From Sinorhizobium fredii USDA 257 (GTDB taxonomy: Bacteria > Pseudomonadota > Alphaproteobacteria > Rhizobiales > Rhizobiaceae), in contig NC_018000.1 of assembly GCF_000265205.3 (NCBI RefSeq), forward strand, positions 4,836,001-4,900,000: a DNA stretch of 64,000 nucleotides. Direction: 5' to 3'. This document shows positions 1 through 64,000 of the stretch, one piece after another. The number at the start of each line of letters is the position of its first letter. Positions within the stretch are counted from its first letter, which is position 1. The translations under genes were made by a program, and so were the position numbers. The notes below the pieces were generated by a model. The model had not been told where the DNA came from and did no database searches. It worked only from the letters and a program-made list of their open reading frames with translations.

Positions 1-381
1 GAGCTTTACGGCAAGACGCTGTCCACCGCGATCGAAGGAGAGGACAACATTCGCGTCCGGCCGAACGCCTTCACGCGTCTCGTGGCCAATCTGGCGTCGA
101 ACGCCTATCGCTATGCCGACGCGGTGCGGATTGAGGCACGCCATACCTCCAAATGGCTGACAATCACCGTCGATGATGATGGTCCCGGCATTCCGGAACA
201 TTCGCGGGAGGATGTCTTCAAGCCTTTCTTCCGACTGGACGAGGCCCGCAATCTCGACAGTTCCGGCACTGGCCTCGGGCTGGCCATTGCTCGCGACATC
301 GCCCGAAGCCACGGCGGCAACGTCACCCTCGGCGACAGCCCGCTCGGCGGGCTGCGGGCCACAGTGCGCGTCCCGACGTGA
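1..381 (+). CDS. sensor histidine kinase, C-terminal part (5' end outside window)
   Basis: Open from base 1 in frame 1; 126 codons are visible before the TGA at 379-381. The visible part is the HATPase_c domain that binds ATP to phosphorylate a kinase histidine. The N box (NLASNAYRYAD, codons 30-40), G1 box (DDGPGIP, about 59-65), F box (FKPFFRLD) and G2 box (GTGLGLAIA, 89-97) are all intact, so the catalytic domain looks active. Sensor, membrane and H-box regions lie upstream of the window, so the signal and cognate regulator cannot be named. The F-box and G2 spacing fits EnvZ/OmpR-class kinases. Confidence 0.9.
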   Translation, partial: ELYGKTLSTAIEGEDNIRVRPNAFTRLVANLASNAYRYADAVRIEARHTSKWLTITVDDDGPGIPEHSREDVFKPFFRLDEARNLDSSGTGLGLAIARDIARSHGGNVTLGDSPLGGLRATVRVPT

Positions 382-394
382 GTTTTCGAAACCG

Positions 395-957
395 CTATCG
401 CGAATAGGTCGAGGTTAGACCACGCCGTTCGTTGAAGCGCCGCCACGCCTCGATCCGGCGCGGATAACGCGTGCGCATGGCATCGAGCGGCGCGAGCAGC
501 CTGCCCTGCCGCCCCAGAGACGTGTCGAGGATTTCGACGATGCGGCGGTTAGGCCAAGGCTTGCGCGTGATGGCCAGGAGCGCCACGAAGGCCTCTTCCT
601 CCCTGCCCGCACCCAGCTGATGCGCGATCAGGCCGTAGGCGAAGGCCGTCGACCGGCTGACGCCGGCGTGGCAATGGACGAGAATCCGGCTGGACCGGTC
701 ATCCGCAACGACTCGCATGACTCCGAAGATCTCCTGGACGCGATCGGGAAAGTGCTGCGTCGCGCCGGCATTTTCCTGGTCGCGAAGCCGCACGACGCGA
801 TGGCTCACCCATCGAGGATCGGCACGTCCCCTTCCGGTAGTTCCGGATCGAGCAGCGAAAGCACATGGCTCGCACGCCATTCCCGCGCTGCCTCCGCCGC
901 CCGCCAAAGGCAGGACACCTTGATGCGCTCCGAAATCGCTTGAGCCTCACCTGTCAT
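395..957 (-). pseudogene. protein tyrosine phosphatase-like protein, interrupted by a one-base frameshift
   Basis: The C-terminal frame carries the cysteine phosphatase signature CX5R (HCHAGVSRS), then a helical C-terminal region. It has no sensible N-terminus of its own. A second minus-strand frame starting with ATG at 957 (MTGEAQAISERIKV...) runs to VPILDG and then hits TGA just before the phosphatase frame begins. Adding one base to the C run at 808-810 (G run in the mRNA) joins them as ...VPILDGVSHRVVRLRDQ..., giving a 187-residue protein with no other interruption. This is either an indel artefact or a genuine recent frameshift. Role: a small dual-specificity-type phosphatase of unknown substrate. 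It converges with the kinase gene before it. Confidence 0.75.
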
Positions 958-963
958 ATCGCA

Positions 964-1308
964 TCACATCAATTTTCGGCCGTTCGGTACCGGCTTGTCG
1001 GTCGCAGCAAGCACGATCGCGCCCTCTTCGTCTGCAAAACCGAGGGTCAGGACTTCGGAGCGAACAGGGCCGATCTGGCGCGGCGGGAAGTTGACCACGC
1101 CCAGCACCTGCCGCCCGATAAGATCCTCCGGCTCGTAGTGCACGGTGATCTGGGCCGATGATTTTTTTATGCCGATCTCGGGGCCGAAATCGATCCTCAG
1201 CTTATAGGCAGGCTTTCGCGCCTCGGGAAAAGCTTCGGCCTCGATGATCGTGCCGACCCGGATATCGACACGTTCGAAATCGGAAAACTCAATGACGTCC
1301 GACATCAC
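964..1308 (-). CDS. CsaA-like tRNA-binding domain protein
   Basis: The 114-residue protein is a single OB-fold tRNA-binding domain like the C-terminus of methionyl-tRNA synthetase ([11 protein letters not shown] near the start, [13 protein letters not shown] in the middle, and a PVPNGRKL tail). The length matches stand-alone CsaA, described in Bacillus as an export-related chaperone that dimerises through this fold. Two ATGs are in tandem at the start (1308 and 1305). It ends 6 bases upstream of the reconstructed phosphatase start at 957 on the same strand, so the two may be cotranscribed. The chaperone role is taken from the family. Confidence 0.85.
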
Positions 1309-1467
1309 AGTCCCTTTGACAGAATTCTTGGCCCTTTAGATAAGATTTGGCCGCGTCCGGCTTAGCTCAGTTCGAGGGATTTCGGAAGCGCTCACGGAAG
1401 ACAAGGTTACGCCTGCCCCTATGCGCTCGGCTCCCAGTGGGGGGAGAACTGTTCGGCGAGGCAGTCG

Positions 1468-2286
1468 CTAACCGGCCAGTTCCTCGGCGCGCTGGCGCGC
1501 TGCCGCGATGGCCTCGTCGAAGAGCGGCTGCATGCCGTCATCCGCCATCAGGATTGCGAGAGCTGCGGCCGTGGTACCGCCCGGCGACGTGACGTTCTGG
1601 CGCAGGCGTGCGGCGTCGTCGGGGGACTGGTGTAGGAGCTCACCAGCCCCCGCGACGGTTTCCCGAGCGAGCCGCATGGCAAGGTCCGCCTCGAGGCCGA
1701 GCTTTCGCCCAGCCTCCGCCATGCACTCGACGAGATAGAAGACGTAGGCCGGTCCGCTTCCGGAAAGTGCAGTCACTGTATCGATGTCTGCTTCGCTGGC
1801 AACCCATTCGACCGGTCCGCTGACCTTCAAGAGATCATGAACGAGCGCCCGTTGCTTTTCGGTCACGCGGGCGTTGGCAAAAGCGCCGGTCACGCCGCGG
1901 CCGATCATTGCCGGGGTGTTGGGCATGGCGCGCACGATCGCCGCTTTGCCGAGATGGCGCTCGATGAAACCTAGCGTCTTGCCGGCCGCAACGGAAACGA
2001 TCACCGTGTCGGGACCGACGAGCGCCTTCAGCGGCGGGAGCACGGCGTCCATGACCTGCGGCTTGACGGCGAGAAAGATCGCACCCGCCGTTACGCCTTT
2101 GGGCGCAGCCGTCGCATGGGCCACCCCGTTGTCGGCGATCAGTTTCTCCATCGCCGAGGACGGGCCCGGATCGACGACGAGAACATCGCCGCCTCGCACG
2201 CCGCTCTTGATCCATCCGCCGAGCATGGCGCCGCCCATATTGCCGGCACCGACAAGGACGATAGGACCGGAAACGGCGATGCTCAT
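1468..2286 (-). CDS. proC: pyrroline-5-carboxylate reductase
   Basis: Catalyses the last step of proline synthesis, the NAD(P)H-dependent reduction of 1-pyrroline-5-carboxylate in the cytoplasm. The 272-residue product has the N-terminal Rossmann motif VGAGNMGGAMLGGW at about residues 10-23, the VKPQVM segment, and the dimerisation-domain signature SGSGPAYVFYLVECM. An open frame extends further upstream, but it runs into the YbjN gene and is not family-like. ATG 2286 gives the expected N-terminus and lies one base after the YbjN stop codon, implying translational coupling. Intact and of usual family length. Confidence 0.96.
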   Translation of the reverse strand: MSIAVSGPIVLVGAGNMGGAMLGGWIKSGVRGGDVLVVDPGPSSAMEKLIADNGVAHATAAPKGVTAGAIFLAVKPQVMDAVLPPLKALVGPDTVIVSVAAGKTLGFIERHLGKAAIVRAMPNTPAMIGRGVTGAFANARVTEKQRALVHDLLKVSGPVEWVASEADIDTVTALSGSGPAYVFYLVECMAEAGRKLGLEADLAMRLARETVAGAGELLHQSPDDAARLRQNVTSPGGTTAAALAILMADDGMQPLFDEAIAAARQRAEELAG

Positions 2287-2287
2287 C

Positions 2288-2788
2288 TCATGCCTCCCCA
2301 ACGGTCGCAAACAGGACGGTATCGACGGCGCGCTGCGCGTCCATGCCTGACCAGACGACGAACTGGAACGCCTGGAAATAGGTTTCGCAGGCATCGAGCG
2401 CGCTCGACAAAAGCACTTCCACCTGCCGGTTCGTCGGCTCGGCGCCACCGGCAAGCAAGAGAGATTGCCGGAAGATGATGACCTCTTCTTGGCGCCAGAG
2501 GTCGAAATGTCCCATCAGGACCTGGCCGTTGATCTGGGAGAGCAGGCGGATCACCTCATTGACGCGGTTTTCCGGAACCTTGATGTCGAAGGCGCAGGCG
2601 AGATGCAGCGCCTCGAACTCCTCCATCCAGGAAAAGGAAACGTGATAGTCCGCCCACCGGCCTTCGACGGTCATGGCGATCTCGTCTTCGCCGGACCGCT
2701 CGAAGGACCAGTCATTGTTGGCGGCGACAAACTCGATCATATCGACCGGGTTGGATTGGCGCTCGACTTCCATTTCCAAAAGGCTCAT
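2288..2788 (-). CDS. YbjN domain-containing protein
   Basis: 166 residues, acidic, with the YbjN fold pattern: a short helix, SWMEEFEALHLACAFD, VNEVIRLLSQINGQVLMGHFDLW, then a C-terminal helical region. In enterobacteria YbjN affects stress and motility, but its biochemical action is unknown and the alphaproteobacterial members are uncharacterised. It ends one base before proC, so the two form a two-gene operon. The YbjN-proC pairing is common in Rhizobiales as far as I recall. No signal peptide or membrane segment. Confidence 0.85.
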   Translation of the reverse strand: MSLLEMEVERQSNPVDMIEFVAANNDWSFERSGEDEIAMTVEGRWADYHVSFSWMEEFEALHLACAFDIKVPENRVNEVIRLLSQINGQVLMGHFDLWRQEEVIIFRQSLLLAGGAEPTNRQVEVLLSSALDACETYFQAFQFVVWSGMDAQRAVDTVLFATVGEA

Positions 2789-3054
2789 GCATCACCCTAA
2801 AGGCACGGCGCGAGGCGCGCAGGATCACGTTCGCTCGACGCAACGCTGCAAGCCCAACACCGGATACCGACACTATGATTGCTGGACCTGCGGCTATCCT
2901 GGCTTACTTACCCTGCCCGGAGCTTGCGCTGCCCGTTTCGAATCATCATTTAAAATCAGTGTATAACGGCAGAGTCACCCTGCCAGCCCCCGAGCCGAAA
3001 AATTGCAGGGAAGAACTCTCGTCGCCTTAGGATTTTGATTCAGCGCGGATGCTT

Positions 3055-3172
3055 AAACGACTCTGCGATAAGGGTTTTTTGCCAGTGTCCACAGGTGGAA
3101 AACTTTTCAGCTTTCATTAACCCTGACGCCGAAGCAGTGGCGTGACTCAAACCACTGCTTCGAGAGTCGTTT
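3055..3172. other. nested inverted repeats able to form a three-way junction; possible structured RNA
   Basis: Lies in the 490-bp gap 2789-3278, which otherwise holds no recognisable gene. Three helices abut exactly. P1 pairs 3055-3064 with 3163-3172 (10 of 10). P2 pairs 3065-3067 and 3071-3076 with 3119-3124 and 3127-3129. P3 pairs 3130-3140 with 3152-3162 (11 of 11, loop of 11). No base is left unpaired at the junction. The fold works on either strand. No poly-T terminator follows on the plus strand. I do not recognise a known family. Confidence 0.5.
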
Positions 3173-3278
3173 GGCCCCGGAAATCGCCGCATTCCGCAGC
3201 CGCCAGAGCCGCGCTTGCACGCAGCCCGAAGGCAGAATTCCAAATCGTTGCGGTCGGCCGAGGCGACCCCTCGCGTCT

Positions 3279-3566
3279 TTACTTGCCCGTGGTGATGTCG
3301 CCGGTCGCCGGCCCCGACTCGGCGAGGCGCGCTTCCAGCGCCACAATGCGCGCGAGCAGCGCGTCGTTTTCGTCGCGTGCCTTGGCAGCCATCTCCTTGA
3401 CCGCCTCGAACTCCTCGCGCTTCACCACGTCCAGCGAATTCAGCCAGCCTTCGGCTTGCGCGCGAAAGGCAGTTTCGACCTCTTTCCGCACGCCCTGCGC
3501 CGCACCGGCAGCATCCGTCATCAACCTGGCAAGATCATCGAGAATGCGGTTCGCCCCTGTACTCAT
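3279..3566 (-). CDS. BMFP domain-containing protein (UbiK/YqiC family)
   Basis: 95 residues starting at the ATG at 3566; an in-frame upstream extension is not family-like. The first half is amphipathic helix (ILDDLARLMTDAAGAAQGVRKEV), and the second half is a heptad-patterned coiled coil (REEFEAVKEMAAKARDENDALLARIVALEARL), the trimeric arrangement of BMFP/UbiK proteins. Enterobacterial UbiK is an accessory factor for ubiquinone synthesis and has membrane-fusing behaviour. Whether that holds here is inference. Divergent from lgt, so the 182 bp between them should hold both promoters. Confidence 0.82.
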   Translation of the reverse strand: MSTGANRILDDLARLMTDAAGAAQGVRKEVETAFRAQAEGWLNSLDVVKREEFEAVKEMAAKARDENDALLARIVALEARLAESGPATGDITTGK

Positions 3567-3748
3567 CGTCTTTGTCTCCGTTTCGCTCGCACCACATCCG
3601 CGAGCCTTGTCGTTTTCAGGTAGGGTCGTCGGGGCAAGGATGCAAGGAAAATAGGACCGTATGACATGAAGAGCGTACAGCGGCTTGACCCCGCTTGTTT
3701 CGGTCGTCATGTTCCGCCCGACTGATCGACCAGGCATGAGAGAAGACC

Positions 3749-4594
3749 TTGGAAACACTTGTTACCCGCCTTGCCATTCTCCCCTTCCCCGAAATCGATC
3801 CGGTGATCTTCACCATCGGGCCGCTCGCCGTGCACTGGTATGGCCTCGCCTATGTCGCCGGCATCCTGCTCGGCTGGTTCTACGCCCGGCGCATAGCCCA
3901 GAATTCTTCGCTTTGGCGCAACGATACGCCCCCTCTCAATATGGCGCAGCTCGATGATTTCCTGCTCTGGGCGGCCGGCGGTATCGTGCTTGGCGGGCGC
4001 CTCGGCTACATTCTTTTTTACGATCTCGGCTCGGTGCTGCAAAACCCGATCCGCGCCGTCGAGATCTGGAACGGCGGCATGTCCTTCCATGGCGGCCTTC
4101 TGGGCACCACGCTCGCGATCGTCCTGTTTGCCCGCAGAAATGCCATCCCCATCTGGAGCATGCTCGATGTCGTGGCGGCCGTCGTGCCGATCGGCCTCTT
4201 CTTCGGCCGCATCGCCAATTTCATCAACGGCGAGCTCTGGGGGCGGCTATCTTCCATGCCCTGGGCGGTCGTCTTCCCGACCGGCGGACCGTTTCCGCGC
4301 CACCCGAGCCAGCTTTACGAGGCCTTTCTCGAGGGCGTTCTGCTTCTCATTGTGCTTGCCTATCTCGTCTATCGCCGCAAAGCCCTGAAGGCGCCCGGCC
4401 TCGTCACCGGCATCTTTGTCTGCGGTTATGCCGCGAGCCGCATTTTCGTCGAATTCTTCCGCGAACCGGACGCGCAGATCGGCTATCTTGCCGGCGGTTG
4501 GCTGACCATGGGCATGGTGCTTTCGCTGCCGATGGCTCTGGCCGGAATTTGGGCCATGGCGCGGGCGCGCAAGGCGGCCGCCGCCGCGGCATAA
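3749..4594 (+). CDS. lgt: prolipoprotein diacylglyceryl transferase
   Basis: Inner-membrane enzyme that transfers diacylglycerol from phosphatidylglycerol to the lipobox cysteine of prolipoproteins. The 281-residue protein has about seven hydrophobic helices, the SFHGGLLG motif, the [14 protein letters not shown] signature (Lgt box with its essential arginine) and the [12 protein letters not shown] segment. The start is TTG at 3749; the nearby ATG at 3736 is out of frame, and the [20 protein letters not shown]-terminus is family-like. A gap of 12 bases to the methyltransferase gene suggests an operon. The lipoprotein gene at 7973 in the same run of genes is a likely substrate. Confidence 0.96.
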
Positions 4595-4606
4595 CTGGAC
4601 TGATGC

Positions 4607-5710
4607 ATGACGAACCCTCTCGCCGACAAGATCAAGGCGCTGATAAGGACCAACGGGCCGATCAGCGTCACCGATTATTTTTCCCTCTGCCTGGCTGATC
4701 CGCAGTATGGCTACTATCGCGTTCGCGAGCCATTCGGACTGGCCGGCGACTTTACCACCGCGCCGGAGATCAGCCAGCTCTTCGGGGAGATGATCGGCAT
4801 ATTCCTGGTTCACGCCTGGCAGGAGCACGGCTCTCCGACACAGGCGATCATCGCCGAAATCGGCCCGGGCCGCGGCACGATGATGTCGGATGTCCTGCGT
4901 GTCGTCCGTCGCCTGGCGCCCGATCTCTACGCTGCAGCCGACATCCATCTCGTCGAAACCAGCGAAAGGCTGCGCAAGGTGCAGGCCGAAACGCTGACCG
5001 GCCACGAGGGCAAGACCCATTGGCATGGAAGCTTCGACAATTTGCCTCCCGGCTTCCTGCTTCTCGCCGCAAACGAGCTTTTCGACGCGATCCCCATTCG
5101 CCAATTCGTCCGAACCGCGCAAGGGTTTCGCGAACGCATGATCGGCCTCGATGCCGAAGACGAACTGACCTTTGCCGCCGGGGTCGCAGGCATCGATCCT
5201 TCCCTGCTGCCGACGCCGGCGCAATCGGTGGCCGAAGGCACCATCTTCGAGGCCGCTCCCGCGCGCGACGCAGTGATGGCAGCTGTTTGCGAGCGTCTCC
5301 GCGCGAACGGCGGCACCGCGATCCTCATCGACTACGGCCATCTCGCCACCGGCTACGGCGACACGCTGCAGGCCGTCCGCAATCACCAGTACGATCCTCC
5401 GCTTGCCAATCCGGGACGCGCCGATCTCACCAGCCATGTGGACTTCGAGCAACTGGCGCTGCGCGCCAAGGCGGAGGGCCTGCAGGTGAACGGCCTCGCC
5501 CACCAGGGGGACTTCCTCGTCGGGCTCGGCCTTCTGGACCGGGCGGCGGCGCTTGGTCGCGACAAGGACCTGGCGACGCAGGAAGCCATCCGCGACGCCG
5601 TCGAGCGGCTCGCCGGCGCCGGCGCCGGAAGGATGGGCGAACTGTTCAAGGTGCTGGTGGTCAGCAGTCCCGAAGTCGCCTTGGTGCCGTTCAGGAAAAA
5701 GGCGCGCTAG
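4607..5710 (+). CDS. class I SAM-dependent methyltransferase, MidA/NDUFAF7 type (DUF185)
   Basis: 367 residues. Family features include PQYGYYR near the N-terminus, FTTAPEISQLFGEMIG, the SAM-binding loop IAEIGPGRGTMMSDVL and ANELFDAIPIRQF. The C-terminal half contains the conserved ILIDYGH and DLTSHVDFE segments. Mitochondrial NDUFAF7 dimethylates an arginine of a complex I subunit; bacterial members are assumed to act similarly but are not characterised. It follows lgt at 12 bases, a common order in Rhizobiales. Complete, usual length. Confidence 0.9.
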   Translation: MTNPLADKIKALIRTNGPISVTDYFSLCLADPQYGYYRVREPFGLAGDFTTAPEISQLFGEMIGIFLVHAWQEHGSPTQAIIAEIGPGRGTMMSDVLRVVRRLAPDLYAAADIHLVETSERLRKVQAETLTGHEGKTHWHGSFDNLPPGFLLLAANELFDAIPIRQFVRTAQGFRERMIGLDAEDELTFAAGVAGIDPSLLPTPAQSVAEGTIFEAAPARDAVMAAVCERLRANGGTAILIDYGHLATGYGDTLQAVRNHQYDPPLANPGRADLTSHVDFEQLALRAKAEGLQVNGLAHQGDFLVGLGLLDRAAALGRDKDLATQEAIRDAVERLAGAGAGRMGELFKVLVVSSPEVALVPFRKKAR

Positions 5711-5827
5711 CACGCGAGGGACGCAATCTCCGCGCCGGTCCACACCCTTTCCTTGCGGTTCTCGAAAGCGAATGGCCGGCGAGGACAAGGGCGTCGCCTC
5801 GACGTTCCGCGATTGACAGTCCTGGCC

Positions 5828-5850
5828 TGCCGGGCCAACATCGCCCGGCA
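5828..5850. other. perfect 8-bp hairpin between the MidA-type gene and pgeF
   Basis: TGCCGGGC at 5828-5835 pairs with GCCCGGCA at 5843-5850 around a 7-base loop. No T-run follows, so it is not a standard terminator. It may stabilise mRNA ends between the two genes. Confidence 0.4.
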
Positions 5851-5925
5851 AATCAGCCGCAATCATCGGGCCGTGCGCGCCCTCAGGCCAACGAAACCAA
5901 GAAAATTCAAGGGCGAAAACACCGA

Positions 5926-6720
5926 ATGCAGGACGACGCCTCGCTTTCACCCGTGCAGAGCCCGCTCTTCGGCGCCGAGGCGGGGCCGGAGATCGGCCAT
6001 GGCTACTTCACCCGCCAAGGCGGCGTTTCGCAGGGCATCTATCGCGGCCTCAATGTCGGCCTCGGCTCCAATGACGATCGTGAGCGCGTCGCCGAGAACC
6101 GCGCCCGGGTCGCCCGCTGGTTCAATGCCGAGCCGCGACGTCTTGCAACGGTTCATCAGATTCATTCCCCCGATGCGATCATCGTCGACAATGGCTATGA
6201 CGGCACGCGTCCGGATGCCGATGCGCTGGTGACGGCGACGCCGGGTATCGTGCTTGGGGTGCTGTCGGCCGATTGCGGTCCGGTGCTCTTCGCCGACCGC
6301 CAAGCCCGCGTCATCGGCGCCGCCCATGCCGGCTGGAAAGGAGCGCTCGGCGGTGTGCTGGAAAGCACGATCGCCGCGATGGTCTCGCTCGGCGCACGCC
6401 GGGAGCGCATTGTCGCCTGTCTCGGACCATCGATCAGCCGCCAGCATTATGAGGTCGGCCCCGAATTCGTCGAACGTTTCGTGGCCGCCGATGACAGCTA
6501 CGCATCCTTCTTCAGTCCGTCCGGCCGCAACGGCCATGCGATGTTCGACCTGCCCGGGCTGACGGTCCGGCGCCTCATGGACGCCGGTGTGACGGCGGAA
6601 AACCTCGACATCTGCACCTATGCCGATGAGGACCGCTTCTTCTCCTATCGCCGCACCACACACCGGCAGGAGCCCGATTACGGGCGGCAGATATCCGCAA
6701 TTTGCATACGGGAGGCTTGA
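5926..6720 (+). CDS. pgeF: peptidoglycan editing factor / polyphenol oxidase family protein (YfiH)
   Basis: 264 residues from the ATG at 5926; an open frame continues upstream but overlaps the previous gene and is not family-like. Conserved metal and active-site residues are present: the first His in VHQIHS, Cys in LSADCGPVLF and His in AAHAGWKGA, then GPSISRQHYEVGPEF. Family members act on purine nucleosides or as multicopper-like oxidases, and E. coli PgeF (YfiH) prevents L-Ser incorporation into the peptidoglycan stem. Which activity dominates here is unknown. It ends one base before the next ATG, so it is coupled to the M24 gene. Confidence 0.88.
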   Translation: MQDDASLSPVQSPLFGAEAGPEIGHGYFTRQGGVSQGIYRGLNVGLGSNDDRERVAENRARVARWFNAEPRRLATVHQIHSPDAIIVDNGYDGTRPDADALVTATPGIVLGVLSADCGPVLFADRQARVIGAAHAGWKGALGGVLESTIAAMVSLGARRERIVACLGPSISRQHYEVGPEFVERFVAADDSYASFFSPSGRNGHAMFDLPGLTVRRLMDAGVTAENLDICTYADEDRFFSYRRTTHRQEPDYGRQISAICIREA

Positions 6721-6721
6721 G

Positions 6722-7873
6722 ATGGCGCTTCACTTCGCCGAAGAGGAATATGCATCGCGCCTGGCACGGCTCACGGCCAGGATGCAGGAAGAAAGGCTCG
6801 ATGCGATCCTTCTCTTTGCGCAGGAGAGCATGTACTGGCTGACCGGCTACGATACCTTCGGCTATTGCTTCTTCCAGACGCTCGTCGTCAAGCAGGACGG
6901 CTCTATGGTGCTGCTTACCCGATCGGCCGATCTGCGCCAGGCGCGCCACACGTCGAATATCGAGCGCATCGAGATCTGGGTGGATCGCGTCAACGCCGAT
7001 CCGGCCATGGACCTCAAGAACCTCCTGAGCGAGCTCGACCTGCTCGGCTGCCGCATCGGGGTCGAGTACGACACGCATGGCATGACCGGCAAGACTGCGC
7101 GCCTTGTCGACAATCAGCTCTCGACCTTCGGCGAATTGATCGACGCCTCGATGCTGGTGAGCCGCCTGCGCCTCCTCAAGAGCGCGGCGGAGATCACCCA
7201 TGTCGAGAAGGCCGCAAGCCTTGCCGACGATGCGCTCGACGCGGCGTTACCACTGATCCGCCCGGGCGGTAGCGAGGCCGACATCCTCGCCGCCATGCAG
7301 GGCGCCGTCTTTGCCGGCGGCGGCGACTACCCGGCCAATGAATTCATCATCGGTTCCGGCGCCGATGCGCTGCTCTGCCGTTACAAGGCCGGCCGGCGCA
7401 CGCTCGATGCCAATGATCAGCTGACGCTCGAATGGGCGGGCGTCAGCGCCCACTATCACGCGGCAATGATGCGCACGATCGTGATCGGCGAACCGACCAA
7501 TCGCCACCGCGAACTTTACAGCGCCTGCCGCGAGACGATCCAGGCGATCGAAATGGTGCTGAGGCCCGGCAATACCTTCGGCACGGTATTCGACGTCCAT
7601 GCGAGGATCATGGACGAGCGCGGCCTCGCCCGCCATCGGCTGAATGCCTGCGGCTATTCGCTCGGCGCCCGCTTCTCGCCCTCGTGGATGGAGCACCAGA
7701 TGTTCCATGTCGGCAACCCGCAGGAGATCGAGCCCGACATGTCGCTCTTCGTGCACATGATCATCATGGATTCCGACAGCGGAACGGCCATGACGCTCGG
7801 CCAGACCTATCTGACGACCACCGACAGCCCGCGGCCCCTGTCGCGCTATGGCCTGGACTTCATTTCTGCGTAA
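6722..7873 (+). CDS. M24-fold (pita-bread) protein without the metallopeptidase ligands
   Basis: 383 residues. The N-terminal half is a creatinase/prolidase N domain (MYWLTGYDTFGYCFFQTLVV) and the C-terminal half has the M24 fold (ADILAAMQGAVFAGGGDYPANEFIIGSG). The five metal ligands of true methionine/Xaa-Pro peptidases appear replaced: the first Asp by Glu in LEWAG, the second by Ala in HAAMMRT, and the GHG, EPG and final Glu motifs are absent. This is the pattern of metal-independent relatives such as creatinase and ectoine hydrolase DoeA. Likely a C-N hydrolase of a small compound; the substrate is unknown. Start ATG 6722 is coupled to pgeF. Confidence 0.8.
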   Translation: MALHFAEEEYASRLARLTARMQEERLDAILLFAQESMYWLTGYDTFGYCFFQTLVVKQDGSMVLLTRSADLRQARHTSNIERIEIWVDRVNADPAMDLKNLLSELDLLGCRIGVEYDTHGMTGKTARLVDNQLSTFGELIDASMLVSRLRLLKSAAEITHVEKAASLADDALDAALPLIRPGGSEADILAAMQGAVFAGGGDYPANEFIIGSGADALLCRYKAGRRTLDANDQLTLEWAGVSAHYHAAMMRTIVIGEPTNRHRELYSACRETIQAIEMVLRPGNTFGTVFDVHARIMDERGLARHRLNACGYSLGARFSPSWMEHQMFHVGNPQEIEPDMSLFVHMIIMDSDSGTAMTLGQTYLTTTDSPRPLSRYGLDFISA

Positions 7874-7972
7874 GGAAATCGTCCTATGCTTTCCGGTGAG
7901 AAATGAGAGGAAGCGCGGCAGCCGGTCTTCCGGCCGCACGCGCCAACCAGTTCGAGCCAGACGGTGGGAACG

Positions 7973-8881
7973 ATGCGTAAGCAGATCATGCCTATCGCAA
8001 GCCTTGGTCTTGCCGCAGCCATTGCCGGCTGCAACTCCACGGACGCCCTAATCCCGCAAGTGGACGTGGGCGGAGGAACCTTCCGCTCACCGCCGGTGAC
8101 GCAGTCCGATCTCGAGGCCATGTCCACGCAGACCGCCGTGATGCCGGTGGAAAGCGTACCGCCAAGCCGCACCGCCGCCTTCTCGGCGCAGCCGAACATT
8201 TCCGGCCCGCCGACGCAATACGCGACGAACCACACCGATTACACGGACCCCGCCGGCACGCTCGAAGGCCAGGCGAACCGCCTGGCCGAGGGCGCCGCAC
8301 CGGTGCAGACCATGCCGCCCCAGCCGCCGCAGGCAGAAAATCCGTCGCCGCAGGCAGAAAATCCGTCGCCGCAGGCAGAAAGTCAGCCGGTGCAGGCAGA
8401 AAGTGTCACGCCGCCGGAGGAAGAAAGCATACAGCAGCCGGCGCAGCCTGACGTCGCGAGCGCACCGGAAGAGACGAAACAGGCCGCCGCTTCGCCGACT
8501 CCGGCGGTGACGGGCGCCGGCGGCATCCGCTTCCTGCCGATCATCGGCGCTCCGGTTCAGGCCGTCACGCCCCTCTCGAAGCAGCTCGGCGCCTCGGCTC
8601 GGGCGCAGGGGCTCACCATCAAGAGCTCCACCGACGCCACCAGCGACCACATCCTCAAGGGCTATTTCTCGGCGCTCAACGACGGCGGCAAGACGACCGT
8701 CGTCTATGTCTGGGACATTCTGGACGGCAGCGGCAACCGCCTGCACCGCATCCAGGGACAGGACACGGTGGAAAGCAGCGCTGCCGAACCCTGGGGCGCC
8801 ATTCCGCCCCAAACAATGCAGGCGATCGCCAGCAAGACGATCGATGCTTATCTCGAATGGCGCCGTTCCCAGCGCGGTTGA
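7973..8881 (+). CDS. outer-membrane or periplasmic lipoprotein with a Pro/Gln/Glu-rich repeat linker
   Basis: 302 residues from ATG 7973; GTG at 7964 is the alternative, but GGTGGGA lies at a good Shine-Dalgarno distance from 7973. The signal peptide ends in the lipobox IAGC, so Lgt and Lsp should process it to Cys about residue 17. A low-complexity linker with four near-identical heptapeptides (PQAENPS type) joins the N-terminus to a folded C-terminal domain (FLPIIGAPVQAVTPLSKQL ... YVWDILDGSGNRLHRIQG). I do not recognise a functional family beyond conserved rhizobial lipoproteins. Standing alone between an M24 gene and prs, its context gives no role. Confidence 0.8.
   Translation: MRKQIMPIASLGLAAAIAGCNSTDALIPQVDVGGGTFRSPPVTQSDLEAMSTQTAVMPVESVPPSRTAAFSAQPNISGPPTQYATNHTDYTDPAGTLEGQANRLAEGAAPVQTMPPQPPQAENPSPQAENPSPQAESQPVQAESVTPPEEESIQQPAQPDVASAPEETKQAAASPTPAVTGAGGIRFLPIIGAPVQAVTPLSKQLGASARAQGLTIKSSTDATSDHILKGYFSALNDGGKTTVVYVWDILDGSGNRLHRIQGQDTVESSAAEPWGAIPPQTMQAIASKTIDAYLEWRRSQRG
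8326..8409 (+). repeat. four 21-bp tandem repeats inside the lipoprotein gene
   Basis: Units begin at 8326, 8347, 8368 and 8389. The first two are identical and the others diverge toward the end. Being a multiple of three they keep the frame and encode PQAENPS-like heptapeptides, so copy number can change without breaking the protein. Confidence 0.85.
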
Positions 8882-9080
8882 CGCAAAGTTTTTAGGATAA
8901 TAGGCGCTGCGGCGCAGCAATCCCCTTGCATTCACCTTCAAGGACGCTAAAAAGCGGCCGATCAGCTCTGACAGCGGCCATCGCAGCGATTGCCCGCGAT
9001 CGGAATGGCTCAGGGAATCTGCGCGGACAATTCTGCCCCCGGATCGGACGGTGGCCGCGCCAGCTCAAGGCGGACCGTCT

Positions 9081-10013
9081 ATGAAGGTTTTCGCAGGCAA
9101 TTCGAACCGGCTGCTGGCCGAAGCGATCTGCAACTATCTCAACCTGCCGCTCGGCAAAGCCACGGTACGGCGCTTCGCCGATCAGGAAATCTTCGTCGAG
9201 ATCGGCGAAAACGTGCGCGGCGAGGATGTGTTCATCGTCCAGTCGACGTCCTTCCCCACCAACGATCATCTGATGGAACTGCTCATCATGATCGACGCGG
9301 TCCGCCGCTCCTCCGCCCGCCGCATCACCGCCGTGCTTCCCTATTTCGGCTATGCCCGGCAGGACCGCAAACCCGGCCCACGCACGCCGATCTCGGCCAA
9401 GCTGGTCGCCAATCTCATTACCAGAGCCGGGGCCGACCGCGTCCTCACCCTCGATCTCCACGCCGGCCAGATCCAGGGCTTCTTCGATATCCCGACCGAC
9501 AATCTCTATGCGGTTCCGATCCTGGCGCGCGACGTCAAGGAGCACTACGACCTCAGGAACGTCACGGTCGTCTCGCCGGACGTCGGCGGCGTCGTGCGTG
9601 CCCGGGCACTGGCCAAGCGGCTCGACTGTCTGCTGGCGATCGTCGACAAGCGTCGCGATCGCCCCGGTGAATCGGAGGTCATGAACGTCATCGGTGATGT
9701 CCACGGCAAGGATTGCATCCTGATCGACGACATCGTCGATTCCGGCGGCACGCTCTGCAATGCCGCCGAAGCGCTGCTCAAGAACGGCGCCACCAGCGTC
9801 ACCGCCTATATCACCCACGGCGTCCTCTCGGGCGGCGCGGTCGCCCGCGTCACCTCCTCGATGCTGAAGGAACTGGTGATCACCGATTCCATTCAGCCGA
9901 CCACAGCCGTGCAATCGGCACACAATGTCCGCGTGATCTCGACCGCCGGCCTGATCGGCGAAGCCATCAGCCGGACCAGCCAGGAAGAATCGGTTTCGAG
10001 CCTCTTCGACTGA
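9081..10013 (+). CDS. prs: ribose-phosphate pyrophosphokinase (PRPP synthetase)
   Basis: Makes phosphoribosyl pyrophosphate from ribose 5-phosphate and ATP for nucleotide, His and Trp synthesis. 310 residues from the ATG at 9081; a longer in-frame start at 9051 adds ten non-family residues. Motifs: [16 protein letters not shown] at the N-terminus, [16 protein letters not shown], the catalytic YARQDRK loop, [14 protein letters not shown], and the PRPP-binding [14 protein letters not shown]. All class I residues are present. No other gene follows in the same direction; a candidate terminator lies downstream. Confidence 0.97.
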
Positions 10014-10027
10014 GGTCTCCGGATCGA

Positions 10028-10064
10028 CCCAACGGTCTTTCGACCATTGGCGCTGGGCGTTTTT
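10028..10064 (+). terminator. candidate terminator after prs
   Basis: A GGTC/GACC stem with a TTTC loop, flanked by an outer CCCA/TGGG pairing with an imperfect middle, is followed by GCGTTTTT. It sits between the convergent prs and PEP-mutase-like genes. The stem is imperfect, so confidence is moderate. Confidence 0.45.
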
Positions 10065-10078
10065 GCGCGGCCGGCCAG

Positions 10079-10909
10079 TTATCTTTTTACGTCTAGCATA
10101 TATGAGGCAGCTTCGCCGGCAGGCATCGCATCTTTCGAATAGGTGAAGGTGCCGTACTCCTTGACCTCCCGTGCCGCACGCAGGAGCCCGCCCAGGGCTG
10201 CCCGTGCGAAGGAGCCGCCGACGCTGATACGCTTCACGCCCGCCTCCTGCAGCTCCTGGACCGTGAAAATCTGCCCGGTCAGGCCCATGACGACGTTGAC
10301 CGGCCGATTGACGGACGAGCAGACCGTTCGGATCGCCTCGAGACTTGGCAGCCCCGGGGCGTAGAGAACATCCGCACCAGCCTCTTCGAATGCAGCAAGG
10401 CGTCGGATCGTATCGTCCAGATCAGGTCGCCCATGCAGGAAGTTCTCGGCCCGGGCGGTCAGGATGAAAGGGTGCTTACGAGCCTCTTCAGCAGCGGCAG
10501 CAATTCGTTCCACGGCCAAGCTAAACTCGAAAATCGGGTCGCTTGGATTACCGGTGGCATCTTCAATCGAACCACCGACGAGACCGACCCCCGCCGCCAT
10601 CGAAACCGTCACGGAACAGCACTGCGGATCGGCGCCAAAACCGTCCTCCAAGTCGGCCGAAACAGGTAGATCGGTCGCTTCGACGATATCTCCGGCATTC
10701 TGCAGGATTGCGTCGCGCGAAAGAGCCGCCGCCGAATCCCTCCGTCCGACGGAGAAGGCAAAGCCGGCGCTCGTCGTGGCCAATGCCTCGAACCCAAGTG
10801 CCGTGAGGATGCGCGCAGAGCCGGCATCCCAGGGATTGGGAATAACGAAAGCACCCGGACGGTCATGCAATGCACGGAATGCTTGATGCTTGCTCGCCTG
10901 GTTCGTCAT
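10079..10909 (-). CDS. isocitrate lyase/PEP mutase family protein
   Basis: 276 residues with a strong Shine-Dalgarno (GGAGGTGACAC) before the ATG at 10909. The (beta/alpha)8 barrel of the ICL/PEPM superfamily is visible: PGAFVIPNPWDAGSARIL, the Mg-site segment VSADLEDGFG, GGSIEDATG, and FILTARAENFLHG. The isocitrate lyase KKCGH motif is absent, so it is not AceA; the sequence resembles the small PEPM/oxaloacetate-hydrolase-like branch, whose members cleave or rearrange C-C or C-P bonds in 2-oxo acids. The exact substrate is not predictable. Transcribed alone, convergent with prs. Confidence 0.85.
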   Translation of the reverse strand: MTNQASKHQAFRALHDRPGAFVIPNPWDAGSARILTALGFEALATTSAGFAFSVGRRDSAAALSRDAILQNAGDIVEATDLPVSADLEDGFGADPQCCSVTVSMAAGVGLVGGSIEDATGNPSDPIFEFSLAVERIAAAAEEARKHPFILTARAENFLHGRPDLDDTIRRLAAFEEAGADVLYAPGLPSLEAIRTVCSSVNRPVNVVMGLTGQIFTVQELQEAGVKRISVGGSFARAALGGLLRAAREVKEYGTFTYSKDAMPAGEAASYMLDVKR

Positions 10910-10979
10910 GTGTCACCTCCGCTGTGAGGAGAGAGATAGCACTTATCGAACAAAAGAGGAACACAGCAAGTTCAGCAGA

Positions 10980-11360
10980 TCAACCCCGGGTCGCCACGGC
11001 ACAAGCCTCGCCGCCGCCGAAAAGGCGCGACCGCGTGAGGAAGCGTTTCTCGCGGCCGTTGTCGAGCGAGAACATGCCGCCCCTGCCCGGCACCACGTCG
11101 ATGATCAATTGGGTGTGCTTCCAAACCTCGTACTGGCTGGCGCTGATATAGACCGGCACGCCATCGATCTCCCCAAGCTTCACATCGTTGTCGCCGACCA
11201 TATAGTCGTCGGCCGGGTAGCACATCGGCGAAGAGCCGTCACAGCAGCCGCCCGACTGGTGAAACAGGATATCCGGATGATTGCGCCGGATTTCGCGGAT
11301 GAGATCAATCGCCGCGTCCGTCGCGCGCACGCGCGGCTCGCCATTTGTTTTCGTCATCAT
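10980..11360 (-). CDS. DUF779 domain-containing protein
   Basis: 126 residues (ATG 11360 or 11357). The family pattern is present: RVRATDAAIDLIREIRRNHPDILFHQSGGCCDGSSPMCYP, with paired cysteines suggesting metal or redox binding, then VYISASQYEVWKHTQLIIDVVPGRGGMFSLDN. DUF779 genes are typically found next to acetaldehyde/aldehyde dehydrogenases, as here, where it is downstream of the dehydrogenase on the same strand. Its function is unknown; a role in maturation or protection of the enzyme is only a guess from context. Confidence 0.85.
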   Translation of the reverse strand: MMTKTNGEPRVRATDAAIDLIREIRRNHPDILFHQSGGCCDGSSPMCYPADDYMVGDNDVKLGEIDGVPVYISASQYEVWKHTQLIIDVVPGRGGMFSLDNGREKRFLTRSRLFGGGEACAVATRG

Positions 11361-11427
11361 CCCTTCTTTCCTAAACGCGGCGGCTCGCGATGGAACACCG
11401 GGAGCCTGCCGGGAGGATCACCGGCAC

Positions 11428-11473
11428 GAGCGGGATGAGGAAAAGTATGAGCGGTCTTCGCCCGCATCCCGCC
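11428..11473 (+). repeat. Rhizobiaceae palindromic intergenic repeat (hairpin type), copy A
   Basis: GCGGGATG at 11430-11437 pairs with CATCCCGC at 11465-11472, with an imperfect inner stem around TCTTC. The consensus-like left flank GAGCGGGATGAGGAAAAG and the trailing AACTTTTTAGA match the copies near 23862 and 43766. It lies between the dehydrogenase stop and the DUF779 start, so it may separate expression of the two. Confidence 0.75.
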
Positions 11474-11496
11474 CAACTTTTTAGAAAGGGCCGGGA

Positions 11497-13005
<1,509 letters not shown>

Positions 13006-13109
13006 GGCTTCCTCCCTTGGAAAAAACAGCACTCCGATCTGCTGTGGAAGGAAGAGTGAAGCCGACTGCGGATTTTCGGTAGTGCGCCGCAGCAGCCGGC
13101 AATGCCATT

Positions 13110-13127
13110 TGTTTCAGAATTGAGACA
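13110..13127. promoter_or_regulatory. palindromic candidate operator for the AcoR-like regulator
   Basis: TGTTTCA-GAAT-TGAGACA is a 7-4-7 inverted repeat with a single mismatch, located about 105 bp upstream of the dehydrogenase start and downstream of the regulator gene. Spacing and form resemble upstream activator sites of AcoR-family proteins. Assignment to this regulator rests on position only. Confidence 0.55.
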
Positions 13128-13173
13128 GGTCGCCGTTGCCTGTCGTGCTGCAGCGCAGCAATGACTCAAAAAG

Positions 13174-14130
13174 TCAATTAAGCGAAAGCCGCTTCATCTT
13201 GCGGTAGAGTGTTGCGCGGCTGATACCTAGGAGGTCGGCGGCCATCGACACATTGCCGTTGGTGCGCGACAGCACGCGGCGCAGTGCCGCTCTTTCGGCA
13301 TCCGGCAATTCGGCTCCGTCCCCGGGAACGCCCTCCTGGAGCAGGTCGGAGGCGGGAATGCCGGCTGCAATGCGCTTGTCGTCAAGCCCGAGCCACTGCC
13401 GGGCTGCCCGCGTCGCGCCGAGCACGAGATCGTCGCGGTCGACGGCGAGCAGAGCCGGCCCTTGGCGATCGGCCGGCACGAGCACGATCCGCACCTCCGC
13501 AAAGGCGCGGCGGAAGAGGTTTGCCTCGATACGGGCGGCCGCATCGCGCACCGCTTGCGAGAGGATCGCGAGCGTCGCCTCGGAAGCGTCGTCACGGCAG
13601 GTGGAGATGTCGAGCGCGGCGGCAAGGCGCCCGGCTTCGTCGCGAATCGGCGCTGTCGCGCAGCTCAAGCCGATATTGCGGCTCAAGAAATGCTGGTCGC
13701 GATGGATCACGACGGGGCGATCGTCGGCGATCGCCGTGCCGATGCCGTTGGTTCCGACGCTCGCCTCGCTCCACACGGTGCCCGACCAAAGTCCGACGCC
13801 ACGAAAATCCGTATCGTCCCCACCTGCCCCGCGCCGCTCGAGCGCAATCCCTTTCTCGTCGGTAAGCAACAGGCAGCATCCAGCCTTGACGATGACGGCG
13901 AACAGCCGGTCGAGTTCGCCGACGGCTTCCGCAATCAGCACTCCGGAGCGTTCGCGCGCCTGCCGAAAATCGCCATCCGCAAGGCGCCATGGCAAACGCG
14001 CCTCCTCGGGGGCAAGACCGTGCAGGGTCATGCAGCGCCGCCACGAGGCGGCGACCGGCGAGCTGACGGCTGCCGACGACTGTTGCGCGGTCCTGTAGAC
14101 GTGTTCGGTATGGTCCCGGACTGCAGGCAT
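13174..14130 (-). CDS. AcoR-like transcriptional regulator: GAF-type sensor plus Fis-type HTH, no AAA+ domain
   Basis: 318 residues from ATG 14130, preceded by a GGGAGGGAGCG Shine-Dalgarno. The N-terminus (SSPVAASWRRCMTLHGLAPEE) and GAF-like region (LLLTDEKGIALERRGAGGD ... GVGLWSGTVWSEASVGTNGIGTAIAD) are those of AcoR activators. The C-terminus has the Fis-type helix-turn-helix (LSRTNGNVSMAADLLGISRATLYRKMKRL). The sigma-54-contacting AAA+ domain normally between them is missing: no Walker A or GAFTGA motif. It should therefore bind DNA and ligand but not open a sigma-54 promoter. Likely controls the aldehyde dehydrogenase gene downstream. Confidence 0.85.
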   Translation of the reverse strand: MPAVRDHTEHVYRTAQQSSAAVSSPVAASWRRCMTLHGLAPEEARLPWRLADGDFRQARERSGVLIAEAVGELDRLFAVIVKAGCCLLLTDEKGIALERRGAGGDDTDFRGVGLWSGTVWSEASVGTNGIGTAIADDRPVVIHRDQHFLSRNIGLSCATAPIRDEAGRLAAALDISTCRDDASEATLAILSQAVRDAAARIEANLFRRAFAEVRIVLVPADRQGPALLAVDRDDLVLGATRAARQWLGLDDKRIAAGIPASDLLQEGVPGDGAELPDAERAALRRVLSRTNGNVSMAADLLGISRATLYRKMKRLSLN

Positions 14131-14382
14131 TCGCTCCCTCCCTGAAAGCGTCCTCCGGCGGTAGGTCGCCTGCACCTATCTCCCGGTTCGGTGCAGCCGC
14201 GTCGGCCGCCACTATAGGCTGGGACTGCGCGGCCGGTCCAGCCAGACGAAGGTCGTGCAACACGATCCTTCGTCGCTGCGTCGGGCGACGGTATCGACAC
14301 GGCCGCCGATATGCTACGCCGTCGGCCAGCCAATTCCCGCGACTCGCCATCAACACCCGCCCGCAACACCCGGTTGTCCGCC

Positions 14383-15564
14383 ATGCTTCGTGATTTTTCC
14401 GTGCAAAGCCTCTTCATGGGCGTGCTGATCGCCTTCGTCGGCTTCGCCAGCTCCTTCGCCGTCATTCTGCATGGCCTCGCCGGCGTCGGGGCGACGGCGG
14501 CCCAGGCGGCCTCTGGCCTGACGGCTCTGTCGATTTCCATGGGCGTCTGCGCGATCCTCATCAGCATCGCCACGCGGCTTCCCGTCAGCATCGCCTGGTC
14601 GACGCCCGGTGCGGCGCTGCTGGCGACATCAGGAACCGTCGAGGGTGGCTTCAACGCCGCCGTCGGCGCCTTTCTGGTTTGCGGCCTGCTGATCGTCATC
14701 GCAGGCCTGTGGAAGTCGCTCGGTCGGATGGTGTCTTCCATTCCTCCGGCTCTGGCGAACGCAATGCTCGCCGGCGTGCTCTTGAGCCTCTGCTTCGCGC
14801 CGGTGAAGGCGATCGCCTTCAATCCGCTCTTCGGCCTGCCGATCGTCGCCGCCTGGGCGATCGTCGGCAGCCTCAACAAGCTTTATGCCGTGCCGGCCGC
14901 GCTTCTCGCCTTCGTGCTGGTGATCGCCTTCGGCGTCCAAATGCCGGACAACGCCTTTGCGCAACTCTCCTCCGCTCTCGTCCCAAAGGCCGAATTCGTT
15001 CCGCCGATCTTCAATGCCGCGGCGATGATCAGCATCGCCCTGCCGCTCTTCATCGTGACCATGGCCTCGCAGAATATTCCCGGCATCGCCGTGCTGAAGG
15101 TCAACGACTATCACCCGAATCCCGGCCCGCTCTTTGCGACGACCGGCCTCTTTTCCCTGTTCAGCGCACCGTTCGGCGGCCACGCCGTCAATCTGGCGGC
15201 GATCACCGCGGCCATGTGCGCCGGCCCCGATGCCCATCCAAACCGCAACCGCCGTTACTGGTCGGCGATCATCGCCGGCATAGCCTATATTGCCTTCGGC
15301 CTGCTCGCCGGCGCCGTCACCACCTTTGTCAGCCTGGCGCCGCCGGTGCTGATCGAAGCCGTTGCCGGGCTGGCGCTCATCGGCGCCTTATCGAGTTCGG
15401 CCGTGGCGGCCTTCACGGAAGCTCAGACGCGCGAGGCCGCCGCCATCACTTTCCTCGTCACCGCGTCGGGCGTCAGTTTTGCCGGCGTCTCCGGCGCCTT
15501 CTGGGGGTTGATCGCCGGCGGCCTCATGTTGGCGCTCGCGCGTTTTTCCCGGCGGAAAAGCTAA
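14383..15564 (+). CDS. benE: BenE family benzoate/aromatic acid transporter
   Basis: 393 residues from ATG 14383. About 11-12 hydrophobic segments and the BenE signatures are visible: MGVLIAFVGFASSFAVILHGL, STPGAALLATSG, SSIPPALANAMLAGVLL, and GGHAVNLAAITAAMCAGPDAHP. The family is proton symporters for benzoate in Acinetobacter and Pseudomonas, but no benzoate catabolic genes are nearby, so the substrate here is open. Divergent from the AcoR-like regulator across 252 bp. No obvious Shine-Dalgarno precedes the ATG. Complete length. Confidence 0.87.
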   Translation: MLRDFSVQSLFMGVLIAFVGFASSFAVILHGLAGVGATAAQAASGLTALSISMGVCAILISIATRLPVSIAWSTPGAALLATSGTVEGGFNAAVGAFLVCGLLIVIAGLWKSLGRMVSSIPPALANAMLAGVLLSLCFAPVKAIAFNPLFGLPIVAAWAIVGSLNKLYAVPAALLAFVLVIAFGVQMPDNAFAQLSSALVPKAEFVPPIFNAAAMISIALPLFIVTMASQNIPGIAVLKVNDYHPNPGPLFATTGLFSLFSAPFGGHAVNLAAITAAMCAGPDAHPNRNRRYWSAIIAGIAYIAFGLLAGAVTTFVSLAPPVLIEAVAGLALIGALSSSAVAAFTEAQTREAAAITFLVTASGVSFAGVSGAFWGLIAGGLMLALARFSRRKS

Positions 15565-15719
15565 GAGGCGCCCGGCGCCTTGCATTTCGACCGGTTCTCC
15601 GCTAAGGACCCGGCGTCCGCGCAGACACCCTTGGAGGCAACGCGGATGAAGCTGCCTTGCGGCTTCAGGTTTTTCCGCTTTGACGGACGAACTCTCCAAA
15701 TAACCAGAAAGGTCTATCC

Positions 15720-16334
15720 ATGAGCCAGAGTTACGAGCTCAAGGCCGAGACGCGCGAACGGGTTGGTAAGGGGTCCTCCCGTGAACTTCGCCGCAACGGT
15801 CTTATCCCTGCTGTCATCTACGGTGACAAGCAAGCCCCGCTTTCCATTGTGCTTTCCACCAAGGAAGTGACGATGAAGATCCACGCCGGCGGTTTCATGA
15901 CCACCGTCGCGACGCTCGACGTCAATGGCGAGAAGATCCGCGTCCTGCCGAAGGACTACCAGTTGGATCCGGTTCGTGATTTCACCATGCATGTCGACTT
16001 CCTGCGCGTCTCGAAGGGCAGCCAGGTGTCGGTCCAGGTTCCGGTCCACTTCGAAAACGAAGAGAAGTCCCCGGGCCTGAAGCAGGGCGGCACGCTGAAC
16101 ATCGTTCGCCATGAAGTCGAACTGAACGTTTCCGCCGACAACATTCCGGAGTTCCTGACCGTCGATCTCAGCGGCCTCAAGATCGGCGACACGGTCCACA
16201 TTTCGGACGTCAAGCTTCCGGCTGGTGCGACCCCGGTCATCGCCGATCGCGACTTCACGGTCGCCACGATCGCCGGCCGTGCGCAGGAAGTTGAAGTCGA
16301 AGAAGAAGAAGCAGAGGGCGAAGCGGAAGCTTGA
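15720..16334 (+). CDS. rplY: 50S ribosomal protein L25/general stress protein Ctc
   Basis: 204 residues. The N-terminal L25 domain ([27 protein letters not shown]) binds 5S rRNA, and the C-terminal TL5/Ctc beta domain follows, ending in an acidic tail rich in Glu. The length is that of the two-domain CTC form usual in alphaproteobacteria. A strong terminator lies 50 bases downstream. In many Rhizobiales rplY is followed directly by pth and ychF; here two other genes intervene. Confidence 0.97.
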
Positions 16335-16385
16335 TCCGCGACCGCCAGAGCGGCTGACGACCCATCCGGGCCGCAGCATTCGAGA

Positions 16386-16416
16386 AACCCGTCCCACTCT
16401 GGGGCGGGTTTTTTCA
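16386..16416 (+). terminator. rho-independent terminator after rplY
   Basis: Stem AACCCGTCCC / GGGGCGGGTT with a short loop, directly followed by TTTTTT. This is the clearest intrinsic terminator in the window and separates rplY from the GGDEF-EAL gene. Confidence 0.9.
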
Positions 16417-16590
16417 TTCGTTGTGCACCGCACGCGGGCCGCGAGGGACGGTCACGCCTTGTGAAATCTCGGCGCGCAATTTCAGCAACATTTAAGATTT
16501 TGATGATGTTCTGCACGCGAGGGACAAAGCGTGGCAGTGCAAGAGATTTCAAATTTTGAGAGTGGTGACGGCCGCCGGCGGGAGCATGCG

Positions 16591-18957
16591 ATGATGCACT
16601 CGGTGGAACGCCGGTTTATTGCGATCGTCTGCGGCGCAATGCTTGTATTCGTTGCGCCTTTGTTGGCGCTTTTCCTGGCCATATCCAGCGAGCGCGTTGC
16701 CCGGGAGCGCCTGCAGAACGTCGAGCTGCTTATGGAAGCAAGCGGTGAAGCGCTGGGCAAGCCGATCTGGGACTTCGATCAGGATGGCATAGAACGGATC
16801 GCTCTTTCGCTGATGAACGCCAGCGACATTCGCTCCGTGACGATCCGCGATACCGCCGGCAAAATCCTCGCTGAACTGCCTCCAGCAAGTCTCGATGCCG
16901 CCGTCGGCAAGTCCCTGGACACCGCCATCTCCTACGACAGCGTCAAGGGCCGCGTGCCCGTCGGATCGTTGAGGGTCGTCGTTCCGACGTCTGGCCTCCT
17001 GCTGCGTTTCAGCAAGGACGAGTGGACGATCCTCGGCATCCTTCTTTTTGCCGTCGCAACGGTCTTCGCGGCCGCACTGATCGGCAACCGCTTCATCGTG
17101 ATCCGGCCGCTGATGCGGCTCACCGCTGCAGTCGAAGCGACCCGGCGCCTCGGATCACGCCATCGGGTCGATTGGAACTCGGACGATGAGATGGGCGCCT
17201 TGGCCGGCAACTTCAATGCGATGCAGGACCGGCTGGAGCGTGAGGAAAAGGAGTTGAAGAGCGCGCATGCCCGCGCGACGGAGACCTATAATCTGACGCC
17301 GGCCATGCTTTTCTCCCTCGATGCCGCAGGCCGCTTGACCGCGGTCAGCGACTATTGGCTGCTGGCGACCGGCTACGCCCGTGGCGAGGTCATCGGGCGA
17401 AGCTTCACCGATTTCATCGACCCTTCCTGGCACGAGGCCTACCACCTGCGCTCGAACGCAGCAGCGGCGGATGGTCACGATATCAGCGAATTGACCCTGC
17501 CATTCCGCAAGGCGGACGGCGAGTTCATGACCGTGCTCATTCTGGAAACGGAAACAAGCGGCGGCGAAATCTCGCTTTCGGTAATGACCGATGTCACGGC
17601 CTTGAAACAGGCCGAAAGCCGCAACCATGCCCAGGCGATCACCGACCACTTGACCGGGCTTCTGAACCGGCAGGGGTTCGAGAACGCGCTCGACGAAGCA
17701 ATTCTGAGCGCCGACCAATGCGGCATTCAGATTGCGTGCCTGTTTATCGACCTCGACCGTTTCAAGTGGATCAACGACAATTTCGGCCACGCCGCCGGCG
17801 ATGCGGTCTTGCGCCAGACGGTTGAGCGCATCCAGGCGGCGCTTCGGCCTGAAGATGTGATCGCGCGGCTCGGCGGCGACGAATTCGCCATTCTCGTTGC
17901 CGCAACCGACGTTGCCGCCTTGGCAAGCGAGATTGGCGAGAGCATTTGCGCGGCGCTGCACGAACCGATGCCGATTACCGGAAACGAGCTCCTCGTCAGC
18001 GCCAGTGTCGGCGTTTCGGTCTACCCGACCCACGCCTCGGGCGCCTCCGACCTGCTGCTCAAGGCCGACATGGCGATGTACGCCCGCAAACGCGACGGCA
18101 AGAACGGCCTGCAGATTTTCGATGCCGGCATGCTCGACGCGGCGCGCGAGCGCCATGAGATCGAACAATGCATCGAGGCCGGCCTGAAGGAAGACTGGTT
18201 CGAGGCGTGGCTGCAGCCGATCGTCAGCCTTGACGACGGTCAGATCGCCGGTTTCGAAGCGTTGATGCGCCTCAACCATCCGGAAAAAGGCCTAATGCCG
18301 CCGGGCAAGATCATCGGGATTGCCGAGGAGACCGGCACGATAGGCCGCATCGGCGACCGCGTCCTGGAAAAGGCGATCCGCCATCTCGCCGCCATCTCCC
18401 GATTGGACGGAACCCAGAGCACCTATCTCGCCGTCAACTTCTCGCCGTTGCAGTTCGAATTGACCCTGCCCCACAAGCTCGCCGCGCTCCTGCTCAAGCA
18501 TCACATTCCGCCGCAGCGCATCGTCGTCGAGATCACCGAGGCGGTGCTGATGCTTGACAATCCGGAGGTCCATGCGGTCCTGAAGCAGTTGAACGAGTTC
18601 GGTTGCCGCATCGCCCTCGACGATTTCGGCACCGGCTATTCGTCGCTCAGCTACCTCAACCGCTTCCCGGTCGATATCGTCAAGGTCGATCAGTCCTTCA
18701 CACGCTCCTTGAGCTCGGCAGCCACCGACGTCCGGCGCAAGAGCCGAATGCTGATCAAGGGCATTCGAACGATCTCCCACCAGATGGGCTGCACGGTCGT
18801 TGCCGAGGGCATCGAGACGAAGGAGCAGTGGCAACTCCTGCGCAAGCTCGGCGTGGATTATGGCCAGGGCTATCTCTTCAGCCGGCCGATGCCCATCGAC
18901 GGTATGCTGACCATGCTGGAGAACGAATCCGAGGCCAAGACCAGCGCTCCGGCATGA
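16591..18957 (+). CDS. membrane-bound GGDEF-EAL protein with HAMP and PAS domains
   Basis: 788 residues from ATG 16591; a GTG at 16531 would add 20 residues. Layout: TM1 about 10-32, a roughly 110-residue periplasmic domain (GKPIWDFDQDGIERIALSLM), TM2 about 145-168, HAMP, PAS (about 235-340), GGDEF with the intact motif at 428-432 and an inhibitory I-site RPED at 419-422, and EAL with the motif EALMRL at 556 onward. Both catalytic motifs are intact, so it could make and degrade cyclic-di-GMP. A gene for a secreted binding protein follows after 22 bases, suggesting the periplasmic domain senses a bound ligand. Confidence 0.92.
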   Translation: MMHSVERRFIAIVCGAMLVFVAPLLALFLAISSERVARERLQNVELLMEASGEALGKPIWDFDQDGIERIALSLMNASDIRSVTIRDTAGKILAELPPASLDAAVGKSLDTAISYDSVKGRVPVGSLRVVVPTSGLLLRFSKDEWTILGILLFAVATVFAAALIGNRFIVIRPLMRLTAAVEATRRLGSRHRVDWNSDDEMGALAGNFNAMQDRLEREEKELKSAHARATETYNLTPAMLFSLDAAGRLTAVSDYWLLATGYARGEVIGRSFTDFIDPSWHEAYHLRSNAAAADGHDISELTLPFRKADGEFMTVLILETETSGGEISLSVMTDVTALKQAESRNHAQAITDHLTGLLNRQGFENALDEAILSADQCGIQIACLFIDLDRFKWINDNFGHAAGDAVLRQTVERIQAALRPEDVIARLGGDEFAILVAATDVAALASEIGESICAALHEPMPITGNELLVSASVGVSVYPTHASGASDLLLKADMAMYARKRDGKNGLQIFDAGMLDAARERHEIEQCIEAGLKEDWFEAWLQPIVSLDDGQIAGFEALMRLNHPEKGLMPPGKIIGIAEETGTIGRIGDRVLEKAIRHLAAISRLDGTQSTYLAVNFSPLQFELTLPHKLAALLLKHHIPPQRIVVEITEAVLMLDNPEVHAVLKQLNEFGCRIALDDFGTGYSSLSYLNRFPVDIVKVDQSFTRSLSSAATDVRRKSRMLIKGIRTISHQMGCTVVAEGIETKEQWQLLRKLGVDYGQGYLFSRPMPIDGMLTMLENESEAKTSAPA

Positions 18958-18979
18958 TGCGGAGAAAAGGAGACAAGGC

Positions 18980-19720
18980 GTGAAGCAACTGATCCTGGCA
19001 TTCTTCCTTGGTCTTTCCACCGCCGCTCACGCCGAGACGATCCATTTCGTCACCGAGGAATACCCGCCCTACAATTTCTCGACCGACAGAGGCGCGAGCG
19101 GCGCCTCGGTCGACCAGGTCGCCCTGATCACGCAGGCCGTCAAACTCCCCTACGAGATCGAGGTCCTGCCTTGGGCACGCGCCTTTGCGCTTGCAGAAAG
19201 CGAGCCCTTCCATTGCGTTTTCACGACCGGCCATGATGCCGAGCGGGACAAGAACTTCAAATGGATCGAGCCCCTTCTCGTCGACCAATTGATCATGGTC
19301 CGCCGCAAGGATTCCGCCATCGAGCCGCGTTCGCTCGATGAGGCCAAACAGTTCATCGTCGGCACCCAGCGCGAGGACTTTTCCGCCAACTATCTGAAGG
19401 AGCATGGCTTTCAGAAGATCGACTATGCCGTCAGCCTCGACTCGACGCTGAAAAAGCTGATCGCCGGCCGCGTCGATCTGATGATGACCTCGGAAAAGAC
19501 CTTCGAGTCGATGCGAGCCGACGGCAAGCCTATCGAGGCGGCGCTGGTGCTCGAAGGCAAGCAATACGGCATCGCCTGCCACAAGGACATGCCGGATGAG
19601 ATCGTGGCCGGCTTGCAGACAGAGCTTGACCGCCTGATCGCACAGGGAGTCCAGGACCGGATTTTCGAACATTACGGCGTGCGCACCAACAGCGTAAAGC
19701 AGGCGGCCAATAGGGATTGA
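18980..19720 (+). CDS. periplasmic amino-acid-type solute-binding protein (SBP_bac_3), orphan
   Basis: 246 residues from GTG 18980, preceded by AGGAGACAAGG. The signal peptide [18 protein letters not shown] should be cleaved after residue 18, leaving [15 protein letters not shown], the usual start of family 3 binding proteins. The body has [14 protein letters not shown] second-lobe features. No permease or ATPase gene accompanies it. It is downstream of and apparently cotranscribed with the GGDEF-EAL gene, so a sensory role is more likely than transport. The ligand is unknown. Confidence 0.87.
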
Positions 19721-19794
19721 CTTACCAGGGCGACGGTGTTTGGGGTTGGATGACACGTGAGCGTTCGCCCGAAAATGCATTAGGAGTTGGCCGC

Positions 19795-20514
19795 ATGCTG
19801 ATCATCGCGGGACTTGGCAATCCGGGGTCCAAATATGCCGGTAACCGCCACAATATCGGCTTCATGGCGGTCGATGCCATCCAGCAGCGCCAGGGTTTCT
19901 CCTCCTGGTCGAAGAAGTTCAAGGCGGAGATCGCCGAGGGCGAGGTCGCCGGCGAACGGGTTCTGCTGATCAAGCCGCAGACCTTCATGAACCTTTCCGG
20001 CGAGGCGGTCGGCGAAGCGATGCGCTTCTACAAGGTCGCGCCAAAGGACATCGTCGTCATCTATGACGAGCTGGATCTCCTCGCCGGCAAGGCGCGGATC
20101 AAGACCGGCGGCGGCCATGGCGGCCACAACGGCATCAAGTCGATCGACGCGCATTGCGGCAAGGAGTACCGCCGCATGCGCCTCGGAATCGGCCATCCGG
20201 GCGTCAAGGACCTGGTACATGCACATGTGCTCGGCGATTTCGCCAAGGCCGACCAGACCTGGCTATCGCCGCTGCTCGACACGATCGCCGAGAATGCCGG
20301 CATGCTGGTCAAGGGCGAGGATTCGCAGCTGATGAACAAGATCGCCCTTGCCACAGGCGGCAAGCCCGACCCGGAATCGCCGCAGGCAGCGAAGAAGCAG
20401 GTGGCCCAATCCCATATCCACCAGGCCCGCAACGCCGCCCAGCCGAAGAAACTGCCGACGACCGGCCCGATGGCCGAGATGCTCAAAAAGATGTTCGGTT
20501 CCAAGGGGGACTGA
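19795..20514 (+). CDS. pth: peptidyl-tRNA hydrolase
   Basis: Recycles tRNA from prematurely released peptidyl-tRNA. 239 residues from ATG 19795 with TAGGAGTT upstream. Motifs: [18 protein letters not shown] (catalytic His in RHNIGF), [20 protein letters not shown] and [13 protein letters not shown]. It is about 45 residues longer than E. coli Pth because of a C-terminal Ala/Lys/Gln-rich extension ([22 protein letters not shown]), which is common in Rhizobiales. Convergent with clpS. Confidence 0.97.
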
Positions 20515-20530
20515 GGGAGCCGATCGAGGC

Positions 20531-20842
20531 TCACTCTTCCGGCTCGGTCGTGAACATCAGGGGAAAGCCGGCTTCCTTGCCGAGGTCGGTCGCTTCCTTG
20601 GCTTTGGTCTCGGCGATATCCCGGGCGCAGACCACGACGACCGACGTGCCGAGCTTATGAGCGGTCATCATCACCCGGTAACCGGCCTCCTCGCTCATCC
20701 GAAAGATGGCCTTCAACACCATCACCACGAAGTCGCGCGGCGTGTAGTCGTCGTTGACGAGTATGACCTTGTAGAGCCTCGGCCGCTCGAGCTTGGGCTT
20801 CACCTTCGTTTTTCGTTTTGGGGCGACTTCATTGTCACTCAT
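20531..20842 (-). CDS. clpS: ATP-dependent Clp protease adaptor ClpS
   Basis: 103 residues from ATG 20842; upstream in-frame codons are not family-like. It delivers N-degron substrates to ClpA-ClpP. The core is LYKVILVNDDYTPRDFVVMVLKAIF, with the NDDYT segment forming the N-end residue pocket, and the C-terminus resembles the ClpS2 paralogue of Agrobacterium (ATDLGKEAGFPLMFTTEPEE). Rhizobia often carry two ClpS proteins with different substrate preferences; this one looks like ClpS2. No clpA is adjacent. Confidence 0.92.
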   Translation of the reverse strand: MSDNEVAPKRKTKVKPKLERPRLYKVILVNDDYTPRDFVVMVLKAIFRMSEEAGYRVMMTAHKLGTSVVVVCARDIAETKAKEATDLGKEAGFPLMFTTEPEE

Positions 20843-21018
20843 CGGAAAATTCACCCGTTGATGACATGCGGTGGGTCGGAACCAATATCGCGCTTGCAGC
20901 ATCGGCATTCAAGTCGAAAGCCGGCCGAGTTCCAGCCGAAGCGCGCGAAGAGCTTGACCGCTCCTCTCCTTTATCCCATAGCCACGCCCAAGAAATTCGA
21001 GAACGACAGGTTTAGGCC

Positions 21019-22122
21019 ATGGGCTTCAAATGCGGTATCGTCGGACTGCCGAATGTCGGCAAGTCCACACTCTTCAACGCGCTGACCAAGACGGCGGCGG
21101 CGCAGGCGGCGAACTATCCCTTCTGCACGATCGAGCCGAACACTGGCGAGGTCGCGGTGCCAGACGGGCGGATGCGCAAGCTCGCCGACATCGCCAAGTC
21201 GAAGGAGATCATTCCGACCCGCATTTCCTTCGTCGACATTGCCGGGCTGGTGCGCGGCGCCTCCAAGGGCGAAGGCCTCGGCAATCAGTTCCTCGCCAAT
21301 ATTCGCGAGGTGGATGCCGTGGTGCACGTTCTGCGCTGCTTCGAGGACGACGACATCACCCATGTCGAGGGCCGCATCCATCCGGTCGAGGACTCCGAGA
21401 CGATCGAGACCGAGCTGATGCTCGCCGATCTCGAGAGCCTCGAGCGGCGCACCGAACAGACGCGCAAGCGTGCGATCGGCAAGGACAAGGAGTCCATGGC
21501 GCAGCTTCCGATCATGGACGCCTCGCTGAAGCTCCTGCAGGAAGGCAAGCCGGTCCGCACTCTACTGGCGAAACTCGATGCCGAGGAACTTCGTATTCTT
21601 CAGGGGCTCAATCTTCTCACTGCCCACCCGGTTCTCTACGTCTGCAACGTCGCCGAATCTGACGCTGCAACGGGCAACGAGCACACCCGCGCCGTTGCCG
21701 AGATGGCCAAGGCCCAGGGCGCGGAAACCGTCGTCATTTCGGCGGCGATCGAATCCGAAGTGGCGCAACTGCCGGAAGAGGAGGCCAGGGAATTCCTCGC
21801 CGCCTTGGGTCTCGAAGAAGCCGGTCTCGACCGGCTGATCCGGGCCGGCTACAAGCTGCTCGACCTCATCACCTATTTCACGGTCGGTCCCAAGGAGACG
21901 CGTGCCTGGACCATCCCGCGCGGCACCAAGGCGCCGCAGGCGGCCGGCGTCATCCACTCGGATTTCGAGCGCGGTTTCATCCGGGCGAACACCATCGCCT
22001 ATGACGACTATATCGCACTTGGCGGCGAGAACGGCGCCAAGGAAGCCGGCAAGGCCCGCGACGAAGGCAAAGAGTATGTCGTCCAGGACGGCGACGTCAT
22101 CCACTTCCGCTTCAACACCTGA
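21019..22122 (+). CDS. ychF: redox-regulated/ribosome-binding ATPase YchF (Obg family)
   Basis: 367 residues. G1 [17 protein letters not shown]3 [22 protein letters not shown], and the C-terminal TGS-like domain ([41 protein letters not shown]) are all present. The G4 region reads YVCNVAE rather than NKXD, the change known to give YchF ATP preference. The family binds the 50S subunit and affects the oxidative stress response. Full length. Confidence 0.96.
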
Positions 22123-22181
22123 CATGCGAGGGATGCGGCTCTATCTATGCGCCGCATCGTTCCGCTGCCATGGAGGGCGCC

Positions 22182-22637
22182 ATGCTCTACTTCGAGGATT
22201 TCACGCCGGGGCGTCGCTTCGACTATCGTCCGGTTGAAATGCAGGCTGCAGACATGATCGCCTTTGCCGGCGAGTTCGATCCGCAGCCGATGCATCTCGA
22301 CGAGGAGGCGGGCAGCAGGAGCATCCTCGGTGGCCTTTCCGCCTCCGGCTGGCATACGAGCGCGATCGGCATGCGGATGATGATCGACGCCTTTCTCGGC
22401 AACTCGTCCTCGCAGGGCTCGCCCGGCATCGAATTCATGGACTGGAAGAAGCCGGTGCTGGCGGGAGATGTGCTTTCCGGCTTCAGCCTAGTACTGGAGT
22501 CGCGCCCGTCGAAATCGAAGCCCAGCGTCGGTTTCGTCAAGTTCCGCAATGAAATCCGCAATCAGAGTGGCGAACCGGTCGCGGTTTCCGAAGCTACGGT
22601 GATATTTCGACGCCGCGAGAGTGGATATCGGCCATGA
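22182..22637 (+). CDS. MaoC family dehydratase (first of a pair)
   Basis: 151 residues from ATG 22182, chosen because GGAGGG sits just upstream and MLYFEDFTPG is the usual start; ATG 22170 would add four residues. Hot-dog fold with the R-hydratase active-site segment FAGEFDPQPMHLDEEAG (Asp and His five residues apart), followed by LGGLSASGWHT. The expected reaction is hydration of trans-2-enoyl-CoA; the substrate chain is unknown. Its stop overlaps the next MaoC gene by 4 bases. Confidence 0.88.
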   Translation: MLYFEDFTPGRRFDYRPVEMQAADMIAFAGEFDPQPMHLDEEAGSRSILGGLSASGWHTSAIGMRMMIDAFLGNSSSQGSPGIEFMDWKKPVLAGDVLSGFSLVLESRPSKSKPSVGFVKFRNEIRNQSGEPVAVSEATVIFRRRESGYRP

Positions 22638-23104
22638 TGACGCTCGAGGAACTCTATCAGGCCGGCCGCAAGACCGTCGTCGGCAGCCTGGCATTCACGG
22701 CGGAGGACATCATCCGCTTCGCCCGCGATTTCGATCCGCAGCCCTTCCATCTCGACGAGGAGAAAGCCAGACACTCGCTTCTCGGCGGTCTTTGCGCCTC
22801 CGGCTGGCACACCAGCGCCGGCTGGATGAAGTGCTTCGTCCGCTTCTGGACGGATGAGGTCCGGCGCCTCGCAGCAGAAGGACTGCACGCGCCGAAACTC
22901 GGGCCGGCTACCGGCTTCCGGGAGCTCAAGTGGCTGAAGCCGGTCTATGCCGGCGACACCGTCACCTATGCCGTCACGCTCCTCGAAGCCCGCGCCCTCG
23001 CCTCCCGCCCCGGCTGGCGCATCAACACGATCCTCTGCGAGGGCGAGAACCAGCACGGCGAGCCGGTGATCCGCTTCCAAAGCAAGGTCATCGAATTCAC
23101 GTAA
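22634..23104 (+). CDS. MaoC family dehydratase (second of a pair)
   Basis: 156 residues, starting inside the stop of the first MaoC gene (ATGA overlap). It carries the same active-site arrangement (FARDFDPQPFHLDEEKA) and LGGLCASGWHTSAGWMK. The two are clearly paralogous, probably by tandem duplication, and could form a heterodimer, since each hot-dog chain contributes to the active site. Confidence 0.88.
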   Translation: MMTLEELYQAGRKTVVGSLAFTAEDIIRFARDFDPQPFHLDEEKARHSLLGGLCASGWHTSAGWMKCFVRFWTDEVRRLAAEGLHAPKLGPATGFRELKWLKPVYAGDTVTYAVTLLEARALASRPGWRINTILCEGENQHGEPVIRFQSKVIEFT

Positions 23105-23136
23105 GGCGCGCGCCGAACGTCCGCACTCCTCTCCGA

Positions 23137-23679
23137 TCAATGCCCCTCGAACTCGATCAGCGTGCGGACCTTGACGCCGAGCGCTTCGAGCTTCCTGCGC
23201 CCGCCAAGCTCCGGCAGGTCGATGATGAAGCAGGCGGCGACGATGTCGGCGCCCATCTGTTGCAGCAGCTTGGTGGCACCTTCGGCGGTTCCGCCGGTGG
23301 CGATCAGGTCGTCGACCAGGATCACCTTTTCGCCGGGCGTGATCGCGTCCCTGTGCATTTCCATCTCGTCCACGCCGTATTCCAGGCTGTAAGCGATCCT
23401 GACCGTGTCGTGCGGCAGCTTGCCCTTCTTGCGGATAGGCACGAAACCGGCGGAAAGCTGATGCGCGATCGCACCGCCCAGGATGAAGCCGCGCGCTTCG
23501 ATGCCGGCGATCTTGTCAACCTTGGTTCCTGCGTAGGGATGGACAAGTTCATCGATCGCCCGGCGGAACGTTCTCGGATTGCCAAGCAGCGTCGTGATGT
23601 CGCGAAAAACGATGCCGGGCTTCGGGTAATCCGGAATGCTCCGGATGGCGGAAATCAGTTCCGATTGAACAGCGATCAT
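23137..23679 (-). CDS. apt: adenine phosphoribosyltransferase
   Basis: Salvages adenine to AMP with PRPP. 180 residues from ATG 23679; upstream in-frame codons are rejected as non-family. Motifs: [45 protein letters not shown] and the PRPP-binding [17 protein letters not shown]. All residues of the family are present. Convergent with the MaoC pair. Confidence 0.96.
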
Positions 23680-23861
23680 GGTGTGGAAACGGCCTTTTGA
23701 AGTCTGAAGACGGCAAAGCCATAGCACCATCGAACCCCATGTTCACAGGAATTTCTTTGCGGAGCACCGGGCCGGAACAATTTGGCTCGGCCCTGGGTTG
23801 ATGCTACGCTTAACCGTCGGCAGGTTCCGGCCGCGGCCCTGCTCAAGTGCAATGACGACCA

Positions 23862-23907
23862 GAGCGGGAGGAGAAAGCGTCGGCGGTCTTCCGCCCCTAT
23901 CCCGCTC
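23862..23907 (+). repeat. Rhizobiaceae palindromic intergenic repeat (hairpin type), copy B
   Basis: Nested perfect stems: GAGCGGGA 23862-23869 with TCCCGCTC 23900-23907, and GGCGG 23882-23886 with CCGCC 23891-23895 around TCTT. It lies in the 303-bp gap between apt and the DUF1059 gene. The rest of that gap holds the second element at 23915 and no further gene I can see. Confidence 0.75.
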
Positions 23908-23914
23908 CACTTCC

Positions 23915-23962
23915 GCTGCATGTTCCTTAAACCATGCAGCAATTCAAAGTGGTACAGCGACC
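23915..23962 (+). repeat. partial copy of the ATGCAGCA-type mosaic repeat
   Basis: GCTGCATG (23915-23922) pairs with CATGCAGC (23933-23940) around TTCCTTAAAC, followed by AATTCAAAGTGGTACAGCGACC. The same order occurs in the fuller copy at 39485-39583; the second hairpin is lost here. Together with copy B it makes a composite repeat in the DUF1059 leader. Confidence 0.7.
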
Positions 23963-23982
23963 TTTGAGGAAGGAGGAACACC

Positions 23983-24168
23983 ATGCGCCTATTCGAATGC
24001 GGTTCGCTTGTCCCGGGCTGCCCCTGGCACACCCGCGCCGACAACGACGCGGAAATCGTCCGTCGGGTGGTGGAGCACATGCGCGACACCCACGGCGAGA
24101 CGGTGATCCGCGAGAACATGGTCGACAACATCAAGGCTCGGATCGTTGACGAAACCCAGGCGGCGTGA
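23983..24168 (+). CDS. DUF1059 domain-containing small protein
   Basis: 61 residues with a very strong Shine-Dalgarno (AAGGAGGAACACC) before the ATG. Family pattern: FECGSLVPGCPWHTRADNDAEIVRRVVEHMRDTHG, with two Cys and two His that look like a small metal site, a highly conserved layout. Function unknown. Monocistronic, with a repeat-rich leader. Confidence 0.85.
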   Translation: MRLFECGSLVPGCPWHTRADNDAEIVRRVVEHMRDTHGETVIRENMVDNIKARIVDETQAA

Positions 24169-24191
24169 CCGCCGGCGCGCCACGCCCTCTT

Positions 24192-25451
24192 TCAGCCGGA
24201 ACGCACCAGGGAATCGAGCCGGGCGACAAGCGTCGCCCGGTCGATATTGAAGTTGCGGTCGACCCAGAAATTTTCAAGCTCCGTCAGCAGTTCGCCGATC
24301 TTGGGGCCTGCAGGAACGCCCGCCTTCAGGACATCGACCCCGCTCAAAGGGAAGACCGGTCGCTGCCACTTCCCCGCCCGTGCCAACAGCCGCTGCAGGG
24401 CGGCAGTCTCGGCCAGGAAGGCCGGATCGGTTTCCGACTTGCGTCGAGCCGAAGCAACGGACAGCTTGAGGCGCGCGATGATGCCCTCTTCACCGTGGCG
24501 GTAGAGCTCGCGATCGAGCGCCGCGTCCGCGAAGGTGGCAGCAATGGCCGGCGCCTCGGCAAACCGGGCGAGAAAGGCCGCTTCCGCTTTCGAAAGACGC
24601 AGCCGCGCCGCCATCGCCGCAAGCCGCTCGGCATCGGGCGGAACGATGGCCGCGAGCCTCAAGAGCGGCTCAGGCGTCCACGCGAACATCTTCTCGGCGG
24701 CAATCAGTCCCGGAATGGCATCGATGCCCCATTTCTCGGTTTCAGGCAGGACTTCACCGAGCACGCCTGACTGGCGCATCCAGAGAAGGGCGCGACCCGG
24801 ATCCTCGGCTTTAAGCAGTTTCTTCATCTCGCCCCAGACGCGCTCGGCCGACAGCGTTGAGAGCATTGTGCGCGCCTGAGCGCAGGCTTTGAGCCCCTCC
24901 GCATCCGGTCTGCCCTGGCCATAGTGGGCGAAGAAGCGGAAGAAGCGCAGGATGCGCAGGTAATCTTCCTTGACCCGTTCGGCAGCGCTGCCGATGAAGC
25001 GCAGCGTCCGGCTGACTATGTCGTGCAGACCACCGACATAGTCGAAGATCTCGCCTTCTGCGTCGGCATAGAGGGCGTTGATCGTGAAGTCGCGGCGTTC
25101 CGCATCCGCTTTCCAGTCGGTGCCGAAAGCAACCTCGGCGCGGCGGCCGTCGGTCGCCACATCGCGGCGCAAAGTCGTCACCTCATAGGGTATCCCGTCG
25201 ATCACCAGCGTGACGGTGCCGTGGTCGACGCCCGTCGGCACCACCTTGATACCGGCAGCCTTTGCCCGCTCCGCCACATCCTCCGGACGCCAGGTGGTCG
25301 CCAGATCGACGTCACCCGCCGGCAGGCCGAGGAGGCTGTTGCGAACGGCGCCACCGACGACCCGCACTTCGCCGCCGTCAGCATTCAACAGTTCGAAGAC
25401 GCGGCGCAACGAAGGCGTCTGGAACCAGGACTCGGCGGCGATGGATGTCAT
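24192..25451 (-). CDS. cca: CCA tRNA nucleotidyltransferase / poly(A) polymerase family
   Basis: 419 residues from ATG 25451; the frame is open far upstream, but that part is the shadow of the Nudix gene. Motifs: VRVVGGAVRNSLLG with the catalytic DVDLATTW, RRDFTINALYAD and the neck region RILRFFRFFAHYG. It adds or repairs the 3' CCA of tRNA. The start codon overlaps the Nudix stop (25448-25451), so it is the last gene of a three-gene operon. The pairing of Nudix and this enzyme is frequent in Rhizobiales. Confidence 0.92.
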   Translation of the reverse strand: MTSIAAESWFQTPSLRRVFELLNADGGEVRVVGGAVRNSLLGLPAGDVDLATTWRPEDVAERAKAAGIKVVPTGVDHGTVTLVIDGIPYEVTTLRRDVATDGRRAEVAFGTDWKADAERRDFTINALYADAEGEIFDYVGGLHDIVSRTLRFIGSAAERVKEDYLRILRFFRFFAHYGQGRPDAEGLKACAQARTMLSTLSAERVWGEMKKLLKAEDPGRALLWMRQSGVLGEVLPETEKWGIDAIPGLIAAEKMFAWTPEPLLRLAAIVPPDAERLAAMAARLRLSKAEAAFLARFAEAPAIAATFADAALDRELYRHGEEGIIARLKLSVASARRKSETDPAFLAETAALQRLLARAGKWQRPVFPLSGVDVLKAGVPAGPKIGELLTELENFWVDRNFNIDRATLVARLDSLVRSG

Positions 25452-26080
25452 GCATAAAGCCTTTCGTAGAGCATGCGGACGATACCGGCGGTGATCCCCC
25501 AGATGTTCCGCTCGCCATAGGGCATCCGGTAGAAATGCCGCTCCGCACCCTCCCAGTGGCGGCTTCCGCGCCCATGATTGCCGGGGTCCATCAGGAAAGA
25601 GAGCGGCACCTCGAAGACGCTCTCGACCTCTTCGGGATTGGGCACGAGCTCGAAACCGGGCTGGACGACGGCAAGCACCGGCGTGATGCGGAAACCGGAC
25701 ATCGCCATGTAATGCGGCAGCCGGCCGATCGTCTCGACGAAGCGCGGATCGAGACCAATCTCTTCCTGCGCTTCGCGGAGCGCCGCCACCTCGATGGAAT
25801 GATCCTCCGGATCCACAGCTCCTCCCGGAAACGCCACCTGTCCGGAATGCTTGCGCAGATGCGAGGTGCGCTGGGTGAAAATCACGCTCGCATCGTCGCC
25901 GTCGTCGACCACCGGAACGAGCACCGCCGCATCCTTCAGATGCAGGGACTCGAGATAGGGAACCATGCCGGGGTTGAGGAGGAAGTCGCCGTGATCTCGC
26001 CAGGCGGTCTCGATCGGACCGCCCGTCTGCTTGAGCGCACGGCGGCGGAACTCGTCGGCGGAAAACGACGGCTGGCTCAT
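25448..26080 (-). CDS. CoA pyrophosphatase (Nudix hydrolase, NudL type)
   Basis: 210 residues. A complete Nudix box GX5EX7REUXEEXGU is visible in GGAVDPEDHSIEVAALREAQEEIGL, preceded by the CoA-type segment SGQVAFPGG. Known relatives split CoA into adenosine 3',5'-bisphosphate and 4'-phosphopantetheine. Overlaps both neighbours by 4 bases (DUF1285 upstream, cca downstream), so it is translationally coupled. Confidence 0.9.
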   Translation of the reverse strand: MSQPSFSADEFRRRALKQTGGPIETAWRDHGDFLLNPGMVPYLESLHLKDAAVLVPVVDDGDDASVIFTQRTSHLRKHSGQVAFPGGAVDPEDHSIEVAALREAQEEIGLDPRFVETIGRLPHYMAMSGFRITPVLAVVQPGFELVPNPEEVESVFEVPLSFLMDPGNHGRGSRHWEGAERHFYRMPYGERNIWGITAGIVRMLYERLYA

Positions 26081-26700
26081 CGCGACAGCGCTTCCAGTTC
26101 GGCCGCCGGCATGATCGGAAAGACGGCGCCCGCAGATCTGACGCAGAACATGTCGATGCCGTCGATCTCGACGGATTCGCCGAGTTCGACGATGTCGTAC
26201 ATGACCGGCCGGGAAACGAGCGCCTCAAGGCGCCCGCGCACATGCAGATAGGGCTTCAGTTCGCGGTTGTCGCCATGAATGACGAAGCGCAGCGGATGCT
26301 CCGGCCCCGCCTCCACCACGTCGCCGACATTGGTCCGGAAAGTGAGCACGGTTTCGTCCTCCCTGGCCGTGACGTTCATCTCGACGGCGATGAACGGCGC
26401 ATCGGCGATGCGGATGCCGACCTTTTCCACCGGCGTGACCAGATAGGTCCTGCCGTCGTCGTCCTTGCGCAGGACCGTGGAGAACAACCTCACCAGCGGC
26501 TGCCGGCCGATCGGCGTGCCCATGTAGAACCACGTTCCATCGCTACGGATTTCCATGTCGATGTCGCCGCAGAATGGCGGATTCCAGCGCTCGACCGGCG
26601 GCAGCCCTCTTGGTTCGCCGCCCGTCTGGCCGGCAGCGCGCGCGATCAGTGCGGCAAGCCCCGCCGCATCGCCCGTCTGATGAATCTTGGCTTCTGCCAT
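26077..26700 (-). CDS. DUF1285 domain-containing protein
   Basis: 207 residues from ATG 26700. The family segments GDIDMEIRSDGTWFYMGTPIGRQPLVRLFSTVLRKDDDG and FVIHGDNRELKPYLHVRGRLEALVSRPVMYD are clear. It is a small two-domain beta protein with no assigned function. First gene of the DUF1285-Nudix-cca operon, a stable arrangement in alphaproteobacteria. Divergent from the moxR gene across 266 bp, in which I see no other gene. Confidence 0.87.
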   Translation of the reverse strand: MAEAKIHQTGDAAGLAALIARAAGQTGGEPRGLPPVERWNPPFCGDIDMEIRSDGTWFYMGTPIGRQPLVRLFSTVLRKDDDGRTYLVTPVEKVGIRIADAPFIAVEMNVTAREDETVLTFRTNVGDVVEAGPEHPLRFVIHGDNRELKPYLHVRGRLEALVSRPVMYDIVELGESVEIDGIDMFCVRSAGAVFPIMPAAELEALSR

Positions 26701-26966
26701 TGTTCTGTCCCGTTTGGCCCCAATCTTGCCTCGGAAGCGTAGCGCGTCCAACAGACGTGCAGGATGTTCGTCACCGGTTACGAGCACCTTGACCGCACTT
26801 CGCGCTTCGCGGAGAAGCACCGGTATGCTTCAGGGCTTCTTGAAGCTCACGAGATAGTGCGTTGGCGGCGGCTTGTCAGCCGTCTGCCAGGGTCTAAATT
26901 GAAAAAAGGGAACCGACGCCGGGTAATGCCGAATCGGGTTCGACAGGCACGAGCGGGAGACAAGCG

Positions 26967-27980
26967 ATGAGTGTGATGAAAAGCGCGGCGGAAGCGGCCG
27001 ACGAGAAGGCGATCGTCGCTGCCGCGGAAGCGGCTCTCGGCGAAATCGCCCTCATCCGCGCGGAGGTCGGCAAGGTCATCTTCGGCCAGGAGAGCGTCGT
27101 CGAGCAGACCCTGCTGGCGGTGCTTTCCGGCGGCCACGCCCTGCTCGTCGGCGTGCCCGGCCTCGCAAAGACCAAGCTCGTCGCCACGCTCGGTACCGTT
27201 CTTGGCCTCGCCAACAGCCGCATTCAGTTCACGCCCGACCTTATGCCCTCGGACATTCTCGGTTCGGAAGTGATGGATCAGGATGCTACGGGCCACCGCT
27301 CCTTCCGCTTCATCCCCGGTCCGATCTTCACCCAGCTCCTGATGGCCGACGAGATCAACCGGGCCTCGCCGCGCACCCAATCGGCGCTGCTGCAGGCCAT
27401 GCAGGAGTATCACATCACCATTGCCGGCGCCCGCAAGGACCTGCCGCAGCCCTTCCACGTGCTGGCGACCCAGAACCCGCTCGAACAGGAGGGAACCTAT
27501 CCGCTGCCCGAGGCCCAGCTTGACCGCTTCCTGATGCAGGTCGACGTCGGCTATCCGGAGCTCGCCGCCGAACGGCAGATCCTGTTGGAGACCACCGGCG
27601 TGACGGAGACTGAAGCCCGCCCGGTGATCAATGCCGAGCGCCTGCAACAGCTTCAGAACCTTATTCGTCAGATGCCGGTCGGCGAAAAGGTCGTCGAGGC
27701 CATCCTGTCGCTCGTTCGCTCCGCCCGGCCGGGCAATGGCAATCCGGCCACCGACAAGAACGTCGCCTGGGGGCCGGGTCCGCGTGCCGGCCAGGCTCTG
27801 ATGCTTTGTGCCCGGGCCCGTGCGCTCTATGACGGCCGGCTGGCGCCCTCGATCGACGATATCCTCGCGCTTGCCGAACCCGTGCTGCAGCACCGCATGG
27901 CGCTGACCTTCGCCGCCCGCGCCGAGGGCATGACGGTGCGGGATGTCATCGCCGAGCTGGTGAAGCGAGCCAAGGGATAA
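26967..27980 (+). CDS. MoxR family AAA+ ATPase
   Basis: 337 residues. Walker A GVPGLAKT (about 60-67), Walker [25 protein letters not shown], sensor-1 [24 protein letters not shown]. All catalytic residues are present. MoxR proteins act as chaperones that load or activate VWA-domain partners, and a VWA protein is encoded three genes downstream. A 3-base gap to the DUF58 gene indicates an operon. Confidence 0.94.
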
Positions 27981-27983
27981 TCC

Positions 27984-28904
27984 ATGGCCTCGATCGGGCA
28001 GACAGTCGCGCGTACACCGTCCGGAGAAGTGCTGTCGCGCGCCCAACAGCGCGCGATGCTCGTTCCCGACTGCCTAGTCGAAGCGCGTCGCATCGCCAAC
28101 ACGGTGATTGCCGGCTGGCACGGCCGCCGCAAGCGCGGCATCGGCGAGAATTTCTGGCAATTCCGCCCCTACAGCCAGGGCGAAAGCCTGTCGCGCATCG
28201 ACTGGCGCCGCTCGGCTCGCGACGATCACACCTATGTTCGCGACCGCGAATGGGAAGCGGCACATACGATCTGGCTCTGGGCGGATCTGTCGCCGTCGAT
28301 GATGTACAAGTCGACGCTCGGCGCCGTCTCCAAGGAAAGTCGCGCACTGGTGCTGATGCTGGCGCTTGCCGAAATCCTCGCCCGCTCCGGCGAGCGGATC
28401 GGCTGCCCCGGGGTGATGGAGCCGGTTTCCGCCCGCAACGCCGCCGAACGCCTGGCGACAGCGATCATGCTGAGCCCGCTCGGCGAAGGCCTGCCCGAGA
28501 CCGGCATGATCCGCGGCGCCAGCGATCTCGTCCTCATCGGAGACTTTCTTGATCCGGCCGACAAGGTGATGGGGCGGCTCGGCCCGCTCGCCCGCCGGAG
28601 CCTGCGCGGGCATGTCGTCGAGATCGCCGACCCGGCCGAAGAGGTCTTCCCCTATGCGGGCCGCACCGAATTCACCGACCCCGAGACCGGCGAGAAACTA
28701 ACGGCGGGCCGCGCCGAGATCCTGCGCGAGGATTACCAGCGCGCCTACCGCGCCCGCCGCGACAGCCTCGGCGATGGTCTCCGCCATCTCGGCTGGACCT
28801 TCATTCCGCACCGGACCGACCGGCCGGCATCGGAGGCCCTCGTCGCCGTGCATATGTATCTTTCCGGAATGCCCACCCGCGCGACACACGGGGGGCAACT
28901 ATGA
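27984..28904 (+). CDS. DUF58 domain-containing protein
   Basis: 306 residues. Contains the DUF58 core FWQFRPYSQGESLSRIDWRRSARDDHTYVRDREWE followed by a VWA-like WLWADLSPSMMYKS (degenerate DxSxS). Usually encoded just after moxR, as here. No signal peptide or TM, so probably cytoplasmic or peripheral. Overlaps the next gene by 4 bases. Confidence 0.9.
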   Translation: MASIGQTVARTPSGEVLSRAQQRAMLVPDCLVEARRIANTVIAGWHGRRKRGIGENFWQFRPYSQGESLSRIDWRRSARDDHTYVRDREWEAAHTIWLWADLSPSMMYKSTLGAVSKESRALVLMLALAEILARSGERIGCPGVMEPVSARNAAERLATAIMLSPLGEGLPETGMIRGASDLVLIGDFLDPADKVMGRLGPLARRSLRGHVVEIADPAEEVFPYAGRTEFTDPETGEKLTAGRAEILREDYQRAYRARRDSLGDGLRHLGWTFIPHRTDRPASEALVAVHMYLSGMPTRATHGGQL

Positions 28905-31713
28905 TCGGCGGCCTCGCCTTCGCCTTCGCCAATCCCGCAATACTGGCAGCACTTGTGGCCCTGCCGGTGATCTGGTGGCTCCTGCGCATGATGCCGCCGA
29001 GGCCGGCGGCGGAAGTCTTTCCGCCGTTGCGCATTCTCGCCTCGGTGATAAAGCGTGAGGAGACGCCGTCGAAAAGCCCCTGGTGGCTGACGCTTCTCAG
29101 GATGTTGATGGCCGCCGCAGTTATCTTTGCGATCGCAGACCCGGTCTTCAATCCCCGCAGCAACACCCTCGCCTCCTCCGGTCCGTTGGCGCTCCTGATC
29201 GATAACAGCTGGGCGACCGCGCCGGATTGGGAGCGAAGGGTCGAGGCTGCGACGGCGTTGATCGACGATGCCGAGGCGAAGGATCTTGCCATTTCCATTC
29301 TTTTCACCGGCGACCGCCAGCACGATGCGACGCCCGCTTCGGCCGCCGCCGCACGCACCCGGCTCGCCGCCGCCGCGCCCGAGCCGCTTCCCGCCGATCG
29401 CCAAACGGCGCTTGCGGCGCTGAAAACCGCCTTCGGCGACACGCCGCCCGGGACGATCGCCTACGTCACCGACGGCATCGAATCGGGCGACGGCAAGACC
29501 ATGGAAGCACTGAACGGGATCGGCGCGGCCGAGATGCGGGTGATCGAGGCCGACGGCAGCCAGGCGTTGGCACTGACCAGCACCAGCAATGACTCGAGCG
29601 GCATGTCGGTGACGGCAACCCGCCTGAAGATGGATGACCGCCGCTCTCTTTCGATTGTCGCCTACGATACCCGCGGCCGTGCCATCGCCGACGGCGCAAT
29701 CGATTTCGCCCCTGGTGCAGCTGTCGCCAAGGGAACGATCGAAGCTCCATTCGAACTGCGCAACGATTTCGCCCGCCTCGGCATCGAGGGCGCGGCGAGC
29801 GCCGGCGCCACGCATCTCCTGGATGACGGTTTCCGCCGGCGCCGGGTCGCTCTTTTGAGCGGCGAGGCGCGCGACCTGTCGCAGCCGCTCTTGTCACCGC
29901 TCTACTACATCAATCGCGCGCTCGCGCCCTATGCCGATCTCATCGAACCGCGCGAGACCGATCTCGCCGTGGCCATTCCCGAGCTCCTGGAACAGCGCCC
30001 CTCCGTCCTGATCATGGCCGACATCGGCCGGTTGCCCGAAGAAACCTATCCGCTGCTGTCGAAGTGGATCGAAAATGGCGGCATGCTGATCCGCTTCGCC
30101 GGCCCCAGGCTTGCCGCGGCACCGGCGGACGATCCGCTCGTTCCCGTCACCCTTCGGCAGGGCGAGCGGGCGCTCGGCGGCGCGCTCTCCTGGTCGGAGC
30201 CGCAGCCGCTCGCCGACTACCCCTCCAACAGTCCCTTCGCGGGCATGGCGCGGCCGAGCGACATTCTGGTCAAGCGGCAGGTACTGGCCGAGCCAACCGC
30301 GGATCTGGTTGAGCGCACCTGGGCAAGCCTTGCCGACGGCACGCCGTTGGTGACGACGGCGGCGCAGGGGACCGGCCGCATCGTCCTCTTCCATGTCAGC
30401 GCCGAGGCGACCTGGTCGAACCTGCCGATCTCAGGGCATTTCGTGGAGATGCTTCGCCGCAGCGTCCAGCTTTCGCGCAGCGGCGGCGTCGCCGGTGAGA
30501 GCAAGGCGGCGCAGGCGCACACGCTGGCACCCTTCCGGCTCCTCAACGCCGACGGCATGCTGGTCGCAGAAACCGGCAATGCCCGCCCGCTGGAGGTGCA
30601 GCCCGGCAAGACCCCCTTACCACGCCGGACAACCCGCCCGGTCTCTATGGCTCCGAGGACGGGTTCACGGCCTTGAACCTGTTGCCGCGCGACGCCGAAC
30701 TCAAGCGGATCGACATGACCGTTGCCGGGCCACATATCGTCGAGCGGCTCGCGCGTGCAGAGAGCTGGTCGCTTAAGCCGGCCTTGCTGACACTCGCCCT
30801 GCTTCTGCTGATCGCCGACGCCGTCATCGTGCTCTTCATGGGCGGCGCCTTTTCTCGCCACCGCATGGCACGCGCCGCGTCGATACTGATCTTCATGCTT
30901 GCCGCGGGCGCCCTCTTCACACCGCCACAGGCCTTCGCAGACGATACCCGTCCGGACGACGAGCGGATTCTCGAACGTCTGGACACCACGCATCTAGCCT
31001 ATGTCGTCACCGGCGAGGACGAGGTCGACCGGCTTTCGGAGAACGGGCTTCGCGGCCTGACTGATTTCCTGACCTACCGCACCACGCTTGAACCCGGCGC
31101 GCCGGTCGGACTCGACATTACCAGGGACGAGCTCAGCCTCTATCCGATCATCTATTGGCCGGTCTCGGCCAGCGCACCCATGCCGAGTCCACAAGCCGTC
31201 AGCCGCATCGATGCCTATATGCGCGCCGGCGGCACGGTCTTGTTCGACACGCGGGACCAGTTCTCCTCGCTCGGCGCATCGTCGACCGGCACGAGCCCGA
31301 ACACGGAACGGCTGCAGGCCTTGTTGGCCAATCTCGACATACCGCCTCTGGAGCCGGTGCCGGCCGATCACGTCCTGACGAAGGCCTTCTATCTCCTGAC
31401 GAATTTCCCCGGTCGCTACACCGGGAGCCCGCTCTGGATCGAAGCACAGTTCGAAAATCGCGACGAGCCGAGCAACCGGCCGGCCCGTTCGGGTGACGGC
31501 GTGACGCCGATCATGATCACCGGCAACGACTTTGCCGGTGCCTGGGCGGTGGACACCAACGGCGTCGCCCTGCTGCCGACCGTGCCGCCCGACGAGATGC
31601 AGCGCGAATATGCCTTCCGCTCCGGCGTCAACATCATGATGTATATGTTGACCGGCAACTACAAAGCCGACCAGGTACACGTCCCGGCCCTGCTCGAGCG
31701 GCTCGGACAATGA
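28901..31713 (+). pseudogene. BatA-like/DUF4159 membrane protein, apparently frameshifted
   Basis: Two overlapping frames (28901-30676 and 30673-31713) together make one family-like protein of about 937 residues. The first has a BatA-type N-terminus (two hydrophobic segments, PSKSPWWLTLLRML) and a VWA-like region with DNSWA in place of DxSxS. The second carries TM segments and the DUF4159 domain (PDDERILERLDTTHLAYVVTGEDEVDRLSENGLRGLTDF). The first frame turns into a non-conserved tail after GKTPL. Adding one C to the C5 run at 30612-30616 yields GKTPLTTPDNPPGLYGSEDGF and continuous translation. Likely a base-calling error; otherwise a broken central operon gene. Confidence 0.8.
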
Positions 31714-31720
31714 GGCCGCG

Positions 31721-33790
31721 ATGACGATCGATTTTTCACCGCTCCTTCCCTGGCCCTACCTTGCCGCACTAGCGCTCGTTGCGGTGGCCCTGGCGGCGTT
31801 CGGCATCTGGCGCGGCGTGCGCGGCGCCTGGCTGCGGGCCGCGGCGCTCACGGCATTCTGCCTTGCACTCGCCAATCCGGTGCTGTTCCAGGAAGAGCGC
31901 GAGCCGCTTTCGACCATCGTCGCCGTCGTCGTCGACCGCAGCCAGAGCCAGGAGAATGACGGCCGGCGCGAACAGACGGACAAGGCACTCGCCGACCTCA
32001 ACGAGCGGCTCGCCCGCTTTCCCCAGATCGAGACACGCGTCGTCGAGGCGGCGGATGGCGAGGAGACCGAGGCTCCCTCGACCAAGCTCTTCGGCGCGCT
32101 GGCGACGGCGCTTGCGGACGTGCCGCCCGCCCGCGTCGGGGGTGCCATCTTCATCACCGACGGCCAGATCCACGACGTGCCGGACGTCAACCAGAAACTC
32201 GGTTTCGACGCGCCGATCCACGGTCTCATCACCGGTAAGCCGGACGAATTCGACCGACGCATCGAGATCGTCAACGCACCACGCTTCGGCATTGTCGGCG
32301 AGCAGCAGAAACTGACCTTCCGTGTCGTAGACGATGGCGTCGCCCCAGGCGGCAGTGCCGAGGTCACGATCCGCCTCAACGGCAACGAGATCGCCACGGA
32401 ACATGTGGAACCGGGAACCGATGTCCCGTTCAGCTTCACCGTCCCGCGCGGCGGCAACAACATTCTCGAATTCGCGGTCAACCCGCTCCAGGGCGAAGTG
32501 ACGGAAGTCAACAATCGCGCCGTTCACGTGCTGGATGGTATTCGCGAGAACCTGCGCGTTCTCCTCGTCTCAGGCGAGCCGCACGCCGGTGAACGGGCCT
32601 GGCGCAATCTTCTGAAATCCGATGCCGCCGTCGATCTCGTGCATTTCACCATTCTGCGGCCGCCGGAAAAGCAGGACGGCACGCCGATCAACGAACTCTC
32701 GCTCATCGCCTTTCCGACGCGCGAGCTCTTCGTCGATAAGATCAGCGAATTCGACCTGATCATTTTCGACCGCTACCAGCACCGTGGCGTGCTGCCGATT
32801 CTCTACTACGACAACATCGCCCAATATGTGCAGAACGGCGGCGCGCTGCTGATTGCGGCAGGCCCGGAACATGCCGGCGACGATTCGATCGCGGCAACGC
32901 CGCTTTCGGCAGTCCTGCCCGCAAACCCCACCGGCGTCATGAATGAGAAGGCCTTCTTCCCGCGGCTTTCCGAGGAAGGCCGCAAGCATCCGGTGACCCG
33001 CGGCCTCGAAGGCGCCGCGAGCGAGCCGCCAAGCTGGGGACGCTGGTTCCGCACCGTCGATGTCGACCGGCCGCTCGGACAGACCGTCATGGAGGCGGCC
33101 GACGGCAAGCCGCTCCTGGTCCTCAACCGCGTCGGCAAGGGCCGCGTCGCCATGCTGCTCTCCGATCAGGGTTGGCTCTGGGCGCGCGGCTTCGAAGGCG
33201 GCGGGCCGCATATCTCGCTCTACCGGCGCACCGCCCATTGGCTGATGCAGGAACCGGCGCTCGAGGAAGAAGCGCTGACGGCGCGCGCCCTGGGACGGAC
33301 GCTGGAAATCACTCGGCAGACGATCGAAGGCGATCCCGGCCAGGCGACGCTCACCTACCCTTCTGGCCGAACGCAGGAGATAGGGCTCACCGAACGCGAA
33401 CCGGGGCTCTACAAAGCGGAACTGAAGACCGACGAAATCGGTCTCTTCGAGGTCGCCAATGACGAACTGACGACGCTCGTCCATGTCGGCAATGTCGATG
33501 CCCCGGAGTTCAAGGCGGCGATCTCGACAGAGGTAAAACTCGAGCCCTGGGCGGAGAAGACCAAAGGCATCGTCCGCCGGCTCGCGGATGCGGATGGCCC
33601 GGTCGATCTGCCCTCGATCCTGCCCGTTCGAGGCGCAGTGCGTGTCGCCGACGACCAGCGGCTGTCGCTGCGCATGACCGACGAAACGGTGCTCAAGGGC
33701 GTCAATTCGCTGTCGCTGTTCGCCGGCATCTTCGGCCTCGCCGCCCTGCTCTTCCTGATCTCGGCGATGTGGTACCGCGAGGGCCGGTAA
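31721..33790 (+). CDS. membrane protein with VWA MIDAS and glutamine-amidotransferase-like region
   Basis: 689 residues. Two hydrophobic segments at the N-terminus and one near the C-terminus (SLFAGIFGLAALLFLISAMW) place it in the inner membrane with a large outside domain. Between them are an intact MIDAS (VVVDRSQS = DxSxS), IFITDGQIHD, a beta-rich region, then a DJ-1/GATase-like fold (YVQNGGALLIAAGPEHAGDD). Last gene of the MoxR operon, 7 bases after the DUF4159 stop. Function unknown; the intact metal site makes it the best candidate partner of MoxR. Confidence 0.85.
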   Translation: MTIDFSPLLPWPYLAALALVAVALAAFGIWRGVRGAWLRAAALTAFCLALANPVLFQEEREPLSTIVAVVVDRSQSQENDGRREQTDKALADLNERLARFPQIETRVVEAADGEETEAPSTKLFGALATALADVPPARVGGAIFITDGQIHDVPDVNQKLGFDAPIHGLITGKPDEFDRRIEIVNAPRFGIVGEQQKLTFRVVDDGVAPGGSAEVTIRLNGNEIATEHVEPGTDVPFSFTVPRGGNNILEFAVNPLQGEVTEVNNRAVHVLDGIRENLRVLLVSGEPHAGERAWRNLLKSDAAVDLVHFTILRPPEKQDGTPINELSLIAFPTRELFVDKISEFDLIIFDRYQHRGVLPILYYDNIAQYVQNGGALLIAAGPEHAGDDSIAATPLSAVLPANPTGVMNEKAFFPRLSEEGRKHPVTRGLEGAASEPPSWGRWFRTVDVDRPLGQTVMEAADGKPLLVLNRVGKGRVAMLLSDQGWLWARGFEGGGPHISLYRRTAHWLMQEPALEEEALTARALGRTLEITRQTIEGDPGQATLTYPSGRTQEIGLTEREPGLYKAELKTDEIGLFEVANDELTTLVHVGNVDAPEFKAAISTEVKLEPWAEKTKGIVRRLADADGPVDLPSILPVRGAVRVADDQRLSLRMTDETVLKGVNSLSLFAGIFGLAALLFLISAMWYREGR

Positions 33791-33812
33791 ATCTGACTTG
33801 TTGACCAGGAAA

Positions 33813-34391
33813 TCAGGCGGCGGCGCCTTCGGCTTGTGGCTGTTCGACGATATCAACGGCTGGCACCGCACTGTCGTCCCGCCAGGCGATCACGCCGTCG
33901 AGCCGAGCGTGAACATCCGCCGCAAGCGGCACGACGAGCACCCGCGCCGGATCGACCGGACCGGGGAATTCAAGCACGCCGTACCGGACCTTCTCGAAGC
34001 CGAGCGGCTGGTAATAGGGCGGGTCGCCGACCAGGATGACCGCGTCGGAACCTTTCCGCCGCGCGGCCTCGACGGCAATTCGCACCAGTTCCCGGCCGAT
34101 GCCCTTGTTTTTGTGCGAGGGCCGCACGGCGAGCGGACCGAGCAGGTGCCCTTTGACGGAGCCGGCGATCACCGGAGTCATCCGCACCGATGCGATCGTT
34201 TCGCCGTCGTCGGTGCAGATGAACGACAGCGACCGATCGTGCGGTCCCTGCTCGCGGATCCGCGCGGCCGCACGGGCAAACCGACCGGGGCCGAAAGCTT
34301 CCTCGTTGATGATTTCGATGGCTGCGTCGTGGGAGGCGTCTTCGGTCAGATAGACGAGATCGTGCTTTTTCATGGAGTCGAGAACCGGCAT
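33813..34391 (-). CDS. GNAT family N-acetyltransferase
   Basis: 192 residues from ATG 34391; a TTG start at 34403 is possible. Acetyl-CoA-binding motif A (LGPLAVRPSHKNKGIGRELVR) and YYQPLGFEKVRYG are typical of YhbS-like GNATs. Substrate unknown. Convergent with the MoxR operon; the 22 bases between the stops hold no clear terminator. Confidence 0.87.
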   Translation of the reverse strand: MPVLDSMKKHDLVYLTEDASHDAAIEIINEEAFGPGRFARAAARIREQGPHDRSLSFICTDDGETIASVRMTPVIAGSVKGHLLGPLAVRPSHKNKGIGRELVRIAVEAARRKGSDAVILVGDPPYYQPLGFEKVRYGVLEFPGPVDPARVLVVPLAADVHARLDGVIAWRDDSAVPAVDIVEQPQAEGAAA

Positions 34392-34630
34392 GCGAACGAA
34401 CAATAGGGATGGCTCGCCCAGAGGGCGTTTGCAGCATCAGCGTCGTCGCAGGCTTCCCGACAGGATCATTGGTTCGGTCGCTTCCGAAAATGAAAAAACT
34501 TCGGATCGCCGATAGCAGAAAATCGCCGCCTGTCAAAGCCTAAAACGCACTGTTCAAAATTTCATACCTATCGGCGAGCCGATCGCGCCCTATCTTCTCG
34601 AGCAGAAAAGAGCTGGAAGGAAACGCGCTC

Positions 34631-35608
34631 ATGGGCAGGCTGGTGGACGGCGTCTGGCAGGACGTCTGGTACGATACCGTCGAAACGAACGGGCATTTCA
34701 AACGCAGCGTATCGCAGTTCCGCAACTGGGTGACCGCCGACGGCTCGCCCGGCTCCTCGGGGGAAGGCGACTTCAAGGCCGAGGCGGATCGCTATCATCT
34801 CTATGTGTCGCTTGCTTGTCCGTGGGCGCATCGCACGCTGATCTTTCGCAAGCTGAAGAAGCTCGAAGAGCTGATCCCGCTTTCCGTCGTCGATCCGCTG
34901 ATGCTGGAAAACGGCTGGGAATTCAAAGGCGAGAACGGCGGCACGGTCGACCACCTGTTCGGCTCAAAGGCCCTTTGGCAGATCTACGCACGGGCCGATC
35001 CCAACTACTCCGGCCGTGTCACCGTACCGGTGCTCTGGGACAAGAAGAAGGACATGATCGTCTCCAACGAGTCCGCCGAAATCATCCGCATGTTCAATTC
35101 CGCCTTCAATCACCTGACCGGCTCGACCGCGGACTTCTATCCGGAGGACCTGCGGGAGGAAATCGATGCGCTGAATGCCCGCATCTACGACAAGGTCAAC
35201 AACGGCGTCTACAAGGCCGGCTTCGCCACGCGTCAGGAGGCCTATGCGGAGAACGTCACGGCGCTTTTTGCCATGCTGGACGAGCTGGAAGGCCGCCTCG
35301 CGTCACGACGCTATCTCTTCGGCGACCGCATCACCGAGGCGGACTGGCGCCTGTTCACGACATTGCTGCGCTTCGATCCGGTCTATGTTGGCCACTTCAA
35401 ATGCAATATCCGCCGCATTGCCGACTATCCGCAGCTGCGCGGCTACCTGCGCGATCTCTATCAGGTGCCGGGCGTCGCCGAGACCGTCAATATGCGCCAC
35501 ATCAAGGAGCATTATTACCGCAGCCACAGGATGATCAATCCGACCGGTATCGTGCCGGTTGGGCCGGAGCTCGATCTCGAGGCGCCGCACGGGCGCGACG
35601 ATCTATAG
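34631..35608 (+). CDS. yqjG: glutathionyl-hydroquinone reductase (ECM4/YqjG type glutathione S-transferase)
   Basis: 325 residues. Catalytic Cys sits in SLACPWAHRT (about residue 60), and the family segments GRVTVPVLWDKKKDMIVSNESAEIIRMFN and YLFGDRITEADWRLFTTLLRFD are present. Reduces glutathionyl-hydroquinones to hydroquinones. Xi-class GST length. Stands alone; its stop is 2 bases from the convergent Nudix stop. Confidence 0.92.
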   Translation: MGRLVDGVWQDVWYDTVETNGHFKRSVSQFRNWVTADGSPGSSGEGDFKAEADRYHLYVSLACPWAHRTLIFRKLKKLEELIPLSVVDPLMLENGWEFKGENGGTVDHLFGSKALWQIYARADPNYSGRVTVPVLWDKKKDMIVSNESAEIIRMFNSAFNHLTGSTADFYPEDLREEIDALNARIYDKVNNGVYKAGFATRQEAYAENVTALFAMLDELEGRLASRRYLFGDRITEADWRLFTTLLRFDPVYVGHFKCNIRRIADYPQLRGYLRDLYQVPGVAETVNMRHIKEHYYRSHRMINPTGIVPVGPELDLEAPHGRDDL

Positions 35609-35609
35609 G

Positions 35610-36098
35610 CTACCAGAGCACATCCGGCTTCATGGTTCCGGCGAGCTCGGCAAGCCGGCGGCGGGTGGCGGGCGTGGTATCCGGCGGAAGATCGCCGAGC
35701 GCAAAGAAACCGGCCGCAGCGATTTCCAAATCCGCCACCTTCGGCCGCACCTGGCGGACATCGTCGCAGCGAAAGAAGACGACGTGATCGCGCTTGCTGG
35801 TTCCCGGATTGTAAAAGACCTGCACGAGGAGCGGCGGTCCGGTCAGTTCGAGGTTACCCTCCTCCTTGAGTTCGCGGACGAGTCCTTCGAACGCGGTCTC
35901 GCGCCGGTCGACACCCCCGCCAGGAAAGTGCCACCCGGGCAGGTATGAATGCCTGACGAGGAACACGCGGCCATCCGGGTCGAAACACGCCGCCCGCACC
36001 CCGAGCGTCATGCCACGCGAAACGGCGAAATAAACGTGAGCGAGCCGTGCCAGCGGCCATAGCCAGTTACGCGCCTCCTGTGGGCGATCCTGGTCCAT
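35610..36098 (-). CDS. Nudix hydrolase with a slightly atypical Nudix box
   Basis: 162 residues from ATG 36098 with GGAGAAG upstream. N-terminal WLWPLARLAHVYFAVSRGMTLGVRAACFD is typical of the rhizobial group. The Nudix box reads GGVDRRETAFEGLVRELKEEGNL: the Gly after EEx is shifted (EEGN in place of EExG), while the REL..EE metal-binding core is intact. Substrate unknown, probably a nucleotide-linked diphosphate. Confidence 0.87.
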   Translation of the reverse strand: MDQDRPQEARNWLWPLARLAHVYFAVSRGMTLGVRAACFDPDGRVFLVRHSYLPGWHFPGGGVDRRETAFEGLVRELKEEGNLELTGPPLLVQVFYNPGTSKRDHVVFFRCDDVRQVRPKVADLEIAAAGFFALGDLPPDTTPATRRRLAELAGTMKPDVLW

Positions 36099-36228
36099 TG
36101 GCTTCTCCTTCCCGGCAACGCGACGTGCGACCACGATCTTCTGGGCGGCCGGCGGCACCTGAGCCGCTGCGTCGGGATAACCCATTCAAGTGATTCCCCT
36201 GCCGCCGAATATGCGCTAGACCGAGGCG

Positions 36229-37155
36229 ATGTTCAAACTTGCGCATATTTCCGACGTCCATCTCGGCCCTCTGCCCGACCTGTCCTTCCGCGAACTCGCT
36301 TCCAAACGCATTACCGGCTTCGTCAATTGGCACAGGAACCGTGCCCGCCATCTGTTTCCTGGCACGCTCGCATGTCTGATGGAAGACATCGAAAAGCGCG
36401 ATCCGGACCATCTGGCGATCACCGGCGACCTCGTCAACCTAGCCTCTTCTCTGGAGATCGAGGCGGTCACCGAATGGCTCACCGAGGCCGGCGACCCGCA
36501 GGACATCTCCGTCGTGCCCGGCAACCACGACGCCTATGTGCCCGGCGCCTACGAGAAGACGGCACGCGCCTGGTATCCTTTCATGCGCGACGATGGCGGC
36601 CCCACCGGGTGGATCAAGGATCATCACTGTTTTCCCTATATGCGGGTGCGCGGTTCCGTCGCCCTCATCGGCTGCTCGACGGCGGTCGCCACGCCTCCCT
36701 TTGCGGCAAGCGGCTATTTCGGTCCGCGGCAGGCGCGCGCCACGGTCAACCTCTTGCGCGCGGCCGGCGACGCCGGCCTGTTCCGGGTCGTCATGATCCA
36801 TCACCCGCCGATCCGCGGCGCGACATCCATGCACAAGCGCATGATCGGCATCCGCCGCTTCGCCGCGACCATCTCGTCGGGAGGGGCCGAATTGGTCATC
36901 CACGGTCACACCCATCTCAACACGGTCTACTGGCTCAGGGGGCACGCAGCGCCGGTACCGGTCGTCGGGATCGCCTCCGCTTCGCAGGGGCCGGGCGGCA
37001 GCAAACCCGTCGCCGCCTACAACCTGTTCTCGATCGGAGGTGAACCGGGAGCCTGGCACCTGACCCGCGAGCGCTTCGCCCTCGGTGCGGACGCGAAGAC
37101 CGTGTTCCTTGCGGAGACGACCCAGTTCCACGCTGAGGGCGTGCTCAGCGGGTAG
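36229..37155 (+). CDS. calcineurin-like metallophosphoesterase
   Basis: 308 residues. The five family motifs are in order: HISDVHLG (D-x-H), ITGDLVN (GDxxN), VPGNHD (GNHD), MIHHPP and HGHTHLN. A two-metal centre is therefore complete. Similar to cpdA/Icc-type phosphodiesterases; whether the substrate is a cyclic nucleotide is not shown. Single gene, no signal peptide. Confidence 0.9.
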   Translation: MFKLAHISDVHLGPLPDLSFRELASKRITGFVNWHRNRARHLFPGTLACLMEDIEKRDPDHLAITGDLVNLASSLEIEAVTEWLTEAGDPQDISVVPGNHDAYVPGAYEKTARAWYPFMRDDGGPTGWIKDHHCFPYMRVRGSVALIGCSTAVATPPFAASGYFGPRQARATVNLLRAAGDAGLFRVVMIHHPPIRGATSMHKRMIGIRRFAATISSGGAELVIHGHTHLNTVYWLRGHAAPVPVVGIASASQGPGGSKPVAAYNLFSIGGEPGAWHLTRERFALGADAKTVFLAETTQFHAEGVLSG

Positions 37156-37288
37156 GATAATTTTTCGATTTCCGTCGAATAATCCGCAAGGCTTCGGCGT
37201 CTATTTCGCGTTAGGGTGTCGAAAGCCGCCGGAGCGACATTTGCGTCGGTCGGTCACCGGCCACCGCGATGTTCAAAAGGAGATACGC

Positions 37289-37834
37289 ATGATGAACCGA
37301 AAGATCGCTCTCTTCACCGTAGCGGCCTTTGCAGCGTCGATGGCGGGCCAGGCGCTGGCCGTCGGCGACAACAACAACGAGCCCCCCAAGAAAACCAAAA
37401 CGACTACCCAGTGCAAGGCTGGCAAGGTCTGGGACGCCAAGAGGAACAGTTGCGTCGACGCGAAGCGGAGTGATCTCGGCGACGATATCCTGTTCGACGC
37501 CGCACGCGAGCTCGCCTATGCCGGCCAATACGAGAATGCGATCAAGGTTCTCGGCGCCATGAAAGAGCAGCGGAGCGCCCGCGTTCTGAATTACCTCGGC
37601 TATGCCAACCGCAAGGCCGGACGCATGGAGCTCGGCATGCAGTATTACAAGCGCGCCATTCAGGCCGACGAGAATTACATTCTCGCACGCTCCTATATGG
37701 GCCAAGCCCTGGTCGAACAGGGGCGGGTCGAGGAGGCGAGAGCGCAACTCGTCGAAATCCGCGATCGAGGCGGCGAAGATACCTGGGCATACAGGGCCCT
37801 TTTAGAGTCCCTCGGAGGCGTTCGTCACTATTGA
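37289..37834 (+). CDS. secreted tetratricopeptide repeat protein
   Basis: 181 residues from ATG 37289 with AAAAGGAGATACGC upstream. Signal peptide MMNRKIALFTVAAFAASMAGQALA. The mature protein starts with a Lys-rich segment and a CxxxxVWDxxxxxC motif (CKAGKVWDAKRNSC), then two to three TPR units (AYAGQYENAIKVL, LNYLGYANRKAGRMELGMQYYKRAI). Probably a periplasmic scaffold. Function unknown. An ECF sigma gene follows 176 bp later on the same strand. Confidence 0.85.
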   Translation: MMNRKIALFTVAAFAASMAGQALAVGDNNNEPPKKTKTTTQCKAGKVWDAKRNSCVDAKRSDLGDDILFDAARELAYAGQYENAIKVLGAMKEQRSARVLNYLGYANRKAGRMELGMQYYKRAIQADENYILARSYMGQALVEQGRVEEARAQLVEIRDRGGEDTWAYRALLESLGGVRHY

Positions 37835-37953
37835 CGGCGCGCATGATCTTTCTCCCTGCGGCTGGCGGCAATTTCCCGAGAAGCCGGGACGCAAAAAAGT
37901 CTTTGCGATCCGGCTCTTCCCTTGCAGACTTCGGATCAAGTTTCATATCATGA

Positions 37954-37971
37954 GCCGTGCGTTCGCACGGC
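37954..37971 (+). other. hairpin upstream of the ECF sigma factor gene
   Basis: GCCGTGC pairs with GCACGGC around a GTTC loop, a perfect stem 40 bases before the sigma gene start, with no T-run. It may lie in the 5' UTR. Confidence 0.4.
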
Positions 37972-38010
37972 GAATAGACGGATGATCCGGCACGTCTCAC
38001 TGGAAGAGAA

Positions 38011-38529
38011 ATGCGCCCAGCGGCAGAGATGAAGGACTTCAGACGGGATTTGGTCAGCCTGCTGCCCAAATTGCGCCGCTTCGCGATGACGCTGACGCGC
38101 AATGCCAACGACGCCGACGATCTCGTCCAAGAGGTTTGCGAGCGGGCGATCAGCCGCAGCCAGCTATGGAATGGCGAAGGCAGGCTGGAGAGCTGGATCT
38201 ATACGATGACCCGCAACCTCTGGGTGGACGAGGTCCGCAAGCGCAAGGTCCGCGGCACCGGCAGCATGGTCGACATGTTTGACCAGACCGAACTGAAAGT
38301 CGAAGCCGCAGCCGAGAAAGCCGTCTATGCCAATCAGTTGCAGAAGATGATTCTCTCCATGCCGGAGGGACTGGCGAGCGTCTTCCTGCTGGTCAACGTC
38401 GAGGGCCACAGCTACCGGGAGACGGCAACGATCCTCGGCATTCCGATCGGCACGGTGATGAGCAGGCTTTCGACGGCGCGCCTGCGGCTTGCAGCCATGT
38501 TGTCCGAAGATACCGAAAGGAGGGCCTGA
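38011..38529 (+). CDS. ECF-family RNA polymerase sigma factor
   Basis: 172 residues (ATG 38011; ATG 38029 also plausible). Region 2 (LPKLRRFAMTLTRNANDADDLVQEVCERAI ... WIYTMTRNLWVDEVRKRK) and region 4 (MPEGLASVFLLVNVEGHSYRETATILGIPIGTVMSRLSTARLRL) are both complete. It should redirect polymerase to a stress regulon when released from the anti-sigma encoded 3 bases after its stop codon. The group could not be assigned. Confidence 0.93.
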   Translation: MRPAAEMKDFRRDLVSLLPKLRRFAMTLTRNANDADDLVQEVCERAISRSQLWNGEGRLESWIYTMTRNLWVDEVRKRKVRGTGSMVDMFDQTELKVEAAAEKAVYANQLQKMILSMPEGLASVFLLVNVEGHSYRETATILGIPIGTVMSRLSTARLRLAAMLSEDTERRA

Positions 38530-38532
38530 CCG

Positions 38533-39360
38533 TTGCAGCAGACGAAGGGCCTGGCGCTCGCAGTGCGGTTGTCCGCCTATATCGACGGCGAAATCGGCGA
38601 GGCGGAAAAGTCCGAGCTCGACGCCCTGCTGGCGCGAGACGACGACGCCAGGGCGCTGCTCGAGAAATTGAAGGCAGGCAGCGCATTCGGCAACAGGGCA
38701 TTCGAGGATTTCCTTCACGATCCGGTGCCGCTGGCATTGGTGCGGCAGATCAAGCAGGGACCCGGCATCAGCCCGAAACTGGAGCGGGTGGCGACGTCGA
38801 ACCTTCCGAAACGAGGCGCCCGCGTCTTGCCACGCCTGGTGGCCGCATCGGTAGGCCTGCTGTTGACCGGAGGCGTCGCGGGGTTCATTCTCGGCAGTAC
38901 GACCCATCTCGTCGAACCGGCCGGCGAGACCGCCGCAAACCCGTGGATCAACGAGATCGCCGACTATCATCGCGTCTACTCGCGCCAGAAGGCGCATCTC
39001 GTCGAGGTGCCGGCCTCGCAAGCGGCCCATATAGAATCCTGGCTGACCTCGAGCGTCGGCGTCCCCTTCAAGGTTCCCGATCTGACGCGCAAGGGTCTCG
39101 CCTTCGAAGGCGCCAGGCTGCTGGTCGCAAATGGCAAGCCGGTGGCCCAGCTCGTCTACCGGGACCAAGAGGGCGAGATTTTCGCCATCTGCTTCCTAAG
39201 AGGCGGCGATGGGGCTGAGGCGGACGAGTTCGGCGAGACCATCCGCGGCGATCTGGGATTCGTCTCCTGGCAGAAGCAAGGCGCCTCCTACGTCGTCGTC
39301 GGTCCGTCGTCGGCTGCCGGGTTGCAGGATCTCGCGCATACGGTGGCGGCGGTCATCTGA
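38533..39360 (+). CDS. membrane-anchored anti-sigma factor
   Basis: 275 residues; the start is TTG 38533 with AAGGAGGG upstream. N-terminal helical anti-sigma domain (LSAYIDGEIGEAEKSELDALLARDDDARALLEKLK), one TM (VAASVGLLLTGGVAGFILGS), and an outside domain that includes IAFAICFLRGGDG-like beta segments. The zinc HxxxCxxC motif is absent, so it is a non-ZAS type. Coupled to the sigma gene, which implies co-expression and sequestration. Confidence 0.88.
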   Translation: MQQTKGLALAVRLSAYIDGEIGEAEKSELDALLARDDDARALLEKLKAGSAFGNRAFEDFLHDPVPLALVRQIKQGPGISPKLERVATSNLPKRGARVLPRLVAASVGLLLTGGVAGFILGSTTHLVEPAGETAANPWINEIADYHRVYSRQKAHLVEVPASQAAHIESWLTSSVGVPFKVPDLTRKGLAFEGARLLVANGKPVAQLVYRDQEGEIFAICFLRGGDGAEADEFGETIRGDLGFVSWQKQGASYVVVGPSSAAGLQDLAHTVAAVI

Positions 39361-39365
39361 TCTCG

Positions 39366-39478
39366 TCGGAAGTCGCGGTTTCGGCCCCTCATCCGGCCTG
39401 CCGGCCAGCTTCCCCCGCAAGCGAGGCGAAGGAGACTCGCCTCAAGGCCTAGAGCCTTTCCCCGCCTGCGGGGGAGAG
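39366..39478. repeat. dispersed CCGGCCTGCCGG-type intergenic repeat
   Basis: Starts shortly after the anti-sigma stop with CTCATCCGGCCTGCCGGCCAGC and ends in a CCCCGC-CT-GCGGGG hairpin. I recognise it as a sequence type often seen between rhizobial genes. Boundaries are approximate. Confidence 0.5.
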
Positions 39479-39484
39479 GGCTAT

Positions 39485-39583
39485 TGCATGTTTCCTTAAA
39501 TCGCAGCCGATTTAAGGACAAAAACATGCAGCAGTTCAAAATGCTACAGCGCCTTTGTGCGTAAAAGACGCACGGCGCTGTAG
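39485..39583. repeat. full ATGCAGCA-type mosaic repeat with two long hairpins
   Basis: Hairpin 1: TGCATGTTT-CCTTAAATCG (39485-39503) pairs with CGATTTAAGG (39508-39517) and AAACATGCA (39522-39530). Hairpin 2: CTACAGCGCC (39544-39553) and GTGCGT (39557-39562) pair with ACGCAC (39568-39573) and GGCGCTGTAG (39574-39583), all exact. A truncated copy lies at 23915. Sits between the convergent anti-sigma and leuA genes. Confidence 0.8.
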
Positions 39584-39641
39584 GGTGAGGGGCAAATTGC
39601 GAGTTCGCACAGCTATTACTCGCCCGCCTGTAAAGTTCGGA

Positions 39642-41351
39642 TTACCGGCCCCTCATCTCCAAAACACGATTGGCGGCCGAGACGATCGCTTCGAGCGAGG
39701 CTGCAACGATGTTGGTGTTGATACCGGCGCCGAACAGCGTGCCGCCCGGATGCTCGACCTCCACATATGCGATCGCGGCGGCATTCGAGCCGTGCTGCAG
39801 CGAGTGCTCGGAATAGTCCGCGACCGAGAGCTCGACGCCGAGATAGATCGACAGCGCATTGATGAAGCCGTCGATCGGACCGGTGCCCTTGCCTTCGATC
39901 CGCTTCGTCTCGCCGCCGTCGGTGATCTCGGCGGCAACGACGCGCAGGCCCTTGTGGTCCCCCACGGGGTAGGTGTGGTGATCGACGAACTTGATGCGTG
40001 CGTCGGGCTGCTCGACATAACGCTCGATGAAACGCTGATGAATGCGCTTCGACGGCAATTCCTTGCCTTCCTCGTCGGTGATCCGCTGAATGTCCTCGCG
40101 GAACTCGATCTGCAGGTTGCGCGGCAGGTTGATGCCGTAGTCCTCCTGCATGATATAGGCGATGCCGCCCTTGCCCGACTGCGAGTTGATGCGGATGATC
40201 GCCTCGTAGCTGCGGCCGACGTCGCGCGGGTCGATCGGCAGATACGGCACTTCCCAGGTGGGCTTATTGGCCTGCTTCAGCGCCTTCATGCCCTTGTTGA
40301 TGGCGTCCTGGTGCGAGCCGGAGAAGGCGGTATAGACCAGTTCGCCGACATAGGGGTGGCGCTCCGGAATGACCATCTGGTTCGAATACTCGTAGACTTC
40401 CTTGATCCGCTCGATGTCGGAGCAATCCAGCTGCGGGTCGACGCCCTGCGTGAACATGTTAAGCGCCAGCGTCACCACGTCGACATTGCCGGTGCGCTCG
40501 CCATTGCCGAAGAGCGTGCCCTCGACACGATCGGCGCCGGCCATCAGGCCCAGTTCCGTGGCGGCGATGCCGGTGCCGCGGTCGTTGTGCGGATGCAGCG
40601 AGATGATGAGGTTCTCGCGATTGTCGAGGTTGCGGCACATCCACTCGATCTGGTCGGCATAGACGTTCGGCGTCGCCATCTCGACCGTTGACGGCAGGTT
40701 GATGATGAGTTTGTTCTCCGGCGTCGGCCTGACGATCTCGGTGACGGCGTTGCAGATTTCCAGCGCCACTTCGAGTTCCGTGCCGGTGAAGCTTTCCGGC
40801 GAATATTCGAAGCGGTAGCCGCCGCCGGCCTTCGCCGCCATGTCGGTGATCATCTTGGCGGCGTCGGTGGCGATCTGCTTGATGCCGGCGACGTCCTTGC
40901 TGAAAACGACGCGGCGCTGCAACTCGCTCGTCGAGTTGTAAAAGTGGACGATCGGCCTGTGCGCGCCCTGAAGCGCCTCGAAAGTACGGGTGATCAGTTC
41001 CGGTCGGCACTGCACCAGCACCTGCAGCGAGACGTCGGCCGGGACATTGGCTTCTTCGACACACCAGCGGGCAAAGTCAAAATCGGTCTGCGACGCGGAT
41101 GGGAAGCCGATCTCGATCTCCTTGAAGCCCATGTCCACGAGCAGATGGAACATGCGGGCCTTCCGGTCGTGCCCCATCGGATCGACAAGCGCCTGATTGC
41201 CGTCTCGCAGGTCCACCGAGCACCAGATCGGCGCCTTGGATATCGTCTTGGAAGGCCAGGTGCGATCCGACAACGCGACCTGCGGATAGGGCTGATATTT
41301 CACCGCGGCCTCGGACATGCCGGTCTTGATGGGATGCGATCTCACTATCAT
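39642..41351 (-). CDS. leuA: 2-isopropylmalate synthase
   Basis: First committed step of leucine synthesis (acetyl-CoA plus 2-oxoisovalerate). 569 residues, the longer LeuA type 2 form. SVDLRDGNQALVDPMG (catalytic metal and base motif), HPHNDRGTGIAATELGLMAGADRVEGTLFGNGERTGNVD and a C-terminal regulatory LeuA dimer domain for leucine feedback (GTGPIDGFINALSI ... AYVEVE). ATG 41351 is used; ATG 41318 (MSEAAVKYQPYPQ) is possible. A leader peptide with Leu codons precedes it. Confidence 0.95.
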   Translation of the reverse strand: MIVRSHPIKTGMSEAAVKYQPYPQVALSDRTWPSKTISKAPIWCSVDLRDGNQALVDPMGHDRKARMFHLLVDMGFKEIEIGFPSASQTDFDFARWCVEEANVPADVSLQVLVQCRPELITRTFEALQGAHRPIVHFYNSTSELQRRVVFSKDVAGIKQIATDAAKMITDMAAKAGGGYRFEYSPESFTGTELEVALEICNAVTEIVRPTPENKLIINLPSTVEMATPNVYADQIEWMCRNLDNRENLIISLHPHNDRGTGIAATELGLMAGADRVEGTLFGNGERTGNVDVVTLALNMFTQGVDPQLDCSDIERIKEVYEYSNQMVIPERHPYVGELVYTAFSGSHQDAINKGMKALKQANKPTWEVPYLPIDPRDVGRSYEAIIRINSQSGKGGIAYIMQEDYGINLPRNLQIEFREDIQRITDEEGKELPSKRIHQRFIERYVEQPDARIKFVDHHTYPVGDHKGLRVVAAEITDGGETKRIEGKGTGPIDGFINALSIYLGVELSVADYSEHSLQHGSNAAAIAYVEVEHPGGTLFGAGINTNIVAASLEAIVSAANRVLEMRGR

Positions 41352-41454
41352 GTGCAGCTTCTCTTCGCCAATGGAGCGTAGCTTGCCGGATGCAATAGCC
41401 GATCACGGGCGATTGCGAGGCTGAAGCCGACGCCTTTGTTTCAGTTCTTGGGAG

Positions 41455-41505
41455 GTTAGAGGAGCAATCTGCCGGCAAGGCTTTTCGGCCGCCGGGCGCT
41501 CCTCA
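41455..41505 (-). promoter_or_regulatory. hairpin in the leuA leader, just after the leader peptide stop
   Basis: GAGGAGC at 41459-41465 pairs with GCTCCTC at 41498-41504, overlapping the leader stop codon, with a GCCGGC-based inner stem. No T-run follows, so control may be through alternative folding rather than a simple terminator. Confidence 0.5.
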
Positions 41506-41628
41506 CCGGACCCGGCAACCGCGAGTAAGGCCGAGAAGAAGAAGCGAGGCAAAGGTGCGCGAAGGGGCACGATCATGATCGTGTCCGGAGAAGATCGCAG
41601 CGATCTTGTGCGCATAAGCCTTGGTCAT
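41503..41628 (-). CDS. leuL: leu operon leader peptide (attenuator)
   Basis: 41 codons from ATG 41628, ending in SLLLLGLTRGCRVR with four consecutive Leu codons (41533-41544) and a fifth two codons later. It stops 151 bases before leuA on the same strand, and its stop lies inside a strong hairpin. This is the layout of ribosome-mediated attenuation: starvation for Leu-tRNA stalls ribosomes on the Leu cluster and changes leader folding. Such leuA leaders are predicted for Rhizobiales. The length is longer than most leaders; an inner start is possible. Confidence 0.72.
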   Translation of the reverse strand: MTKAYAHKIAAIFSGHDHDRAPSRTFASLLLLGLTRGCRVR

Positions 41629-41723
41629 GTCAGTGCCTATACACGCCCGGCCGTGCCGGAGCAAGGGAGGAGAAGCGAGAAATGTCCGAGCCCCCTCCGC
41701 CCGCTGATGTGTTTTCAAACGAC

Positions 41724-41751
41724 AAGGGCACCGGCCTCAGGCGGTGCCCTT
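41724..41751 (-). terminator. terminator hairpin after clpP
   Basis: AAGGGCACCG pairs exactly with CGGTGCCCTT around an 8-base loop, 30 bases beyond the clpP stop. Downstream in the transcript is GTCGTTTG, so the U-tract is weak. Confidence 0.65.
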
Positions 41752-41780
41752 TGATCGGGTGTCGTCGACAACAAGACCGA

Positions 41781-42371
41781 TCAGATCTCGGCGACGGAGG
41801 TGACGATCCGCGAGACAAGCCCGTAGGACTTCGCCTCGTCGGCGCCGAGCCAGTAATCGCGGTCCGTATCCTTTGCGATCTTCTCGACCGGCTGGCCGGT
41901 CGCCTCGGCGAAGATTTTGTTCAGCCGCTCGTTCATCTTGATGATTTCACGCGCCTGGATCTCGATATCGGAGGCCATGCCGCGCGTGCCGCCGGACGGT
42001 TGGTGCAGCAGGAAGCGGGTATTTGGCAGGCAGATGCGCCGCTCCTTCGGAGGAGCGACGAAGATGAGCGCGCCGGCAGAGGCGACCCAGCCGGTGCCGA
42101 CCGTCCAGACCTTCGGCTTCACGAACTTGATCATGTCGTGAATGCTGTCACCGGATTCGACGTGTCCGCCCGGCGAGTTGACGAAAAGGCGAATGTCTTC
42201 GTCGCTGGCCGAAGCGAGCGCCACAAGCTGCGAGCAGACCTTCTGCGCCAATTCCTGGGTGATCGTCCCGTAGATGAAAATCGAACGCGACTTGAAAAGG
42301 TTCGCCTCGGTTTCCTTGCCCAACGGCAGCTCGGTCTTCTTTTCTTCCTGGTCGTCGTCGTTCATCCGCAT
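41781..42371 (-). CDS. clpP: ATP-dependent Clp protease proteolytic subunit (ClpP paralogue)
   Basis: 196 residues. Catalytic Ser in [11 protein letters not shown], His in FLLHQPSGG, and Asp likely in [30 protein letters not shown] is the substrate-binding strand. The N-terminus is longer and more charged ([15 protein letters not shown]) than in the housekeeping ClpP, so this looks like one of the additional ClpPs of rhizobia. ATG 42371 or 42365. No clpX or clpA adjacent. Confidence 0.9.
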
Positions 42372-42596
42372 GCTCCGGACTCCTCATGAAATGTCACAAG
42401 GTCAGATAATGCGACTCGATGCCGAAGACAATGCAAACCGGCTGGAGAAGAACGGTTTGGACCGCCAGCGCTGCCGCGATGGTAAATTGGAGCACAGTCA
42501 AATGCCGTATGGACAGCGGGCGAAAGCCCAATAAGATCAGCACGTCATCAGAGCAGACAGGTCGCCTCCCAAGCCTGTCGACAAGTGGGGACCAAA

Positions 42597-43175
42597 ATGA
42601 AGACACGCATGCTCATCGCCACCGCGGCACTTGGCGCTTCCACCGCGCCCGCCTTCGCGCATCTCGATCCGGCCGAGCACGGCTCGCTGGCGGCAGGCTT
42701 CTCCCATCCGTTTTTCGGAGCGGATCATGTTCTTGCGATGGTCGCCGTCGGCCTCTGGGCTGCGCAGATCGGCGGCCGGGCCCTCTGGGCGGTTCCTGCC
42801 GCCTTCGTCGCCATGATGGCTGTCGGCTTCGGGCTCGCGCTCGCCGCCGTTCCCCTGCCCTTCGTGGAGCCGGCCATCCTCGCCTCGGTCGTCGCCCTCG
42901 GACTGGTCGTCGCAATGGCCGTGCGTCTCGACGCAGCGCCTGCCGCTGCGCTCGTCGGAATCTTCGCGCTCTTTCACGGCCATGCCCACGGGGGCGAATT
43001 GGGACAGGCGGGCGCCTGGACCCTCGCTGCCGGTTTCATCATCGCAACCGCCTTGCTGCACACCGCAGGCGTCGGCCTCGGTATCGCGCTCGCGACGCTT
43101 TCGAACAATGGCACCCTTGCCCGCACGCTCGGCGCAATCACCGCACTGGCCGGCGCGGCGCTGATCTTCGGCTGA
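42597..43175 (+). CDS. HupE/UreJ family membrane protein
   Basis: 192 residues from ATG 42597; GTG 42585 is in frame but GTGGGGA is placed for 42597. Signal peptide KTRMLIATAALGASTAPAFA, then HLDPAEHGSLAAGFSHPFFGADHVLAMVAVGLWA, the His-rich HupE motif, and about six TM helices. HupE members carry nickel (or cobalt) across the inner membrane. No hydrogenase or urease gene is nearby, so the metal partner is unknown. The upstream 225 bp shows only a small GGGC-GAAA-GCCC hairpin. Confidence 0.88.
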   Translation: MKTRMLIATAALGASTAPAFAHLDPAEHGSLAAGFSHPFFGADHVLAMVAVGLWAAQIGGRALWAVPAAFVAMMAVGFGLALAAVPLPFVEPAILASVVALGLVVAMAVRLDAAPAAALVGIFALFHGHAHGGELGQAGAWTLAAGFIIATALLHTAGVGLGIALATLSNNGTLARTLGAITALAGAALIFG

Positions 43176-43218
43176 GGAGCACTGCAATAGCGCTGCAAGC
43201 GGCGGGCTTCCTGCCGCT

Positions 43219-43683
43219 TCACCCGCGGCCGCGATAGGTCGGCACGCCCTGATCCGGCAGCCAGACACCCTCCGGCGGATTGCCGGTCTGCCAGAACACG
43301 TCGATCGGGATGCCGCCGCGCGGATACCAGTAGGCGCCGATCCTGAGCCACTTCGGGGAGAGCAGCGACACCAGCCGCTTGGCGATATCGATGGTGCAAT
43401 CCTCGTGGAAAGCGCCGTGGTTGCGGAAGGAATGCAGGAACAGCTTGAGCGACTTCGATTCGACCAGCCAGCCGTTCGGCACGTAGTCGAGGACGATATG
43501 GGCGAAGTCCGGCTGACCGGTCATTGGGCAGAGCGAGGTGAATTCCGGCGCCGTGAAGCGGACGACGAAATCCGTGCCCTCATGGTTGCTCGGCACCCTT
43601 TCCAGAACAGCTTCCTCCGGGCTCTGCGGCTGGTCGACCTTTGTTCCTAATTGCGAAAGTCCTGATACGTCCGTCTTCGTCAT
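43219..43683 (-). CDS. queF: NADPH-dependent 7-cyano-7-deazaguanine reductase
   Basis: Reduces preQ0 to preQ1 in queuosine synthesis. 154 residues, the short single-domain type. Cys nucleophile in [22 protein letters not shown], the QueF motif [23 protein letters not shown], and C-terminal [13 protein letters not shown]. Intact. Next to a mosaic repeat on its upstream side. Confidence 0.96.
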
Positions 43684-43700
43684 TTCCGTGATGCTCCCTG

Positions 43701-43815
43701 GATCACGATGATTTTGGGTCGACTCGACCCAAGATCTTAAACGTGATCGATTCTAAAAAAAGTAAGAGCGGGATTCGGGCGGAAAACCGCACTACGTTTT
43801 TCCTCATCCCGCTCT
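43701..43815 (-). repeat. Rhizobiaceae palindromic mosaic repeat, copy C (two modules)
   Basis: Module 1: GATCACG (43701-43707) with CGTGATC (43742-43748) enclosing a 19-bp palindrome centred at 43723 (TTGGGTCGA-C-TCGACCCAA). Module 2: the GAGCGGGAT hairpin of copies A and B in minus orientation (43766-43815), joined by TTCTAAAAAAAGT. It overlaps the last codons of the cation transporter gene. Confidence 0.8.
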
Positions 43816-44715
43816 GGTCTTCACGCGCACGCCGTGCGCCTTTTCGCCTTCCGGCTCGACATGAATGGCGACCCTCGCGCCCGGATGAACGGCGCGGATC
43901 GCATCCTCGATCCGGTCGCAGATATCATGGGCGTCGCCGACCGGCATCGTCTCCGCGACGACCATGTGGAAATCCACGAAGGTGACCGCACCGGCCTGTC
44001 GCGTCTTCAGATCATGAACGCCGAGCGATCCGCCGGCATTAGCGGCGATCGCCTGCTTGATTGCCTCTTCTTCCTCCGCCGGCGCGGCTTTGTCCATCAG
44101 CCCGTCGATCGAGCCCGAGATGACCTTCCAGCCCTGGAACAGGATATTGCCGGCCACCACCACCGCAAGCAAAGGATCGAGGATCGCATAGCCGGTGGCA
44201 ATGGCAAGAACAAGGCCCACGAGCACCCCCACCGAGGTGACGACATCGGAGAGGATGTGATGCCCGTCGGCGCTGAGCGCCGGCGATCGATGCGTCTTGC
44301 CGGCGCGGATCAAAACATAGGCCCAGATCGCGTTGATGACACCCGCACCGAAGTTGATTGCAAGACCCAGCACCGGGGCGTCCAGCAGGGAGGGCGCCAG
44401 CATTTCGGGCACCGCTTCCCAGAGGATCAAGAGCGCCGCCACGACGATCAAAACGCCTTCGATGACCGCCGAAAAATACTCCGCCTTGTGGTGCCCGAAA
44501 GGGTGGTCGGCGTCTGCCGGCTTCGCTGCGTAGCCGATCATCGCATAGGCGATCACCGCAGCGACGACGTTGACCACGGATTCCAGCCCGTCGGACAGCA
44601 ATGCGACCGACCCCGTCAACCACCAGGCAAGCAGCTTCAGCCCCATGACGCTGAGAGAAAGCGGAATGCCCCAAAAGGCCAGCCTCAACACCGTTCGATT
44701 GTCGGACGCGGTCAT
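43804..44715 (-). CDS. cation diffusion facilitator family transporter
   Basis: 303 residues from ATG 44715 (ATG 44721 has no room for its Shine-Dalgarno). Six TM helices, the metal site SDGLESVVNVVAAVIAY with HxxxD-type DADHPFGHHKAEYF (TM2) and SADGHHILSDVVTSVGVLVGL (TM5), then a cytoplasmic C-terminal domain. Exports Zn, Fe or related divalent ions in exchange for protons. The final codons and the TGA stop lie in a dispersed repeat. Confidence 0.92.
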   Translation of the reverse strand: MTASDNRTVLRLAFWGIPLSLSVMGLKLLAWWLTGSVALLSDGLESVVNVVAAVIAYAMIGYAAKPADADHPFGHHKAEYFSAVIEGVLIVVAALLILWEAVPEMLAPSLLDAPVLGLAINFGAGVINAIWAYVLIRAGKTHRSPALSADGHHILSDVVTSVGVLVGLVLAIATGYAILDPLLAVVVAGNILFQGWKVISGSIDGLMDKAAPAEEEEAIKQAIAANAGGSLGVHDLKTRQAGAVTFVDFHMVVAETMPVGDAHDICDRIEDAIRAVHPGARVAIHVEPEGEKAHGVRVKTRAG

Positions 44716-44767
44716 CTTCATTCCTCGTGCAGATGCAAACGAGTCGCAAATGCATTGCCATTGAAAC

Positions 44768-44806
44768 GCAAAACCGCCCGCGCGGGTTTTCGCGCAGGCG
44801 GATTTT
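44768..44806 (-). terminator. terminator after trpE(G)
   Basis: In the minus-strand transcript, CCGCCTGCGCG pairs with CGCGCGGGCGG (one mismatch) around AAAACC, followed by TTTTGCG. It could act on both strands. Confidence 0.75.
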
Positions 44807-44894
44807 CATGCCCCATATGGGCGATAAGGAACGACTTGTCAAAGGCGCGATCACGACTTCGGGCTTCTGCTCCAACCGCCCGTCCATGAAGGCA

Positions 44895-47084
44895 TCAAGC
44901 GGCCTTGATCTTCGCCCTTTTCGCCAGGTGCGCCACGACATTCTCGATCATCCGCATACCGGCGTCACCACCAAGCGTCATGATCGATTCCGGATGGAAC
45001 TGCACGGCCGCTACCGGCTCCTTGACGTGCTCGATGCCCATGATCGTTCCGTCCTCGCTTTCGGCGGTGATCATGAAGTCGCGCGGCAGGGTCGACGGAT
45101 CGGCGAAGATCGAATGATACCGGCCGACCGTCACGTCTTTGCCAAGACCCGAGAAGACGATTCCGGGTTCCAGCACGCGGATGCGCGACGGCTTGCCGTG
45201 CATCGGAATTGCCAGGTGGCGCAGATCGCCGCCATAAGCCTCCGCCAGCGCCTGCAGGCCGAGGCAGACGCCGAAGATCGGCAGGTTGCGCTCCCGCGCC
45301 TTCTTGATCGTCGCCTTGCAGTCGAAATCCTTCGGGCTGCCGGGGCCGGGAGAAAGCACGACGAGGTCCGGCTTGACCCGGTCGAAGATTTCCTCGGCCA
45401 CCGGCGTGCGCACCGTCGTCACCGTCGCACCCGTCTGGCGGAAATAGTTCGCCAGCGTATGGACGAAGCTGTCTTCGTGATCGACGAGCAGGATGTTGAC
45501 GCCGGCGCCGACGGGCGCAACGTCGCGCCCAACCTTGGCGCTGTTGGCGGCTTTCGCGTCGCGGATGGCTGCAATCATGGCGGAGGCCTTCAGTTCGGTT
45601 TCGGCTTCTTCTTCTTCCGGATTGGAATCATAGAGCAGCGTCGCGCCCGCCCTCACCTCGGCGATCCCCTCCTTGATGCGGATCGTGCGCAATGTCAGCC
45701 CGGTGTTCATGTCACCGTTGAAGCCGACCATGCCAATGGCGCCGCCGTACCAGGCGCGCGGGCTCTTCTCATGGCTCTCGATGAAGCGCATCGCCCAGAG
45801 CTTCGGCGCGCCCGTCACCGTCACAGCCCAGGCGTGGCTGAGGAACCCGTCGAAGGCGTCCATGTCGTCGCGCAGCCGGCCTTCGATATGGTCGACCGTG
45901 TGGATCAGCCGCGAATACATCTCGATCTGCCGGCGGCCGATCACCTTCACCGAGCCCGGCACGCAGACGCGGCTCTTGTCGTTGCGGTCGACGTCCGAGC
46001 ACATGGTGAGCTCGGACTCGTCCTTCTTCGAGTTCAGCAGCTTGAGGATCTGCTCGCTGTCGGCGATCGGATCGTCACCGCGCTTGATCGTCCCGGAGAT
46101 CGGGCAGGTCTCGATGCGGCGGCCGGAAACCCGGACGAACATCTCCGGCGAGGCGCCGACGAGATATTCCTGGTTGCCGAGATTGATGAAGAACGAATAG
46201 GGCGACGGATTGATCGCCTTCAGCCGGTTGGAAATCTCGGAGGGGCGGCTTTCGCAGCGCTCGTAGAATTTCTGTCCCGGCACCACCTCGAAGAGGTCGC
46301 CGCGCCGGAAGCTCTCCTTCGCCTTGACGACGAGCTCGGCATATTCGCCGGGGCGATGATCGCCGTGCGGCGGAATGCTGTCGACGATGCGGAACGGCTC
46401 GGGAGCGATATCCGTCGCCTTGCCCCCCGTCGAGACGCCGTCCTTGGCGAAATCATAACGATCGATCCAGGCCTTGGCAGCGTAGTGGTCGACGACGAGA
46501 ATCTCGTCCGGCAGGAAGAGGACCATGTCGCGCTGGTCGTCCGGCCGGGTGAGCTTCAGCTCGATTGCATCGAACTGGAAGGCGAGATCGTAGCCGAAGG
46601 CGCCGTAAAGGCCGAGGCTCGCATCCTCCTCCGAATGGAACAGATTTGTCACGGCGCGAAGCACCGTGAAGACCGTCGGCATCTTCGAGCGCTCTTCCTC
46701 GGTAAAGATGCGGTGCGGCTCATTGATGGTGAGTTCGAGACGGCGGGACGTCGAGGCCCCGAGGGTGATGTCGGCGACGGTTTGCAAGTGCTCGGCGATC
46801 AGCGCCAGCAGCACCTCGCCGCGCTCGTTATAGGCTTCGATCCAGAGCGAACGACCGAAGGAGGAGATGGCGAGCGGCGGGTCGACGACGGCGGTGTCCC
46901 AGCGCGTATAGCGGCCGGGATACTCGTAATTCGACGAGAAGACCGCGCCGCGACGCTCGTCGAGCCTGTCCACATAGGAGGCGATCGCGTCCGCATAGGA
47001 TGCGTCGCGACGCCTGCGCGTGACGACGATGCCGCCCTTCGTGGTGTAACTCTCCGCGCCGTCTTCCAGAATTACCGTTGCCAT
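44895..47084 (-). CDS. trpE(G): anthranilate synthase, fused TrpE-TrpG
   Basis: Converts chorismate and glutamine to anthranilate. 729 residues from ATG 47084 (GGAG 8 bases upstream). The N-terminal TrpE half has [39 protein letters not shown] and the Glu/Mg region [13 protein letters not shown] short linker joins it to a class I amidotransferase: LSPGPGSP, catalytic Cys in [17 protein letters not shown], and His-Glu in VQFHPES. The fusion is the known form in Rhizobiaceae. Regulation by attenuation is shown by the trpL leader. Confidence 0.97.
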
Positions 47085-47132
47085 TCGCCTCGCTCCGTAA
47101 AAAAGCCCGGTCATTCCACGCGGCCCGAATAC

Positions 47133-47165
47133 GAAAAAAGCCGCCTCGAAATCTCCGGGCGGCTT
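47133..47165 (-). terminator. trp attenuator terminator
   Basis: AAGCCGCC at 47158-47165 pairs with GGCGGCTT at 47138-47145 on the transcript, followed by TTTTTTC. It lies 35 bases after the trpL stop and 48 bases before trpE(G). Confidence 0.9.
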
Positions 47166-47200
47166 CATGTCTCAATCACGCGTGACTGGTCAAGGCCGCC

Positions 47201-47245
47201 TCAGCGAGCCCACCACCAGATCGAAATGTTCTGCGTGTTTGCCAT
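47201..47245 (-). CDS. trpL: trp operon leader peptide
   Basis: 14 codons, [14 protein letters not shown], with three adjacent Trp codons before the stop. The sequence matches the leader peptide peTrpL described in S. meliloti. Upstream there is no Shine-Dalgarno and a promoter ends 8 bases before the ATG, in line with leaderless translation. Too short for normal gene calling. Confidence 0.92.
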
Positions 47246-47253
47246 GGGCGAAG

Positions 47254-47282
47254 TGTTAGCGTGCCTTTCGGCGGCACGCAAG
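47254..47282 (-). promoter_or_regulatory. candidate promoter of the trp leader
   Basis: CTTGCG, 17-base spacer and CTAACA on the minus strand, 8 bases before the trpL ATG. It fits the alphaproteobacterial CTTGAC/CTATAT pattern. Confidence 0.6.
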
Positions 47283-47369
47283 CGGGAAAAACGACACCGA
47301 ATGCTCGCCGAAAGAAGAGAGGCGGCCCTTTCGAACCGCCCCCTATGCAGTCGTCGAGGCAACGAAAGC

Positions 47370-49481
47370 TTAGAACTTCGCCTTCGCCGTGACGAGGAAC
47401 GTCCGGCCCCGGCCAGTGTCGACCGTGCTGCCGGCGATTGTGCTCGACGCCGGCGTGTAGGTCTTGTCGAAGACGTTCGTCACGCTGCCGGTCAGTTCGA
47501 GACCGTTCTCGAACTTGTAGTTCGCGAAGAGATCGACAAGGCCGTAACCGGGGACGGTGGCGGATCCGCTTGCCCCCGCGTTCTCCTCGCCGATGAAGGC
47601 GTTGGAAACGGCATAGATACGCGTGCCTACCGTCAGGCGCTGTTCCTCGAGAAAACGCGCCCCGAGGGTCGCACTTACGATGTCATCGGGAAGGAAGCTC
47701 TGTACGCCAAAGCCATTGACCTGGGACGGTAGGTCGCTCTCCGTATGCGTGTAGGCAAGGTCGCCGAACACGTAGCCGGCATTATAGGCTGCCTGCAGTT
47801 CAAAGCCCTGAACCGTGGATATTCCGGGATTGTTGACAAAGAATATTTGCATCCCGCCGTTGGCCAAAGCCGCAGTGATATAATTGTCCACCCTGTTGTG
47901 GAAATAGTTCGCCTTCAGGCGGAAGCTGTCTCCCGTAGCGATGAGGTCATCCAGATTGATGTTCGCGCCGATTTCCCAACCCTTGGATATTTCCGGCTGG
48001 AGGAACGGGTTGGGGAAGAACATTTGGAATCCACCGGGATGCGAACCGCCGACGAAGATTTCGTTGACCGTCGGAGCGCGCGAGGTCTCCGCATAGGTCA
48101 CGTAGGGCTGCAGCCATTCGGTGGCATTGACGGCGAGCGTGACACTCGGGTTGAGGCGGCCGTCCGATTCGTCGACGCTATAGGCGCCCGCGGGCACGCC
48201 AAGCGGATTGCCGGCGCTCACCGAGCCGGAGCCGTCGATGTTGAAGTGGTCGTAGCGCAGGCCGGCGGTCAGGTCGACGATGCCATAAGTGAAGGTGGTT
48301 GAATTGAAGATGCCGGTCGTCGCATTCTTGCCGCTGCCGTTGACGCCGCCGGTCGGCTGCGCCGCGCTGTTGATGACATCGTAGTCATCCTGGAAATATT
48401 CGACGCCATAATTGGAGCGCATGGCAACCTCGCCGAGGTCGATTGTCGAGGTGTTCGAAATGTCGAACCCGATGCCGGTGTCGGTAATGCGCCGTCCCTT
48501 GGCCGAACCGGCGCCGCTGACATTGCCGTCATATTTCATCTTCACGCGGTTGTAATAGGCGTTCGCGCGCAGATCGATCAGTTCGTTGTCGGGCGTGTAG
48601 GCATAGTTCGCGCTGACCGTCTGGTTCGTCACGTTCTGGAAATAGGAGTTCGCGAAGAAGTCATTGTCGTAGGACATCGCGCTGAACTTGAACGAATGGT
48701 CCTTGTCCGGCGTGATCTCGGCCTTCAGGAGGCCGGAGAGCAGATCCTCCTCGGTGAATGGAACTTCGACACCGTCGCCATTGTCGTAATTGCCCGGATC
48801 GCTCTTGCTGATACCGCCCAGTACCGAGGCGACGTCGTTGAAGCGATAGGCGCCGAGCAGCGATTCCGACCAGCCACCGCCGTTCGTGCCGTAGGTGGCG
48901 ACGGCCTGGCCGCCATAGGTCTTGCCGTCCTGGATCAGGTCCTCGATGTCATAGGTCTTGAAATTGACCGAGCCGGCCAACGCGCCGCCGCCGACGCCGG
49001 TGACGGCGCCGCGGGTCAGGTCGATCTCGGAAAGGAAGGCGGGATCGACATAGGCGAAGCCTTGGGCCTCGTGGCCGGTGAAGCGGAAATTCTGACGCAC
49101 GCCGTCGATCATCATGTTGACGCGGCCGGAGCCTTCGAAACCGCGAATGTTGACGGCAACGCCGGGGTTTTGCGGGTTGTTGGCCGTCGAGGTGCCAGGC
49201 ACGCTGCGCAAGAGATCGTCGGTCTCCTGGCCCGCCTGGAGTTCGATTTCATCCGTGCTGACGACGCTCGAAGGACCGGGCTTCGCATAGGGATCGGCTT
49301 CGCGCCCGCCCTTGACGACAATCGGCGAGAGATAGGTCTCACCCTTCTTTGCAGCTTCCTCTTCTTCGACCTCCGTCTGCTGAGATGCTGTCGCGCTTTG
49401 CGCGAAGCTGTCGGAAGCGACTGACAAGGCGATTGTCGCAGTGCATGCGAGAAGAGCCAGGCGATGATGCCGGTTGAGCAT
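47370..49481 (-). CDS. shmR: TonB-dependent haem/haemoglobin receptor (ShmR type)
   Basis: 703 residues. Signal peptide to about DSFAQS, a TonB-box-like LSPIVVKGG, plug domain (DDLLRSVPGTSTANNPQNPGVAVNIRGFEGSGRVNMMIDGVRQNFRF), then a beta barrel ending in aromatic Phe. Haem-receptor motifs are near-intact: SRAPTVNEIF for FRAP and NPFLQPE for NPNL. S. meliloti ShmR takes up haemin and is located beside trpE(G) as here. Iron control is supported by the operator upstream. Confidence 0.9.
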   Translation of the reverse strand: MLNRHHRLALLACTATIALSVASDSFAQSATASQQTEVEEEEAAKKGETYLSPIVVKGGREADPYAKPGPSSVVSTDEIELQAGQETDDLLRSVPGTSTANNPQNPGVAVNIRGFEGSGRVNMMIDGVRQNFRFTGHEAQGFAYVDPAFLSEIDLTRGAVTGVGGGALAGSVNFKTYDIEDLIQDGKTYGGQAVATYGTNGGGWSESLLGAYRFNDVASVLGGISKSDPGNYDNGDGVEVPFTEEDLLSGLLKAEITPDKDHSFKFSAMSYDNDFFANSYFQNVTNQTVSANYAYTPDNELIDLRANAYYNRVKMKYDGNVSGAGSAKGRRITDTGIGFDISNTSTIDLGEVAMRSNYGVEYFQDDYDVINSAAQPTGGVNGSGKNATTGIFNSTTFTYGIVDLTAGLRYDHFNIDGSGSVSAGNPLGVPAGAYSVDESDGRLNPSVTLAVNATEWLQPYVTYAETSRAPTVNEIFVGGSHPGGFQMFFPNPFLQPEISKGWEIGANINLDDLIATGDSFRLKANYFHNRVDNYITAALANGGMQIFFVNNPGISTVQGFELQAAYNAGYVFGDLAYTHTESDLPSQVNGFGVQSFLPDDIVSATLGARFLEEQRLTVGTRIYAVSNAFIGEENAGASGSATVPGYGLVDLFANYKFENGLELTGSVTNVFDKTYTPASSTIAGSTVDTGRGRTFLVTAKAKF

Positions 49482-49593
49482 GGACCAGTCCTTTGAAATT
49501 GTTGGCCGGGCTTGCTGTTGAGCGGCAACTCAAGGGCTGGCTGGGCAGGCGTCGGAATCGGGCGAGACGGACACGTCATCGCCTTGTTTAGGC

Positions 49594-49622
49594 CACATAA
49601 AAAACATGAGTAAAAAAGTCAA
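49594..49622 (-). promoter_or_regulatory. shmR promoter with overlapping RirA-type iron-responsive operator
   Basis: TTGACT (49617-49622), 17-base spacer and TATGTG (49594-49599). A TGA-N9-TCA element (49607-49621) covers the -35 and spacer, so a bound repressor would block polymerase. The form matches the iron-responsive operator bound by RirA in Rhizobium. Confidence 0.7.
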
Positions 49623-49747
49623 TATAAATTTAGGGGCACCCGCGAGCACACTCTGTGCCGCGACCCAAGCTTCTCCTCAGTTTCAGCATAATTTGAAACA
49701 GGATTGCCTCTCGTGCGTTTCGCCACAACGGAAACGGGAAGACCTGC

Positions 49748-50572
49748 ATGCGCGCTGTCGGAATGATTCTGGTGTCTGCCTTGGCGCTTTCCGGGGCGAC
49801 GCTTCCAAAAAAAGGGCCGCTGCCCGTGGCGAGGCCCGCAAGTCAGGGCGAACAGCCGACGCCCACGCCGAAACCCGCACCGCAGAGTGGAGGTCAAGCG
49901 ACCGACAAAGAAAAATCGGACGCCCAGCCCCGGCAAGCCTTACCGCCGGGCTGGAAAGACGATGCTCTCCGTCCCGGTGCGGCGGAAGCGATCCTTGAGA
50001 TCGAAAAAGAGGACCCGAAAGCCTACGCCTCCTGCCTCGCCGCACTGAAGGACATTGGCAGCACCTTTGCGGAAACCGCCCGCGTCGATGACGGCAAGGG
50101 CTGCGGGATCGACAAGCCGATCGGGGTAAGTGCGGTATTGCCGGGCGTCACCCTCAAGCCGGAAGGCGTGATGCGCTGCGAAACGGCCCTGGCGCTCGCC
50201 CGCTGGGTAAAGGAGACCGCGACCCCGGCGGCAAAGGCCTCCTTCGGGCCCGACGTCCGCATCTCAGCCCTAAATCAGGCTTCGACCTATGTCTGTCGGC
50301 TACGGAACAATGCGAGCACCGGCAAGATTTCCGAACACGCGCGCGGCAACGCGGTGGACGTCGCCTCCTTCAGCCTCGCCGACGGCAAGACCATCGAGAT
50401 CCAGCCGCGCGACGACGACGGCACCCTGACCGGCGCCTTCCAGCGCGCTGTGACGGCGTCCGCCTGTCTTTACTTCAGGACCGTGCTCGATCCGGGCAGC
50501 GATGCGGCGCATGAAGACCACCTGCATCTCGATGTCATCGAACGAAAGAACGGTTATCGCTACTGCCGCTAA
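49748..50572 (+). CDS. extensin-like C-terminal domain protein (secreted)
   Basis: 274 residues. Signal peptide region MRAVGMILVSALALSGATLP, then a Pro/Gln-rich linker, then the extensin C domain with MRCETALALARWVKE, SEHARGNAVDVASFSLADG and the H-x-H site EDHLHLDV. The SEHARGNAVD/HxH pairing resembles metal sites of D-Ala-D-Ala peptidases (VanY/MepA class), suggesting a wall-related hydrolase, though this is not established for the family. Divergent from shmR. Confidence 0.88.
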   Translation: MRAVGMILVSALALSGATLPKKGPLPVARPASQGEQPTPTPKPAPQSGGQATDKEKSDAQPRQALPPGWKDDALRPGAAEAILEIEKEDPKAYASCLAALKDIGSTFAETARVDDGKGCGIDKPIGVSAVLPGVTLKPEGVMRCETALALARWVKETATPAAKASFGPDVRISALNQASTYVCRLRNNASTGKISEHARGNAVDVASFSLADGKTIEIQPRDDDGTLTGAFQRAVTASACLYFRTVLDPGSDAAHEDHLHLDVIERKNGYRYCR

Positions 50573-50577
50573 CCGCT

Positions 50578-51038
50578 TTAGCCGTCCTGCGCCGTCTCAT
50601 ATCCAAGCGCGACGAATTCGCCGGAGAAAAGACCGGCGACCTCACCCTCGGCCATGAGTTCCGCCGTCACTGTCAGACGCGCCCTGCCCCGCCGTTCGAG
50701 CAAACGCATGAAGCCTGGCCATTGATCAGCATCTTCGAGACTCGAACGGGCCGAGAAGGAACCGACCATCGGTCTCAGATAATCCATGCGGTTACTTTGG
50801 ATCACCAGTCGGCTCGCGGCGCCGCTCGAGCGAAGCCGGACATGCAACAGCGACCAGGCGGCGAGAATCGAAAGTGCCGAAGCGCTCCCCCGAAAACCGT
50901 TTCGCGATGATTGATGTTCGGCGCCAGTGGTGCCTGAAGGAGGACATGTTCCCACTCCACCGACGCCACCTCCACCTGCATGGCAGCGGACAGAGGGATA
51001 TGCGCATGAAGGTAGGCCTGCAATTCAGAAGACATCAT
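50578..51038 (-). pseudogene. YiiD-type acyl thioesterase, apparently frameshifted
   Basis: Hot-dog thioesterase of the YiiD C-terminal type, split over two frames. From ATG 51038 (or 51035) the first frame reads MSSELQAYLHAHIPLSAAMQVEV ... PNINHRETVFGG. The other frame continues SASALSILAAWSLLHVRL to the stop at 50578. Adding one C to the C5 run at 50887-50891 joins them (FGGSASALS, the family's usual sequence), giving 153 residues. Family function: thioester hydrolysis of unknown acyl-CoA. Confidence 0.78.
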
Positions 51039-51199
51039 TGTGATTCCAAGGTAGTGCGCCGGGGGCCAATCAAGCAAGCTCAGCACGAATTCTCTTTCGG
51101 ATCGGCAAAGATGTCCGCTGACGATTGAACCTATCGCCAATCGATACGATCTATCAGCGGCACTGTCCGCAATCACCGCCTTAAGCGAGGAACAATTCC

Positions 51200-51709
51200 A
51201 TGCCTTTGACAATGTATACGCTCTCCATCCCCGTCTTCGCGCGCGGCTTTTCCGCGCTCGGCGGGCTCCTCGACAAGGCCGAGGCTTTTGCCGTGGAATC
51301 GGGCACGCCGCTCGACGACTTCTTCAATGCGCGGCTCGCGCCGGACATGCTGCCGCTGTCAGGCCAGATCCAGCGGGCGAGCGACACCAGCAAGAACGCG
51401 ATCGCCCGGCTGACGACGCTCGAAGTGCCGCGTTTTCCCGATGACGAGCAGAACTTCGCCGATCTGCGCAAGCGGATCGCCAAGACGGTGGCATTCTTCG
51501 ACACGGTCACCCCGGAACACCTCGAGGGCAGTGAGAAGCGCGAAGTAACCCTCAGCTTCCCGAATCTGAAGGTGACCTTCAGCGGCGACGACTACCTCTT
51601 GAAGTTCGTGTTGCCGAATTTCTATTTCCATCTGACCACCGCCTACGACATCCTGCGCCACAGGGGCGTGCCAATTGGCAAGACGGACTATATCGTCGGG
51701 CTCGATTGA
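51200..51709 (+). CDS. DUF1993 domain-containing protein
   Basis: 169 residues, a DinB-like four-helix pattern (TMYTLSIPVFARGFSALGGLLDKAEAFA ... YLLKFVLPNFYFHLTTAYDILRHRGVPIGKTDYIVG). The conserved HxxxxYDILRHxG end is present. No known function; possibly metal-binding by analogy to DinB. Convergent with fhs. Confidence 0.87.
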   Translation: MPLTMYTLSIPVFARGFSALGGLLDKAEAFAVESGTPLDDFFNARLAPDMLPLSGQIQRASDTSKNAIARLTTLEVPRFPDDEQNFADLRKRIAKTVAFFDTVTPEHLEGSEKREVTLSFPNLKVTFSGDDYLLKFVLPNFYFHLTTAYDILRHRGVPIGKTDYIVGLD

Positions 51710-51725
51710 CGACGGTGCGGTTGCT

Positions 51726-53405
51726 TCAGAACAAGCCCTCTATATAGCCCGCTTCGTTGAGGCGAATCTTCTCCGAGGAGGGTACCTTCGGCAGGCCCGG
51801 CATCGTCATGATCTCGCCCGTGATGACGACGACGAAGCCGGCGCCGGCCGCAAGGCGGACTTCGCGGATCGGCACCGCGTGGCCGCTCGGAGCGCCGCGC
51901 AGATTGGGGTCGGTGGAGAAGGAATATTGCGTCTTCGCCATGCAGATCGGCAGGTGCCTGTAACCCTGGTCTTCCCAGGTCCTGAGCTGATCGCGCACCA
52001 CCTTGTCGGCAATGACCTCACTGGCGTGATAGATGTCCTTGGCGATCGCCTCGATCTTGTGGAAAAGCGGCATGTCGTCCGGATAAAGCGGCGAGAACTG
52101 TGAGTGTCCGGCATTGGCGAGATCGACGACCTTGTGCGCAAGTTCCTCGATGCCGGCCGACCCCTCGGCCCAGTGCCGGCAGAGGACGGCCTCGGAACCA
52201 AGCGTTCGGACATAGTCCTTGATCGCCTCCACCTCGGCCTCCGTATCGGACGTGAAGTGATTGATCGCGACAAGCACCGGCACGCCGAATTTCTTGACGT
52301 TCTGCACATGGCGCCCGAGATTCGCGCATCCCTTCCGAAGCGCCTCGAGGTTTTCTTTGCCGAGGTCATCCTTCTTCACGCCGCCATTCATCTTGATTGC
52401 CCGGACGGTAGCAACGACGACGGCGGCATCCGGCTTCAGGCCGGCCTTGCGGCACTTGATATCGAAGAATTTTTCGGCGCCGAGATCCGCGCCGAAACCG
52501 GCTTCGGTGACGACGTAATCGGCAAGCTTCAGCGCCGTCGTCGTCGCCACGACCGAATTGCAGCCATGCGCGATATTGGCGAAGGGCCCGCCATGAACGA
52601 AGGCCGGGTTGTTCTCGAGCGTCTGCACGAGATTCGGCTGCATCGCGTCCCTGAGCAGGACAGCCATCGCCCCGTCCGCCCTGATGTCCCGCGCGTAGAC
52701 CGGGCTCTTGTCGCGCCGATAGCCGATGATGATATCGCCGAGACGCTTTTCCAGGTCCTTGATATCGGCGGCAAGGCACAGGATCGCCATGACCTCCGAT
52801 GCGACGGTGATGTCGAACCCCGTCTCGCGCGGATACCCGTTCGCGACGCCGCCGAGCGACCCGATGATCTGGCGCAGTGCCCGGTCGTTCATGTCCATCA
52901 CCCGCCGCCAGGCGATGCGGCGGATATCGATTGCCTGTTCGTTGCCCCAATAAATGTGATTGTCGATCAGGGCGGCGAGCAGGTTATGCGCCGAGGTGAT
53001 GGCGTGGAAGTCACCGGTGAAATGAAGGTTGATGTCCTCCATCGGCACCACCTGGGCGTACCCGCCGCCGGCAGCACCCCCTTTGATGCCGAAGCAGGGG
53101 CCGAGCGAGGCTTCGCGGATGCAGACGATCGTCTTCTTGCCGATGCGATTGAGGCCGTCGCCGAGGCCCACCGTCGTCGTTGTCTTGCCCTCTCCGGCCG
53201 GCGTCGGGTTGATCGCCGTCACCAGGATCAGCCGGCCGTTTCTCTTCTCCTTCTGCGCCGCTATGAATTCGGCGCTCACCTTCGCCTTGTCATGGCCGTA
53301 AGGAAGCAGATGTTCCGGCGGAATGCCGAGCTTCGCGCCGATCTCCAGGATCGGTTTCTTCCGCGCTGCGCGCGCGATCTCGATATCGGACTTGACCTCC
53401 GGCAT
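51726..53405 (-). CDS. fhs: formate-tetrahydrofolate ligase
   Basis: Makes 10-formyl-THF from formate, ATP and THF. 559 residues from ATG 53405 with GAAGGGGGAGCAGC upstream. P-loop [18 protein letters not shown], the family segments [35 protein letters not shown] and [31 protein letters not shown]. Full length. Links C1 metabolism with choline breakdown only loosely. Confidence 0.97.
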
Positions 53406-53490
53406 GCTGCTCCCCCTTCAAGCCCGCGCCTCGCCTCCTCCGCGAAATGCGCCGCTCTGTTTCTTTTTGCTTACGCTGACACGGCCGCCG

Positions 53491-54708
53491 TCAACGGGCA
53501 AGGATATCGCGCATCTCCACGAGGTTGGACCGCACGCGAAGAATATAGAAACCCATCGTCGCCAGATGCGTCGGCATGATCCAGCCGTCCTCGCGGCCGT
53601 TCGAGATGATGAGCGGCTGGATACCCAGCGCCGAGCGAAGCTGCTTCATCGTTTCCGTGTAGATCGGCGTCAGCCCGCGCTGCGCGACGACGTTCTGGAA
53701 ATCCGCCCCGGCCGCCGAGAGGATGCCGTAATAGCCGTAGAGCTGGCCGAAGGCGAACCAGAAGCGGTCGTCGGCGCGGGTATCGAACCAGCCGCCATTG
53801 TGGAATTCCGAGCGCTCGCGAATGATCGCCGACGTGTTGCCGAGGTCATTGGCGATGCGGTCGAGGAACTCCACCATGTTATCGGACCGGCCGTCGAAGA
53901 TCGCCTCGCACTTGCCGAGCGAAACATTGAATTTCCTGAGATCGCGCATGGCGGCGCGATAGAAGCTCGGGGTCGGGGTCTTCGGGCCGAAAGGATTGAT
54001 GCCGAAATACCAGGTTTCCTCGTCGAACTGGATATTGCCGCGGGCGCTCTGCAGGTCGTTGTTGACGCCGGACGTGCCGCGCACGCGTCCGAGTGAGTCG
54101 ACCAACTCAACGGTGGTGCGCCGGATTGCCTGGTTGATGCCGCGCTGGAACGACGCCTTGTTGTCGAGCCAGGGCGTGTCGTCCCAGTCGAGCCCGAACA
54201 ACCCGAGCTTGTAGGCGATCATCGAGGAGATCCAGGCATTCTGATTGACGTTGAGGTCGATGAGATCGGCCGCCACGTCGACCACCGCCGAGGTCTGGCA
54301 GACGGTACCGGCCGGCAGTTGCGCCATGTCGAGCGCTTCGGTCGTCGATGCGTCCGAGGGGACGACGGCAGCCTGGCTCGTGGTCGGCGCGCTGCCGGAT
54401 TGTCCCGTCGTGGCGCCGGGGCCGCTGATCGGCGAACCGGCCGGCACCTTGCGCTGGGAAAGCTTGTAACGGTCGACATAATCCGGATCGAAATTGGTCC
54501 AGGCCTGCGTTTGCCAGATGAAATAGCCGTAGAAGAAGATCAGGCCGAGCAGCACCAGACCGATCGGGCCCTTGATGATCCAGCTCCTTCCTCGATACCA
54601 GTTGGCGAGCGCCACGAATGGCCAGAGGAGCCAGGAAACCGCCAGGCCAATGCCGCGGCCGATCGCCGTGAACACACGCTGAAAAAACACAACGATCGGA
54701 TCGAGCAT
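53491..54708 (-). CDS. DUF2333 family membrane-anchored protein
   Basis: 405 residues from ATG 54708. Two hydrophobic segments at the N-terminus (IGLAVSWLLWPFVALANW and GPIGLVLLGLIFFYGYFIW) with a large domain outside that reads AQLPAGTVCQTSAVVDVAADLIDLNVNQNAWISS ... KCEAIFDGRSDNMVEFLDRIANDLGNTSAIIRE. Last gene of a five-gene operon; its Shine-Dalgarno overlaps the preceding stop, so translation is coupled. Function unknown. It is the only clear membrane anchor besides the hydrophobic stretch in the ATPase. Confidence 0.87.
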   Translation of the reverse strand: MLDPIVVFFQRVFTAIGRGIGLAVSWLLWPFVALANWYRGRSWIIKGPIGLVLLGLIFFYGYFIWQTQAWTNFDPDYVDRYKLSQRKVPAGSPISGPGATTGQSGSAPTTSQAAVVPSDASTTEALDMAQLPAGTVCQTSAVVDVAADLIDLNVNQNAWISSMIAYKLGLFGLDWDDTPWLDNKASFQRGINQAIRRTTVELVDSLGRVRGTSGVNNDLQSARGNIQFDEETWYFGINPFGPKTPTPSFYRAAMRDLRKFNVSLGKCEAIFDGRSDNMVEFLDRIANDLGNTSAIIRERSEFHNGGWFDTRADDRFWFAFGQLYGYYGILSAAGADFQNVVAQRGLTPIYTETMKQLRSALGIQPLIISNGREDGWIMPTHLATMGFYILRVRSNLVEMRDILAR

Positions 54709-54711
54709 GTC

Positions 54712-56001
54712 CTATTCCTCTTTGAGACCGTAGAGCTTGTGGCGGAAGCCGGCCTTGTCTTTCAGATATGTGCCCGTCAACGTCGCCACAACGTATTCGC
54801 GGAACTTTTCGCCGTAGCGCTCGTAGGCACCATAGAAGCCTTGCTTGTCGAACACGAAGCGCGAGACGAAGTCGCGCGGAACGAGCTGCGAGATGAGCTG
54901 GTTGACCAGCCATTTGTCCGGATGGTCGGGGGCTGCCCTGACCAGCAGGAAGCGGCTTTCCGGCGCGACCTCCTGCATCTTGATCGTGCCCGTCGCGGCG
55001 ATCGCGCGCGACATTTCCTGAAGGAAGGGATAGCTCCCGTCGCGTGCGACGAGAGCGGCATTGCGATGGATCCAGGTCTGCAGCCAGATCCGGTCGGCAT
55101 TGAGGAGATCCGCATCCGGTTCAGCCTCGTTGATCAGCCCGCGGATAGCCATGTCGGCCCGGTGCTGGAACAGCCCCGACTCCTGCACCCAGGAGGCCTG
55201 CGGCAGCTGCAGCCGGTTCGTCGTCGCCAGGAAATCGTAGATGCGCGCATGATCGGTTATGGCGATGTAGCTCACCTGCCATGGCCGCGAGCGGCGGAAG
55301 CCGGGCACCGAGGGATCGCAGATCACCGTCGTTGTCTTCTGGTCGAGGAAGACATAGACGCCGCCGAAGTGATTGGCCCAGAAGGCCTCGTGCCGGAACA
55401 CCAGCTCCTCGGGAACCAGTGCATTCTGCCGAATGTCACCGGTCAGCTTGGCGAGTTCCACCATCCGCTTCAGCATGGTGTCGTCGGACCATGCGTTCGG
55501 CACCTTCTTCAGACGGTCGACGAGTTCCCGGAGCTCCGCCGCCCTGCCGAGCATGTCCTCGGCGGAGAGCACCCGGAAGCGTACCTCGTTGATCGACAGG
55601 AGATCGTCGATGTCCTCGACCACCGAGACCGAATCCTCGATCTCGCCGTAGAGCGCATCCTTGATGGTGACGGCGTTGATCGCGCGGCTGTTGGCATTGA
55701 AGAACTCATGCATCAGCGCCGCGGTGTTGGAAAAGCTCGTGTGGACGACCGGCAGTTCCGCCTGGGCGGGCGTCAGGACGATGAAACGCCGGTTGACCCG
55801 GTTCGGGTCGAGGTAGTCGCGGTCGCCCAATTCCTGCGCGATCTCCGGCGAGAAGCCGGTCATATCGATGCTGAAGCGCTCCAGCGCCGTCGGCTTCAGC
55901 CCGAAGCCTTCGAGCGCCTTATTGTAGCGCGCGACGAGGTGTGGCTCGGAAATGTCGAGCAGCCGTCCATAGATGAGTTCGGCTTCGAGAAGGCGTTTCA
56001 T
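54712..56001 (-). CDS. uncharacterised protein, DUF6638-like
   Basis: 429 residues. No signal peptide or TM. Regions that look conserved: GYISEI-type start MKRLLEAELIYGRLLDISEPHLV, HEFFNANSRAINAVTIKDALYGEIEDSV, and ALVPEELVFRHEAFWANHFGGVYVFLDQKTTTVI. I associate it with the DUF6638 family from memory; no biochemical role is known. It follows the ATPase gene by 19 bases in the operon. Confidence 0.8.
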   Translation of the reverse strand: MKRLLEAELIYGRLLDISEPHLVARYNKALEGFGLKPTALERFSIDMTGFSPEIAQELGDRDYLDPNRVNRRFIVLTPAQAELPVVHTSFSNTAALMHEFFNANSRAINAVTIKDALYGEIEDSVSVVEDIDDLLSINEVRFRVLSAEDMLGRAAELRELVDRLKKVPNAWSDDTMLKRMVELAKLTGDIRQNALVPEELVFRHEAFWANHFGGVYVFLDQKTTTVICDPSVPGFRRSRPWQVSYIAITDHARIYDFLATTNRLQLPQASWVQESGLFQHRADMAIRGLINEAEPDADLLNADRIWLQTWIHRNAALVARDGSYPFLQEMSRAIAATGTIKMQEVAPESRFLLVRAAPDHPDKWLVNQLISQLVPRDFVSRFVFDKQGFYGAYERYGEKFREYVVATLTGTYLKDKAGFRHKLYGLKEE

Positions 56002-56020
56002 GCGGCAGTGTTCTCTTCGC

Positions 56021-57937
56021 TCATCCCTGCCACCGGCCGTCGCGCTTCATCGTCTCGATCTCGCGGATCGCCTTCTCGCGCTGGCGCTCGCGGCGGATGA
56101 TGTCGGCAATGGCGGCGTCGTCCGATTTGTCGGTGTAGCGGAATTCGCTGTCGGCGTAACGGTTGATTTCCTGCAACGCCATGTCGAGGGTGATCGGGCC
56201 GCGCAGTTCCTCGATCATCGCCTTCTTCTCGTCGTAGGACTTGTGCATGAAGGAGGCCGCGTCCTTGAACCAGTCGTCCGGCAATTCGACGTCCATCGCC
56301 CGCATCTTGATCGCATCGGTGATGTTCCTGATCGCCCGGCCGGTGAAGCGCGGCTCCGCCTCCTTGATCATGTGCAGATAGGCGCCAACATCGGCGAGCG
56401 TGGCGATCTTGCCCTTCTCCTTCTCGTAGCGCTCCCAGACGGCGGCGAGCCCCTCCTCCTGCGGCTGCGCGTGCGCCGCATAGGATTGCGAAACGGCGCG
56501 CTTGATCTCCTGGCCGGCATAAAGCTCGTGCTGGCCGAGCGGGATCTTGTGGTTCTTGCCGACGAGCAGCGCGAAGATGTCGATGTAGTCGCCTTGCGTC
56601 TGCGGCCCGTCGACCAGCCAGCGCGCGCCGGCTCGCTGGCGCAGCGCATCGTCGACATTCTCCGGATAGTTCGAGAACATGCCGAAGGTGCAATTGCCGC
56701 GCACCACCGTCGAGGCGCCCGCAAAACTCTCCATCAGCACCGCCGTCACCTCGTGCTGGCCGGCCGAGGCGCGGTCGTCGGAGCGCTTCGCCGCCACCTG
56801 GTCGACGTCGTCGATCGTGCCGAAGCCGATCGCCCGCGGGTTGATGACGTTGTTGACGAACTCCTTGCAGTTCTGGCCGGATTTGCCCTGGTAGGAGGAG
56901 ATCTGGTCGACGCCGAAATTCTCGTAGTGGAAAGCATAGCCGGCCACGCCGCAATAGTCGTGCAGGATGCCGGCAAGCATCTGGATCAATATCGTCTTGC
57001 CGGTGCCCGGCATGCCGTCGCCGATGAAGGTGAAGAGGAAGCCGCCAAGCTCGACAAACGGATTCATCTGCCGGTCGAAGTCGTAGGCCATCAGCATCTT
57101 GGCGAGTTTCAGCGCCTGATACTTGGCGATGTGATTGCCGATGATTTCGTCCGGCTTCTTGAAGGTCATGACCAAGGGCTTGCGCTTCTGCCCGGGCGCA
57201 ACATCGAAGCCGTTCAGCGTGAAGTCATCCTGGTCGAGCCGGATGTGAATATTCTCGAAGTTCTGCAGCCCGGTGAAGCGCGCCTTGCGGGCGAGCAATC
57301 CCTCGATCGCGACGCGGGAGAAGGCACGGCTGCGTGCAGTCAAGGCCAGATCGTCCGGGGCGCCGGTGATGCTGCGATCGAGTGCGGCGATCATGCTCTT
57401 CAGCGCGTCCTGAGAGGTATCGAAGAGGAAATCCGGTTCGGCGGCATCGTCCACCGGCTCCCCCTCGCCCTGCAGCGTCGCGCCGAGATAGGCGGCAAGC
57501 GTGAAGGCGGCGATATAGGCGGCTGCTGAAAGCAGCGCCTTGAAATGGCTCGCCTCCTCGCCGGCAAGCGGGGTGCCGGCGTTGCGCGCCTGCAATTGTT
57601 CGAGGTTCGTCTGCCGCGCGAACACGTCAGAAACCGCCAGCGCCACCTGGATACCGCGCCGCGCGCGGTAGAGGACGCCATGCTGTGCCGGCGAAAGCAG
57701 AGGATCGGCGCCACGCACCGACTGGATGGTGCGGGCGAGTTCGACCTCGCGCGTCCGCCGCTGGCCGCCGGTCGAGACGGTCGAGACGAAGCGGCGGCCG
57801 GTGCCTGCAAGCGGCGTGCCCGCCGTGGCCTCGTCGCGCTCAAGAATGACAAGCTTGGTTACCAGGCTTTGCGCGACCGCCTGATGCTTGGCGATGTCAT
57901 CCTCGTGCAGCGTCGTCAGGCCCGTATTCAGCGTCAT
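56021..57937 (-). CDS. AAA+ ATPase of the five-gene operon
   Basis: 638 residues. Walker A GDGMPGTGKT at 306-315, Walker B AIGFGTIDDVD with acidic pair 376-377, sensor-1 region GNCTFGMFSNYPENVDDALRQRAGARW (Asn 415/423, candidate arginine fingers 433/435), and a C-terminal helical lid (IRNITDAIKMRAMDVELPDDWF). The N-terminal third has a hydrophobic stretch at 133-155 that could enter the membrane. ATPase motifs are intact, so it is expected to be active. Its partners are the four neighbours. Confidence 0.9.
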   Translation of the reverse strand: MTLNTGLTTLHEDDIAKHQAVAQSLVTKLVILERDEATAGTPLAGTGRRFVSTVSTGGQRRTREVELARTIQSVRGADPLLSPAQHGVLYRARRGIQVALAVSDVFARQTNLEQLQARNAGTPLAGEEASHFKALLSAAAYIAAFTLAAYLGATLQGEGEPVDDAAEPDFLFDTSQDALKSMIAALDRSITGAPDDLALTARSRAFSRVAIEGLLARKARFTGLQNFENIHIRLDQDDFTLNGFDVAPGQKRKPLVMTFKKPDEIIGNHIAKYQALKLAKMLMAYDFDRQMNPFVELGGFLFTFIGDGMPGTGKTILIQMLAGILHDYCGVAGYAFHYENFGVDQISSYQGKSGQNCKEFVNNVINPRAIGFGTIDDVDQVAAKRSDDRASAGQHEVTAVLMESFAGASTVVRGNCTFGMFSNYPENVDDALRQRAGARWLVDGPQTQGDYIDIFALLVGKNHKIPLGQHELYAGQEIKRAVSQSYAAHAQPQEEGLAAVWERYEKEKGKIATLADVGAYLHMIKEAEPRFTGRAIRNITDAIKMRAMDVELPDDWFKDAASFMHKSYDEKKAMIEELRGPITLDMALQEINRYADSEFRYTDKSDDAAIADIIRRERQREKAIREIETMKRDGRWQG

Positions 57938-57940
57938 CGC

Positions 57941-59089
57941 TCAAACCTCGCTCACCACCTGATTGCCGGAGATCACATGCACCTTGTAGTCGCCGAAAAC
58001 CTGCGCCGCCTCGCCGGCCGCGTAGAGCGCCTGATAGGCGTCGTGCGGCACCAGCGCATGTTTCTCATAGGCGCTCACACCCATGCGCGCGGCTTCGAGA
58101 TTGTCGGTATCGATATGAAATTCCTCCTGCGCCGGCGTCGAGGACCAGAAGCCGCGCTCCGCGGGCCGCTCGGCCTTGGAGAAGACCTCCTGCACCGTCC
58201 AGGTCAGGAGCCAGGCATTCTCCGTCTTGCGCACCTTCGAGAGGATGTCGTTGATCCGGGCATTGTTCTCGGTGATTCCGGCCGAATAGAACGGCCCGAG
58301 CACGATGCGCCTCAGCTGCTTCGGATGCAGTTCCGGAAAATCCTTGTCGAGATTGGTGGCGATCGTCACCGGCGTCAGCGAATAGGCGCTGTTCTTCGAG
58401 GCGAAGTCGTCGAAACGGCTGGCCAGTTCCGGATTGAGCAGCCCGCCGATCGGCAATGGGATATCGATCTCCGGGTTGAGCTTGCCGTCTTTGGTCACCA
58501 GCATCTCGACGACATTCTCCGAGGAATCCTCGACCGTCGCCATGTAGATCATCGGAAGCGTCTGCGTGCCGTCGAAGGCGCCCCAGGCGACGACGTAATA
58601 GGGCCGCATCGTCTTCGGATTGACGGCAACCCGGATCGTCTCCGGCAGGATGAACGGGGAGAATATCTCACCCTTGCCGATCTGCTCGAGATAGAGCCGC
58701 TCTGCCGTGCGGGCCTGCAGCGCCTCCGGAAACGCCTTCTGCCGCAGGATGAAATCGACCATCTCCTCCCGCAGCGCATCGGCGGATGGGATGCTCGCCA
58801 GCCGCTTCTCCGCGCTCTGCCGGTCGTTTTCGAGCTCCAACACATTCTGGAAGACCGGAAATCCGCTCTCGGCGCGCGAGATCCGGAAGTGCTCGACGAA
58901 GCCGATGCGGTTTTCCCAACAGGCAACCGATGCCTTCAGCCGCGCCAGATAGGGAACGATGACTTCGCCGACGACCGTGTTGCGATAAAGCGGCGAATTG
59001 CGATCGCCGAGAAACAGTTCGAGCCCGGCCAGAGCGGACCGGATCGAGGTGAAATATTGCCTGACGGCAGGAGATACGCCGGTATTCAT
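57941..59089 (-). CDS. uncharacterised protein of the five-gene operon
   Basis: 382 residues from ATG 59089 (TTG 59092 would add one residue), with GAGGGATATTG upstream. Soluble, no signal peptide. Segments LETIRVAVNPKTMRPYYVVAWGAFDGTQTLPMIYMATVEDSSENV and NLDKDFPELHPKQLRRIVLGPFYSAGITENNARINDIL look structured. I recognise no family. It ends 3 bases before the ATPase start. Confidence 0.85.
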   Translation of the reverse strand: MNTGVSPAVRQYFTSIRSALAGLELFLGDRNSPLYRNTVVGEVIVPYLARLKASVACWENRIGFVEHFRISRAESGFPVFQNVLELENDRQSAEKRLASIPSADALREEMVDFILRQKAFPEALQARTAERLYLEQIGKGEIFSPFILPETIRVAVNPKTMRPYYVVAWGAFDGTQTLPMIYMATVEDSSENVVEMLVTKDGKLNPEIDIPLPIGGLLNPELASRFDDFASKNSAYSLTPVTIATNLDKDFPELHPKQLRRIVLGPFYSAGITENNARINDILSKVRKTENAWLLTWTVQEVFSKAERPAERGFWSSTPAQEEFHIDTDNLEAARMGVSAYEKHALVPHDAYQALYAAGEAAQVFGDYKVHVISGNQVVSEV

Positions 59090-59150
59090 CAATATCCCTC
59101 CGGCAATTGCCGAAAGGCGGTCGGAAAGCTGGTCATTGCCGCTTTGCCGA

Positions 59151-60239
59151 TCACTGCTTCACGTAGTTTGCGGCATTGTGCTTGTCCATCACCGTCTGGA
59201 AGCGACGGGCGAAGGCGTCGTCGGCCAGTTTCTTGCGCCGCTGGATATCCTGCGTCGCGAGCATGTTCTTTTCATGCATTTCGAGCAGGTCGCCAATATG
59301 GCGCTGGGCGGCGGCGCCAATTCCAGCCATCGTCTCCTCGGCGGCGGTGTCGACCTGGCTGCCGAGCGTGTTGATCTTGTGCGCCACATCCTGCTGCGCC
59401 GCCGTCTTCAACGAATCCTCGAGCGACTTGTAGAGCACGATGCGCTGTTCCGTATCGATCGCCAGCTTGTTGATCAGCGTGTTCTGCGCGGCGATCTGGT
59501 TGTTGAGCGAATCGACAAAGGTCTGGAACATCGCGGTGTAGCGCTCGAGCGTCTGGCTCTCGGCGAGCAGTTCCTGTTCCTTGGCCTGCTTCTCGTTGTA
59601 TTCAGTGGCGAGCCGCGAGCGCTCGGCCTCGAGGTCGGTGCGGGTCGTCTGATCCGTGGAAGCCGCGATCCGGTTCTCGATGTCGAGCAGCAGCGGATTG
59701 AGCTCCTCGATCCGCTTCTGGGTCTCCACGAGCGCGGCCATCGTGCCCTTGCGGCGCTCGATCACCTGGATGAGGCTCTGCTCGGAAGTCTTGTAGCGCT
59801 GGTCGAGGATCGCCTTCTGCTCCTTGAGGATACCGACGATGGTGTCGGACTTGACGAGCAGTTCCTGGAGGTTGCCGGCGAGCGACATGTTGCGCACCCG
59901 GTCGGTGCGCAGGCGCTGCATCGACTGCTTGGAGAAGATGCCGATGAACTTCTCGTAGCCGGTATAGCTCTTCATGCTCTCGAATTCGGCACCGAAGACG
60001 TTTGTCGCGTCTTCCAGCCCGATAATCAGATCGGCGATATTGGCTTCCATCGCCTTCTGCTGCTTGAGGACGTCCTGGATGCGGGCGTTCTCGATATCGA
60101 AATTGACGTCGCCGAGCTTGGTGTCAGCCTTGGCGAACTGCTCGAGGACGACGCCGGACTGCTCGAGCTTGCCGCGCATCTCGTCAACGACGCTGCGCGT
60201 CTTCGCGATCTCGGCGTCAAAGTTCTGAAGAGTCGCCAT
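59151..60239 (-). CDS. long coiled-coil protein of the five-gene operon
   Basis: 362 residues from ATG 60239, with GGAGGGGATAAGG upstream. Almost all helix with heptads: EIAKTRSVVDEMRGKLEQSGVVLEQF, LVKSDTIVGILKEQKAILDQRYKTSEQSLIQVIERRK, RIEELNPLLLDIENRIA and ERSRLATEYNEKQAKEQELLAESQ. Its style recalls TelA/toxic-anion-resistance and other filament-like proteins, but no specific motif supports that. First gene of the operon. Confidence 0.85.
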   Translation of the reverse strand: MATLQNFDAEIAKTRSVVDEMRGKLEQSGVVLEQFAKADTKLGDVNFDIENARIQDVLKQQKAMEANIADLIIGLEDATNVFGAEFESMKSYTGYEKFIGIFSKQSMQRLRTDRVRNMSLAGNLQELLVKSDTIVGILKEQKAILDQRYKTSEQSLIQVIERRKGTMAALVETQKRIEELNPLLLDIENRIAASTDQTTRTDLEAERSRLATEYNEKQAKEQELLAESQTLERYTAMFQTFVDSLNNQIAAQNTLINKLAIDTEQRIVLYKSLEDSLKTAAQQDVAHKINTLGSQVDTAAEETMAGIGAAAQRHIGDLLEMHEKNMLATQDIQRRKKLADDAFARRFQTVMDKHNAANYVKQ

Positions 60240-60309
60240 TTCCTTATCCCCTCCGTCCATCCGGGCAGCCGTGGCCGCGAACCGAATTGTTCAGCCCTTA
60301 ATTGCACTT

Positions 60310-60339
60310 ATATAAAGGGTGTTTAGCAAGTCAGGACAA
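60310..60339 (-). promoter_or_regulatory. candidate promoter of the five-gene operon
   Basis: TTGTCC (60334-60339), 18-base spacer and TTATAT (60310-60315) on the minus strand, 70 bases before the coiled-coil gene ATG. Good -10, weaker -35. Confidence 0.45.
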
Positions 60340-60451
60340 GAGACGCCGACCGGGTTTTTTCGGCCGACAGGCGAGATCGGGCGGCTCTTGCATGGTCCGG
60401 CAGCGGGATTTTCGATTCATGGCGCTTGCAACGAATGCATTGAGACGGTCG

Positions 60452-61039
60452 TCAGTCGTCGCGCATTTTGTCTTCCCAATGGCGGCGGCAGTAGGAGACG
60501 TATTTCTCGTTGCCCCCGACAGCGACCTGCGCCCCCTCGCGCACGACATTGCCGGCGCCGTCGAGGCGCACGACCATCGTCGCCTTGCGTCCGCAATGGC
60601 AGATCGTCCTGACCTCGCGCAATTCGTCGGCAATCGCAAGCAGGGCCATGGAGCCCGGAAAGAGCTTCCCTTGAAAATCCGTTCTCAAGCCATAGGCCAT
60701 GACCGGAATCCCAAGGCGGTCGGCGATGCGCGCAAGCTGCCAGACCTGGTCCTCGCCGAGGAATTGCGCCTCGTCGACGAAAACGCAGGCGACCTTTCCG
60801 GACCCGTCGCCGTTCAGGCGGTCGATGAGGGCGTAGAGATCGTCGCCCCGCAGGAATGGAATCGCCTCCGACTGCAAGCCGATGCGCGATGCGATGTACC
60901 CGACCCCGGCACGGTCGTCGAAAGCGGCGATCAGCATCACGACGCGCAGGCCCCGCTCCTGATAGTTGTAGGAGGCCTGCAGGAGCAGCGTGCTCTTGCC
61001 GGCATTCATCGTCGCATAGCTGAAATAGAGCTTTGCCAT
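60452..61039 (-). CDS. tdk: thymidine kinase
   Basis: Phosphorylates thymidine. 195 residues from ATG 61039; an upstream extension is not family-like. P-loop SYATMNAGKSTLLLQ, CVFVDEAQFL, YGLRTDFQGKLFPGS and zinc site (CHCGRKA ... YCRRHW). Type II Tdk. Divergent from choX across 296 bp with no other gene visible. Confidence 0.95.
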   Translation of the reverse strand: MAKLYFSYATMNAGKSTLLLQASYNYQERGLRVVMLIAAFDDRAGVGYIASRIGLQSEAIPFLRGDDLYALIDRLNGDGSGKVACVFVDEAQFLGEDQVWQLARIADRLGIPVMAYGLRTDFQGKLFPGSMALLAIADELREVRTICHCGRKATMVVRLDGAGNVVREGAQVAVGGNEKYVSYCRRHWEDKMRDD

Positions 61040-61335
61040 AGTCGCGGGTCCCAGACATCGTGTTGCCGCTAAATGACCGGGCTTGCACGCGATGGCCAGA
61101 GCATGCCGGCGCCACCCACAGATTTTCGCCCTCGCCGAAATTGGTCCGGCCCGCGTCGCGCGTGAGCCTATCGCTGTTTTTGGAGCGCCATTTCGCAGGC
61201 ATTGCGACATTCAGCGTCGTTTTGTGCATCCCCTTAATGGAATGAGACAATACACTTCCCTCGACGCCAAGGCCTTGAATTCGGGGCGCATTGGTGTTTG
61301 GCTAAAAAAAGAACACAGGCAGGGGAACGATAACG

Positions 61336-62292
61336 ATGACAAGGACATTCTCGCTCAAATTCATGCTGGCGGGTGCCATCTGCATGGCGGCCTTGACCGC
61401 CGGCAATGCGGCCGCGGCTGAGGCGGAAAGCTGCGGCACTGTCCGCTTCTCCGACGTCGGCTGGACGGACATCACCGCAACGACGGCGACGGCAACCACC
61501 CTTCTCAAGGCGCTCGGCTATGAGACGGACGTCAAGGTGCTTTCGGTCCCCGTTACCTACACGTCCTTGAAGAACAAGGATATCGACGTCTTCCTCGGCA
61601 ACTGGATGCCGACGATGGAAGCCGACATCAAGCCGTACCGCGAAGACAAGTCGGTCGAGACCGTCCGCCAGAATCTCGAAGGCGCCAAATACACGCTGGC
61701 GACCAACGCCAAGGGTGCTGAACTTGGCATCAAGGACTTCAAGGACATCGCCGCCCACAAGGATGCGCTCGAGGGCAAGATCTATGGCATCGAGCCTGGC
61801 AATGACGGCAACCGCCTGATCATCGACATGGTCGAGAAGGGTACGTTCGATCTCAAGGGCTTCGAGGTCGTCGAATCCTCCGAGCAGGGCATGCTGGCGC
61901 AGGTGGCACGCGCCGAGAAGGATGGCGAACCGATCGTCTTCCTCGGCTGGGAGCCGCATCCGATGAACGCCAACTTCAAGCTCACCTATCTCTCCGGTGG
62001 CGATGATATCTTCGGCCCGAACTTCGGCGGCGCCACCGTGCACACCAACGTGCGTGCCGGCTACACGACCGAATGCCCGAATGTCGGCGCCTTGCTCAAG
62101 AACATGAACTTTTCGCTCCAGATGGAGAACGAGATCATGGGCAAGATCCTGAACGACGGCGAAGATCCGGAAAAGGCCGCTGCCGCCTGGCTCAAGGACA
62201 ACCCCTCTGCCATCGAGCCGTGGCTTGCCGGCGTGACCACGAAGGATGGTAGCGACGGACTGGCTGCGGTGAAGTCCGCGCTCGGTCTCTGA
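61336..62292 (+). CDS. choX: choline ABC transporter, periplasmic binding protein
   Basis: 318 residues. Signal peptide to about GNAAAA, mature start EAESCGTVRFSDVGWTDITATTATATTLLKALGY. Aromatic residues for the quaternary amine (W in DVGWTD, W in GNWMPTM, W in FLGWEPHPMN) are in the positions expected of ChoX. High-affinity choline uptake in Sinorhizobium is through ChoXWV. Followed by choW after 182 bp that include a hairpin. Confidence 0.95.
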   Translation: MTRTFSLKFMLAGAICMAALTAGNAAAAEAESCGTVRFSDVGWTDITATTATATTLLKALGYETDVKVLSVPVTYTSLKNKDIDVFLGNWMPTMEADIKPYREDKSVETVRQNLEGAKYTLATNAKGAELGIKDFKDIAAHKDALEGKIYGIEPGNDGNRLIIDMVEKGTFDLKGFEVVESSEQGMLAQVARAEKDGEPIVFLGWEPHPMNANFKLTYLSGGDDIFGPNFGGATVHTNVRAGYTTECPNVGALLKNMNFSLQMENEIMGKILNDGEDPEKAAAAWLKDNPSAIEPWLAGVTTKDGSDGLAAVKSALGL

Positions 62293-62400
62293 TTGCCGTA
62301 GCGCCGCGCGTTCATCGAGACGCGCAAAGATCGCTGCGGCACTTCGAATTGCTGCGTGCTTCCATCCCGAATCGGCACTGATTCAAGGAACATGCGGTCG

Positions 62401-62423
62401 GGCGGGGAAACTCCCCGCCTTTC
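62401..62423 (+). terminator. intercistronic hairpin between choX and choW
   Basis: GGCGGGGA pairs with TCCCCGCC around AAC and is followed by TTTCCC. As partial terminator or 3' stabiliser it may lift choX expression above choWV, a common need for binding proteins. Confidence 0.6.
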
Positions 62424-62474
62424 CCACCGCTTCATGCGATCCAGTGTTTGACCCTGACAAGAGGGATCCAGTTC

Positions 62475-63320
62475 GTGGAATTTCTGACTGAAAATCGCAT
62501 CCCGGTTGGCGGCTGGGCCAAGGCGTTCGTCGATTGGCTGACAACGAATTTCGAGCTGTTCTTCGACCAGCTCGCAAATCTGCTCTCGGGGATTATCTCC
62601 GTTCTGCTCTACATTCTCCAGACGCCGCACCCGCTTATCGTCATCGCGATCGTGACCGCCCTTGCGTGGTGGTTCCGCCGTTCGATCGGCATCGCCGCCT
62701 TCACCTGTCTTGGGCTGCTCTTGATTGTCAATCAGGGCTACTGGCAGGAAACCACGGAGACGCTGGCACTGGTGCTCGCGGCGAGCTTCGTCAGCATGGC
62801 CGTCGGCGTGCCCCTCGGCATAGTGGCTGCGCGGCGTGCCTGGGTTTACTCGATCATGCGCCCGATTCTCGATCTGATGCAGACGATCCCGACCTTCGTC
62901 TATCTCATTCCGGCGCTGATCCTTTTCGGTCTCGGCATGGTGCCCGGTCTGATCGCCACCGTCATTTTTGCTATCCCCGCGCCGATTCGCCTGACGCGTC
63001 TCGGCATCATCTCGACGCCGCCGTCGCTGGTCGAGGCGGCCGAATCCTTCGGCGCTACGCCATGGCAGGTGCTGCGCAAGGTGGAGATTCCCTTCGCCAT
63101 GCCGCAGATCATGGCCGGGCTGACGCAGACCATCATGCTGTCGCTGTCGATGGTGGTCATCGCCGCGCTCGTCGGTGCCGACGGCCTCGGGGTGCCCGTC
63201 CTTCGGGCGCTGAACACGGTGAATATCGCCAGGGGGTTCGAGTCCGGGCTCTGTATCGTCATCCTCGCCATCGTCCTTGACCGTCTTTTCCGCTCGTCCG
63301 ATGAAGGAGAAGGCGCATGA
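62475..63320 (+). CDS. choW: choline ABC transporter, permease
   Basis: 281 residues from GTG 62475 with GAGGGA upstream; TTG 62448 would add nine. VEFLTENRIPVGGWAKAFVDWLTTNFELFFDQ, then about six TMs, and the permease coupling region EAAESFGATPWQVLRKVEIPFAMPQIMAG. Overlaps choV by 4 bases. Confidence 0.93.
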   Translation: MEFLTENRIPVGGWAKAFVDWLTTNFELFFDQLANLLSGIISVLLYILQTPHPLIVIAIVTALAWWFRRSIGIAAFTCLGLLLIVNQGYWQETTETLALVLAASFVSMAVGVPLGIVAARRAWVYSIMRPILDLMQTIPTFVYLIPALILFGLGMVPGLIATVIFAIPAPIRLTRLGIISTPPSLVEAAESFGATPWQVLRKVEIPFAMPQIMAGLTQTIMLSLSMVVIAALVGADGLGVPVLRALNTVNIARGFESGLCIVILAIVLDRLFRSSDEGEGA

Positions 63321-64000
63321 CCGAAGCCGTCCTTTTCAAGAATGTCGATATCATCTTCGGCAAGAACCCCCAGCCTGCCCTGCAGATGGTCGACCAGGGC
63401 AAGACCCGCGACGAGATCGGCGCGGCCACGGGCCACGTGCTCGGCGTTGCCGGTGCCTCGCTGGCGATCCACGAAGGCGAGATCCTCGTGCTGATGGGCC
63501 TGTCCGGCTCCGGCAAGTCGACGCTGCTCCGAGCCGTCAATGGCCTGGCCCCGGTCGTGCGCGGCGAGGTCGAGGTAAAGACCCCGGGCGGATCGCTGAA
63601 CCCATATCGGTGCAATGCCAAGGCCTTGCGCGACTTCCGCATGCACATTGTGTCGATGGTCTTCCAGCAATTCGCCCTGCTTCCCTGGCGCACGGTGGCC
63701 GACAATGTCGGCTTCGGCCTCGAACTGGCCGGCGTTGCCGACGCCGAGCGAAAGAAGCGCGTCGGCGAGCAGCTTGAACTCGTCAATCTGGCCAAATGGG
63801 CAGACCGCAAGGTGAACGAGCTTTCGGGCGGCATGCAGCAGCGCGTCGGCCTGGCGCGGGCTTTCGCCACCGGCGCCCCCATCCTGTTGATGGACGAGCC
63901 GTTCTCGGCCCTCGACCCGCTGATCCGCACGCGCCTGCAGGACGAGTTGCTCGAGTTCCAGCGGCGGCTGAAGAAGACGATCATCTTCGTCAGCCACGAC
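63317..64000 (+). CDS. choV: choline ABC transporter, ATP-binding protein (3' end outside window)
   Basis: 228 codons visible. Walker A GLSGSGKST, Q loop QQFALLPWRT, signature LSGGMQQRVGLARA, Walker B ILLMDEPFSALDP, and the H loop begins at the window end (VSHD). The ProV/GbuA-type N-terminus (DEIGAATGHVLGVAGASLAI) is present. The regulatory CBS part, if any, lies outside. Confidence 0.95.
   Translation, partial: MTEAVLFKNVDIIFGKNPQPALQMVDQGKTRDEIGAATGHVLGVAGASLAIHEGEILVLMGLSGSGKSTLLRAVNGLAPVVRGEVEVKTPGGSLNPYRCNAKALRDFRMHIVSMVFQQFALLPWRTVADNVGFGLELAGVADAERKKRVGEQLELVNLAKWADRKVNELSGGMQQRVGLARAFATGAPILLMDEPFSALDPLIRTRLQDELLEFQRRLKKTIIFVSHD

Follow-up and report, generated by a model that had tools for sequence, protein, structure and literature searches.

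A four-gene core, A-B-C-D, is conserved as a unit at positions 53491 to 60239 of the window (the whole 64,000-nucleotide stretch of Sinorhizobium fredii USDA 257 analysed here), with a membrane gene, E, that is exchangeable and is replaced by a DUF1523 gene in other lineages. The set is inherited jointly in root-nodule bacteria and some of their relatives, usually next to a swappable membrane protein. The reading favoured here, at a probability of roughly 0.4, is that A-B-C-D would be a dedicated ATP-driven protein-remodelling module at the inner membrane, in which the ATPase C pulls the coiled-coil protein A through A residues 273–294 and so resets A assemblies. No description of the gene set was found in the literature. 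Reading of the ORFs confirmed five minus-strand genes in the window, lettered A to E, with the following features:

60309..60340, minus strand: promoter-like block CTTGTC-N17-CTTTATATA before A, conserved upstream of A
59151..60239, minus strand: gene A, coiled-coil protein, 362 aa (ORF, structure prediction)
59358..59423, minus strand: codons of A residues 273–294, highly conserved, gone in genomes without C
57941..59089, minus strand: gene B, 382 aa, without a Pfam family (Pfam, structure model)
56021..57937, minus strand: gene C, classical AAA+ ATPase, 638 aa (Pfam, motifs)
56993..57016, minus strand: C Walker A, residues 308–315 (motif alignment)
56885..56893, minus strand: C pore loop 1, Y349-Q350-G351 (alignment to i-AAA protease domain and Afg2)
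56807..56812, minus strand: C Walker B, D376-D377, Asp replacing the catalytic Glu (motif alignment)
56002..56020, minus strand: C-D junction, 19 bases, empty in the window, an insert site in many relatives
54712..56001, minus strand: gene D, DUF6638 protein, 429 aa (Pfam)
53491..54708, minus strand: gene E, DUF2333 protein, 405 aa (Pfam, hydropathy)

The gaps given in the first-pass annotation stand for B-C (3 bases), C-D (19) and D-E (3), but its 58 bases for A-B apply only if B starts from the TTG at 59092 (383 aa); from the ATG at 59089, which gives the 382 aa protein, this gap is 61. The single candidate promoter reported ahead of A has no consensus σ70 match, a scan before A having found none where 1.5 would be expected by chance, but a conserved block, CTTGTC-N17-CTTTATATA, is present at 60340–60309. 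The CTTGT and CTTTATATA of this block are identical in 15 out of 15 upstream regions, these being the window and 14 loci, 13 of them named Ensifer or Sinorhizobium. In both the window and S. meliloti the operon lies between tdk and fhs.

Conservation of the gene order is far beyond chance and the five packed genes are no chance cluster. The order and strand of A-B-C-D are identical in all 19 loci fetched, including 15 from outside the family, and 77 of the 80 named loci hold the complete A-B-C-D-E set; contig ends cut the other 3. C and D are present in the identical 18 genomes out of 249 Pseudomonadota. Within the family, 88 of 151 genomes carry C and A is present in every one of these, as a single match extending to profile position 356 or further in 86 and as two pieces on different contigs in 2. 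In the one Vibrio record tested, the profiles of A, B, C and D all match, with C being 38% identical.

Neighbourhood comparison found the core families together in other genomes, in answer to the earlier caution that they might be a chance cluster. This co-occurrence is that of A, B, C and D, which are linked in order; DUF2333 is found in only 8 of the 18 C-bearing Pseudomonadota genomes. The five-gene unit itself is not upheld, since no DUF2333 gene was seen following D in 11 of the 19 loci fetched, and A and E occur without C in two genera. Those tested of these 11 loci have a DUF1523 gene after D. Likewise, A-B-C-D has no E beside it in the Vibrio record and on a plasmid of R. leguminosarum, and the membrane link is therefore not general at the gene level.

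C matches the AAA family (PF00004; E 4.2e-10, 40.6 bits, cut-off 21.2) once, at residues 308–438; the roughly 290 residues ahead of this match have no assigned Pfam family. A protease domain was not found, and with Pfam hits accepted up to E 1, C shows no Vps4 C-terminal oligomerisation domain. The classical AAA marks of Walker A, aromatic-x-Gly pore loop, sensor Asn and Arg fingers are present, with G308, P310–T315, Y349–G351, N423, R433, R435 and R439 invariant in 102 C sequences and D430 and G437 conserved in 101 of them. The Tyr-Gln-Gly pore loop aligns with the Y-V-G of the i-AAA protease domain and the Y-L-G of Afg2. Conservation of these marks suggests that C probably threads protein. 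The first-pass description of the ATPase motifs as intact is nearly accurate, the exception being Walker B, where the catalytic Glu, within the DE of known members, is replaced by Asp (D377) in 102 out of 102 sequences. In other AAA+ proteins, Asp in place of this Glu often slows hydrolysis.

The identities proposed for the other genes agree with the Pfam results. B, listed as an unrecognised 382-residue protein, has no Pfam family over its cut-off, and its structure model is confident (pLDDT 90.8). D, described as DUF6638-like, matches PF20343 over the cut-off (E 4.1e-75, 253.7 bits, cut-off 27), and E matches DUF2333 (PF10095; E 6.5e-16, 58.6 bits, cut-off 22). E has two cysteines (C137 and C267), an amphipathic N-terminus with a hydrophobic stretch at 16–34 and, by hydropathy, a likely membrane helix at about 47–65, consistent with its description as membrane-anchored. 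A likely membrane helix near the N-terminus was also seen by eye in DUF1523 proteins. The earlier statement that these proteins have no established role is borne out in that no function in print was found for DUF6638 or DUF2333, the latter being called uncharacterised where it is mentioned in the literature found.

A is predicted to be all-helical, with long helices at 120–193 and 197–295. Modelling gives a generic bundle of helices with moderate confidence (pLDDT 78, pTM 0.65), which is weakest at segment 273–294 and behind it (block means of 51–68 for residues 271–320). No Pfam family over its cut-off was found for A; at a threshold of E 5 the window protein gives three Pfam hits, Snf7 not among them, and for the 28 relatives the matches listed include 25 of 84 families. 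The 22 residues at 273–294 are highly conserved in C-bearing lineages. C is absent from all 60 genomes searched of a Rhizobium-like genus, where the A match is shortened, ending at profile position 270–280 of 361. In this genus A directly precedes E and residues 273–294 are missing, in 30 out of 30 loci read. D is absent from both of the genomes searched for it, two of the 60. A total of 5 of the 151 family genomes have A without C; in four of these A is shortened or diverged, and the fifth is 68% complete, with a contig end inside B. A and E remain under purifying selection where C is absent (median dN/dS of 0.20 and 0.10). The joint absence makes A residues 273–294 the candidate handle for C. 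C and the segment were probably lost in a single ancestral event, with the same deletion in both genera, which therefore counts once in evolution. The remaining tail of A has also diverged in the C-less lineages, so segment 273–294 could serve B or D, not C.

The reading of these genes as a helical protein, an ATPase and a membrane protein is a fair one. Under the favoured remodelling mechanism, A would assemble on or beside a membrane protein, which would be DUF2333 in the Rhizobiaceae and DUF1523 in other lineages. C would form a hexameric ring that pulls on a polypeptide held by its Tyr-Gln-Gly pore loop. A, alone or together with a client bound to it, would be the main client and putative substrate of C, engaged via residues 273–294, and the physiology suggested is that this pulling takes apart or resets A assemblies. 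B and D may be obligate partners of C, as adaptors or ring partners. Points against this reading are the Asp in Walker B of C, the lack of significant PspA, Snf7 or TelA matches for A, the generic model of A with its weak stretch at the segment, the probable single origin of the joint loss, the diverged rest of the A tail and the loci where the core has no E beside it. If true, the reading means that four protein families that have no function would gain one, in tractable bacteria such as Sinorhizobium, and the Rhizobium-like genus, as an experiment of nature, would point to one 22-residue segment of A as the candidate site of coupling between coiled coil and ATPase.

The C-D junction is occupied in 56 of 98 cases and empty in 42. 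The contents are DUF559 (27), a ParE-type toxin with an HTH or RHH antitoxin (17), Phd+PIN (4), small membrane proteins (2), one DUF3825, one DUF4145-like protein that falls below Pfam's cut-off, and four that are unclassified. On the tree, the junction must have changed state at least 32 times. Inserts are rarer at A-B (8/98), B-C (5/98, with two Fic genes there) and D-E (0/84). It is possible, if somewhat doubtful, that these inserts are addiction modules acting selfishly at a site that tolerates them, uninformative on function, and that the operon is a housekeeping one, for example in envelope protein quality control. The common empty junctions, the mutually unrelated insert families and their rarity at the other junctions are in keeping with this, but it leaves the strong bias to one junction unexplained. 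The insertion bias toward C-D is an unexplained genome phenomenon in its own right.

An alternative that keeps the ATPase but changes its client is that B and D are what C works on, for instance by loading or unloading a ring of B, with A only as their scaffold. This arrangement is considered unlikely.

A role in defence is less likely still. A-B-C-D would then be the sensor and ATP-driven core of a conflict system, with C-D as the effector slot for nucleases, toxins with antitoxins and HEPN-like proteins. The DUF559, toxin-antitoxin, Phd+PIN and DUF4145-like inserts, the Fic genes, the turnover of junction state, the plasmid copy without E and a weak match of C to the TRIP13 model of PADLOC-DB (E 1.3e-5, 22.7 bits; the model gives no cut-off) all fit this. 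However, the 42 empty junctions include that of the window, the toxins bring their own antitoxins, and the operon is at a housekeeping site in the Rhizobiaceae read. In addition, A, B, D and E have no PADLOC-DB match at E up to 1, and C has no match in 50,697 phage records. The clustering of unrelated genes by chance has next to no probability, being already refuted by the conservation of order and the co-occurrence.

The remodelling module can be compared with several known systems. TelA and other tellurite-resistance proteins are, like A, long, helical and cytoplasmic; PF05816 has no significant match to the window A and was found in 0 out of 20 relatives. TRIP13/HORMA modules of CBASS-type defence resemble this system in the weak TRIP13 score of C, but neither Pfam nor PADLOC gives a HORMA match for A, B, D or E. 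The i-AAA protease, Afg2 and the proteasomal ATPases share with C the Walker A, aromatic pore loop, sensor Asn and Arg fingers, whereas C has one AAA match behind its long unassigned region, no detected protease domain and Asp for the catalytic Glu. To our knowledge, B and D have no counterparts in Vps4/ESCRT-III or PspA/Vipp1. These two systems are alike in having a helical protein gene beside a classical AAA+ ATPase gene and a link to the membrane. They differ in that Pfam gives the window proteins no Snf7, PspA_IM30 or Vps4 C-terminal match, and in that the window A has 362 aa with a conserved tail. According to PMC11237479, PSP loci may also carry AAA+ and band-7 genes. A Band_7 (SPFH) gene lies between A and B in three of the loci here; Pfam identified one of these, and the other two were recognised from their similarity to it. 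An improbable but specific version of the remodelling reading is a Vps4/ESCRT-III-like machine not descended from that pair. In it, a ring ATPase would pull on a helical polymer recruited to the membrane, taking hold of its C-terminal segment; two new partner families and exchangeable receptors in the membrane would complete the machine, and its C-D junction would be one that repeatedly gains toxin-antitoxin and nuclease cassettes.

All five minus-strand genes lie where the first-pass annotation had placed them, as borne out by the positions of the reading frames in the window, and its identification of the ATPase, DUF6638 and DUF2333 products was confirmed by Pfam (an AAA domain in C, DUF6638 in D and DUF2333 in E). 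Neither A nor B has a Pfam family over its cut-off, and NCBIfam and PHROGs gave nothing useful beyond Pfam for the five genes. The neighbours in the window are a thymidine kinase gene (tdk) upstream and a formate-tetrahydrofolate ligase gene (fhs) downstream.

53491..60239, minus strand: five packed genes, in order A (362-residue coiled-coil protein), B (382 residues), C (638-residue AAA+ ATPase), D (DUF6638 protein, 429 residues) and E (DUF2333 membrane protein, 405 residues)
56002-56020: junction between C and D, empty
47134-47229, minus strand: RcsR1, a small RNA that matches its Rfam model over the full length (98.2 bits)

No sigma-70 promoter was found upstream of A by consensus scan, but A is preceded by a conserved block, CTTGTC-N17-CTTTATATA, with CTTGT and CTTTATATA identical in 15 of 15 aligned sequences.

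It is close to certain that A-B-C-D are a unit. DUF6638 is present in 38 of 60 relatives, including all 33 of the same genus (the window's genome counted), and in 4 of 240 genomes sampled from the class and 18 of 249 sampled from the phylum. The C profile matches exactly these 18 genomes, and the A profile matches them and two more. In all 19 fetched neighbourhoods, 15 from outside the family and two (L027, L028) cut by contig ends, A-B-C-D are on one strand in identical order. The gene-neighbourhood check that had been proposed is therefore positive for these four genes, which co-occur and keep their order. The complete A-B-C-D-E set is found in 77 of 80 named-genome loci (the best 80 of at least 513; Sinorhizobium, Shinella, Pararhizobium, Mesorhizobium, Phyllobacterium, Hoeflea and other genera), the other three being cut by contig ends. 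Of 72,556 plasmid records 10 carry C, four of these being large Vibrio records at 38% identity; in the one Vibrio record tested, A, B, C and D each match their own profile.

The five-gene operon originally described holds for the linked A-B-C-D, but not for E, as the membrane gene of the module is exchangeable. In the 19 fetched loci the place after D is held by E in 6, two loci end before it, and E was not found there in 11. Alignment of the gene after D, covering 9 of these 11 (L034 and L037 left out), showed a single family in all 9, with 4 of 4 tested members being DUF1523. A protein of about 88 residues with one hydrophobic stretch is often encoded between D and the DUF1523-family gene. 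No profile similarity was found between DUF2333 and DUF1523. Most of the genomes in which E was not found after D belong to one family (f48), taken to be Rhodobacteraceae. DUF2333 is present in 8 of the 18 C-positive phylum-sample genomes and also in 45 C-negative ones (53 of 249 overall). A Vibrio record has mfd directly after D. An R. leguminosarum plasmid has an RpoD-like reading frame there (by eye), with no match to E in its 15.9-kb stretch. Strain TP16 of this species carries the A-B-C-D copy without E on plasmid pRlX5 (L202); beside tdk in another strain of the species, A and E alone are seen. The N-terminus of E is amphipathic by its hydropathy profile, and a membrane helix is likely near residues 47-65. 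E has no cysteines other than C137 and C267, and both are conserved across the alignment of seven module-linked sequences, which would fit a periplasmic disulfide.

Each junction between neighbouring genes was typed according to which of 14 representatives its content resembled, in 84 loci for D-E and in 98 for the others. Pfam names 11 of the representatives (DUF4145 below its cut-off), and three match nothing; junctions under 250 bases with no match were classed as empty. The C-D junctions contain 27 DUF559, 10 HTH+ParE-type and 7 RHH+ParE-type toxin-antitoxin pairs, 4 Phd+PIN pairs, 1 DUF4145-like, 1 DUF3825, 2 small membrane proteins and 4 unclassified inserts, and 42 are empty. At A-B there are 3 Band_7, 5 unclassified and 90 empty, at B-C 2 Fic, 3 others and 93 empty, and all 84 D-E junctions are empty (Fisher tests ignoring relatedness, C-D versus A-B 9e-14, versus B-C 4e-16, versus D-E 2e-20). 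With six C-D states, unclassified lumped with other, at least 32 changes are needed on a FastTree tree of 101 C sequences, against a shuffled mean of 49.7; the state of the C-D junction therefore changes often, but like states still cluster on the tree. Across loci L040-L119 this junction repeatedly holds toxin-antitoxin pairs or genes for DUF559 nucleases. The Band_7/SPFH gene between A and B is in L070, L105 and L113 (Pfam for L113, similarity to L113 for the others), and the Fic-family gene between B and C is in L096 and L119. S. meliloti Ak57 (CP090106.1, L203) has an ISRm16-type transposase between an endonuclease-domain gene and D; this record is labelled pSymB, yet bears the tdk-fhs region.

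The two phylum-sample genomes with A and without C provide a natural experiment. In both, A is flanked by tdk and E, and fhs comes further on (names assigned by reading, and supported by one named strain), and B, C and D were not found in the 17-kb stretch around A. Their genus has A in 60 of 60 genomes and C in none of the 60, using the same query that matched the 18 phylum-sample genomes; D was absent genome-wide from the two searched. This genus is probably Rhizobium, because a named R. leguminosarum record has the order choV-choW-choX-tdk-A-DUF2333. The best A match ends at profile position 270-280 of 361 in all 60 genomes. In 30 of 30 fetched loci E is directly behind A, and A lacks residues 273-294, a segment with a mean identity of 0.94 versus 0.81 for the whole of A (101 sequences). 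The tail behind this segment has also diverged in most of these loci. Both A and E are under purifying selection in this genus (median dN/dS 0.20 over 385 pairs and 0.10 over 431 pairs), therefore A is no relic there. The A of the R. leguminosarum plasmid, which has an A-B-C-D set of its own, is full-length and includes the segment.

Among 151 genomes of the family, C is present in 88 and A in 93, these being the same 88 and five more. Four of the five, from two genera, have a shortened or diverged A; the fifth is 68% complete with a contig that ends inside B. The second genus again has A between tdk and E with the same segment missing, so that the loss in both genera was probably one ancestral event. 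In L205 and L206, loci of this second genus, two gaps at about residues 171-224 have removed some of the hairpin tip of A as well.

Invariant in 102 C sequences are Walker A, Y349-Q350-G351, D376-D377, N423, R433, R435 and R439. In HMMER alignments the Y-Q-G aligns with pore loop 1 of an i-AAA protease domain (Y-V-G) and of Afg2 (Y-L-G), and D377 with the catalytic Glu. The region before the AAA domain has no Pfam match over a cut-off. Threading of protein is established for AAA+ proteins, and on this basis C would thread protein; a pulling activity is likely. By gene numbering, C may correspond to SMc02733 of S. meliloti. A ChvI-bound DNA fragment is reported to lie inside SMc02733 in that species (PMC3687685).

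The best-supported reading, tentatively held at a probability of roughly 0.4, is that A-B-C-D may be dedicated to ATP-driven remodelling as one module at the membrane, and that its client is likely to be A. C would engage A through residues 273-294, and the site of action would be the membrane. In the outline of its working the module resembles Vps4/ESCRT-III, but Pfam does not place its proteins in that system. It is classed as an AAA+ remodeller whose partners are new.
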